Under the pieces are notes generated by a model. That model saw only the letters and a program-made list of their open reading frames with translations. It was not told the origin of the DNA and made no database searches. Positions 1 to 36,715 of a stretch of DNA of 36,715 nt are shown piece after piece. Numbering within the stretch: position 1 is the stretch's first letter; each line of letters opens with the position of its first letter. Source of the stretch: Acidobacteriota bacterium (GTDB lineage: Bacteria; Acidobacteriota; UBA4820; DSQY01); the NCBI GenBank assembly GCA_021787565.1, contig JAJYLT010000035.1, forward strand, positions 1-36,715. The letters are read 5' to 3'. Both the position numbers and the translations under genes were made by a program.

Positions 1-410
1 TCGCATTGCTGCGACGCAGTTACGTTCGGTTTCGGGGCCGGAGAGCGTATGCCCCGGAGGGGACTTTCACCCCTCTGACAACGCGCCTTCCCGGGCGCAC
101 TAGCGGCCGCCCGCTGGGCGGCCGAACCACCACTGTGTCACCACCCGCGCGTTCGGCCGGCCAGCGGCCGGCCGCTACGGAGAATGAGAAGCTTCGAAGC
201 GGCGGGCGGGGGCGCCCGCCCCACACAAGGACACCGCGGGGGCGCTCACTCCACAACCCCGGCACATGCAGGCGGCAGGCGTCCTCAAGCGGCGCCCCGG
301 TGAAACGGCCGTTCCCATCGGCCGATGCTTCCCGCACCTTCCCTTTCGCCCCCCACAATCCATCATCCACATCGTCTATCATCTATCCTCCTTCATCTCT
401 CATCTCTGTT
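1..410. repeat. Gene-free left end with REP-like hairpins
   Basis: I see no gene here. It holds three hairpins of the families found elsewhere in the window. At 104-124 stem CGGCCGCCC pairs with GGGCGGCCG around loop GCT. At 154-174 a 9-bp stem CGGCCGGCC pairs with GGCCGGCCG around AGC and is followed by CTAC at 175-178, which is a GTAG foot on the other strand. At 201-220 stem GGCGGGCG pairs with CGCCCGCC and is followed by CCAC, a GTGG foot on the other strand. Positions 377-407 are a pyrimidine-rich stretch with a degenerate 7-bp period (TATCATC, TATCCTC, CTTCATC, TCTCATC) just before the first gene. Confidence 0.7.
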
Positions 411-453
411 ATGCTACCCGCAGGGCCGGGCTCCTGGCCTTCGGAGGGTAGGT

Positions 454-477
454 ATGATGGCGGGCAACCGGCCATGA
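454..477 (+). CDS. Possible 7-residue leader peptide (MMAGNRP)
   Basis: A seven-codon frame begins with ATGATG at 454, five bases after a good ribosome-binding site (GGAGGG, 443-448). Its TGA stop (475-477) overlaps the ATG of the large membrane-protein gene at 474, giving an ATGA junction. The large gene has no good ribosome-binding site of its own at 474, so the small frame could deliver ribosomes to it by termination-reinitiation. This is inferred from geometry only. The peptide has no recognised function. Confidence 0.35.
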   Translation: MMAGNRP

Positions 478-2627
478 TCTGGCTCCTCTCCTTCGTGCTC
501 CTGGGTCTGGCGGCATGGGCCGCGAGGCGGCGCTGGCCGGGTGTGGACCGGTGGTTCGGCGGCCTGCTGGAAGCCCCTCCGGATAAGCCTCAGGCATCGA
601 AGCCTTCCTGGGGCTGGCTGGCGCTGGGCATCGTGGTGCTCGGCCTGGCCTTCACCATTCTCGAAGTGAACCAGCCCTATTACTTCACCCAGGACGACGC
701 GCTGGTGGCCGAACTGCCGGGCATGGTCTACGGCTGCCAAACGTTGTGGCACGGCAAATTCCCAGATTACTGTCCCGTTGGACTCATGGGTGGCCCCGTA
801 GCCTCCGAGGGCGGGGGGTCTTTGACCTACCCCCCCACCTGGCTGGCCTATGCCATCGCCCGCTACGGCTTGCACGATGAATACGCCCTCCTGGAGGTCT
901 TCGCGGCCCTGCACCTGCTGGCGGGCTTTCTCCTGACGTGGTGGCTTGCGCGCCACCTGCGCCTCTCTTCCATGGCCGCCACGCTCGCCTCGCTGGCTCT
1001 CGTCCTCTCGGGCGGCGTCCTCATCATGGGCCGGTGCTGGCACATGGTGATCCCCACGGTGGTGGCGGGACCAGCCATCGCCCTCTGCTTGCTCTGGCTG
1101 AAGGAGAAAGCGATCGGCTGGCGGTGGGCCCTCGTGACGGGACTCGTCCTCGGCGTGTATTACCAGGTGGGTTTTCCGCAGGAGTGGGCCTATGCGGCGC
1201 TCTTCTTCGGCCTGGGGGTGCTCTGGCTCGTGCTCTGGGGAGAGGTCCCCTGGCGTCGGGCTCTTTGGAGCCTGCCCGCCCTGGCCTGGGCGGCGGCCTT
1301 GGCGGCGCCCCTGCTCTGGTGTCAGATGAGCTTCGCCCGAGACATGGTTCGCCCGCCCCCTTACGGCCGAGGCATCCTGCCGGGGCTGGCGGCCCTCTTT
1401 CTCCCGGCCCCGCTGGTCCACTGCCCTCATCCCAACTTCTGGGGCAGCACGGACCTTCAATACATGAGCGAGTTCTACTACTTCGGGACGATCCTGGCCG
1501 TGACCTTCGTGCTGGGCCTGCTGGCGTGGCTCACCTCGCGCTGGAACCGGCGGTGGGGCCGGGAGCGGCTCTGGTTTTTTCTGGCCGTGGTGGCCTTTCT
1601 GCTGGCGCTCGGCCCCCAGGGCGGCCTCTGGCAGATCTTGAACCACCTGCCTTTTCTCTCCCTCGTGAACAACAATCCTTTTCGCGCCCTGCCCTTCATG
1701 GTCCTCTTCGTGGCCCTGGCGGGAGGGGCGGTGTTGGATCGCCTCCTGGCACCGTTGGCCCCGCGCCGGTGGGCGCCCCTGGCGGTGGGCCTGCTCGGCT
1801 GTGCGCTCCTGTTCTATCACGCCTCCATCGCCCGGCCGGCCTTCTATTCGTACGGCTTCCGTCCCTACCCGGCGCTACCCAAGCTGCTGGCCCAGGCACT
1901 GGATGCGGGGGCCCCGCCGCAGGGACGCCTCATTCCCATCGCCCCCATGCGCTCCATCCTGCCCGGTTACGCCCTCTCCATGATGCACGGCCTGCCTGCG
2001 ATCTACGGCCTCTTCTCTTTCTCGGGTTACGATCCGCTTGTCCAGTCCCTGCCTCCCTACCGCCTCGCTTTCGAGCGGCTCCGGCAGGACACCCCCGCCG
2101 CCCTCAAGGCCTACGGCGGGCGTTACCTCGTGCTCAACGAGGCGGCCGTTCACCCCCGCTTCTCGCCCAACCCCTTCGAGCGGGGAATGGAGAGCATCTC
2201 GGCCCTGCGGCCGGTCCTTGGTTACCTGCCGAAGCTGGAGGTGGCCTCGCATACCTTCGCCCCTCCCGACGAGATCTGGACGCTCAAGGGGTCCGACCCG
2301 CTGGCCTTCCCCACGGGCGATCCGGGCCGCTCACTGCCCATCCGCTTCCCCGGGCGAGGGATCGACGTGGCCCTCGATGGCCTGGGGCCCGGCCCGGTGA
2401 CGGTCAACTTCCTCTGGTACCGCCAGATGCACGCCACCGCCGACGGCCGGCCCGTCCCCTGCCACCCGGACCGGTGGGGCCGAATCCAGGTGGAACTGCC
2501 CCGGGTGGCCCGCAACCTCGCCATCCGCTTCGATCCCGGCTGGCTCAAGGGGCTCCTCAACGGCGGCCTGCTGGCTCTGCTGGGCCTGCTCCTCACCGCG
2601 TGGTTCAACAGGCGACCCGGAGAATAA
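474..2627 (+). CDS. YfhO-like polytopic membrane protein, GT-C type
   Basis: About 717 residues with a dozen or more hydrophobic segments, beginning with a membrane segment within the first 20 residues. A large soluble loop follows it and carries QDDALVAELPG, resembling the acidic first-loop motif of GT-C glycosyltransferases. The C-terminal 200 residues are a mostly soluble, beta-rich domain ending in a final membrane helix, which matches the layout of YfhO-family proteins. YfhO is linked in Gram-positive bacteria to glycosylation of envelope polymers. The substrate here is unknown. The frame is open much further upstream, but that part is repeat DNA. The start at 474 is supported by the overlapping leader frame; ATG 411 (738 residues) is the alternative and lacks a ribosome-binding site. 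A weak hairpin (2631-2642) follows the stop. Confidence 0.75.
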   Translation: MIWLLSFVLLGLAAWAARRRWPGVDRWFGGLLEAPPDKPQASKPSWGWLALGIVVLGLAFTILEVNQPYYFTQDDALVAELPGMVYGCQTLWHGKFPDYCPVGLMGGPVASEGGGSLTYPPTWLAYAIARYGLHDEYALLEVFAALHLLAGFLLTWWLARHLRLSSMAATLASLALVLSGGVLIMGRCWHMVIPTVVAGPAIALCLLWLKEKAIGWRWALVTGLVLGVYYQVGFPQEWAYAALFFGLGVLWLVLWGEVPWRRALWSLPALAWAAALAAPLLWCQMSFARDMVRPPPYGRGILPGLAALFLPAPLVHCPHPNFWGSTDLQYMSEFYYFGTILAVTFVLGLLAWLTSRWNRRWGRERLWFFLAVVAFLLALGPQGGLWQILNHLPFLSLVNNNPFRALPFMVLFVALAGGAVLDRLLAPLAPRRWAPLAVGLLGCALLFYHASIARPAFYSYGFRPYPALPKLLAQALDAGAPPQGRLIPIAPMRSILPGYALSMMHGLPAIYGLFSFSGYDPLVQSLPPYRLAFERLRQDTPAALKAYGGRYLVLNEAAVHPRFSPNPFERGMESISALRPVLGYLPKLEVASHTFAPPDEIWTLKGSDPLAFPTGDPGRSLPIRFPGRGIDVALDGLGPGPVTVNFLWYRQMHATADGRPVPCHPDRWGRIQVELPRVARNLAIRFDPGWLKGLLNGGLLALLGLLLTAWFNRRPGE

Positions 2628-2797
2628 TCGGGAGGAGCCTCCTTCGCCGGTGGTTCTTTTTCCCGCCTCCCCAATCTCCCCTGTGCCTCGGTGCCTTTGG
2701 TTCATTCATTCCCCTGCCCCGCCACTCCTTGTCCCCGAGGACTGACACGCCGTGTCACCCGGCGCGGTGGCCATCTGGATTCTCAGCCCTTTGCGTC

Positions 2798-2813
2798 TGG
2801 CACCGGGATTGCT
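2798..2813 (+). promoter_or_regulatory. Sigma-54 (RpoN) type -24/-12 promoter
   Basis: TGGCAC at 2798-2803, five bases, then TTGCT at 2809-2813. The GG and GC doublets are 12 bases apart as required, and the base before is C, so this is one base off the consensus YTGGCACG-N4-TTGCW. The start of transcription would fall near 2824, leaving a short leader that contains the AGGAGG at 2829-2834. RpoN control of pilin genes is established in several proteobacteria. A sigma-70 reading (TTGCGT, 18 bases, TACACT at 2815-2820) overlaps it and is weaker. Confidence 0.65.
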
Positions 2814-2839
2814 TTACACTGGGCTCACAGGAGGTGCGC

Positions 2840-3346
2840 ATGAAGAAACAGAAAGGTTTTACGCTGATCGAGCTGCTCATCGTCGTGGCGATCATCGGCA
2901 TCATCGCCGCCATCGCCATCCCCAACCTGCTCTCCGCCATCCAGCGCGCCAAGCAGAAGAGGGCCATGGGTGAGGTGAACTCCCTCGCCACCGCCTTCCA
3001 GTCGTACGCCACCGACACCAACTTCTATCCCACCGCCGGCGGCACCACATTTACGGGCCCAGTCACCGACGCCAGCATCACCGCCGCCCTGACTCCCGAC
3101 TACATCAAGAACATGCCCAACCCGGATCCCTGGAACTTCGCTTATCAATGCAAGACAGCGACCAGCGAATTTGCCGTGGGCTCGTACGGCAAAGATGGTT
3201 CTGTTGATTATTTTGGTAGTGTAAGCTTGGGGCCCGGCGATTCCTCGATCTACAGCCAAAACACCACCTGCTTCGAGTGTGACATCATCTGGGAGGGCAG
3301 CTCCTTCCTCGTCTCCCCCGGCGGCAAGCAGACCACCTGCAAGTAA
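2840..3346 (+). CDS. Type IV pilin-like / GspG-like pseudopilin
   Basis: 168 residues. The start is fixed by AGGAGG five bases upstream. The N-terminus MKKQKG|FTLIELLIVVAI is a class III signal: prepilin peptidase would cut after G6 and N-methylate the phenylalanine, and glutamate 5 of the mature chain is present. A hydrophobic helix follows to about residue 30. The C-terminal part has NPDPWNFAYQ and a later GSYGKDG, which resemble the DPWG...Y and S-G-DG signatures of the type II secretion major pseudopilin GspG. Two CxxC-like cysteine groups near the C-terminus could form disulfides. No assembly ATPase, platform protein or secretin lies nearby, so it must use machinery encoded elsewhere. 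It has its own promoter and terminator and appears monocistronic. Confidence 0.9.
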   Translation: MKKQKGFTLIELLIVVAIIGIIAAIAIPNLLSAIQRAKQKRAMGEVNSLATAFQSYATDTNFYPTAGGTTFTGPVTDASITAALTPDYIKNMPNPDPWNFAYQCKTATSEFAVGSYGKDGSVDYFGSVSLGPGDSSIYSQNTTCFECDIIWEGSSFLVSPGGKQTTCK

Positions 3347-3375
3347 GCTGAGATACCCTTTATGCTTCGGAGAAG

Positions 3376-3403
3376 GGCCCCCAACGCGGGGGCCTTTTCT
3401 TTT
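3376..3403 (+). terminator. Rho-independent terminator of the pilin gene
   Basis: Perfect 7-bp GC stem (GGCCCCC 3376-3382, GGGGGCC 3388-3394) around loop AACGC, followed directly by TTTTCTTTT. It lies 30 bases after the pilin stop. Confidence 0.9.
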
Positions 3404-3983
3404 GGGGGGCAAGAGAAGGATTTTCCGCCAAGCCGCAGGCGCACCGCGCGGAGAGGCGGATGGCGAAATGTGAATGGGGAGAGAATACGGACACCTGACG
3501 GCCCATGGCCCCCGACACCGTGGCGTCATCCTGAGGACATCTCCAAAGGGCTGCTGACTCAGGAGCCCGTCGTGCTGGGATCAACGCCGGGGCCAGAGCG
3601 GGATCCCCCCGCCTCAGAGGGCCTCGTCGGGATGCCCCCATGTCCTGAACCGCGCCTCAAGAACGTCATTCGGGGTCCCGGTCGCGCTTTGCTTGCCAGG
3701 ATTTCAGCTTGTCCGGAATCCTCCCCATTCACCGTCATTCCGGCTTGTCCGGAATCCCTCTCCTTCATCACCCGAGATTCTGGACTCGCTCCGCTCGCCA
3801 GAATGACCGAAAAGGGGGGGCATTCCGGCTCGTTGGCCCCCCCTCATCAACGTCATCAGGTCCCGGTCACGCTTCGCTTGCCAGGATTTTAGCTTATCCG
3901 GGATCGGATTCTGGACTCGCTCCGCTCGCCAGAATGACCGAAAAGAGGGGCATTCCGGCTCGTTGGTCCCCCCCTCATCAACG
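3404..3983. repeat. Gene-free stretch with inverted-repeat family C and a 131-bp tandem duplication
   Basis: No gene seen. Short inverted repeats with ATTCCGG...CCGGAAT arms occur at about 3733-3758 and relatives at 3711-3725. A block beginning GATTCTGGACTCG occurs at 3776 and again at 3907, offset by 131 bases. The copies share the run from GATTC through GACCGAAAAG and CATTCCGGCTCGTTGG to CTCATCAACGTCAT (ending about 3856 and 3987), with small differences in G and C runs. Between the copies lies a degenerate family-C1 arm (GCTTCGCTTGCCAGGAT, about 3871-3887). The final copy runs into the 3-prime end of the next gene. Confidence 0.75.
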
Positions 3984-6191
3984 TCATTTCAGCTTGTCCG
4001 GAATCCCATCTCCCGTCTGGCGCTTCTCTTCCTTCTCCCCCGCAGTCAACCCCCTCAGCTCCCCCAGAACCATCCGCTCCAGCCCGGGCATGTGGCGAGC
4101 GCGGGCTTTGGCGAGGCAGTCCTGGAAGATCACGGCGGCCTCCCGCTCCTGGCCGTTGATTTTCAGGGCTCTCCCAAACTGGAAAAGGTACCAGGGCTTC
4201 CGCCCCCCGGTGAACTGGCAGGCTTGCCGGGCCATGGCCAGCGCTTCCTGCCTCACCATAGCGCTGGGCTGTGGAATCATGAGCAGCTCCTGAACCGTCT
4301 CGAAGAGGACGATCACACTGCCGTGGCTCCCGGCCAGGGCCTTCTGCACAGATCGTTTTGCCTCCCCGTCGCGGCCCTCCCCCCACAGTACCGCGGCCAG
4401 GCGCACCATCCACGGCTGGCTGGAGGGGTTCCGGGCCAGCGCTTGCCTCGCCATTTTCTCCGCCTCCTGGAGCCGCCCCAGTCCCAAGAGGGCATCCACC
4501 TCGTCCTGCCTGGCGCGGTCATCCTGGGGCGAGAGGGCCAGTGCCTTTTGGGCGAACTCCAGCGCCTCGGCGTATTTCCCCTCCTTGATGCAACTGAAGG
4601 CCAGGTTGGCGAAGAGCTCCTCCTTCTTGCTCCCCGGCATCGCCAGCGCCCGCCTGAAGAGAGCCTCAGCCTTGGGAAACTCGCCCTCGCTGAGCATCAC
4701 CACGCCGTAATTCTGCAGGGAAGTGGATGTGACCGCGATGGCGAAGCTCTTCTCCAGGAGTTCCTTGGCTCCCTGTAGGTTCTTGTATTTGTTATACAGC
4801 TCCATGCCTAAACTGCCCAGCGCCACGTAGTTGCCCTGCGGGGCCACATCGAGGGAGTGGCGGAAGAGGGTCTCGGTGTTGCGCCAGACCATGACCTGGA
4901 AGGCCGTCTGGAGGCCCAGGGCCGCCAGGAGGAGCGAGAAGAGGTACAGCGCGATCCGGGCTCGCAGCCCCCGCCCCTTCACCCACCGGTAGGCCGGCCA
5001 GACGAGGGCGATGAAGGCGCCCGTGTAGGTGAAGTAGGTGTAACGGTCGGCGTAGGCCTGCATGGCTCCCACGTGGATGAGCCCGATGACGGGCACCATC
5101 GTCCCGAGAAACCAGAGCCATCCCACCAGGAGGTAGGGCGCCCGGTGCACGAGCCGCAGGGCCAGGAGCGTGACGGCGATGAGCAGGAGCATCGGCGGAA
5201 CGACCGTGAGAGGCGTCAGGCGGAGATTCGGCAGCGGGTAAAAGACGCTGAGCCCCACGGGCAGGAAGAGCTTGGCGATATACTGGCCATAGGAGTAGAG
5301 CGCGTTCTCCACCTTCAGGGTGAAGGGCAGTTGTCCGCTGCTGATCAAGGTGCCGCCCAGCTTGTTGGAGAGGTAGGTCCCGACGCTGAAGGCGAAGACG
5401 AGCAGGAAGAGGGGAATCTTCTCCCTCAGGAGCGGCCACGCCTCCCGCAGCCAGCCCGCCTTCAGCCGGTTGGGCCACGGCGGGGCTTGGCCATCCTCCC
5501 GGGGCGGCCAGGCTTCGAAGAGCTCCCACCGGCCCAGGGGCCAGATATCGAGAAGGATCAGGAGAAGAGGCAGCGTCACGAGCATGGGCTTGGCGAGCAG
5601 GCTCAGGAGAAGGCAGACGAAGACCAGCCAGTAGGCCCGCCTGCTCCGGCTCTCCGCGTAGAAGGCGTACGCGAGCAGGGCCAGGAGGCCGAAGAGGGTC
5701 GAGAGCACCTCCTTGCGCTCGGCGATCCAGGCCACCGCCTCCACGTGCATCGGATGCAGGCCGAAGAGGGCCGCCACCGCCCAGCTCGGCCAGGGCTCGT
5801 GCGTCATCTTGTCCAGCAGGAAGAAGACCAGGAGGGTGCAGAGGAGGTGGTAGAACAGGCTCATCAGGTGGGCGCCCGCCGGATCGAGCCCGAAGAGCTG
5901 ACAGTCGAGCATGTGCGAGAGCAGCGCGAGCGGCGTGTACAGGTGCATCGGCGCGTGGGTGAAGGCGTAGACGAGCCCCTTCCAGGTGAGCCCGGCCTGC
6001 ACCACCGGGTTATCGGTGACGAAGAGCTGGTCGTCGTACTGAATGAAGCCGCAGTACGCCACGTAGAAGTAGGCCGAGGCGGTCAGGCCCACCAGGACGA
6101 GGGCCATCCACAGCTCTTTCGGGATCTTGCGGAGCCGGTGCATCGCGGTGCTCTTTGCCTTTTCCGAGATGGGCTTGGTTTCCTCAGCCAT
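3984..6191 (-). CDS. TMTC/DUF1736-type membrane glycosyltransferase with TPRs, copy 1
   Basis: 735 residues. GGAG six bases before ATG 6191 fixes the start; the in-frame ATG 6203 lacks a site. After one membrane helix (about 28-46) a periplasmic loop begins with YDD (52-54). The family motifs SHMLDCQLFGL (92-102) and HPMHVEAVAWIAERKEVL (146-163) follow, then about nine more membrane helices. From about residue 560 come TPR-like repeats such as GKYAEALEFAQKALALSP. Eukaryotic TMTC proteins with this architecture are O-mannosyltransferases using dolichyl-phosphate mannose, so a polyprenyl-phosphate-sugar donor and a protein acceptor are a reasonable inference. The last residues (GIPDKLK) and the TGA stop are encoded by a family-C repeat (3984-4008), so the native C-terminus may have been replaced. 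Two paralogues lie at 11236-15048. Confidence 0.85.
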   Translation of the reverse strand: MAEETKPISEKAKSTAMHRLRKIPKELWMALVLVGLTASAYFYVAYCGFIQYDDQLFVTDNPVVQAGLTWKGLVYAFTHAPMHLYTPLALLSHMLDCQLFGLDPAGAHLMSLFYHLLCTLLVFFLLDKMTHEPWPSWAVAALFGLHPMHVEAVAWIAERKEVLSTLFGLLALLAYAFYAESRSRRAYWLVFVCLLLSLLAKPMLVTLPLLLILLDIWPLGRWELFEAWPPREDGQAPPWPNRLKAGWLREAWPLLREKIPLFLLVFAFSVGTYLSNKLGGTLISSGQLPFTLKVENALYSYGQYIAKLFLPVGLSVFYPLPNLRLTPLTVVPPMLLLIAVTLLALRLVHRAPYLLVGWLWFLGTMVPVIGLIHVGAMQAYADRYTYFTYTGAFIALVWPAYRWVKGRGLRARIALYLFSLLLAALGLQTAFQVMVWRNTETLFRHSLDVAPQGNYVALGSLGMELYNKYKNLQGAKELLEKSFAIAVTSTSLQNYGVVMLSEGEFPKAEALFRRALAMPGSKKEELFANLAFSCIKEGKYAEALEFAQKALALSPQDDRARQDEVDALLGLGRLQEAEKMARQALARNPSSQPWMVRLAAVLWGEGRDGEAKRSVQKALAGSHGSVIVLFETVQELLMIPQPSAMVRQEALAMARQACQFTGGRKPWYLFQFGRALKINGQEREAAVIFQDCLAKARARHMPGLERMVLGELRGLTAGEKEEKRQTGDGIPDKLK

Positions 6192-6222
6192 CCGCTGCTC
6201 CATCGTGTGCCATTGTACTCTA

Positions 6223-6250
6223 GGGATGAGGGATGAGAGATGAGGGATGA
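6223..6250. repeat. Heptanucleotide tandem repeat GGGATGA x4
   Basis: Four units at 6223, 6230, 6237 (one change, GAGATGA) and 6244. A second, degenerate 7-bp period follows at 6265-6292 (GTCGATG, CTCGATG, GTCGATC, GTCGAGG). The array sits five bases upstream of a TACAAT hexamer (minus strand, 6217-6212) that could be the -10 of the TMTC gene; no good -35 is visible. Confidence 0.85.
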
Positions 6251-6312
6251 GCGGTGGCGGGCCTGTCGATGCTCGATGGTCGATCGTCGAGGGCGGAAAG
6301 AAGATAGCCGGC

Positions 6313-6855
6313 TCAGACCTGAGAAGCTGGCGTGGCCAGACGAGCCTCGATGCGCTGGACGCGTTCCTGCAACCCGGCCACGGCGCCTTCGAGGCGGACG
6401 ACCCGTTCATCGAGCACGGCGTAGGACAGGTGGATCTGGCTCTTGAGTTCTTGAAACTCATGGCGCATCTCGTCGCGGTGGCCGTGCAGTTCACCCTCCA
6501 AGCCGGTCATACGACTTTCGATCGCCCGCTGGCCCTCTTCCATCGTCCCCATCCGGCCCTCGATCGCCCGTTGTCCCTTTTCGACATTCCCCATCCGGCT
6601 CTCGATCGCTTGCTGACCTACATCCACCCGTTCCATCCGGGAGGTAAGGCTGGTCAAAATCACCTCGTGGCGATCGAGACGCTCATTGGCCGCCTCTACC
6701 CCCTCCGCCACGACACGGATCTCTCCGCGCAGGCTTTCGGCCACCACATCCATGTGGCGGCAGGTCTCCTCGGCCTTTTCATCGAACTTCAGCCGAAGCG
6801 CTTCCGTTGTTTCGAGAAAGAGGCGCTTGATTTCGTTGGCTTCTTCGTGCGTCAT
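6313..6855 (-). CDS. Small coiled-coil protein with 14-residue repeats
   Basis: 180 residues, almost entirely charged and helical, with no signal peptide or membrane segment. GGAGGG five bases upstream supports ATG 6855. The centre holds three near-identical 14-residue units (VDVGQQAIESRMGN, VEKGQRAIEGRMGT, MEEGQRAIESRMTG), each two heptads long, giving a continuous coiled coil that continues into the C-terminal third. Many bacteria carry such DUF-like coiled-coil proteins, often as scaffolds or remnants, and I recognise no specific family. It separates the copy-1 TMTC gene from the rest of the glycosyltransferase block, with repeat DNA on its upstream side. Confidence 0.75.
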   Translation of the reverse strand: MTHEEANEIKRLFLETTEALRLKFDEKAEETCRHMDVVAESLRGEIRVVAEGVEAANERLDRHEVILTSLTSRMERVDVGQQAIESRMGNVEKGQRAIEGRMGTMEEGQRAIESRMTGLEGELHGHRDEMRHEFQELKSQIHLSYAVLDERVVRLEGAVAGLQERVQRIEARLATPASQV

Positions 6856-7419
6856 GCGTACCCTCCCCCCACCGTCAATGATCCGACCTCAATGGTGAGT
6901 CTAACCTATCATCAATTATGAATCGAGTCGACGGGCTGCCGTGGGAACATGGCCATGCCTGGCCTCTGCTACACCGTACGGGCGGCCGTCTCTGGCCGCC
7001 CGCCTTCCATTTCCCATCCCGGGAGGGCACGGTGGCCCTCCCCGTGGGGCGGGCGCCCTCGCCCGCCGCGGAGGACAGGGGGGATCGCGGCCGGGGGCGG
7101 CCGCGCCACAAGGCCGAGGGCCGCCGCGCCACAAGGCCGGGAGAGCCTGTATTGCCCCATCCCCAGTGTACTTGTGGGGCGGGCGCCCCCGCCCGCCGGC
7201 GGAGACAAGGGGGATCGCGGCCGGGGGCGGCCGCGCCACAGGGCCGAGGGCCGCCGCGCCACAGGGCCGAGGGAGCCTGTATCGCCCCATCCCCAGTGTA
7301 CTTGTGGGGCGGGCGCCCCCGCCCGCCGGCGGGGGACATGGGGGATCACGGCCGAGGGCGGCCGCGCCACAAGGCCGGGGGCGGCCGCGCCACAAGGCCG
7401 AAGGCACGGAGACCCTCGC
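6856..7419. repeat. Gene-free stretch with three 130-bp tandem repeats
   Basis: No gene seen. Units begin at 7044, 7174 and 7304 (exactly 130 bases apart), the last ending near 7405. Each starts with a GTGG-foot hairpin (stem GGCGGGCG with CGCCCGCC). It then carries a second hairpin in the other orientation (stem CGCGGCCG with CGGCCGCG, followed by CCAC), and from the second unit on is preceded by CCCCATCCCCAGTGTACTT. The units differ at a few bases, so they are not a recent exact copy. 6856-7043 shows no clear structure. Confidence 0.85.
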
Positions 7420-9012
7420 CTATGGGGACCGTTCGTACACCACGCCGCCGGCGATCAGCCCCAGCCTCCGGTAGTCATGCTCGATCACCGCCGCCACGGG
7501 GGAGCGCGGGTCCAGATAGTCCTTCTCCATGGCCTCGGGCATCAGCACGAATCGCGGCCGGTTCTCGGTGATCTGCGCCGCCGCGATCTCGTGGTCGCGC
7601 AGGTCGTTGTAGCCCTTGTCGAGCGGCTGGAAGTAGGTGTAGCCGATGGCGGCGGGCGCCGTGTAGAGGTACACCTCCCCGCCCTCGGGGAGGGCCACCA
7701 GCGTGTCCCCCGGATGCAGCACGCCGGGGCCGCGCAGGTACTTGTTGATGGGCGAGTCCCGGAGGGGCCGGTCGGCGTCGGTGAACTCCCAGGCCGAGGG
7801 GCGGTAGAACCACCACCCCCTCAGCGCGTAGGCCGCCCCGGCCGCCAGAAGCACCACCGCGGCGGCGATGACCGCCCTGCGCACCCTGGGCGAAGGCTCC
7901 TCCCGCCCCATCCAGGCCAGCCAGAGCAGGCCGAGGGGACCGAGGGCGAAGACCAGGTGAAGCCAGTTCGCGTTGCCCCTCAGCAAGAGGCTGAGGGCGA
8001 GGAAGGTCACGGCGACGGCCGCGGCTTCCCAGTGGCTCCCCATCCGGTGCCGGCGGAGCCATGCCGCGAGCCGAGCGAACGCCCACACCACGAGGGCGGC
8101 GAAGGCGGTCAGGAGCATGCCGTAGAGAAGAAACCCGGCCAGGCTCGTCACCGCTTGGCCCGCGCTGGGCCGCTGGAGCCAGTGGCTCCACAGGTCCCCC
8201 AGGCGCCAGGGCACGTCCTGAAAGGGAAAGTGGGCGTTCTCGTTGCCCAGGCGGCTGTAGTTCCGCATGGGCCAGCGCACCACGTCCCGCCAGAAGGCGC
8301 GAAGGCCGCCCAGCCAGGCCATGGCGCCGAGGAAGGGAAGCCAGATGAGCGAGAAGCCCGCCGCGAAGGCCGCTCCCTTGCGCGTCTTGCCCTCGGGCTC
8401 CAGTGCCCACAGGATGCCCGCCGAGAGGAGGGCGAGGACGCCCTGGGGCTGGAGGGTGAAGGCCGCCAGCCCCGCGAGCAGCCCCGCTGACGCCCAGCCT
8501 CGGGTGCCGAGGCCTCCCGGCCTCGCCAGCAGCGCCCACGCGCCAATCAGGAAGGCGTTGGCGAGCCACTGGTGAGAGGGGATGGGCCAGAAGGCGTAGA
8601 GGGCCACCGGGTAGAGGGCGGCCAGCAGCCACGCGGCGCGGGGCTCCCAGCCGCTGCGCTTCAGCAGGAGGGCCGCAGCCCACACCGTGATCAGAATCAG
8701 CGCCAGGCTCTCGTAGCGGCCCCGCGTCAGCGGATGGTGGCCCCCCGCGCCCACCACGGGCGCCAGCCACAGGAAGACGCCGGGCGGGGTGAAGTTGAAG
8801 AAGTCCCGATAGGGCACCTCGCCCGCCCCCACCCGGCGGGCGTCGTAATCGACGATGCACTCGTCCCATTTGGGCGGGTTGAAGACGGGGCTGATCAGGC
8901 TGACGAGTACAGCCCCCACAACCAAGGCGAGGACGGTACCGCCGAGCCAACCCGAGAACCTCCGCCGCGGCGCGCCCGCCACCGCGACCGCGCCCTCTCC
9001 TCCTGAACTCAT
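7420..9012 (-). CDS. GT-C membrane glycosyltransferase (ArnT/PMT_2-like)
   Basis: 530 residues, about eleven hydrophobic segments. After the first helix the periplasmic loop carries KWDECIVDYDARRV (about 48-61) and GEVPYRDFFNFTPPG, the acidic first-loop pattern of ArnT/PMT_2 enzymes that take sugars from polyprenyl-phosphate donors. A soluble periplasmic tail of about 130 residues follows the last helix. ATG 9012 is preceded by a purine-rich GAGAGGTGAG. It is probably the penultimate member of the glycosyltransferase block but is separated from the upstream gene by 371 bases of repeats, so co-transcription is uncertain. Acceptor unknown. Confidence 0.75.
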   Translation of the reverse strand: MSSGGEGAVAVAGAPRRRFSGWLGGTVLALVVGAVLVSLISPVFNPPKWDECIVDYDARRVGAGEVPYRDFFNFTPPGVFLWLAPVVGAGGHHPLTRGRYESLALILITVWAAALLLKRSGWEPRAAWLLAALYPVALYAFWPIPSHQWLANAFLIGAWALLARPGGLGTRGWASAGLLAGLAAFTLQPQGVLALLSAGILWALEPEGKTRKGAAFAAGFSLIWLPFLGAMAWLGGLRAFWRDVVRWPMRNYSRLGNENAHFPFQDVPWRLGDLWSHWLQRPSAGQAVTSLAGFLLYGMLLTAFAALVVWAFARLAAWLRRHRMGSHWEAAAVAVTFLALSLLLRGNANWLHLVFALGPLGLLWLAWMGREEPSPRVRRAVIAAAVVLLAAGAAYALRGWWFYRPSAWEFTDADRPLRDSPINKYLRGPGVLHPGDTLVALPEGGEVYLYTAPAAIGYTYFQPLDKGYNDLRDHEIAAAQITENRPRFVLMPEAMEKDYLDPRSPVAAVIEHDYRRLGLIAGGVVYERSP

Positions 9013-9383
9013 GGCCGTCTCTCACCTCTCGGCGCAGGGTCGGGCGACCTGGCATCGCCTCATCCCCATTGTACTCGTGGGGCCGGCGCCCTTTCCTGCG
9101 GTCATCCTGGCAAGCGAAGCGCGTCCAGGATCGCCCCGGTGCTGGGCGAAGGGTACGATTCCGGACTCCTTGGAAGAGCAGTGAGGAGTGAGGAGAAAGA
9201 GCCCACCGCGGCGGATGGGCCCATTTTCCCATCCCGTGGCGCGGATGCCCTCGCCCGCGTTCGGCCGACGGGAGTCGGCCGCTACGGTGAAAGAAGTCCT
9301 TCGAAGCGGCGGGCGGGGGCGCCCGCCCCACACAGGGCCAGGGGGCTGGTTTCCACCGGCCTCCGCTCAGTCCCTGTCCTTCC
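9013..9383. repeat. Gene-free gap with families B and C repeats and GTGAGGA x2
   Basis: No gene seen. 9058-9090 repeats the flank and GTGG-foot start of the 130-bp unit. 9101-9133 is a family-C1 inverted repeat (ATCCTGG and CCAGGAT arms). GTGAGGA occurs twice at 9181-9194, the same heptamer as the seven-unit array at 18018. At 9263-9286 a single REP hairpin has stem CGGCCGAC paired with GTCGGCCG, a compensated change from the usual CGGCCGGC stem, and is followed by CTAC. A GTGG-foot hairpin follows at about 9308-9331. Confidence 0.75.
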
Positions 9384-11243
9384 TCATGGCTTTCCAATGC
9401 TCCCTTTCGCCTCGGCGCCCCACACGGGGACATAGACGAAGTCATACCCCGTCGGGACCAGCAGGAGGATCGCGGGATGGCTGCCGAGCCAGGAGGCGCG
9501 CACCCAATCGCCCCGCCGGAATTCATACGTGGGGCCCCCTCCCTCGTTCGTTCCGGCTTTGGCCGAGGTCGCGAGCACGAGCCCCGGAGGCTCCGGCAGT
9601 GAGGGGATGGGCCTCGCCGAGCGGATCTCGTCCAGGGTGCCGGAGGCGAACCAAGGGGCCTCGTCGGGCTCCAGGGGGAGAACGGCCAGCCGGTACTGCC
9701 CCGGCAGGGGAGGAGCGAATTCCAGGGGTGGCGAGGAGGGCTGGAGAAGCTTCACGGCCGCGGGCGCCCACAGGTCCAGGCGGCGGGTGACCGGCAGGTA
9801 GTGGGCGTACAGGAAAGCCCGGACCTCAGCGGGCGCGGCGTCCAAGGCGGGTGAGAAGCGTCCGTCCATGAGCACCAGGGCGGGCGGTTCCGCCCTGAGC
9901 CTCGCCGGATCGAAGACCGAGAGAAGGCCCCGCTTTTCCAGGGCGGTCACCAGCGTGGGCGTGAACCAGTAGGTGGAGGCGGGCTTTCTTCCGAAGGCGC
10001 AGCCGCTGCCCTCCCAAACCACCTGGCCCGGCCTCGTTCGGGCCGCTACCTCCTCCAGGAGCCAGACCTGGCGGTCCCGGGCCGTCCCCCACTCCTTCCA
10101 GGGTTGTCCGGCCGCCGCCACGCCCAGGCAGGCGAGCACCACCAGGAGCGCCACGCCCGCCGCCAGAGGCCGCTCCAGGGCCTGGCTGAGCAGGGCCCAC
10201 CGGTTCACCGCCAGGGCCACGAGCAGTCCGCCGAGCCACCAGAGGGCGAGGAACTGGTAGCCGAAGGTGGCGGCCACGAGGCTGGAGGCGGCCGCGCATC
10301 CGAGCCAGACGAGGGCGAGGGGCCGGATCAGGGGTCCTCGCAGCCTGGATGGCAGGAAGGCCGCCACCAGAGAGGCCAGGACGGCACCCCAGAAGAGCAG
10401 CGCCCCCGGGGAGCCCTGGCGGAGCGGCTCCAACAGGACGGGCCACCAGATCTTCAGGCCCCCGAACGCTCCCTCCGACTTCTCATACAGCCAGTTGAGG
10501 GTCACCACGTCGCGCCAGAAGAGGCCGAAGGTGCCCGTGGCGAGAAGAAGCGCCGCGACAGCCGCCGCCACCGCGCCACCCGCTCCGGCCAGGGGAAGGG
10601 CGAAGCGCCAGGGCGCCCGGCGCTTCCAGAGGGCCGCCGCCATGGCCCACAGGACCGCCGCCACGGCGAAGAAGAGGGCCCTCTGCGAGGCCAGGCAGGC
10701 CAGGGCCAGGCAGAGCCCCGCGAGCCCCAGCCAGCGGACCGATCCGGCCTCGCAGCCCACGTCGCAGGCCATGAGGCCGCCTAGGACCAGGAGGACCATC
10801 AGCGAGTCCACGCGAAACTGGACCACGGTGCGGAGGAAGGTGTCCTGGGCGAAGAGGAGCGCCAGCGCCAGGCCTCCCACGAGCCAGGGCACGCCCCTCC
10901 TCCGTAGCAAGGCGAGCCCGATCCAGGCGGTGGCGAGCCAGAACAGGGCCGCCAGGCCCCGCAAGACCGTCAGCCCGACGACGGGGTCGGCGCGGAGGGC
11001 CGGCCCCGCCACGGGTGCGGCCACCAGCCAGAGCAGCGGCGTATGGTGCTCCCAGAACCCCGCGTAGGGAAGTCGGCCTTCCGCGACGAAGGAGGAGGCC
11101 CTGGCGAACTCGAATTCGTCCATGTCGAAGGGCGACAGGAAAACCGCGGAGAAGGCCAGACCGAGTGCCGCCGCCAATCCGGCCGCCATGAACCAGCCCC
11201 GCCAGCGGGCCGGGGTCCCACGCTTCACCGCGCCTTCAGCCAT
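9384..11243 (-). CDS. GT-C membrane glycosyltransferase (PMT_2-like)
   Basis: 619 residues with about ten membrane helices. The first periplasmic loop has DMDEFEFARASSF (40-52) and a later EHHTPLLW, again the acidic-loop layout of GT-C enzymes, and a soluble C-terminal domain follows from about residue 430. ATG 11243 lies eight bases inside the end of the upstream TMTC gene (stop 11238-11236), so translation is probably coupled. An open frame extends 25 codons further upstream but runs inside the neighbouring gene. It shares its general plan with the protein at 7420-9012 but the two are clearly diverged. Confidence 0.75.
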   Translation of the reverse strand: MAEGAVKRGTPARWRGWFMAAGLAAALGLAFSAVFLSPFDMDEFEFARASSFVAEGRLPYAGFWEHHTPLLWLVAAPVAGPALRADPVVGLTVLRGLAALFWLATAWIGLALLRRRGVPWLVGGLALALLFAQDTFLRTVVQFRVDSLMVLLVLGGLMACDVGCEAGSVRWLGLAGLCLALACLASQRALFFAVAAVLWAMAAALWKRRAPWRFALPLAGAGGAVAAAVAALLLATGTFGLFWRDVVTLNWLYEKSEGAFGGLKIWWPVLLEPLRQGSPGALLFWGAVLASLVAAFLPSRLRGPLIRPLALVWLGCAAASSLVAATFGYQFLALWWLGGLLVALAVNRWALLSQALERPLAAGVALLVVLACLGVAAAGQPWKEWGTARDRQVWLLEEVAARTRPGQVVWEGSGCAFGRKPASTYWFTPTLVTALEKRGLLSVFDPARLRAEPPALVLMDGRFSPALDAAPAEVRAFLYAHYLPVTRRLDLWAPAAVKLLQPSSPPLEFAPPLPGQYRLAVLPLEPDEAPWFASGTLDEIRSARPIPSLPEPPGLVLATSAKAGTNEGGGPTYEFRRGDWVRASWLGSHPAILLLVPTGYDFVYVPVWGAEAKGSIGKP

Positions 11244-13263
11244 GGGTCTTCCCCTTCGGAGTCGATTGCCCCTCGGCCGCCGCGAGGACCGTCTGGGCGT
11301 AAGGGTCCTTGCCTCCACTGAGGCGGACGGCCTCTCGGGCGAGGTGGAGGGCCCGCGCGGGGTCTCTGAGCGCCGGGTCGCGGGCCTTGAGCAGCACCCA
11401 CGCCAGCCCCGCGAGGGCGCTCGGGGCCTGCGGCGAGAGGGTCAGGGCTTGCTCGAAGGATTCGGCCGCCGGGCGCTCCTGACCGACCTCGAAAAGCGCG
11501 TGGCCCAGGTAGCACCAACCCTGCGGCTCCTTCGGCCGGGAAGCCGCGGCCTCTTGCAGAACCTTCGTGGCCTCCGGGAGTCGCCCCATGGCCAGCAGGC
11601 TCCGGCCCCAGGCCAGGTGAAGGGAGTAGCCACCGGGGCGGAGACGGCAGGCCCGGCTCAGCAGGCCCTCCCGCTCGGCGGGGTCCGGCAGGCGGCCGCA
11701 GGCCTCCAGGAAGGCCCCTTCGAGCCCGGTGTCCCGGGGCGAGAGGGCCATCCCGTGGAGCAGCAGCGCCGCCGCTCCGCGATCGCGTCCCATGCGGCCA
11801 TAGAGGTCCGCCAGCTCCAGCCTCGCCACGTCCAGCGTCGGGACGATGCGCAGGGCCTCCTGGTAGTAAGGAATCGCCTCCTCGGGTCGGCCCTCCTGGG
11901 CCAGGATCTGTCCCAGGTAGCGCGCCGCCCTGGCGTTGTCGTGGGTCACCGCGTAGTCCCGGCGGAAGAGGGTGTAGGTGTCGTGCCACGTCGTCACCTG
12001 GAAGGCCGAGAGGGCCACGAGCCCTACGAGCCAGCAAGCCACCGCGGCCAGGATCGCGTCTCTCGCCCACCGGCGGGCGGGCATCGCCTCTGCCAGTCCC
12101 CAGGCGATGGCGATGAAGAGTCCGATGGAGGGCAGGTAGGTGTAGCGGTCGGCCCGCGCCTGGGCGCCGATCTGGACCAGCCCGATGACGGGAACGAGCA
12201 TCCCGATGAACCAGAGCCAGCCCACCGTCACGTACGGTCTCCTTCGGAAGAGGGCCAGCGCGAGGAGGGTGAGCGCCGCCACGGGCAGACCCCACGCCAG
12301 GGCCCTGCCCATCGTGATCGTCTTGAAGTCGAGCGGGTAGAAGACGGCCAGGCCGTGGGGGACGAAGGTCAGCAGGGTGTAGTGGCCGTAAGCGATGGCA
12401 GCATTCATCAGCCGGTACGTGAGCGGCATGCGCCCGAAGTCGATGATCGGCTGGTCCTGGGCCGTGAGCCAACTGAAGAACAGGCACAGGGCGAGGAGGG
12501 GCAGCTTCTCCAGGATCAGCCTTCCCCAGCTCTGCCGGGGGTTCTGGGCGGCGGGAGGCGGCCAGCGTCCCTCCTCCGGCGCCAGCGGCAGGGGCATACG
12601 GCCGAAGGGCCAGTAGTCGAGGAGCAGGAGCAGGAACGGCGCGGTGACCAGCATGGCCTTGCTCAAGAGGCCCATCACCAGGGCCGCCACGACCCAGCCG
12701 TACCGAATCCATCCCGGGCGGCGCGCGAAGTGCGTGTAGGCCAGGAGCGTGAGAACGAAGAAGAGGGCCGAGAGCACGTCCTTGCGCTCGGCGACCCACG
12801 CCACCGACTCCACGTGGAGCGGATGGAGGGCGAAGAGCGCCGCCACGAAAAGGCTTCGCCACGGCGCTTCGGTCACCCTCACCAGAAAGAGGAGAAGGAG
12901 CAGGGTGGTCGCGATGTGCAGGAGGATGTTGGTCAGGTGGTGCCCTCCCGCCCAGAGGCCGAAGAGCTGGCAGTCGAGCATGTGCGAGAGGTATGTCAGG
13001 GGGGCGTAGAACCCTCCCGCCATGTGGCTCCAGTAGTAGCGGACCCCCTCCCACGTCAGCCCCTTCTGCACCAGGGGGTTGCGCGTCACGACCATGTTGT
13101 CGTCGTAGCCCACGAAGTGCGCCTCCAGCAAAGGGGAGAAAAGCAGGAAGGTGACCAGCGCGAGGGCCAGGGACGCCAGGAGCAGGGAGTGCCGATGGAG
13201 AACTGTCTGCTTATCCACGGCCGGGCCCTCGGCCGGAAAGGTTCCGCCGACTCGGCCGGGCAT
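11236..13263 (-). CDS. TMTC/DUF1736-type membrane glycosyltransferase with TPRs, copy 2
   Basis: 675 residues. First helix about 28-46, then YDD (53-55), SHMLDCQLFGL (93-103) and HPLHVESVAWVAERKDVL (147-164), the same family blocks as copies 1 and 3. About ten membrane segments precede a TPR domain from about residue 455 to 650, for example GRPEEAIPYYQEALRIVP. ATG 13263 follows GAGGGGAG directly and is 12 bases after the stop of copy 3. Its 3-prime end overlaps the next GT-C gene by eight bases. The three copies keep the acidic loop and HPxHVExVAW block but differ in their TPR tails, which suggests different acceptors or partners (inference). Confidence 0.85.
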   Translation of the reverse strand: MPGRVGGTFPAEGPAVDKQTVLHRHSLLLASLALALVTFLLFSPLLEAHFVGYDDNMVVTRNPLVQKGLTWEGVRYYWSHMAGGFYAPLTYLSHMLDCQLFGLWAGGHHLTNILLHIATTLLLLLFLVRVTEAPWRSLFVAALFALHPLHVESVAWVAERKDVLSALFFVLTLLAYTHFARRPGWIRYGWVVAALVMGLLSKAMLVTAPFLLLLLDYWPFGRMPLPLAPEEGRWPPPAAQNPRQSWGRLILEKLPLLALCLFFSWLTAQDQPIIDFGRMPLTYRLMNAAIAYGHYTLLTFVPHGLAVFYPLDFKTITMGRALAWGLPVAALTLLALALFRRRPYVTVGWLWFIGMLVPVIGLVQIGAQARADRYTYLPSIGLFIAIAWGLAEAMPARRWARDAILAAVACWLVGLVALSAFQVTTWHDTYTLFRRDYAVTHDNARAARYLGQILAQEGRPEEAIPYYQEALRIVPTLDVARLELADLYGRMGRDRGAAALLLHGMALSPRDTGLEGAFLEACGRLPDPAEREGLLSRACRLRPGGYSLHLAWGRSLLAMGRLPEATKVLQEAAASRPKEPQGWCYLGHALFEVGQERPAAESFEQALTLSPQAPSALAGLAWVLLKARDPALRDPARALHLAREAVRLSGGKDPYAQTVLAAAEGQSTPKGKTHG

Positions 13264-13275
13264 CTCCCCTCGCCA

Positions 13276-15048
13276 TCATCGCTGACCCTTGTCCTCGCCG
13301 AGCTTCGGCGCCAAAGAGGGAGGAGCGGGGGGCCGACCGGCCGGCGCTTGCTGGTTCGCGGCCGGCCTCTTTTGAATCCACTCGAGGGCGGACAGGGCCT
13401 CCGGATAGCCCGGCTGGCTCTTCAGCACCGCCTTCCACTGGCTCTTCGCCTCATCGAACTTTCCGTTGCGCATCAGGAGGCGCGCCAGCACCACCTGGCT
13501 CCTGAAGTCGTCCGGCGTGATGCTGAGCTCCTGGCGGAGGCAGCGTTCGGCCAGATCCAAGTCGCCCAGTTGGGCCGCCGCCACCGCGAGGCCCGTCCAG
13601 GCCGGGCCGTGGGTCGGCCAGAGGGTGATGGCCCGTTTGAGGTGCGCTTCGGCCAGCCTGTAGTGGCCCGCCTCGGCGAGCGCATCGCCGTAGCAGGTGT
13701 GGGCCACCGCGTTGAGCTTCGTCACCGCGAGCGTGTGCCCCCAGATGGTCAGGGAGTCGTGCCAGAGGGTCGCCTGCCGCACGGTGAGCCCGCCCAGGAG
13801 CACCAGCCAGGCGCCGGCGGCGGCCAAGACGAGGGGGCGGAGCTTCTGCCCCCACGCGGTCCGCAGCACATCGGCCGCGCCCCACGCCATGATGATGAAG
13901 AGCCCCACGAGCGGTACGTAGGTGTACCGGTCCGCCATGGCCATGCTCCCTATCTCCACGATGCCGATGACCGGGACGAGCATGCCCACATACCAGAGCC
14001 AGCCCACGAGAAGATAGGGAGCCCGGGCGCGCCAGCGCCATCCCAGCCACAGCACCAGGACGAGGAGCACGGCGGCGAGGAGGGCCTCGCCGGGGCGGAA
14101 GAGGCCCAGCCGCATGGGATAGAAGAGGGCCAGGTTCACCGGAATCAGCGTTTTGGAGAGATAGGCACCATAGGACGAGAAGGCGTTGATGATCTTCAGG
14201 CGCAGGGGAAAGCCGCCGATGGCCCCCGCGTGGTCCTGGGTCATGAGCGCCAGCACGGAGAAGAGGGCCGACAGCCCCAGGAGGGGCAGCTTCTCGGCCA
14301 CGAGCCTCCAGCCCAGGCGCGCGTCCAGCCGCGCCCGGACCGAGGTGCCGCCCTCCTCCCCGGGCACTCCCTCCCCGGAGCCGCCGAGGGAGAAGCGACG
14401 GAAGGGCCAATAGTCAAGAAGAAGAAGCAGGAACGGGGCCGTCACGATCATGGACTTGCTCAAGAGCCCCAGGAGGAACGTGCAGAGCACGACCAGATAC
14501 CGGCGGCGCGAGGGGGCCTGGACGTACCAGGCGTAGCCATAGAGCATGGCCATCAGGAAGAAGGTGCTCAGCACGTCCTTCCGCTCCGAGACCCACGCCA
14601 CCGACTCCACGTGGAGGGGGTGAATGGCGAAGAGCAGGGCCACCGCCAGGCTCCGCCAGTAGGCCCGCGTTGTCTTCCACAAAAAGGCGAAGAGCAAGAG
14701 AGCACTGCCGATGTGGAACAAAAGATTCGTTAGGTGGTGCCCTCCCGCCCAGAGCCCGAAGAGCTGGCAGTCGAGCATGTGCGACATCAGGGTGAGGGGA
14801 TAGTAGGAGCCGAAGTATGCGTGGGTCCACGCCCAGCGGATGTTGCTCCACGTGAGCCCCCCCAGCACGTGCGCGTTCTCCGTCACGTAGCCCTGATCGT
14901 CGTAGTTGATGAAGTGTGCCCCCAGCAAGGGGGAGAAGAGCGCGAAGGTTACCAAGGCCAGGGCGAGGGCGGCGAGCCAGAGGCGCTTGCTGGATGGCTG
15001 ACCCGCGGGCGGGCCCTTCTCCTTGGTGACTTCAGCCGGCGTATCCAT
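13276..15048 (-). CDS. TMTC/DUF1736-type membrane glycosyltransferase with TPRs, copy 3
   Basis: 590 residues, the shortest of the three paralogues. A Lys-rich cytoplasmic N-terminus leads into the first helix (about 24-42), then YDD (49-51), SHMLDCQLFGL and HPLHVESVAWVSERKDVL, about ten helices, and three TPR units (about 440-560) such as GHYRLAEAHLKRAITLWP. The tail ends in a Pro/Ala-rich stretch. It starts 16 bases after the stop of the beta-sandwich GT-C gene and ends 12 bases before copy 2, so the three are almost certainly one transcript. Close similarity to copy 2 in the membrane part points to an old tandem duplication. Confidence 0.85.
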   Translation of the reverse strand: MDTPAEVTKEKGPPAGQPSSKRLWLAALALALVTFALFSPLLGAHFINYDDQGYVTENAHVLGGLTWSNIRWAWTHAYFGSYYPLTLMSHMLDCQLFGLWAGGHHLTNLLFHIGSALLLFAFLWKTTRAYWRSLAVALLFAIHPLHVESVAWVSERKDVLSTFFLMAMLYGYAWYVQAPSRRRYLVVLCTFLLGLLSKSMIVTAPFLLLLLDYWPFRRFSLGGSGEGVPGEEGGTSVRARLDARLGWRLVAEKLPLLGLSALFSVLALMTQDHAGAIGGFPLRLKIINAFSSYGAYLSKTLIPVNLALFYPMRLGLFRPGEALLAAVLLVLVLWLGWRWRARAPYLLVGWLWYVGMLVPVIGIVEIGSMAMADRYTYVPLVGLFIIMAWGAADVLRTAWGQKLRPLVLAAAGAWLVLLGGLTVRQATLWHDSLTIWGHTLAVTKLNAVAHTCYGDALAEAGHYRLAEAHLKRAITLWPTHGPAWTGLAVAAAQLGDLDLAERCLRQELSITPDDFRSQVVLARLLMRNGKFDEAKSQWKAVLKSQPGYPEALSALEWIQKRPAANQQAPAGRPPAPPSLAPKLGEDKGQR

Positions 15049-15064
15049 TCGTGGCTCGTTCTCC

Positions 15065-17065
15065 CTAGCGCGCCCAGTAGGTGCAGTATACGACGCCTGC
15101 CCAGAGGAAGAGGTAGAAGTTCAGGAGGAGGGCACCCCTCGATTTCCTGGCCAGCGGCTCCGCCCCGTACGCCGCGAGCAGGCCCAGGGCCGGTGCCATC
15201 GCCAGGGCGTAGCTGGCCTTTGCGGCGGCGTAAGAGGGGACCTCGATGGTGAGGGCGATCATGGCGCCGAGGTAGAGAACGCCGCACGCCAGCAGGAAGC
15301 GCAGGCCCCTGTGCGCGGGTGTCTCGCCGGTCCCGAAGGTCCGCGCGACGCCCCAGAGGATGAACAGGCTCAGCGGGATCGCCAGAAGGGCCGCGCCCGC
15401 GAGCAGGTCGGGTTGCCAGAAGGGGCCGTCGGGCCTGGCCGTGGCGGAGCCGAGGCCCCCATCGAGCCAGAGCGAGGAGTAGAGGCCGTTCCAAAAACCG
15501 TAGACGCCCGCGTAAATGGGCCGCACGAGGGCCTGCCCGAACCGAAAGAGATCTCCCGCCATGCGGTAGCCCGGGTCCTGCCACCAGGCGAGGCCGGGCC
15601 GGGCCTGCCAGCCGCCGACGAAGGGGCGACCCAGCTCGATCCAGTTGCGTAGGTAGTACCAGCCCGAGACGGCCCCGCAGGCCGCCAACAGCGCCCCGAC
15701 CGCCCCGAGCGCCCGGCGCGGGGGTGCCTCTCGATTGAAGGACGCCCAAAGCACCAGTACCGTCAGCGGCCCCACCAGCAGGACGGCCGTCACCTTGGCC
15801 AGCAGGGCCATCCCCAGCACGCCGCCCAGGGCGAGGCATTCGCGGAGGGAAGGCGCCTCCTCCTTCAGCAATAGCCGCAGCCCCAAGAACAGCGCCCAGG
15901 CCGCGAGAAGTCCCTCCAGGGGCTCGTTGCCCACGTACTGGCTCATGTAGACGTTCATGGGGAGAAGGCCGCCCGCCACCGTGGCGATCCTCTGAAGGGC
16001 GGGCTGGTCGGGGAACAGCAGCCGTCCCGTGCGGTAGGCTAGCTCGATCATCCCGGCGCCGCACGCCATGGGGATCAGGCGCACCAGCCCTTCCGCGGTT
16101 CTCGGCGAGGTCACCAGGCGCGCAGTGAGCTCGACGAGGGCCCCTAAAGCGTAGAAGAGCGGCGATTCGAACATCTGCCAGCCGTCCGTCGCCAGAGGAA
16201 GTCGGTGGTGCTGCAGCAGGTACGCGATGTAGCTGAGGTGCCCGGGCACGTCGAAGCCGATCCAGGGGGGCAGCCGGACGAGGTTGTTCAGACAGAGGGC
16301 GGCGAACAGCCCCAGCAGCAGCCAGCGTAGGCGAGAGGGGGCCAGCCACCCCTCCACCGTCGCCCATCCCCGGCTCCTGGCCGCGCGAAGCCCGAGCGCT
16401 AGCGCGAGGGCGAGGGCGGCGAGGCCCGCCAGCCAGGGCCAGCCGCCGAGCAGACCCCGCCAGGCCGAAGGATACTGGAGCGCCGCCGGAAAGGGCCGCC
16501 TCTCGTTCGCGAGTTGCGGGCGGACCCACTCCCGCCCGTTCATGGAGACGCCCCAGCCGCCGGGGGTCGAGAGCGATGCCCCGCCCCCCTCTCCGGTCAA
16601 ACGGAAGACCGGAGGGCCTACGCCGTTCTCCACCACCGCCACCAGCTCGTTGGGCCCCGGCCGAAGCAGCGGCCCCAGGTCCGCCGTGGCGCCCTTGTAC
16701 CACGGCGCCCCGTCGCCGGGCGGCAGGACGGGCCGGCCGTTGAGCCAGAGCTGGCAGCGCCTCAGCGCCGCCACGCGCACCACCAGTCGCTCCTCGCCCT
16801 TCCCGGCCGTGAAGAGGCACCGGAAGTGGGCGATGCGAGGAAACACCGGCCTCGCGTTGGGGTTCGCCGGCTCGGGCAACCGTATCCACTGGCCGGCTGA
16901 ACCGGAGCGCAAAATGGCGTAGTCGGGGCTGTGCGCGGCCCTCTGCCAAAAGAGGATCAGGGATGCCGCTGCACCCAAGATCAGGAAGGCCATAGCTAGA
17001 GAGCCGCTAGATCCACGGAACACGCGGGACAGGCCGTTGGAGAGGATGACAGACGGCTCCTTCAT
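15065..17065 (-). CDS. GT-C type membrane protein with periplasmic beta-sandwich insert
   Basis: 666 residues. ATG 17065 is preceded by GGTGGGGACG; an open frame runs 27 codons further upstream without support. One membrane helix (about 24-40) is followed by roughly 160 residues rich in beta strands (for example RLVVRVAALRRCQLWLNGRP and later GPNELVAVVENG). This resembles the galactose-binding-like or glycosidase N-terminal sandwich, where an LWLNGRPV strand is typical. About eleven membrane helices follow, the first loop having FDVPGHLSYIAYLLQHHRLP, typical of GT-C donors' loops. The sandwich would sit in the periplasm and could bind the acceptor glycan (inference). Second gene of the block, 91 bases after the GT2 gene. 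Confidence 0.75.
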   Translation of the reverse strand: MKEPSVILSNGLSRVFRGSSGSLAMAFLILGAAASLILFWQRAAHSPDYAILRSGSAGQWIRLPEPANPNARPVFPRIAHFRCLFTAGKGEERLVVRVAALRRCQLWLNGRPVLPPGDGAPWYKGATADLGPLLRPGPNELVAVVENGVGPPVFRLTGEGGGASLSTPGGWGVSMNGREWVRPQLANERRPFPAALQYPSAWRGLLGGWPWLAGLAALALALALGLRAARSRGWATVEGWLAPSRLRWLLLGLFAALCLNNLVRLPPWIGFDVPGHLSYIAYLLQHHRLPLATDGWQMFESPLFYALGALVELTARLVTSPRTAEGLVRLIPMACGAGMIELAYRTGRLLFPDQPALQRIATVAGGLLPMNVYMSQYVGNEPLEGLLAAWALFLGLRLLLKEEAPSLRECLALGGVLGMALLAKVTAVLLVGPLTVLVLWASFNREAPPRRALGAVGALLAACGAVSGWYYLRNWIELGRPFVGGWQARPGLAWWQDPGYRMAGDLFRFGQALVRPIYAGVYGFWNGLYSSLWLDGGLGSATARPDGPFWQPDLLAGAALLAIPLSLFILWGVARTFGTGETPAHRGLRFLLACGVLYLGAMIALTIEVPSYAAAKASYALAMAPALGLLAAYGAEPLARKSRGALLLNFYLFLWAGVVYCTYWAR

Positions 17066-17156
17066 CGTCCCCACCGCGGCACTCCGTCGAGCGCTGAGAG
17101 TCCGAGGGCCGCGTCGAGACGCAAGCGCCGCGAACGACGCGCCCAAGCGGGCATCG

Positions 17157-17924
17157 TCACACCCCGCCCTCCCCGCCGTCGCCGTTGCGCCTCCATCGCC
17201 CCTCTCCGCGCCAGCCCATGCGGGCGAGGCGGAAGCGCAGCGTGGTGCCGAGGACGCCGAAGCCGTAGACCACGCTCCGGCGGAAATTGATGGAGGAGGC
17301 CTCGCTCATGTAGCGCGTGGGGCAGGAGATCTCGCCGATGCGGAAGCCGGCGAGAGCCGTCTGGGCGATGACCTGGTTGTCGAAGACGAAATCGTCCGAG
17401 TCCGCCCGGAAGGGGATGGTCTCCAGCACCCGGCGGGAGTAGGCCCGGTAGCCCGTGTGGTACTCGGAGAGCTTGAGGCCCGTCAGCAGGTTTTCCGCGA
17501 AGGTCAGGCCGCGGTTGGCGACGTATCGCCAGACCGGCATGCCGCCGTGCAGCGCGCCGCCGCCGAGGATGCGCGAGGCGAGGACGAGGTCGTACTCGCC
17601 GGAGGCCACCATCCAGGCCATGGCCCCGCAGAGCTTGGGCGAGTACTGGTAGTCGGGATGCACCATGACGACGATGTCGGCCCCCAGGTCCAGCGCCTTC
17701 TCGTAGCAGGTCTTCTGGTTGGCGCCGTAGCCGCGGTTCGCCGGGTGGCGGATGACCGTCGCCCCCAGGGCCTTGGCCAGCTCCGTGGTCCGGTCGCTGC
17801 TGTAATCGTCCACGAGCACCACCGCGTCGATGATCTCGTGCGGCAGGTCGTCGTACGTCTGGCGGAGCGTCTTCTCCGCGTTGTAGGCCGGCATGACCAC
17901 CACGAGCTTCTGGCCTGCGATCAT
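17157..17924 (-). CDS. GT2 glycosyltransferase, polyprenyl-phosphate sugar synthase-like
   Basis: 255 residues. GT-A fold signatures: VVVMPAYNAEKTL (8-20), VLVDDYSSDRT (36-46, nucleotide-sugar binding), HPDYQYSP (89-96, equivalent to the metal-binding DxD region of dolichyl-phosphate mannose synthases) and LASRILGGG. No clear C-terminal membrane pair is present; residues 218-240 are mildly amphipathic and may touch the membrane. GGGAG lies about nine bases before ATG 17924. As first gene of the GT-C block, it is the natural supplier of the lipid-phosphate sugar those enzymes need. The sugar (mannose, glucose or other) cannot be read from sequence. Confidence 0.85.
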   Translation of the reverse strand: MIAGQKLVVVMPAYNAEKTLRQTYDDLPHEIIDAVVLVDDYSSDRTTELAKALGATVIRHPANRGYGANQKTCYEKALDLGADIVVMVHPDYQYSPKLCGAMAWMVASGEYDLVLASRILGGGALHGGMPVWRYVANRGLTFAENLLTGLKLSEYHTGYRAYSRRVLETIPFRADSDDFVFDNQVIAQTALAGFRIGEISCPTRYMSEASSINFRRSVVYGFGVLGTTLRFRLARMGWRGEGRWRRNGDGGEGGV

Positions 17925-17971
17925 GGTGAGATCTCCCTTCCGGCCGTCCGGCGTCGGTTTGGACCAGCCTT

Positions 17972-18000
17972 ATGCTAACAGGGCCGCCGCGGGGCAACAA
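17972..18000 (-). promoter_or_regulatory. Sigma-70-like promoter of the glycosyltransferase block
   Basis: Read on the minus strand: TTGTTG (18000-17995), 17 bases, TAGCAT (17977-17972). It lies 48 bases upstream of the GT2 start. A seven-unit heptamer array begins 18 bases upstream of the -35. Confidence 0.5.
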
Positions 18001-18017
18001 GGAGAGAGGAGGAAAAA

Positions 18018-18066
18018 GTGAGGAGTGAGGAGTGAGGAGTGAGGAGTGAGGAGTGAGGAGTGAGGA
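18018..18066. repeat. Heptanucleotide tandem repeat GTGAGGA x7
   Basis: Seven perfect 7-bp units with no interruption, immediately upstream of the glycosyltransferase promoter. The same unit occurs twice at 9181-9194. Perfect arrays of this length are prone to slippage. Confidence 0.95.
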
Positions 18067-18500
18067 GGAAGGGAATTGAATGCGTGCCTCTGCAGCGGCC
18101 GACGGACGGGCGCCCCGGTGCGGCTTCTCCAGCCGGTCATCCTGGCAAGCGAAGCGCGTCCAGGATCGCTTCGCCCTCGGAGAAGGGGCAGGATTCCGGA
18201 CTCCGACTCGCCTTCTCCGGCCGTCATCCTGGCAAGCGAAGCGCGTCCAGGATCGCTTCGCCTTCGGGTGAAGGGCAGGATTCCGGACTCCGACTCGCCT
18301 TCTCCGGCTGTCATCCTGGCAAGCGAAGCGCGTCCAGGATCGCTTCGCCTTCGGGTGAAGGGCAGGATTCCGGACTCCCTTCGGTCGCCGGAATGACGGT
18401 GAAGGGAGCGCTCGCCGGAATGACGGTAATCATAGGAACGGGAGAGACAGGCGCCTCGCCTGTCGAGGTCCGTTTGATTGAAGATTGAAGATTGAAGGAT
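18067..18500. repeat. Gene-free stretch with 87-bp tandem repeats (family C) and GATTGAA x3
   Basis: No gene seen. Units start at 18136, 18223 and 18310 (87 bases apart). Each has a C1 inverted repeat (ATCCTGG and CCAGGAT arms around AAGCGAAGCG) followed by GGCAGGATTCCGGACTCC; the last runs into a C2 inverted repeat (ATTCCGG with CCGGAAT, about 18368-18396). GATTGAA is repeated three times at 18476-18496. Confidence 0.85.
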
Positions 18501-18561
18501 CGAATGCGGGCCTTCGTGGCGGCCGAAGGGCCGGCTGGCGGCTGGCGGCTCACGCCCAAGA

Positions 18562-18593
18562 ATCGAAAGGGCCGCCGGTTGCCCGGCGGCCCG
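18562..18593 (-). terminator. Rho-independent terminator of the secreted-protein gene
   Basis: Perfect 10-bp stem (GGGCCGCCGG 18569-18578 with CCGGCGGCCC 18583-18592), 4-base loop. On the minus strand it is followed by TTTCGATTCTT. It lies 29 bases after the stop at 18622 and is the natural end of that transcript. Confidence 0.75.
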
Positions 18594-18621
18594 CTGTGCT
18601 GCATGAAACAGGAGGAGTGCG

Positions 18622-19095
18622 CTAGGGCGTAGAGGGAGAGGCGGGCGCGGGAGCGCCGCCGTTTTCCCCGCCTACACCCGTGTAAATGTGCGTCGTAGTG
18701 GTCTTGTCGGTGCTCCGGTGCACGAACTGGTAGGTCCTGAAGAAGTCCTGGTAGCGGGCCACCAGCTCTCTCGCTTTGGCCCAAGTGACGGAGGCGTTCG
18801 GCTGGGCGGTGAAGACGTTAAGTCCCATCAGACGCAAGACGTAGGTCATTTCCCCCTCGGTAAGCTGGGCGGCAGGCACCCACGCCCCTGATTGGGGCAC
18901 CAAACCTTGCGATGACAGGAAATTGGCCGCCGAATTGGGCGTCCAGCCACCCGGCGGAACCGGCGCATTCAGACTCGAGGCCACGAGCACGGCGAACTGG
19001 CCCTGGTTGACGTCCGACTCCCCGGACTGCGCAAAGACGGCCACGACCGCGGACAGGAGCACCACTGCGATCAAAACCATGATATGCCTCTGCAT
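18622..19095 (-). CDS. Small secreted protein, SLH-like segment
   Basis: 157 residues. AGGAGG eight bases upstream of ATG 19095 fixes the start. MQRHIMVLIAVVLLSAVVAVFA is a Sec signal peptide with probable cleavage after VFA. The mature part has the rhythm of an S-layer homology domain (NQGQFAVLVASSLN, then GLVPQSGAWVPAAQLTEGEM and LRLMGL), so it may bind envelope polymer, but the match is only by eye. The tail is Gly/Pro/Ala/Ser-rich. It lies directly downstream of the Wzc-like kinase but has its own promoter and terminator. No known member of capsule operons matches it confidently. Confidence 0.6.
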   Translation of the reverse strand: MQRHIMVLIAVVLLSAVVAVFAQSGESDVNQGQFAVLVASSLNAPVPPGGWTPNSAANFLSSQGLVPQSGAWVPAAQLTEGEMTYVLRLMGLNVFTAQPNASVTWAKARELVARYQDFFRTYQFVHRSTDKTTTTHIYTGVGGENGGAPAPASPSTP

Positions 19096-19117
19096 CCGAG
19101 GTTCCTCCTCTTGCAGT

Positions 19118-19146
19118 ATGTTAAGGGCGGCCCCGCCCAAAGTCAA
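19118..19146 (-). promoter_or_regulatory. Sigma-70-like promoter with palindromic spacer
   Basis: On the minus strand TTGACT (19146-19141), 17 bases, TAACAT (19123-19118), 23 bases upstream of the secreted-protein start. The spacer contains the inverted repeat GGGCGG-GG-CCGCCC, a possible operator. Confidence 0.55.
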
Positions 19147-19234
19147 GTCGCCGGCACCGTAAAGGCGCCTGAGGCCCCTTCCGCCCAGCCTTGGGTGCGG
19201 GAATCCGCTAGCGCCGCCCTACCTGGAAAGAATC

Positions 19235-21340
19235 TCAAGCGGAGCCTCTCTTTCCGAAGGGCCACACGCCGGAAAGCCAGGACTGTTGTTTGGGCTCGGT
19301 GTTAGCGTTGTAATAGTGATGAACGGAGTAATAGTCATAGTAGTAGGACGATTGTGTATCCACGCCATTCAGGACCACGCCGGCCACCTTCGCGCCAAGA
19401 CGGGTCAAGCTCAGGGCCGACCTCTCCAGAAGGGGCAGCTTTGTCCTTCGGTATCTGGCCGTGAGCACCACCATGTCGGCCATTCCCGCCAGAATCTGTG
19501 CATCGGTAATGGAGAGGCAAGGGGGCGAATCCAACAGTACCCACTGATATTTCGATCGAAGCTCCTTGACCAGGGCTTGAAAGCGCTTCATGGAAAACAG
19601 CTCGGGCGGATTGGGGGGGATAGGGCCGGACCCGATGAAGAACAGATTCGGGTGTGGACCGCTCTGGATGAACTCTTCGCTGTGGCTCTCCCGGGCGGCG
19701 AGGTAATTGCTGAGTCCTTTCCGGGAACAGGAGCCATCCCCCATGAGCGCGAAGGCCAACGCCGGCCGGCGCAGATCGCAATCCATCGCGATCACCCGGT
19801 CACCCGTGGCCGCCAGCACCTTGGCCAAGTTGGCCAGGACGGTGGTCTTCCCCTCCTTGGGGGCTGCGGACGTCACCAGGATGACGTTGTTCTGCTGGTT
19901 CTGGCTGGCGTAGATGAGGGCCGTCCGCAAGGTCTGGAAAGCCTCCGTTCCGGCCCTGAGGGTCTCTGGCTTCAACTGGGGAACCATGGAGAGCAGGTTG
20001 AGCCCCAGACGCACCTCAATGTCTTCTACCGACTTCACGGAGGTATCCAGGTACTGGTAGGCCACGACGGAGCCCACCGATAGCATGAGGCCCAGCATGA
20101 GGGCCATCAGAAGCGTCATTCTCTTGTTGGGTTTGACCGGAGCAGAGGGGGGCAGGGCATGATCCACGATGCGGACGTTGCTGGAGAGCAGCGAGGCGGA
20201 GACGTTCAGCTCCCTCATCTTGTCGTAGAGCAGATCCATGTACTTCTTGATGGCGCTGCCGCTGGAGCTCAGCCCTTCCGCGTGAGAGGCCCCCTCGACG
20301 AAAGCAAGTCCCTGCTGCTTGACCTGGGCCAGTTGGTCCTCTAGGTTTTGGTATTCGGTGTGCAGGGCGGTGAGCTGGTTCTCGTACGTACCCAAGATGA
20401 GTTGGGCCTGTTTCTGCACGCGCGTCCGGAGGTCCCGAACCTCCGGGTACTTGGGCGTGAACTTGACGGAGAGCTTGGCCAGCTCGCCGCGCAGGGTGTT
20501 GTACTGTTGAATCATGGCCTGGAGGGAGGGATCCTGGGGGCCGCCCGGGATGTCCACCGGCCCTCCTCCGCTCGTGTTCGCCGAGCGGAGCTGGCTCACC
20601 ATGGCGCTGACCTCGCTCTCTTTCACGCCCACGTCGTTAATCTTCAGCTCGAGGGCCTCGATGCGCTTATCGAGGATCTCCTTCTGGTTCTGCGGGAAGT
20701 AAGAGCCGGTAGCCTGCAGGGAGCTGGCCATCTTGGTCTGCTGCTGGATGTACTCCTCCTGCATCTTGTGGGCCTCGCCAAGCATCAGCTCGTTGGCCTT
20801 ACGCAGATAGTCCATGGCGTCTTGAAGGGTCTTGTCCCGGTAGGCCTCGGCGATGGCGTTGGCCCACTTCGCCACGTCGTCCTTGTAAGGAGCCGTGACG
20901 GTGATCTTGAACAGGGCGCTTTCCCGCACATTTTCAACTTTCACCATGCCCATCAGCACTTGGGCGGGATCCTTGGCGCCGATGAACCCGCGATGGTTCT
21001 GAAGTCCCAGCCGGTCCACCACCGCCTGCATGACCTCCTCGCTCCTGATGACGGCCTCTTGGGAGTTGTAGAACTTCTGCTCCTCCATCCAGCTCCCGCT
21101 GCCCGTGGGGTTGTAGCCCAGCGGCTGGCGCCCCTGGCTCTGCACGTAGACCGTAACGGTGGCCGAATAGAGGGGGGTCGCCATGAACACATAGAGCGCC
21201 GCCATGATCACGATGGCACCCGTGACACCGATGATGAACCAGCGGTGCTCGGCCAGCAGGTGCGCCCATTTGAGCAGGTCCAACTCCTGGACTCCAGCGG
21301 CATCGGAGTTTAGGGGAACGGAAGAATCATTTCCGGGCAT
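19235..21340 (-). CDS. Wzc-like polysaccharide co-polymerase and tyrosine autokinase (BY-kinase)
   Basis: 701 residues. An N-terminal Wzz domain with first membrane helix (about 35-53) is followed by a long periplasmic coiled-coil region ending in the GNVR-type block KFTPKYPEVRDLRTRV. The second membrane helix (about 405-425) is preceded by PNKR. The cytoplasmic kinase has Walker A SAAPKEGKTT (about 491-500), Walker A-prime VIAMDCDLRRP (516-526) and Walker B WVLLDSPP (about 600-607). Near the C-terminus SSYYYDYYSVHHYYNA (664-679) is the tyrosine cluster autophosphorylated in this family. It controls chain length and export of a polysaccharide with the Wza-like protein encoded 212 bases upstream. 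GAGGGAAG precedes ATG 21340. No cognate Wzb or PHP phosphatase gene is in the window. Confidence 0.93.
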   Translation of the reverse strand: MPGNDSSVPLNSDAAGVQELDLLKWAHLLAEHRWFIIGVTGAIVIMAALYVFMATPLYSATVTVYVQSQGRQPLGYNPTGSGSWMEEQKFYNSQEAVIRSEEVMQAVVDRLGLQNHRGFIGAKDPAQVLMGMVKVENVRESALFKITVTAPYKDDVAKWANAIAEAYRDKTLQDAMDYLRKANELMLGEAHKMQEEYIQQQTKMASSLQATGSYFPQNQKEILDKRIEALELKINDVGVKESEVSAMVSQLRSANTSGGGPVDIPGGPQDPSLQAMIQQYNTLRGELAKLSVKFTPKYPEVRDLRTRVQKQAQLILGTYENQLTALHTEYQNLEDQLAQVKQQGLAFVEGASHAEGLSSSGSAIKKYMDLLYDKMRELNVSASLLSSNVRIVDHALPPSAPVKPNKRMTLLMALMLGLMLSVGSVVAYQYLDTSVKSVEDIEVRLGLNLLSMVPQLKPETLRAGTEAFQTLRTALIYASQNQQNNVILVTSAAPKEGKTTVLANLAKVLAATGDRVIAMDCDLRRPALAFALMGDGSCSRKGLSNYLAARESHSEEFIQSGPHPNLFFIGSGPIPPNPPELFSMKRFQALVKELRSKYQWVLLDSPPCLSITDAQILAGMADMVVLTARYRRTKLPLLERSALSLTRLGAKVAGVVLNGVDTQSSYYYDYYSVHHYYNANTEPKQQSWLSGVWPFGKRGSA

Positions 21341-21519
21341 TAGGGCGCTTCCCTCAATAAACTATAGGATACCATCGCGGTCCGGGCGCGTCTACGCGCG
21401 CGGCGCGGCACGATACCGGGAAATTCGGGATAAGAAACGGAGAGCGAAAGCCGGGGGGAACTTCGGAAGCACGGAAGGCATAGTGGCCACTTCGGCGGGA
21501 GGGCGCGGTGCCCTTTCCG

Positions 21520-21543
21520 GTGGCGCGGGCGCCCCCGCCCGCG
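21520..21543. repeat. GTGG-foot hairpin (family B)
   Basis: GTGG at 21520-21523, then stem CGCGGGCG (21524-21531), loop CCCC and CGCCCGCG (21536-21543). It ends nine bases from the stop codon of the Wza-like gene. Confidence 0.75.
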
Positions 21544-21552
21544 GCCGACCCG

Positions 21553-22707
21553 CTAAAAGAACTTCCGCGCGTGGACGACGACGTGGTCGTCGGGCTGAAG
21601 CGGTACGTCGTCGATCTTGCCCTTTTCGATCTTGGAGGCGTTCACGTGAACCACCAAGGGCTTATCGCCCTTCTGGCGAAGGATATCCACGCGGTCCTTC
21701 TTGGCCCACTGCGTGAAGCCCCCGGCGAGAGCCACGGCTCGCAGGAGCGTAAGGTCCTTCGTGTAGGGGAACGACCCGGGGTTCTTCACCTCGCCCGAGA
21801 CGAAGACCGACTTGACGGGAAGAACGTTGATCACGTCCTGGTCCAGCACGTAGATGTTGCTGTCGTGGACGCTGCCGGTGAGGAGTTGCTCCTGGGTAAA
21901 GGTCTTGCTCTCGAGCTGACCCTGGGCATTCGCCCGCTGGATCTCCACGTCGCCGGCCTTGCTCGTGAACCCTCCCGCCTGGCTGATGGCATCCAGGATC
22001 CTCAGTGCCCCCTTCAGGGGAATCCGGCCCGGCGTGGCCACCTCGCCCAGAACGTTGACGTACCGGCTGCCGTATTCCAGAAGTTGGATATTCACCTGAG
22101 GCTCTTTAACGTACTGCCGAAGCAGATCCTCCATTCTGTGCTGGAGATCGTTCACGGTGAGGTCCTTCACCGAGACCTTGCCTAGAACGGGAAACGTGAT
22201 ATTGGAATTCGGGTCCACGACGACCGACTGGCTCATGTCGGGCACGTTGTAGACGGTGATGAGCAACTTGTCTCCTGGCCCCAACGGATAGGCAGGCGGC
22301 GAGAAGGAGTCGAAGAGGCCTCCTCCCGCGGAGGCGCTCGCTCCGGGCACCTGCCAGCTAAACCTCACGCTTCCTGGCTCCCAGGTCACCGAAGGCTTCA
22401 AGGTAGCGGGAACCTCCACGGCCAGTCCGCCCGGAACCGCCTTGACGAACGCCTCAAGTCCCGGGGCCACCGAGGGGGAGCCCGAACACCCGATGACCCA
22501 GCGCACCGTCTGTCCGGTGATCTCGTTACGCAGTTCGCAAGGCCCTTCCGTCACGCACCGGATCGCTCCGGGCCGGCCCTCCACCCTCACCTGCCCGGAG
22601 TCCGCGGCCTTCGCCAGCCAGGAGAAGCCAACGATGGAGAGACACGTCAACAGCACAGATGTTAACGCGCGGCGATCAACCCACCGCGCGAACAAAGCGA
22701 ATTTCAT
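21553..22707 (-). CDS. Wza-like outer-membrane polysaccharide export protein
   Basis: 384 residues. GGGAGG nine bases before ATG 22707; a longer open frame runs upstream into repeat DNA and is spurious. The N-terminus is a Sec signal with likely cut after LAKA (about 34). Cys22 lies inside the hydrophobic core with Thr before it, so it is not a convincing lipobox, unlike classical Wza. Residues 36-130 form an extra domain with three cysteines that I do not recognise. Poly_export begins YPLGPGDKLLITVYNVPDM (140-158). Two SLBB domains follow (about 215-295 and 310-360), each with a V.GEV..PG.. pattern. It forms the outer-membrane exit channel for the polymer handled by the Wzc-like kinase. Confidence 0.92.
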   Translation of the reverse strand: MKFALFARWVDRRALTSVLLTCLSIVGFSWLAKAADSGQVRVEGRPGAIRCVTEGPCELRNEITGQTVRWVIGCSGSPSVAPGLEAFVKAVPGGLAVEVPATLKPSVTWEPGSVRFSWQVPGASASAGGGLFDSFSPPAYPLGPGDKLLITVYNVPDMSQSVVVDPNSNITFPVLGKVSVKDLTVNDLQHRMEDLLRQYVKEPQVNIQLLEYGSRYVNVLGEVATPGRIPLKGALRILDAISQAGGFTSKAGDVEIQRANAQGQLESKTFTQEQLLTGSVHDSNIYVLDQDVINVLPVKSVFVSGEVKNPGSFPYTKDLTLLRAVALAGGFTQWAKKDRVDILRQKGDKPLVVHVNASKIEKGKIDDVPLQPDDHVVVHARKFF

Positions 22708-22752
22708 GTCACAAAACCTCCCTAGCGGAGATGAGTCTTCGCAATAGCTCGT

Positions 22753-22781
22753 AGTGTAACGCACCAGTGGCCTGGAGGCAA
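22753..22781 (-). promoter_or_regulatory. Sigma-70-like promoter of the Wza-like gene
   Basis: On the minus strand TTGCCT (22781-22776), 17 bases, TACACT (22758-22753), 46 bases upstream of ATG 22707. It lies just inside the edge of a REP cluster. Confidence 0.55.
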
Positions 22782-22789
22782 TGCTCGCT

Positions 22790-23205
22790 TCGGCCGACGG
22801 GAGTCGGCCGCTACAAAGGTACGCCCCCGTTCTTCCGTAGCGGCCGGCGGAAGCCGGCCGACGGCCGCCCACCGGGCGGCCGCTACAAAGGCACGCCCCC
22901 GTTCTTCCGTACGTAGCGGCCGGCGGAAGCCGGCCGACGGCCGCCCACCGGGCGGCCGCTACAAAGGCACGCCCTACGATCTTCCGTAGCGGCCGGCGGA
23001 AGCCGGCCGACGGCCGCCCACCGGGCGGCCGCTACAAAGGCACGCCCCCGTTCTTCCGTAGCGGCCGCATCCTTGCGGCCGATTCCCCGGTTCGACCCTT
23101 CGGCCGACGGGCGTCGGCCGCTACACCCGCCCCTTGCCGCCGGGCGCATTCCCCCCGTGGCGCGGGCGCCCTCGCCCGCGTTCGGCCGGCCATGCCGGCC
23201 GCCAA
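22790..23205. repeat. REP cluster: three tandem two-arm palindromes plus single hairpins
   Basis: No gene seen. Full 50-bp two-arm units lie at 22837-22886, 22913-22962 and 22986-23035, a tandem array with about 72-76-bp period and the spacer AAAGGCACGCC between them. A single hairpin at 22792-22816 has stem CGGCCGAC with GTCGGCCG. At 23058 GTAG precedes stem CGGCCGCA with TGCGGCCG. A GTGG-foot hairpin follows at about 23158-23180 and another single hairpin near 23182-23202. See the findings for structure. Confidence 0.9.
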
Positions 23206-23224
23206 GAAGGGCACCGCAGAGCGG

Positions 23225-23250
23225 AAAAGGGCGCCGGCCAGCCGGCGCCC
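23225..23250 (-). terminator. Rho-independent terminator of the outer-membrane barrel gene
   Basis: Perfect 9-bp stem (GGGCGCCGG 23229-23237 with CCGGCGCCC 23242-23250) and 4-base loop, followed on the minus strand by TTTT. It lies 27 bases after the stop codon, so the barrel gene is probably transcribed alone. Confidence 0.85.
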
Positions 23251-23277
23251 CCGATGAACGCATCTTGTAGGAAGTCG

Positions 23278-24570
23278 CTACCAGCCGATTTCGAACTGCA
23301 AGCTGAAGCGGTTCTCGGCGTAGGAATAGGGCTTCCTCAGCCAGGTGTCCAAGTAATTGATATCGCTGCGGCGATCTTCGTACTGGTAATTGGCCCGGAA
23401 GCTGATCTGCCTCGTAGCGTGGATGCCGATCTCGGCGAAGGCCCGCCCGATCTTGTCGGTGCGGTTCTCCCCCGCGGTGAGCGCGTACTCCAGCGGGGGC
23501 ACGAATCCCAGCACCAGCGGGTCGGCTACGACGTTGTTGGGATATTTGTTCTCCTGGTACATGTAACCGAGCGTCCAGAAGAAAATCCGCGAAACCTGCT
23601 GCTGCATCTGCAGGGTCCCGCCGGTGGCCGTGTAATAGTTGTTTACATTGTACACGGACTGATAGGGCTCCCGGATTAGCTTCAGGTCGAAACGCGTGTA
23701 CTGCGTGGCCTCAAACCCCAGCCCCGACTCCGCCACCAAACCACGATAAGAGGCAAAGGGGTTATCTTTAAAATGCATGTTGGAGTAGCCGACTTTGGCG
23801 AACCCGGTCAGGCGGCGGCCCGCGGCGCCCTCCCACCCCAGCATGTAGGTCTGCTGATCGTACCGGCGGTTGGGATTGATGTACAGGAAGACGTCTTGCG
23901 GCGAGAAGCTGGGGTGGTTGCTGAGGTACTGGGCATCCACCAGAACGGCCGACGTGGGGCTGTAGTGGTACTTCCAGGTGAGTCCCCCTCCGGACTGATC
24001 GTAATTGTAGAAGGGCGTCGTCTGGTTGTGTTGATTCGTGAAATGCACGTAGTTGTACAGTCCATAGACGGTGAGCGTATTCAATCGCGTCACCGGCATG
24101 GTCAAGCCGGCCTTCGCATTGTCGGCGTCGAAGGGCGTATTGCTGTAGTACTGCTCGTAGCCGGGGTCGAACTCGTGCACCTCCTGGACGCCCCGGATGA
24201 AGTGGTTGTCCACATCCAAGAGCATGCCGTTGGAGAACTTGAAGTTGCCCTTGAAGTCGGCGTAGTAGGTGTTGTGGCTGCTCAGGTGATAGGTCCTGTA
24301 ATCCTTGTACTGGTAGCCCAGATCCAGCCGGATGGAGCTCTCCTTGAAGGGGAACTCGATGCCCACCGTCGGCCGGATCTCCCAGAACGAGTCGCCGATG
24401 TTGCCGTAGGGCATCGAAGCGTCCTGGAGAAAAAGGTTGTCCGTGTGGGTGTAGACCGCCTCAACCGACGGATAGAACACCGCATTCCCTATAGGAATAC
24501 CGTCTCCCGCCCACGCAACCAGAGAAAGCACCGTGCACGCAACCACCAACCAAGTTCGCTTCCCAATCAT
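23278..24570 (-). CDS. Outer-membrane beta-barrel protein of the exopolysaccharide locus
   Basis: 430 residues. ATG 24570 begins a Sec signal peptide (MIGKRTWLVVACTVLSLVAWA) and is preceded by AGGGGGGCG. The mature chain is a series of alternating aromatic and polar strands (for example SSIRLDLGYQYKDYRTYHL and SFRANYQYEDRRSD) and ends in the barrel-terminal pattern FSLQFEIGW with a C-terminal aromatic, as recognised by the BAM complex. Proteins of this size and layout (EpsL-like or DUF560-like) accompany exosortase and exopolysaccharide clusters; the exact family is not certain. It has its own strong promoter, a leader hairpin and a terminator. Confidence 0.8.
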   Translation of the reverse strand: MIGKRTWLVVACTVLSLVAWAGDGIPIGNAVFYPSVEAVYTHTDNLFLQDASMPYGNIGDSFWEIRPTVGIEFPFKESSIRLDLGYQYKDYRTYHLSSHNTYYADFKGNFKFSNGMLLDVDNHFIRGVQEVHEFDPGYEQYYSNTPFDADNAKAGLTMPVTRLNTLTVYGLYNYVHFTNQHNQTTPFYNYDQSGGGLTWKYHYSPTSAVLVDAQYLSNHPSFSPQDVFLYINPNRRYDQQTYMLGWEGAAGRRLTGFAKVGYSNMHFKDNPFASYRGLVAESGLGFEATQYTRFDLKLIREPYQSVYNVNNYYTATGGTLQMQQQVSRIFFWTLGYMYQENKYPNNVVADPLVLGFVPPLEYALTAGENRTDKIGRAFAEIGIHATRQISFRANYQYEDRRSDINYLDTWLRKPYSYAENRFSLQFEIGW

Positions 24571-24598
24571 CAGTCGCCCCCCTATTCTCAAGGAGCCT

Positions 24599-24614
24599 CC
24601 GCTTCCTAAAGCGG
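24599..24614 (-). promoter_or_regulatory. Leader hairpin in the barrel-gene 5-prime UTR
   Basis: On the minus strand CCGCTT, loop TAGG, AAGCGG, a perfect 6-bp stem. It would begin about three bases after the predicted transcription start. A 5-prime terminal hairpin of this kind protects some outer-membrane protein mRNAs such as ompA. Confidence 0.5.
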
Positions 24615-24623
24615 TTTTGGTTA

Positions 24624-24652
24624 ATTGTAAGGCCAACCCCTTGCCGTGTCAA
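24624..24652 (-). promoter_or_regulatory. Near-consensus sigma-70 promoter of the outer-membrane barrel gene
   Basis: On the minus strand TTGACA (24652-24647), exactly 17 bases, TACAAT (24629-24624). The -35 is perfect and the -10 has one mismatch, the best sigma-70 match found in the window. Transcription would start near 24617. Confidence 0.8.
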
Positions 24653-24723
24653 GCAGAACAATCCAGAACAATCAAGAACGCCCTTCGTTCACGGCCATGG
24701 GGATAGCCGCCCATCGCCCTTTA

Positions 24724-25887
24724 TCATTCACCTCTCATCCTCTTGCTCAGCCCGAGCCGGAGCCGCTCAAGAACCCAAAGGGCCATCCGCCCAGCCTGTC
24801 CCACCCACCGGTAGCCATAGAGGGCCACGGCGGGCCATTTTTCCTTGACGGGATACCGCCACCGCATGTAGGAGACCGATGGAAAGGCGATGCGCCACGC
24901 CGCCTTCAGCGCCCCCAGCCAACCCTCGTGGCGCAACCGGCCCACGAGCTGCTCGACGGCCGCGCCGCTGGGAGAAAGGGAAAGTTCCGGCTCCTGTCCG
25001 CACGCCTCCAGCGCGCTCCTCACCTCCGGCGGAAGGTCCAGCCCCAGGCAGGATTCCAGCGAGCCGAATCCCTGAAGCACCGCGCCCGCCGCGCCCGCCG
25101 CGCCCGCCAGATCCACTAGGCGGGGCCAGCGAAAGACGCTCTCCTCTTTTTCGAGAATCATCTTCAGATCGTAGAGGACCATGGCCCTCGGCGGCTCACC
25201 GGCGTGCTGCAGCCACATGTGGCCGCACAAATAGGCCACTTGGGCCTCCGGCGCCAGCCCCTCCACCCGGCGCCCTTGCCACGTATAAGGGCGGCGATCC
25301 TCGATCAGCCGCACCCCTCCGCCCGTCCACCGGCTGTCCCGCGGCGAGACGAGGAGGGCGCCGTGGATCTCGACCATCAGCCCCGTGACCGGCGCCCTCA
25401 GCGCGGGCAAGTGCTGAGCGAGCGACCAGTGGTCTTGAAGGCCCTCCTCGGGCCGGAACCCGGCGCTCTCCAACAGCGCGAAGGCCCGCTCGGACTCCGC
25501 TGTGGAGGGAAAGAGCACGTCCAGGTCCGAGATGGGCCTCAAGTGCGGCTCGGGGTAGTACCGCAACGCCAGGTCGGCCCCTTTGAGAAGCACCGGGGTG
25601 AGCCCCGCGGCGAGCCACCGATCCAGGACCCCTCCGATCTCCTCCCAGGCCACCAGCCATCCGGCCAAGTACCGGATGGTACGCTCTCGCAGGCGCTCCC
25701 GCTGTTCCGGCGGCAGCTCCTTCAGCACTCCCGCCGTTTGCCAGGCGTGGTAGGCCAGGGGAAACAGACCGTTGGCCGAGAGGGCATCCACCAGCGCCTC
25801 GGTCCTTTCAGCCCCGGCCGCCCCCGCCAGAATCGACGCCGGCCGCTCGATGGCCTCGACTAGATCTTCCCACCGCTCACATTCCAT
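24724..25887 (-). CDS. NTP_transf_5 family nucleotidyltransferase-like protein
   Basis: 387 residues, no membrane segment. The family block LKGADLALRYYPEPHLRPISDLDVLF spans about 101-126: a GxD-like loop and the SDLD pair (Asp121, Asp123) that would bind metal in a nucleotidyltransferase fold. A predicted helical C-terminal half follows. Members are often encoded in exosortase or exopolysaccharide clusters near asparagine-synthase-like genes, but their reaction is not established. ATG 25887 is chosen because the open frame upstream is translated repeat DNA; the ribosome-binding site is poor (GGCGGGG directly before ATG). It lies upstream of the barrel gene, with a 71-bp gap to that gene's promoter, and could help build or modify the same polymer (inference). 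Confidence 0.75.
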   Translation of the reverse strand: MECERWEDLVEAIERPASILAGAAGAERTEALVDALSANGLFPLAYHAWQTAGVLKELPPEQRERLRERTIRYLAGWLVAWEEIGGVLDRWLAAGLTPVLLKGADLALRYYPEPHLRPISDLDVLFPSTAESERAFALLESAGFRPEEGLQDHWSLAQHLPALRAPVTGLMVEIHGALLVSPRDSRWTGGGVRLIEDRRPYTWQGRRVEGLAPEAQVAYLCGHMWLQHAGEPPRAMVLYDLKMILEKEESVFRWPRLVDLAGAAGAAGAVLQGFGSLESCLGLDLPPEVRSALEACGQEPELSLSPSGAAVEQLVGRLRHEGWLGALKAAWRIAFPSVSYMRWRYPVKEKWPAVALYGYRWVGQAGRMALWVLERLRLGLSKRMRGE

Positions 25888-26440
25888 CCCCGCCGCCGAT
25901 CCCCCGTTTCCCGCCCGTTCGCCCGGCGGAAGCCGGCCGACGGAAGCCGGCCGACGGCCGCCCACCGGGCGGCCCCACCAACGGTCACCCCACCATCCTT
26001 CCGTAGCGGCCGGCGGAAGCCGGCCGACGGCCGCCCATCGGGCGGCCGCTACAAAGGCACGCCCCGTGGCGCTGGCGCCCTCGCCCGCGTTCGGCCGATC
26101 TGAGTCTGCCCTGAGGAACCCCTTGGCGGGCTCCTGGCGAATGGGATCGGCCCCACCAACGGTCACCCCGCGATCCTTCCGTAGCGGCCGGCGGAAGCCG
26201 GCCGACGGCCGCCCACCGGGCGGCCGCTACAGTCGCAGGCGGGGGCGCCTGCGCCACAGACCTTCGAAGCGGCGGGCGGGGGTGCCCGCCCCACAATGAC
26301 CGCCCCCATTTGCCGTCATTCCGGCGACCGAAGGGAGTCCGGAATCGTCCCCTTCACCGGCAAACCAACGGATCCTGGACGCGCTTCGCTTGCCAGGATG
26401 ACCGCACGAAAGAGCGTTCGCGGTCGGCCGGCCTCTTCCC
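25888..26440. repeat. Gene-free stretch: REP cluster with long-loop variant and family C
   Basis: No gene seen. A footless two-arm unit lies at about 25925-25975, ending in CCAC instead of CTAC. Full two-arm units lie at 26003-26052 and 26181-26230. 26092-26152 is a long-loop variant (CGGCCGATC, 44-base loop, GATCGGCC). At 26233-26252 stem CGCAGGCG pairs with CGCCTGCG followed by CCAC: a compensated variant of family B. A further GTGG-foot hairpin ends at about 26293. C2 (26316-26346) and C1 (26371-26402) inverted repeats follow. Confidence 0.85.
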
Positions 26441-28396
26441 CTACGGCCGCGCCCACGCGGTGACGAGCGCCTGCCTCAACTCCTCGAAGCTCCACCCCCG
26501 GTCCCGGGCGCGCCAGTACTCGCCCTTCACGGCCGCCTGGGCGCCGGGAAACCTCTCCAGCACGGCCTCAGCCCGGCTACCGAGCGCATCCAGGAGCCGC
26601 CCGTCCACGGTCCCCTCCCTGAGCGCCTCGAACTGTACGGTATCCAGCCGGCCGCCCTTCCCGTCCGGGTCCACGAGCGCGTCGTAGCGGATCATCGGTC
26701 CCGCCCAGTCGTCGGCCTCCCGATTCCCCGGCGGGGCGTAGCAGAAGACCCACAGCCCGCCCACGCCCGGGGCCCTGGCGAGCAGGCCAGCCCAGACGCG
26801 GTTATAGAAGGGGTCCTCCCGAAGCCCCTGGACATAGACCCACCGTTGGGCCGACGGGAGACCCGGCACCTGCCGGACGAGGTTGGGCGGCACCGCCACC
26901 CCATCCAGAACGGCCGCCAGAGAGAGCGAATTGGGCCACGCCAGCGCGGCCCAGGGCTTGAGCCCCCTGGCCTCCTGCTCCAACGCCCGCTTCCTGGCCC
27001 CCTCGATGGCCTCCACCGTGGCCGGTTCGTCGGCGACGTAGGCCCACCCCTTCTCGCCCGCGGGAATCGCACCGGGATGAAGAGCCCACCGGCCATCCAG
27101 GCCCGCCCGCTCCGCCTCCTCCTGGAAGCGCCGCCACCCTGCCGTATCCCGCGCCGGGCAGGTGACCGCCGTGAGACCGTGGCCGGCTAGGTCGCGGAGG
27201 TCCGGTCCCCAGTGCGACTCCTTGGGATCGAGATAGTAGGCTCCCACCAGGCGGGAGGGCGGAGGCAACGCCGGGGCAACCTTCACCTTCCAGGGGATCT
27301 CTCCCAGAACATGGCCGCCGCGCTCGATGCGGATCGGGACCAACAGGGTACCCGGCTTAGCTCCTGCCCGCACCCTCCCCTTAACGACGAACCTCTGCGG
27401 CATGCCGTCGGGCTGGAATCCCTCCTTCGGTTCGGGAAAGAGCCGCTCCCCCACGAGCACGTCGCCCATCCCAGCCGCCACGCGCACGGGAAAGAGGGCG
27501 TCGATCTCCTCGCGCCGCCCCGCCTGCCACCAGAAATCCAGGCGGAAGAGCCCTAGTCGCTCCAACCCCGGCCCCACGGAGACGGTAACCTTCCCCTCTC
27601 CCGGCGGCACCTCCAGCCAGGCCGTCACCTCCTGCCCCGCCGGCGCCGCCGCCACGGCCTCCTTGGCTCCCTCTCCGGCCGGGATAAAGGGCCGGACGTC
27701 GTACGATGCCAGCGCCCGAGGCCGGGTGGGAGCCGGCGGAAAGAGCATCGGAACGGCGAAGGCTAGGCCATCCCCGCCCCAGCGCCACGAGGCCGGGCCG
27801 GGAGAGCCATGGGCCAGCGACTCCTGTGCCACGCCGTCCGCCCGCACCTTCCGGCCCCGCAGGACCTCCAGCCGGAACCCTCCCGCCACTTCGGGCACCG
27901 AGGCCCACGGGATGAGCCACTCCCCGGCCCACGTCCGCCCAAAGACCGACTCGGCGCCCTGCCATTCGAGAGTGGGGCCCTCCACCGGCCGGCCGTCCTC
28001 CCCCAAGACCGTCCGCATCCCCCCGGGAACCATCATGAAGAGCCGCGTCCCGGCACCCTCGCCCAGACGCACCGCCACCCAGTCGCCCAGCACCCACTCT
28101 TCCGGCGCGCCCCAAGGCAGCGGCCGCAGAAGCCCACGCCCCCCGTCCGGTTCCGTCGAGAGAACCGCCACGTAGAGCCCCTCGCGCGTCCCCAATGCGT
28201 AGGCCCGCACCGAGCCGTCCGGCCGCCCCGTCACCGCGTCGCTCATGGGCAGAGGCCGCGCCCCCAGGAGGAAGGCCTCCCGAGGATCGCCGTCCACCCG
28301 CACCGGGTAAGGCGAAACCGGCAGCCGCCCGAGCCCCGCCGCCCCAACAGCCAGCCCCCAGACCAGCGCCGCCACCATCATCCACAGCCGCTTCAA
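26441..28396 (-). CDS. Predicted exported glycoside-hydrolase-like protein (DUF4091-like)
   Basis: 651 residues from a TTG start at 28396, chosen because GGGGGAGG lies seven bases upstream and the resulting N-terminus (KRLWMMVAALVWGLAVGAAG) is a complete signal peptide; ATG 28381 or 28378 would lose its basic residues. Residues about 30-230 look like a CBM9/DOMON-type beta-sandwich (for example REGLYVAVLSTEPDG, DWVAVRLGEG, EWLIPWASVP). A second beta-rich domain follows, then from about 380 a barrel-like domain with DLAGHGLTAVTCPA and AYVADEP. The DEP acid pair is characteristic of DUF4091/DUF6067 glycosidase-like proteins. Likely role: processing of a surface polysaccharide in the periplasm or outside. 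The stop TAG lies in GTAG but no clear hairpin follows. Confidence 0.65.
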   Translation of the reverse strand: MKRLWMMVAALVWGLAVGAAGLGRLPVSPYPVRVDGDPREAFLLGARPLPMSDAVTGRPDGSVRAYALGTREGLYVAVLSTEPDGGRGLLRPLPWGAPEEWVLGDWVAVRLGEGAGTRLFMMVPGGMRTVLGEDGRPVEGPTLEWQGAESVFGRTWAGEWLIPWASVPEVAGGFRLEVLRGRKVRADGVAQESLAHGSPGPASWRWGGDGLAFAVPMLFPPAPTRPRALASYDVRPFIPAGEGAKEAVAAAPAGQEVTAWLEVPPGEGKVTVSVGPGLERLGLFRLDFWWQAGRREEIDALFPVRVAAGMGDVLVGERLFPEPKEGFQPDGMPQRFVVKGRVRAGAKPGTLLVPIRIERGGHVLGEIPWKVKVAPALPPPSRLVGAYYLDPKESHWGPDLRDLAGHGLTAVTCPARDTAGWRRFQEEAERAGLDGRWALHPGAIPAGEKGWAYVADEPATVEAIEGARKRALEQEARGLKPWAALAWPNSLSLAAVLDGVAVPPNLVRQVPGLPSAQRWVYVQGLREDPFYNRVWAGLLARAPGVGGLWVFCYAPPGNREADDWAGPMIRYDALVDPDGKGGRLDTVQFEALREGTVDGRLLDALGSRAEAVLERFPGAQAAVKGEYWRARDRGWSFEELRQALVTAWARP

Positions 28397-28404
28397 GAAA
28401 GCGC

Positions 28405-28800
28405 CTCCCCCTTCTCCCGTAGCGGCCGGCGGAAGCCGGCCGACGGCCGCCCACCGGGCGGCCGCTACAAAGGCACCCATCCCCGCACCGCCGTACCATT
28501 CCCCCCGTGGCGCGGGCGCCCCGCCCGCGTTCGGCCGCCCACCGGGCGGCCGCTACAACGGCACCCATCCCCGCACCGCCGTACCATTTCCCGCGGTGGC
28601 GCGGGCGCCCCCGCCCGCGTTCGGCCGCCCACCGGGCGGCCGCTACAAAGGCACCCATCCCCGCACCGCCGGCCCCTTCCCCCCCGTGGCGCGGGCGCCC
28701 CGCCCGCGCTCGGCCGCCCACCGGGCGGCCCCACCAACGGCCTCCTCCACTCCGTAGCGGCCGGCGGAAGCCGGCCGACGGCCGCCCAGCGGGCGGCCGC
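28405..28800. repeat. REP cluster upstream of the exported hydrolase gene and downstream of the RAYT
   Basis: No gene seen. Full two-arm units lie at 28419-28468 and 28754-28804 (the latter with one extra C before CTAC). Between them are three alternating blocks of GTGG-foot hairpin (family B) followed by single A-type arms CGGCCGCCC with GGGCGGCCG, two ending in CTAC and one in CCAC. The unit at 28419 begins eight bases from the ribosome-binding site of the hydrolase gene, so any promoter for that gene lies in or beyond the repeats. Confidence 0.9.
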
Positions 28801-29286
28801 CTACAGCAATTCAATGTGGGCGCGCGTAAAGGGGTATTCCCTCCAGTCCCTCACGAGACCCTTTCGCACGGGATTACCCACAATATACGCCGCGTACTCC
28901 CGGCCTTCCCGGCTCCGAATCCAATGGTCGTAAAAGGTCCGCTGCCAGAAAGGGCCACCCTTTTTTCTGGCCAGCCGCCTTGTCCATAGGCCCTTCCAGG
29001 TCCCGACATACTCCCATACGGCCTTGCCGCAACCGTCCAGGGACAATAACAAATGCACGTGGTCCGGCATGACGCAGACCACGATAACCTTCGCGTGACC
29101 ATCTCGTGAACCGTCACCGAGGTCATCATCGAGACAACAGGCGATTACCTTCGGGTCCGCCCGAATCAATGCACGTCCTTGCGTACACCAGGTCACGGCC
29201 ACAAGGCCAGGACCGCGATTGTCGCCGGGCAGGCGCACCGCATGGCTTCTAGACCATGTCTTCGGCAATACAGGTTGTGCCGACAT
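28801..29286 (-). CDS. REP-associated tyrosine transposase (RAYT, TnpA_REP family)
   Basis: 161 residues. ATG 29286 is preceded by GGGAGGGG; a longer open frame upstream is translated repeat DNA. Y1 HUH nuclease signatures are intact: the HUH pair in MPDHVHLLLSL (His76, His78), FWQRTFYDHWIR (113-124), and the tyrosine motif EYAAYIVGNPVRKGLV with Tyr134 as predicted nucleophile. The last two motifs are typical of RAYTs rather than of classical IS200/IS605 transposases. RAYTs cut and join single-stranded REP hairpins having GTAG at their 5-prime foot. This gene is flanked by such palindromes (28754-28804 and 29348-29397), and its own TAG stop (28801-28803) is the foot of the downstream one. No terminal inverted repeats or second transposase subunit are seen, so it is a single-copy domesticated type. 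Confidence 0.92.
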   Translation of the reverse strand: MSAQPVLPKTWSRSHAVRLPGDNRGPGLVAVTWCTQGRALIRADPKVIACCLDDDLGDGSRDGHAKVIVVCVMPDHVHLLLSLDGCGKAVWEYVGTWKGLWTRRLARKKGGPFWQRTFYDHWIRSREGREYAAYIVGNPVRKGLVRDWREYPFTRAHIELL

Positions 29287-29329
29287 ATTCCCCTCCCGCC
29301 ACAGGTTCCTCCTGCCGGCCCCACCAACG

Positions 29330-29642
29330 GGCGCCTCACCATCTTCCGTAGCGGCCGGCGGAAGCCGGCCGACGGCCGCCCAGCGGGCGGCCGCTACAAA
29401 GGCACCCACCCCCGTACCGCCAGCCCATTCCCCCCGTGCCGCGGGCGCCCCGCCCGCGTTCGGCCGCCCACCGGGCGGCCGCTACAACGGGCACCCCACC
29501 CTCTTCCGTAGCGGCCGGCGGAAGCCGGCCGACGGCCGCCCAGCGGGCGGCCGCTACAAAGGCACCCATCGCCGTACCGCCGGCCCATTCCCCCCCGTGG
29601 CGCGGGCGCCCCCGCCCGCGTTCGGCCGGCAGGAGCCGGCCG
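29330..29642. repeat. REP cluster upstream of the RAYT
   Basis: No gene seen. Two-arm units at 29348-29397 and 29508-29557, with a GTGG-foot hairpin and a single A arm between them. A composite at about 29596-29646 joins a GTGG-foot hairpin, TT, then stem CGGCCGGC with GCCGGCCG (loop AGGA) and CTAC. The same composite ends the WecA-type gene at 31574-31624. Confidence 0.9.
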
Positions 29643-29870
29643 CTACAGGAGCGAGGAGAACTCTTCCGTGCTCACGTTGGCGTCGCGAAGGATAGCTCTC
29701 AGAATGGCCGGGTGGATGATCTTGCCCGCATGAACGGGCAAGGTCACGCGCACCCCCTCCCCGTTCTTCAGAATAACGTGGCTTCCGCTCTGCCGAACCT
29801 CGGCAAAGCCCCTCTTCTTGAGGACCGCCAAGACTTCCCTGGCGGTCACCCTCGGGAGCTTGGGGGTCAT
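29643..29870 (-). CDS. HicA family mRNA interferase toxin
   Basis: 75 residues, normal for the family. Double-stranded-RNA-binding-like fold with the catalytic histidine in QSGSHVIL (His31) and the C-terminal pattern VPVHAGK-like (LPVHAGKIIHP). HicA cleaves mRNA and is held inactive by HicB. ATG 29870 overlaps the stop of hicB by four bases (ATGA), so the order is hicB-hicA, the reverse of the most common arrangement. The TAG stop is the GTAG foot of a REP hairpin. Confidence 0.9.
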   Translation of the reverse strand: MTPKLPRVTAREVLAVLKKRGFAEVRQSGSHVILKNGEGVRVTLPVHAGKIIHPAILRAILRDANVSTEEFSSLL

Positions 29871-30091
29871 ACGGCAATACTGAGCGAGGTCAACGAGACC
29901 GACTCGGCCTGAGGGATCTCTTCTCCCTGCGCCAGCCTGTCCTGCACGTGCAGCCTCACCGCGTCGCCAATGGCCTCCATCGCCGCTTCATAGGTCTCAC
30001 CCTGAGCATAACAGCCCTGCAATTCGGAACAAAAGGCCGCATAGCCCTCGGCATGCTTCTCAACCCGAATCGTGAACGAAAACCGTCTCAT
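29867..30091 (-). CDS. HicB family antitoxin
   Basis: 74 residues with the degenerate RNase-H-like HicB fold: the N-terminal strand pair around EKHAEGYAAFCSELQGCYAQ and the helix TYEAAMEAIGDAVRLHVQD. No added DNA-binding domain is visible at the C-terminus, so autoregulation may depend on the complex. GGGAG precedes ATG 30091. It is first in a two-gene operon with hicA. Confidence 0.88.
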   Translation of the reverse strand: MRRFSFTIRVEKHAEGYAAFCSELQGCYAQGETYEAAMEAIGDAVRLHVQDRLAQGEEIPQAESVSLTSLSIAV

Positions 30092-30110
30092 CCCGTGCGC
30101 TCCCGGCTAC

Positions 30111-30139
30111 AATCTATTTCGCAGGTCTCATGCGGTCAA
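30111..30139 (-). promoter_or_regulatory. Sigma-70-like promoter of hicBA
   Basis: On the minus strand TTGACC (30139-30134), 17 bases, TAGATT (30116-30111), 19 bases upstream of hicB. Confidence 0.6.
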
Positions 30140-30154
30140 ACTTCGCCCTCCGCC

Positions 30155-30464
30155 CCCGTGGCGCGGGCGCCCCCGCCCGCGTTCGGCCGCTACAAAGGCC
30201 ACCCCACCATCTTCCACAGCGGCCGCATCCTTGCGGCCGATTCCCCGTTTCCCACCCATTCGGCCGGCAGGAGCCGGCCGTTACAAAGGCACGCCCGCGA
30301 TTCTTCCGTAGCGGCCGGCGGTAGCCGGCCGACGGCCGCCCACCAGGCGGCCGCTACAAAGGCACCCATCCGCAATCGGAAGCGCACCCTTGGCCAAACA
30401 GACGATGCCTCCCGGCCCCGTGGGTGTTGCCCACCTCGCCAGCGTATGGAAGGGCCAGAAGCCG
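30155..30464. repeat. REP cluster between hicBA and the nucleotidyltransferase pair
   Basis: No gene seen. A GTGG-foot hairpin (about 30158-30181) leads into an A-type remnant with CTAC. Single hairpins follow at about 30221-30240 (stem CGGCCGCA, TGCGGCCG) and 30261-30284 (stem CGGCCGGC, GCCGGCCG). The two-arm unit at 30308-30357 has loop changes (GGTA, and one mismatch in arm 2). 30370-30464 shows nothing clear. Confidence 0.85.
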
Positions 30465-30662
30465 CTAACCCACGCCCCACACGCGCCTTACGGGCCGCCC
30501 GGCCGCCTGCCGCACTTCATTTGCCATTTTTTGAAGTTGGATAAGTCGTTCGATCTTCTTTTCGATGGGTTCTCGTGCCAACAATAACCTTCGTTCAGTC
30601 TTGCCCTGAAGACTCTTCTTTGTCAAAATTTCCAGTGACTTCTCTCGGCCGCTCATCCGCAT
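30465..30662 (-). CDS. Small helical protein paired with the nucleotidyltransferase
   Basis: 65 residues, basic and predicted helical (for example IEKKIERLIQLQKMANEVRQ), ending in an Arg/Pro/Gly tail. ATG 30662 overlaps the TGA of the upstream gene by one base (TGATG), and GGAGG four bases before it lies inside that gene, so the two are translationally coupled. I do not recognise the family. The arrangement suggests a partner or antitoxin for the nucleotidyltransferase-like protein, in reversed order compared with AbiEi/AbiEii. The region is less GC-rich than its surroundings. Confidence 0.6.
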   Translation of the reverse strand: MRMSGREKSLEILTKKSLQGKTERRLLLAREPIEKKIERLIQLQKMANEVRQAAGRPVRRVWGVG

Positions 30663-31186
30663 CAAACCTCCAGACCGATGAGTTGTTTCCACTTCGCTTC
30701 AAGGTGATACTCTTTGATGAGGGTATCCACCAAATCGTAGTCCACCTCAACACCTTGTTCTTTAACCAGTTGCGCTCTGGCCTTGTCCTTCGCCTGGCAT
30801 CTATCTGCCATCAGAGCCAAGAGGTATTCTACCCTCATTACCCTAGTCGGAGTGGCGCCAAATGCTTTGGGCACCGCAGTTCTGACGGCATCATCGAGCA
30901 ACGGTTTGCCCCCCACGAGGAATTGAACTGGAATCGTTTCGATAATCACATGTTCCTTCTCCTCGTTGTATCCCAACTCGCGCAGGTAGTTGTAGAGTGG
31001 CGTCAGCGTAACCACCGCCTTGCTCATCTCCTCCTGAGGCAATAGCACTACGATGTCCAAGTCCAGCGTTTCAAAGGGCTCTATGTAAAAAAGGGCTGCG
31101 ATTGCGCCGCCAATGGCGTAGTCCTCAATGATGTGGTCTTCGACCATCTTGTTGATGACAGCCAGGACCTTTTCCAGCATGCGCAC
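30662..31186 (-). CDS. Nucleotidyltransferase-fold protein (AbiEii/MNT-like)
   Basis: 174 residues from GTG 31186; ATG 31180 is equally possible and neither has a good ribosome-binding site. The N-terminal block AIGGAIAALFYIEPFETLDLDIVV (24-47) has the glycine pair (Gly26, Gly27) and the Asp42/Asp44 pair of the DNA-polymerase-beta nucleotidyltransferase superfamily, as in AbiEii or MntA-type toxins and in unassigned housekeeping relatives. The rest is helical with PKAFGATPTRVMRVEYLLALMADR, also typical of these proteins. It is AT-richer than its neighbours and bracketed by REP clusters, so it was probably acquired. A toxin role is inference. Confidence 0.7.
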   Translation of the reverse strand: MRMLEKVLAVINKMVEDHIIEDYAIGGAIAALFYIEPFETLDLDIVVLLPQEEMSKAVVTLTPLYNYLRELGYNEEKEHVIIETIPVQFLVGGKPLLDDAVRTAVPKAFGATPTRVMRVEYLLALMADRCQAKDKARAQLVKEQGVEVDYDLVDTLIKEYHLEAKWKQLIGLEV

Positions 31187-31620
31187 CAGAGCGTATCCGC
31201 CTCTACGAGAATCACTTGAACCGCTTTCGTCGGCAGGCGCCGCTCTTGACCTCCTATGTACGTTTTAGTGTAGGTCACCAGCAAGATTTCTTCAACAGAA
31301 CTTCATTCTCCCGAATTCCGAATTCCGAATTTCCCCCGCCCGCGTTCCGGCCGCCCACCGGGCGGCCGCTACAAAGGCCACCCCACCATCTTCCGCAGCG
31401 GCCGCATCCTTGCGGCCGATTCACCGTTTCCCACCTATTCGGCCGGCAGGAGCCGGCCGTTACAAAGGCACGCCCGCGATTCTTCCGTAGCGGCCGGCGG
31501 AAGCCGGCCGACGGCCGCCCGGCCGACGGCCGCTACAAAGGCACCCATCCCCGCACCGCCGGCCCATTCCCCCCGTGGCGCGGGCGCCCCCGCCCGCGTT
31601 CGGCCGGCAGGAGCCGGCCG
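31187..31620. repeat. Gene-free stretch: promoter, heptamer repeat and REP cluster
   Basis: No gene seen. 31246-31251 is AGGAGG on the minus strand without a nearby ATG. GAATTCC is repeated at 31313-31334 (third unit with one extra T). REP material follows: an A arm at about 31347-31372, single hairpins at about 31398-31417 and 31439-31461, and a two-arm unit at 31487-31536 whose second arm has been altered to CGGCCG-loop-CGGCCG. The composite 31574-31624 ends in the stop of the next gene. Confidence 0.85.
31267..31295 (-). promoter_or_regulatory. Sigma-70-like promoter of the nucleotidyltransferase pair
   Basis: On the minus strand TTGAAG (31295-31290), 17 bases, TACACT (31272-31267). A GAATTCC heptamer array begins 18 bases upstream of the -35, the same spacing as the heptamer array at the glycosyltransferase promoter. 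Confidence 0.55.
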
Positions 31621-32739
31621 CTACGGTTTCGGGTCGGGGTTGTCGCGGCCGTTGTGAAAGAGGCGGATCCCCCCGAACTGCCGCACCACGATGAACCCGC
31701 AGATGCCCACGAGCATGAGCCCGAAAGAAACGCGGTCGTTGTCAACCAGGACCGCCGCGAGGGCGAAGAGCCCCAACACCGCCGACAGGGCGTAGAGCAA
31801 CAGCACGGTTTTCCTGTAGGTGTATCCCATGTCCAGGAGGACGTGGTGGATGTGGGCCTTGTCCGCCTTGAACATGGCGCGAAGGGCCGAGGGCCTGAAC
31901 TCCTTCTCCACCAGCACCTTCTTGAGAAGTCTCCGCCCCATGGCGTAGAGCGTGTCGAACACCGGCACCCCCACGATGAGAATGGGGATCAAGAGCGCCA
32001 GGGCCGTGGGCCTCTTCGCGGAGCCCACCACCGAAAGCACGGCCAGCAGGAACCCCACCATCATGCTCCCGCAATCCCCCAAGAAGATGCGCGCCGGGTG
32101 GCGGTTGTAACGGAGGAACCCCAGGAGAGCCCCGGCCAGCACGGCCGTCACGAGAACGATGCGGTAGCGCTCGCTGCCCAGCAGCGCCACGGCAAAGAGC
32201 GTCATGCTCGAGATGAAGGCCACCCCGCCCGCCAGGCCGTCCAGCCCGTCGATCAGGTTGAACGCGTTCGTTACGCCCACGATCCACAGCGCCGTCAGCG
32301 GAACCCACAGCCAGCCCAGGCTCACGACCCCGTCGAAGGGGATGCCCAACTGCTCGATCCGGACCCCTCCATAGACCATCACGATGCCCGCCGCCAAGAA
32401 CTGGACGGCGAACTTGACCCCGACGCTGGCGTGCCAGAGGTCATCGTAGAGCCCCAGGAGAAACACCAGGGCCGTGCCCACCGCCAACGAAACCCAGAAC
32501 GGCAGGTTCTGATCGAAGCTCACCCTCAGGTGCGGCACCAACACCAAGGCCAACAGCCCCACGAGCAGGAACGTCAGGCCGAGGGCCACCCCACCCAGCC
32601 TCGGGGTGGCCTGCTCGTGCACCTTCCGCCCCCCCGGCTGATCCATCGCACCGCAACGCTCCGCCAGACGGATCACCGGCGGGGTCAACAGCAACGTCCC
32701 GATAGCCGCAATCAACAGCGCCGCGAAGGGCTCAAACAT
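31621..32739 (-). CDS. WecA/TagO-type polyprenyl-phosphate N-acetylhexosamine-1-phosphate transferase
   Basis: 372 residues, about eleven membrane helices. All family motifs are present: RKVHE with following TPRLGG (38-50), YDD (98-100, Mg-binding), NAFNLIDGLDGLAGG (158-172), GDCGS (221-225) and HIHH (296-299). The HIHH block and the lack of the MraY-specific features place it with WecA/TagO. It transfers a UDP-N-acetylhexosamine phosphate to undecaprenyl phosphate on the cytoplasmic face, the first step for an O-antigen-like or exopolysaccharide chain, and so could prime the polymer exported by the Wza/Wzc set. The own ribosome-binding site is weak; an overlapping 13-residue leader frame precedes it. 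The stop TAG is the GTAG foot of a REP hairpin. Confidence 0.9.
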   Translation of the reverse strand: MFEPFAALLIAAIGTLLLTPPVIRLAERCGAMDQPGGRKVHEQATPRLGGVALGLTFLLVGLLALVLVPHLRVSFDQNLPFWVSLAVGTALVFLLGLYDDLWHASVGVKFAVQFLAAGIVMVYGGVRIEQLGIPFDGVVSLGWLWVPLTALWIVGVTNAFNLIDGLDGLAGGVAFISSMTLFAVALLGSERYRIVLVTAVLAGALLGFLRYNRHPARIFLGDCGSMMVGFLLAVLSVVGSAKRPTALALLIPILIVGVPVFDTLYAMGRRLLKKVLVEKEFRPSALRAMFKADKAHIHHVLLDMGYTYRKTVLLLYALSAVLGLFALAAVLVDNDRVSFGLMLVGICGFIVVRQFGGIRLFHNGRDNPDPKP

Positions 32740-32773
32740 GGCTCATACGCTCGATAAGGTCATGGTCTCGCAT
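32732..32773 (-). CDS. Possible 13-residue leader peptide overlapping the WecA-type gene
   Basis: ATG 32773 follows a G-rich ribosome-binding site (GGGGGGAATGG). The frame reads MRDHDLIERMSHV and stops at TGA 32734-32732, inside the first codons of the WecA-type gene (ATGTTTGAG). The geometry would allow translational coupling, as for the leader at 454-477. No family recognised; it could be chance. Confidence 0.35.
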   Translation of the reverse strand: MRDHDLIERMSHV

Positions 32774-32789
32774 CCATTCCCCCCATAAA

Positions 32790-33041
32790 CAGCCGCCGCA
32801 CCCACCGTAGCGGCCGGCGGAAGCCGGCCGACGGCCGCCCAGCGGGCGGCCGCTACAAAGGCACCCATCCCCGCACCGCCGGCCCATTCCCCCCGTGGCG
32901 CGGGCGCCCCCGCCCGCGGTTTTTCCCCAAAATGGCGGGCGAGGCGCCCGCCCCACGAGTGAAGGGCCTCACCCGCGTTCGGCCGATCTGAGTCTGCCCT
33001 GAGGAGTCCCTTCGCGGGCTCCTAGCGAACGGGATCGGCCG
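32790..33041. repeat. REP cluster with long-loop variant upstream of the WecA-type gene
   Basis: No gene seen. Two-arm unit at 32807-32856, GTGG-foot hairpin at about 32896-32919, a degenerate GGCGGGCG arm with CGCCCGCC followed by CCAC at about 32935-32956, and a long-loop palindrome at 32980-33041 (CGGCCGATC, 44-base loop, GATCGGCCG) followed by CTAC 33042-33045. Confidence 0.85.
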
Positions 33042-33395
33042 CTACAATATGGGGCGCATTCGGATGCGATCGGGCTCGATGACGGAAAAGTGGCCCTTCC
33101 AGTCGCCCCTGGCCATGAGGGCGCTGGCCACTCTTTCCTGCATTCTCGTGGGGTACGGCTCGCGAAGCCTGATAAGAACGATGCCACATTCCTCGGGTAG
33201 GCCTGAGCGGAAGGCCAGTTCGCCAAAGTCCTTGTCGAAAGTCAGAAGGACCCGGCCTTCCCGCCTGGCGAGGTCAATGACTTCTTGATCACTCATGCCT
33301 GGACCGATTTCTTGAATGCAGGCAACATTCCAGCCCAGCGTCCGGAGACGCTCGACCGTTCCTCGGGGGACATTTTCGTCCGCCAAAAGGTTCAC
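33042..33395 (-). CDS. DUF5615 PIN-like toxin
   Basis: 117 residues from GTG 33395, four bases after the stop of the DUF433 gene. PIN-domain-like signatures: LLADENVP with acidic Asp6/Glu7 at the N-terminus, and LLTFDKDFGEL (Asp54, Asp56), the family hallmark. DUF5615 proteins are predicted nucleases almost always paired with DUF433 antitoxins. The TAG stop is the GTAG foot of the long-loop REP variant. Confidence 0.85.
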   Translation of the reverse strand: MNLLADENVPRGTVERLRTLGWNVACIQEIGPGMSDQEVIDLARREGRVLLTFDKDFGELAFRSGLPEECGIVLIRLREPYPTRMQERVASALMARGDWKGHFSVIEPDRIRMRPIL

Positions 33396-33398
33396 GGG

Positions 33399-33629
33399 TC
33401 AGCCTGTCAGTGGGTAGACTTTTTCGCCCTTGAGCGCGTCGGCCGCATAAGCCAAACAAGCCAGAATGTCCGCTTCCTGCAGCCCCGGATATTCGGCGAG
33501 CAGGTTTTCCCGCGTCCAGCCCTCAGCCAACAACTCCAGGATGAACTCCGGAGCCAATCGCGTACCTTTGATGACGGGTTTCCCGGTCAGGATGGCTGGG
33601 TCCGCCACGATGCGTTCTCTCCAGACCAT
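33399..33629 (-). CDS. DUF433 antitoxin
   Basis: 76 residues. GGGAGG eight bases before ATG 33629. The family pattern is complete: RIVADPAILTGKPVIKGTRLAPEFILELLAEGW, then LLAEYPGLQEADILACLAYA, a helix-turn-helix-like fold that binds DNA and neutralises the partner. It is first in a two-gene operon with the DUF5615 toxin. Confidence 0.88.
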   Translation of the reverse strand: MVWRERIVADPAILTGKPVIKGTRLAPEFILELLAEGWTRENLLAEYPGLQEADILACLAYAADALKGEKVYPLTG

Positions 33630-34091
33630 GGTCCTAACCTCCCTGGCCGAGTATTCTGAAGCTAAGGCTCAGCCAACCGAGAATCAAGTAGCGGCCGCAT
33701 CCCTGCGGCCGATCCCCCGCGTTCCACCCATTCGGCCGCCCACCGGGCGGCCGCTACACCTGCGACCCCGCCCGAGACGAAGCCACCCCCCGATCTTCCG
33801 TAGCGGCCGGCCGAAGCCGGCCGACGGCCGCCCACCGGGCGGCCGCTACACCAGCGACCCCGCCCGAGGCGAAGCCACCCCCCGGGTCTTCCGTAGCGGC
33901 CGGCCAAAGCCGGCCGACGGCCGCCCAGCGGGCGGCCGCTACACCAGCGACCCCGGCCGAGGCGAAGCCACCCCCCGGTCTTCCGTAGCGGCCGGCCAAA
34001 GCCGGCCGACGGCCGCCCACCGGGCGGCCGCTACAAAGGCCCGCCCCTCGCCGTCTTTTTCGTCCGTCGTCCGTCGTCCGTCGTCTATTCT
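33630..34091. repeat. Gene-free stretch: REP array and heptamer CCGTCGT
   Basis: No gene seen. A single hairpin at about 33689-33711 and an A arm at about 33735-33758 are followed by three two-arm units at 33800-33849, 33893-33942 and 33985-34034. These use loops CGAA or CAAA in arm 1 and a different spacer (ACCAGCGACCCCG, GCCGAGGCGAAGCCACC) from the other clusters, so this array amplified locally. CCGTCGT is repeated three times plus a partial at 34061-34084, directly before the end of the ATPase gene. Confidence 0.88.
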
Positions 34092-35267
34092 CTAATCGAG
34101 CTGGTCGAGGCGCTTCAAGAGGCCGGGTACGTCCATTACCAGGGTGTGCGACTCGAGACGGTACGTGGCTCCTGGCCTGCAGACGAGATAGGTGGCCTTG
34201 GCCATTCTCCCCTCCGCCTCCCTGAACGCCGCTAGACCCGCGCAGTCCTTGAGCGTCGGGTTCTCTGTCCATTTGCATTCAATACCAATGGACTTCCCGC
34301 CCGAGAGTTCCACCACCAAATCCACCTCCTGGCCCCCTGTGGTCCGCCAATAGTGGACGGATGGGCTCTTGCCCTTCGACGAGAACCACCGAATCACCTG
34401 CCCGAAGACATGCGCCTCCCAGAGCGGCCCGACGAAGGCCGATGCGCCCAACGCACTCGCCGAAGAAAATCCCGCCAGGAAAGACGCCAGCCCCGTGTCG
34501 AGAGGTATCAGCTTGGGCGACTTGATCAGACGCTTCGTGCGTTTACCGAAATAGGGCTCGGCGAGAGCGACCACGCCAGAGGCCTGAAGGAGGCTCACCC
34601 ACTTGCGCGCGGTGTTCGGCGCGATGCCCGTGTCTCTCGCCAGGTCGCTGAAGTTGAGGACCTGCGCTGTCCGCAACGCAACCGCCCGCAGGAAGCGGTG
34701 GAAGTCCTGGAGATCCAGGACCCTGAGGACATTCCGCACATCCCGCTCCAGGTACGTCGCGACGTAGGAGGGGAACCACATCTGAGGCTCCGCCCCCACA
34801 TGCAGCTCGGGGTAGCCACCGACGAACAGGAGCTCCTTTTCATCCAGGCTTCGGCCTGCTGCTATCAGCTCCCTCGCTGACAGGGTCTGGAGGTCCAGCA
34901 CCCCGCACCTTCCCGCCAGGCTCTCGGACACACCCTGCATCAACGGAAAGACCTGGGACCCCGTCAACAGGTAGCGCCCCGGGCGGCGATCCGCGTCGAT
35001 GCGCGCCTTCACATGCCGCAGGAGCCCAGGGGCATACTGGATCTCATCGATGATGACCGGCGGTTCGAAGCCGCTCAACAGCGCCTCGGGCTCCGTTCGC
35101 GCGGCCCCTGCGTGGCCCGGGTAGTCCAACGTCAGGTAGGCGGCTTGGGGAAAGAGGTGCCGCAGGATAGAGGTCTTCCCCACCTGCCTCGCCCCGGTCA
35201 CGAGGATGGCCGGGAAACTGGCCGCCATCCGCGTGATCAGACTCTCAGCTTCCCTGTCTATCCACAT
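34092..35267 (-). CDS. AAA ATPase with DUF4143 domain
   Basis: 391 residues from ATG 35267; a TTG five codons upstream is the alternative and neither has a ribosome-binding site. AAA_14 domain: Walker A GARQVGKTS (25-33), Walker B VIIDEIQY (71-78), sensor-like YLLTGSQ. A winged-helix region follows (FSDLARDTGIAPNTARKWVSLLQASGVV). DUF4143 at the C-terminus has a restriction-endonuclease-like core with GGQEVDLVVE...IGIECKW, the D-ExK pattern of a nuclease fold. These proteins are widespread, often near toxin-antitoxin or defence genes, and their role is not settled. TATTAT lies four bases before ATG, so a leaderless transcript is possible. Confidence 0.85.
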   Translation of the reverse strand: MWIDREAESLITRMAASFPAILVTGARQVGKTSILRHLFPQAAYLTLDYPGHAGAARTEPEALLSGFEPPVIIDEIQYAPGLLRHVKARIDADRRPGRYLLTGSQVFPLMQGVSESLAGRCGVLDLQTLSARELIAAGRSLDEKELLFVGGYPELHVGAEPQMWFPSYVATYLERDVRNVLRVLDLQDFHRFLRAVALRTAQVLNFSDLARDTGIAPNTARKWVSLLQASGVVALAEPYFGKRTKRLIKSPKLIPLDTGLASFLAGFSSASALGASAFVGPLWEAHVFGQVIRWFSSKGKSPSVHYWRTTGGQEVDLVVELSGGKSIGIECKWTENPTLKDCAGLAAFREAEGRMAKATYLVCRPGATYRLESHTLVMDVPGLLKRLDQLD

Positions 35268-35836
35268 GCGGATAATATGCAACTGGATTGCAAGATTATC
35301 AAGGCCCCTCTCGGCCTGCCGCCTAAACAGCCCGCGGCGAAGGCACCCCCCATTCTTCCGTAGCGGCCGGCGGAAGCCGGCCGACGGCCGCCCACCGGGC
35401 GGCCGCTACAAAGGCAGGCCCGCGATTCTTCCGTAGCGGCCGGCGGAAGCCGGCCGACGGCCGCCCACCGGGCGGCCGCTACAAAGGCACCCATCCCCGC
35501 ACCGCCGTACCATGCCCCCGTGGCGCGGGCGCCCCCGCCCGCGTTCCGGCCGCCCACCGGGCGGCCCCACCAACGGCCTCCCCCACTCCGTAGCGGCCGG
35601 CGGAAGCCGGCCGACGGCCGCCCACCGGGCGGCCGCTACAAAGGCACCCATCCCCGCACCGCCGGCCCATTCCCCCCGTGGCCCGGGCGCCCCCGCCCGC
35701 GTTCGGCCGCCCACCGGGCGGCCGCTACAAAGGCCACCCCGCGCATCTTCCGTACCGGCCGCATCCTTGCGGCCGATCCCGCGTGTTCCGCCCCTTCGGC
35801 CGGCAGGAGCCGGCCGCTACACGGGCACCTGGCTCT
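35268..35836. repeat. Gene-free stretch: dense REP cluster
   Basis: No gene seen. Two-arm units at 35360-35409, 35433-35482 and 35590-35639. GTGG-foot hairpins at about 35519-35542 and 35678-35701, each followed by an A arm. Single hairpins at about 35757-35776 and 35797-35816, the last followed by CTAC 35817-35820. The spacer AAAGGCACCCATCCCCGC recurs after many units. Confidence 0.88.
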
Positions 35837-36103
35837 TCACGCCTCGTAGTGACTCCTGGCGCGCAGCACGATGACGGTGCGGTTTTCTTCGTCAATCCTA
35901 TAGACGATTCGATCCTTGAGCGTGAGGCGAAGGGACCAGTACCCCTGCAAGTCCCCAACCAGCTTCTTCCCGCAGGTGGGCTCGATCGCCACCACGCGCC
36001 GAAGCATCTCACCCACCTTGTTCCTGAGTTTGGGAGGCAGGGATTCGATGTCCTTCACGGCCCGCCGAGACAGCACGACTCGGTACGGCTCGCTCTCACT
36101 CAC
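35837..36103 (-). CDS. RelE/ParE superfamily toxin
   Basis: 88 residues from GTG 36103, which overlaps the antitoxin stop by eight bases. Fold signatures of RelE: YRVVLSRRAVKDIESLPPKLRNKV at the N-terminus, then GDLQGYWSLRLTLKDRIVYRIDEENRTVIVL, with basic residues on the strand carrying RLTLKDRIVYRI as in mRNA-cutting members. C-terminal HYEA. Ribosome-dependent mRNA cleavage is likely but gyrase inhibition (ParE) cannot be excluded. Confidence 0.88.
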   Translation of the reverse strand: MSESEPYRVVLSRRAVKDIESLPPKLRNKVGEMLRRVVAIEPTCGKKLVGDLQGYWSLRLTLKDRIVYRIDEENRTVIVLRARSHYEA

Positions 36104-36353
36104 GGCCGAACACTTCCTCCAGGCCGTGGACCCGCCCCGCCGTCACATCCGCCTCGGCCTTTTTCAGACCCTTGATAAAACCGGGCGCCGAGAGGAGTTC
36201 CAGGGTTTCCAGCAAAGCCTCGTAATCTTCTTCGGCAACCAGGACCACGTCGCCCTCTTTGTGCCGGATCGTGACAGCTTGATGGCCGTGCACAGCGCGC
36301 CGAATGAGGTCAAAGAGGGTCCTGCGTGCCTCGGTGGCATTCACGGCGCTCAC
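36096..36353 (-). CDS. Phd/YefM family antitoxin
   Basis: 85 residues from GTG 36353, nine bases after GGAGG. N-terminal Phd fold: VNATEARRTLFDLIRRAVHGHQAVTIRHKEGDVVLVAEEDYEALLETLEL, then an extended acidic C-terminus that would wrap the toxin. The frame is open further upstream but without a ribosome-binding site. First gene of the pair with the RelE-like toxin. Confidence 0.87.
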   Translation of the reverse strand: MSAVNATEARRTLFDLIRRAVHGHQAVTIRHKEGDVVLVAEEDYEALLETLELLSAPGFIKGLKKAEADVTAGRVHGLEEVFGRE

Positions 36354-36375
36354 GTTGTAGCACCTCCGCCATAAA

Positions 36376-36393
36376 TGTACATCATTACGTACA
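36376..36393 (-). promoter_or_regulatory. Possible operator of the Phd/RelE pair
   Basis: Inverted repeat TGTAC, eight bases, GTACA, 23 bases upstream of the antitoxin start and overlapping a TACATT hexamer that could be a -10. Phd-type antitoxins repress their own promoter through such palindromes. It is one of the few AT-rich spots in this part of the window. Confidence 0.45.
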
Positions 36394-36409
36394 CCGACGC
36401 CACCAGCCA

Positions 36410-36715
36410 CCCCCGCACCGCCGGCCCATTCCCCCCGTGGCCCGGGCGCCCACGCCCGCGTTCGGCCGCCCGCCGGGCGGCCCCGCCAACAGCCTCCCCC
36501 ACTCCGTAGCGGCCGGCGGAAGCCGGCCGACGGCCGCCCACCGGGCGGCCGCTACAAAGGCACCCACCCCCCACACCGCCGGCCCGTTCCCCCCGTGGCG
36601 CGGGCGCCCCCGCCCGCGTTCGGCCGCCCACCGGGCGGCCCCACCAACGGCCTCCCCCACTCCGTAGCGGCCGGCGGAAGCCGGCCGACGGCCGCCCACC
36701 GGGCGGCCGCTACAA
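36410..36715. repeat. REP cluster at the right end
   Basis: No gene seen. Two-arm units at 36506-36555 and 36664-36713, each preceded by a GTGG-foot hairpin and an A arm that ends in CCCAC or CCCGC rather than CTAC. The composite of about 158 bases is repeated, so this array probably continues beyond the window. Confidence 0.88.

Follow-up and report, generated by a model that had tools for sequence, protein, structure and literature searches.

The window, that is the whole stretch of 36,715 nucleotides analysed here, lies on contig C24 of genome G000 and carries a RAYT/TnpAREP gene at 28801-29286 (reverse strand; ATG start, TAG stop). The 161-residue product has an intact HUH motif (His76 and His78 in PDHVHLLL) and catalytic tyrosine (Tyr134 in EYAAYIVGNPVRKGL), as the sequence-only reading had described, together with W114-Q115, D120, H121 and R124. 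Residues H76, H78, W114, D120, R124 and Y134 were invariant across 22 homologues, and Q115 nearly so. The protein matched Pfam Y1_Tnp with 25.2 bits (cut-off 23) and NCBIfam REP_Tyr_transpos (NF047646) with 78.2 bits, slightly below the cut-off of 80. Its nearest solved sequence was E. coli TnpAREP (4er8), and 4er8, which is TnpAREP with a REP hairpin, was also the top PDB fold match of the AlphaFold model (mean pLDDT 88; Foldseek E 1.5e-7), so that the modelled protein has the predicted fold of TnpAREP. In E. coli TnpAREP, GTAG is contacted by W94, Q95, E100, H101 and R104 (PMC6006769); these residues aligned with W114, Q115, D120, H121 and R124, all being kept in the window RAYT except for the change of E100 to Asp.

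The TAG stop codon of the gene is supplied by the inner GTAG of the adjoining repeat. We considered truncation of the RAYT by this repeat and rejected it, because in the L008 orthologue the stop is at the corresponding codon and is TGA. Third-position G+C was 0.66 in the RAYT gene, 0.81-0.91 in several neighbour genes and 0.51 in one neighbour; the low value relative to most of the compared neighbours would fit a recent arrival. A search of plasmid records gave weak partial matches only.

Two-arm GTAG units surround the RAYT gene

The repeat that surrounds the RAYT gene is a 50-bp unit, GTAG-CGGCCGGC-GGAA-GCCGGCCG-A-CGGCCGCC-CACC-GGGCGGCCG-CTAC, in which two arms (A1 and A2) stand head to head, so that each strand presents a GTAG foot and a perfect hairpin. 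Folding of the unit gave two hairpins (z = -5.2). The arm catalogue has 19 regular A1/A2 pairs, every one with a 1-nt spacer and in a single orientation, whereas the distance from one unit to the next varies. The 12-mer GTAGCGGCCGGC, allowing up to 2 mismatches, was found 77 times against 12.6 expected, which is far above chance. By the nomenclature of PMC3733652 the unit is an HH heterodimer, equivalent to a REPIN, and an inverted REP pair with outer GTAG was indeed the repeated unit in 19/19 A1/A2 pairs.

The repeats nearest to the gene had been read as full two-arm units with GTAG feet. This is exact for the upstream unit at 29348-29397, which is perfect and has GTAG on both strands, and needs correction for the unit directly downstream (28754-28804), whose inner foot, GTAG-G-CGGCCGCC, has one extra base. 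Proceeding along the window, we found an array of three A1/A2 units (22837, 22913, 22986) with older-type arms at 22791, 23058 and 23101 (22791-23124 in all), and two A1/A2 units at 26003-26230 (26003-26052, 26181-26230). The stretch 28419-28734 holds an A1/A2 unit (28419-28468) and three hybrid dimers of a GTGG arm and an A2 arm (28507-28556, 28596-28646, 28686-28734) with a period of ~90 bp. Beyond the RAYT gene lie an A2 arm, an A1/A2 unit (29508-29557) and a hybrid GTGG/A1 dimer (29597-29646) within 29461-29646, an A1/A2 unit at 30308-30357, and an A2 arm, an A-type unit (31487-31536) and a hybrid GTGG/A1 dimer (31575-31624) within 31348-31624. An A1/A2 unit at 32807-32856 is followed by an array at 33688-34034 (three A1/A2 units at 33800, 33893 and 33985, with two arms before them, one of the older type at 33688 and one A2 at 33733), by three A1/A2 units (35360, 35433, 35590) with single arms and a hybrid GTGG/A2 dimer at 35360-35820, and, where the contig ends, by two A1/A2 units with a hybrid dimer (36506-36713).

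The 5' ends of two open frames on the reverse strand, 24724-26166 and 26441-28480, consist of translated repeats (RWAAVGRLPPAAT), so gene callers are expected to place their starts too far upstream. Elsewhere in the window (18017-18378), seven tandem copies of the 7-bp AGTGAGG adjoin an 87-bp tandem repeat.

RAYT and GTAG hairpins are paired in other genomes

Only two homologues with more than 50% identity to the window RAYT were found, L008 (62%) and one on contig C196 of genome G008 (57%). In both cases GTAGCGGCC hairpins adjoin the RAYT gene, two-armed as in the window and with changed loops, and the catalytic residues are kept; loss of the HUH or Tyr residues in orthologues, which would have spoken against the sequence-only reading, was thus not seen in either. 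A RAYT gene with REPs of its own class around it, in its orthologues too, has the layout of a REPtron, and this supports the earlier view that this RAYT is nested between its probable targets. In a tree of RAYTs that leaves the group-3 reference sequences outside, the window RAYT, L008 and the G008 protein formed one clade (SH-aLRT 100), nested in a larger clade most members of which are flanked by GTAG hairpins.

An unbiased scan of the 700 bp around each of 118 RAYT-like genes for hairpin feet returned GTAG as the commonest foot (27 loci), followed by GTGG (8) and others (at most 5 each). Across phyla, RAYT distance was correlated with REP foot and stem distance (Mantel r 0.52-0.57, permutation p 5e-5), a co-variation in which co-adaptation and shared descent are not separated. 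Of the 149 genomes compared within the phylum, 3 had the two-arm unit, among them both that have this RAYT (Fisher p = 2.7e-4; p = 0.014 after removal of the window's own genome). The expected co-occurrence of RAYT and unit holds with an exception, genome G004, which has five two-arm units and in which a search for an intact RAYT orthologue detected none. A second exception is the RAYT L132 (31% identity), which lies outside the window RAYT clade and also adjoins GTAGCGGCC hairpins, so that this stem base is not exclusive to the clade. In G087, a genome of another family, ~26 single GTAGCGGCC arms, mostly GTAGCGGCCGGGCTTGCCCGGCCG, are spread over many contigs (e.g. C81:74-97), with L132 beside one of them; G087 is a dispersed counterpart to the local repeat cluster of G000.

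RAYT-like genes were found in polysaccharide loci on C24, C33, G001 C154, G002 C200, G004 C111 and G008 C196, and outside such loci on C48, C49 and G002 C166. We had asked from this listing whether RAYTs in general favour polysaccharide loci; several cases speak for such a preference and the latter three against it, and it was not retained.

Two congeners carry different RAYTs and REPs in one gene cluster

Contig C154 of G001, a genome of the same genus, is syntenic with the window, and for most genes the protein identity is 64-94%. The distance between a glycosyltransferase gene (31621-32739) and the 679-aa ORF (26441-28480) is ~3.2 kb in the window and ~400 bp in G001. The variable block (28481-31620) comprises the RAYT, HicA/HicB, an ORF at 30662-31186 and REPs, and has one conserved gene on either side; the HicA/HicB toxin-antitoxin pair lies at 29643-30091 on the reverse strand, inside the block absent from G001. 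At another place in the syntenic sugar-polymer cluster, G001 has another RAYT (36% identity), located between wza-like and Wzz-kinase genes, and five GTAGGGGAGGG hairpins (C-type REPs), all within ~3.3 kb of that RAYT. The C-type hairpin class is absent from G000. Each congener thus has its own RAYT, with 20 two-arm A units and no C-type REPs in G000, and 0 and 5, respectively, in G001.

Equal abundance of the repeats in a relative without this RAYT would have counted against the pairing, and for the dimers the comparison of the two congeners went the other way (0 in G001, 20 in G000). For single arms the outcome was mixed: a few GTAGCGGCC arms of the older loop type survive in G001 in the absence of this RAYT, with no two-arm dimers among them. 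The aligned site of G001 lacks the unit at 32807-32856, and the adjacent GTGG hairpin (32895-32918) is common to both genomes; since the alignment is imperfect there, we call the G001 counterpart a near-empty rather than a clean site. In G004 the same polysaccharide cluster contains a frame-broken RAYT of another clade (L185:2440-2850, on G004:C111), placed between orthologues of the 679-aa gene and an NTP_transf_5 gene. At the level of sequence comparison, these results show that RAYT and REP type are inherited together, that the dimer is what is conserved as a unit, and that the congeners differ in presence and absence.

Local duplication contributes to the arrays

The exact A1 arm has 23 copies, every one of them at 22.8-36.7 kb of the window contig, in ~14 kb around the RAYT; none was found in the other 3.43 Mb of G000 or in 148 relatives. 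The G000 assembly (3.47 Mb) is fragmented, so copies elsewhere in this genome may be missing, and the relatives compared are fragmented assemblies as well. Genome-wide spread, which is typical of a REPtron without defining it, is therefore not seen for A1, and the A1/A2 family is apparently a local, young RAYT-REP pair.

Such a distribution invites the explanation that tandem and segmental duplication with gene conversion multiplied the repeats, the RAYT being an intact neighbour and not their present driver. The arrays have periods of 73, 90-92 and 157-160 bp with 92-100% matches, 19/19 A1/A2 dimers share one orientation within 14 kb, and the exact A1 arm is restricted to this region; confinement, tandem periods and shared orientation could mostly reflect local duplication, and the tandem arrays mean that ordinary duplication contributes too. 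As the sole source of the repeats, however, duplication has to account for dimers at ~10 separate sites in differing intergenic contexts, for the near-empty site in G001, and for two orthologues in other genomes that have arms of this class on their flanks. We regard it as a serious but rather unlikely alternative to copying by the RAYT.

A second repeat class with a GTGG foot

The sequence-only reading had also made the RAYT the driver of all clusters in the window. This part was not supported for a second class of repeats, the GTGG-foot hairpin GTGG-[CG]GCGGGCG-CCC-CGCCCGC, of which 17 copies are interleaved with the A units. In favour of a common driver, 17 of the 49 GTGG hairpins of G000 are on the window contig, and 7 hybrid head-to-head dimers in the window join a GTGG arm to an A-type arm with 2-3-nt spacers. 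Against a common driver, the 49 copies extend over 13 contigs, and on contig C33 of G000 they lie around and inside a different Y1 gene. Relatives have them as well (16 in G001, 5 in G002, 8 in G004, 5 in G005 and 6 in G007), and no orthologue of the window RAYT above 50% identity was found in these five genomes; in G001 the GTGG hairpin is shared where the A dimer is missing. The presence of the GTGG class in relatives makes it older than the A dimers. These data render it improbable that the window RAYT drives the GTGG hairpins too; the RAYT does not account for these interleaved repeats.

The GTGG hairpins are possibly served by the C33 Y1 gene, a tentative link. A firm assignment was rejected, as G001, G002, G004, G005 and G007 all hold GTGG copies, and a search of them for close homologues of the C33 gene found none. 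The open frame of the C33 transposase (L166:3335-4249) does not end before the GTGG hairpins but reads across them and across a 23-bp repeat, GGCCGAGGGCGGCCGCGCCACAA, so that the repeats code for its C-terminal tail. The 23-bp repeat also occurs in G004:C111 and in the window, where it forms a tandem block with GTGG hairpins at 7044-7405; possibly it is a third REP-like family.

Assignment of the window contig and of the transposase

As exact A1 arms occur on one contig of a metagenome-type assembly (23/23), we suspected that the contig might be mis-binned, which would make their confinement uninformative on the genome. This was rejected on synteny and shared junctions, and is very improbable: the whole window is syntenic with G001 C154, contig C62 of G000 has a cluster of a sister unit type whose spacer is 28-29 nt, likewise among polysaccharide genes, and contigs C24, C60 and C62 have a common mobile-element start exactly at a unit foot. 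The tetranucleotide profile of the window contig fits G000 too, though composition alone discriminated poorly. Judged from these sequence features, the contig belongs to G000. The contig start (window 1-102, reverse strand) falls inside the 5' part of the mobile element, which begins exactly after the CTA of the unit foot; the same junction was seen at C62:71110 and C60:73524, all three copies thus being at REP feet. By its start (GTGCGCCC...) this element resembles a group II intron; a search of Rfam gave no match.

An ordinary IS200/IS605 insertion sequence, which shares the Y1/HUH fold and the Pfam family and is expected in several near-identical copies with a Y..NQ motif, is hardly credible here, given YIVGNP in place of that motif, 17 bits with the IS200 NCBIfam model (cut-off 55), flanking GTAG REPs, one copy with no close duplicate in G000, and no identical copies with defined IS ends seen in related strains. 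The earlier description of the RAYT as single-copy applies to its clade, of which G000 has one member, and not to the Y1_Tnp family, which has seven matches in the genome.

Discussion

We conclude, with a probability of roughly 0.8, that the locus is a REPtron, composed of a RAYT (an HUH single-strand endonuclease) and short hairpin repeats that it maintains. The gene is an intact, domesticated-type transposase amid hairpin repeats that it very probably copies. Taking E. coli TnpAREP as a model (PMC8266576), the RAYT would bind its GTAG hairpin where the DNA is single-stranded, replication forks being the probable place; Tyr134, which the H76/H78 metal site would hold, would cut next to the hairpin, and the cut strand would be rejoined elsewhere. 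New copies would then multiply further as tandem arrays through ordinary duplication. Binding, cutting and copying are what we infer from this analogy.

Relative to the E. coli REPtron (group 2, PDB 4er8), the locus shares the HUH-Tyr fold, largely conserved GTAG contacts and flanking inverted REPs, but the window RAYT has ~20-22% identity and no long C-terminal tail, its hairpins have no bulge, and its copies are not dispersed genome-wide. By its motifs the RAYT would stand near subclass 2.5 (group 3) and subclass 2.7, the reference sequences of those groups being outside the tree. Asp at the E100 position, as in the window RAYT, is a feature of both subclasses. With the group 3/subclass 2.5 RAYTs of Pseudomonas and Stenotrophomonas (PMC6006769, PMC8266576) it shares WQ, this Asp, DH.H, YI..NP, a length near 150-160 aa, short perfect-palindrome GTAG hairpins and head-to-head dimers; it differs in its phylum, in having its repeats at one locus, and in DHVH and YIVGNP, each one residue off DH[LF]H and YI[VI]ANP. 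Like REPINs and BIMEs (PMC3116915, PMC3733652), the units are inverted REP pairs with outer GTAG termini, a fixed spacer, tandem clusters and hybrid dimers of different families, whereas the 1-nt spacer, local distribution and mixed GTAG/GTGG pairs set them apart. The pairing of RAYT and REP is itself already known, and the window family is apparently a further, local and young REPtron/REPIN case; what is unusual is that the repeats are locally confined, that GTAG and GTGG arms form hybrid dimers, and that there is a swap between the congeners.

More speculatively, and with appreciable doubt, RAYT-driven copying of dimers may favour DNA close to the gene, and young REPtrons would then spread locally before they spread genome-wide; each species of this family would have its own recently settled REPtron in a polysaccharide cluster, with the A repeats (G000) and the C repeats (G001) as two snapshots of that stage. 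The same cluster with different RAYTs and matching different REPs in two congeners forms a natural experiment that ties REP type to RAYT, and the congener pair catches a REP family with its copies still confined to one region. These findings take RAYT-REP pairing, with good support, from the proteobacterial models into a phylum for which, as far as our literature search went, few such pairs have been described.
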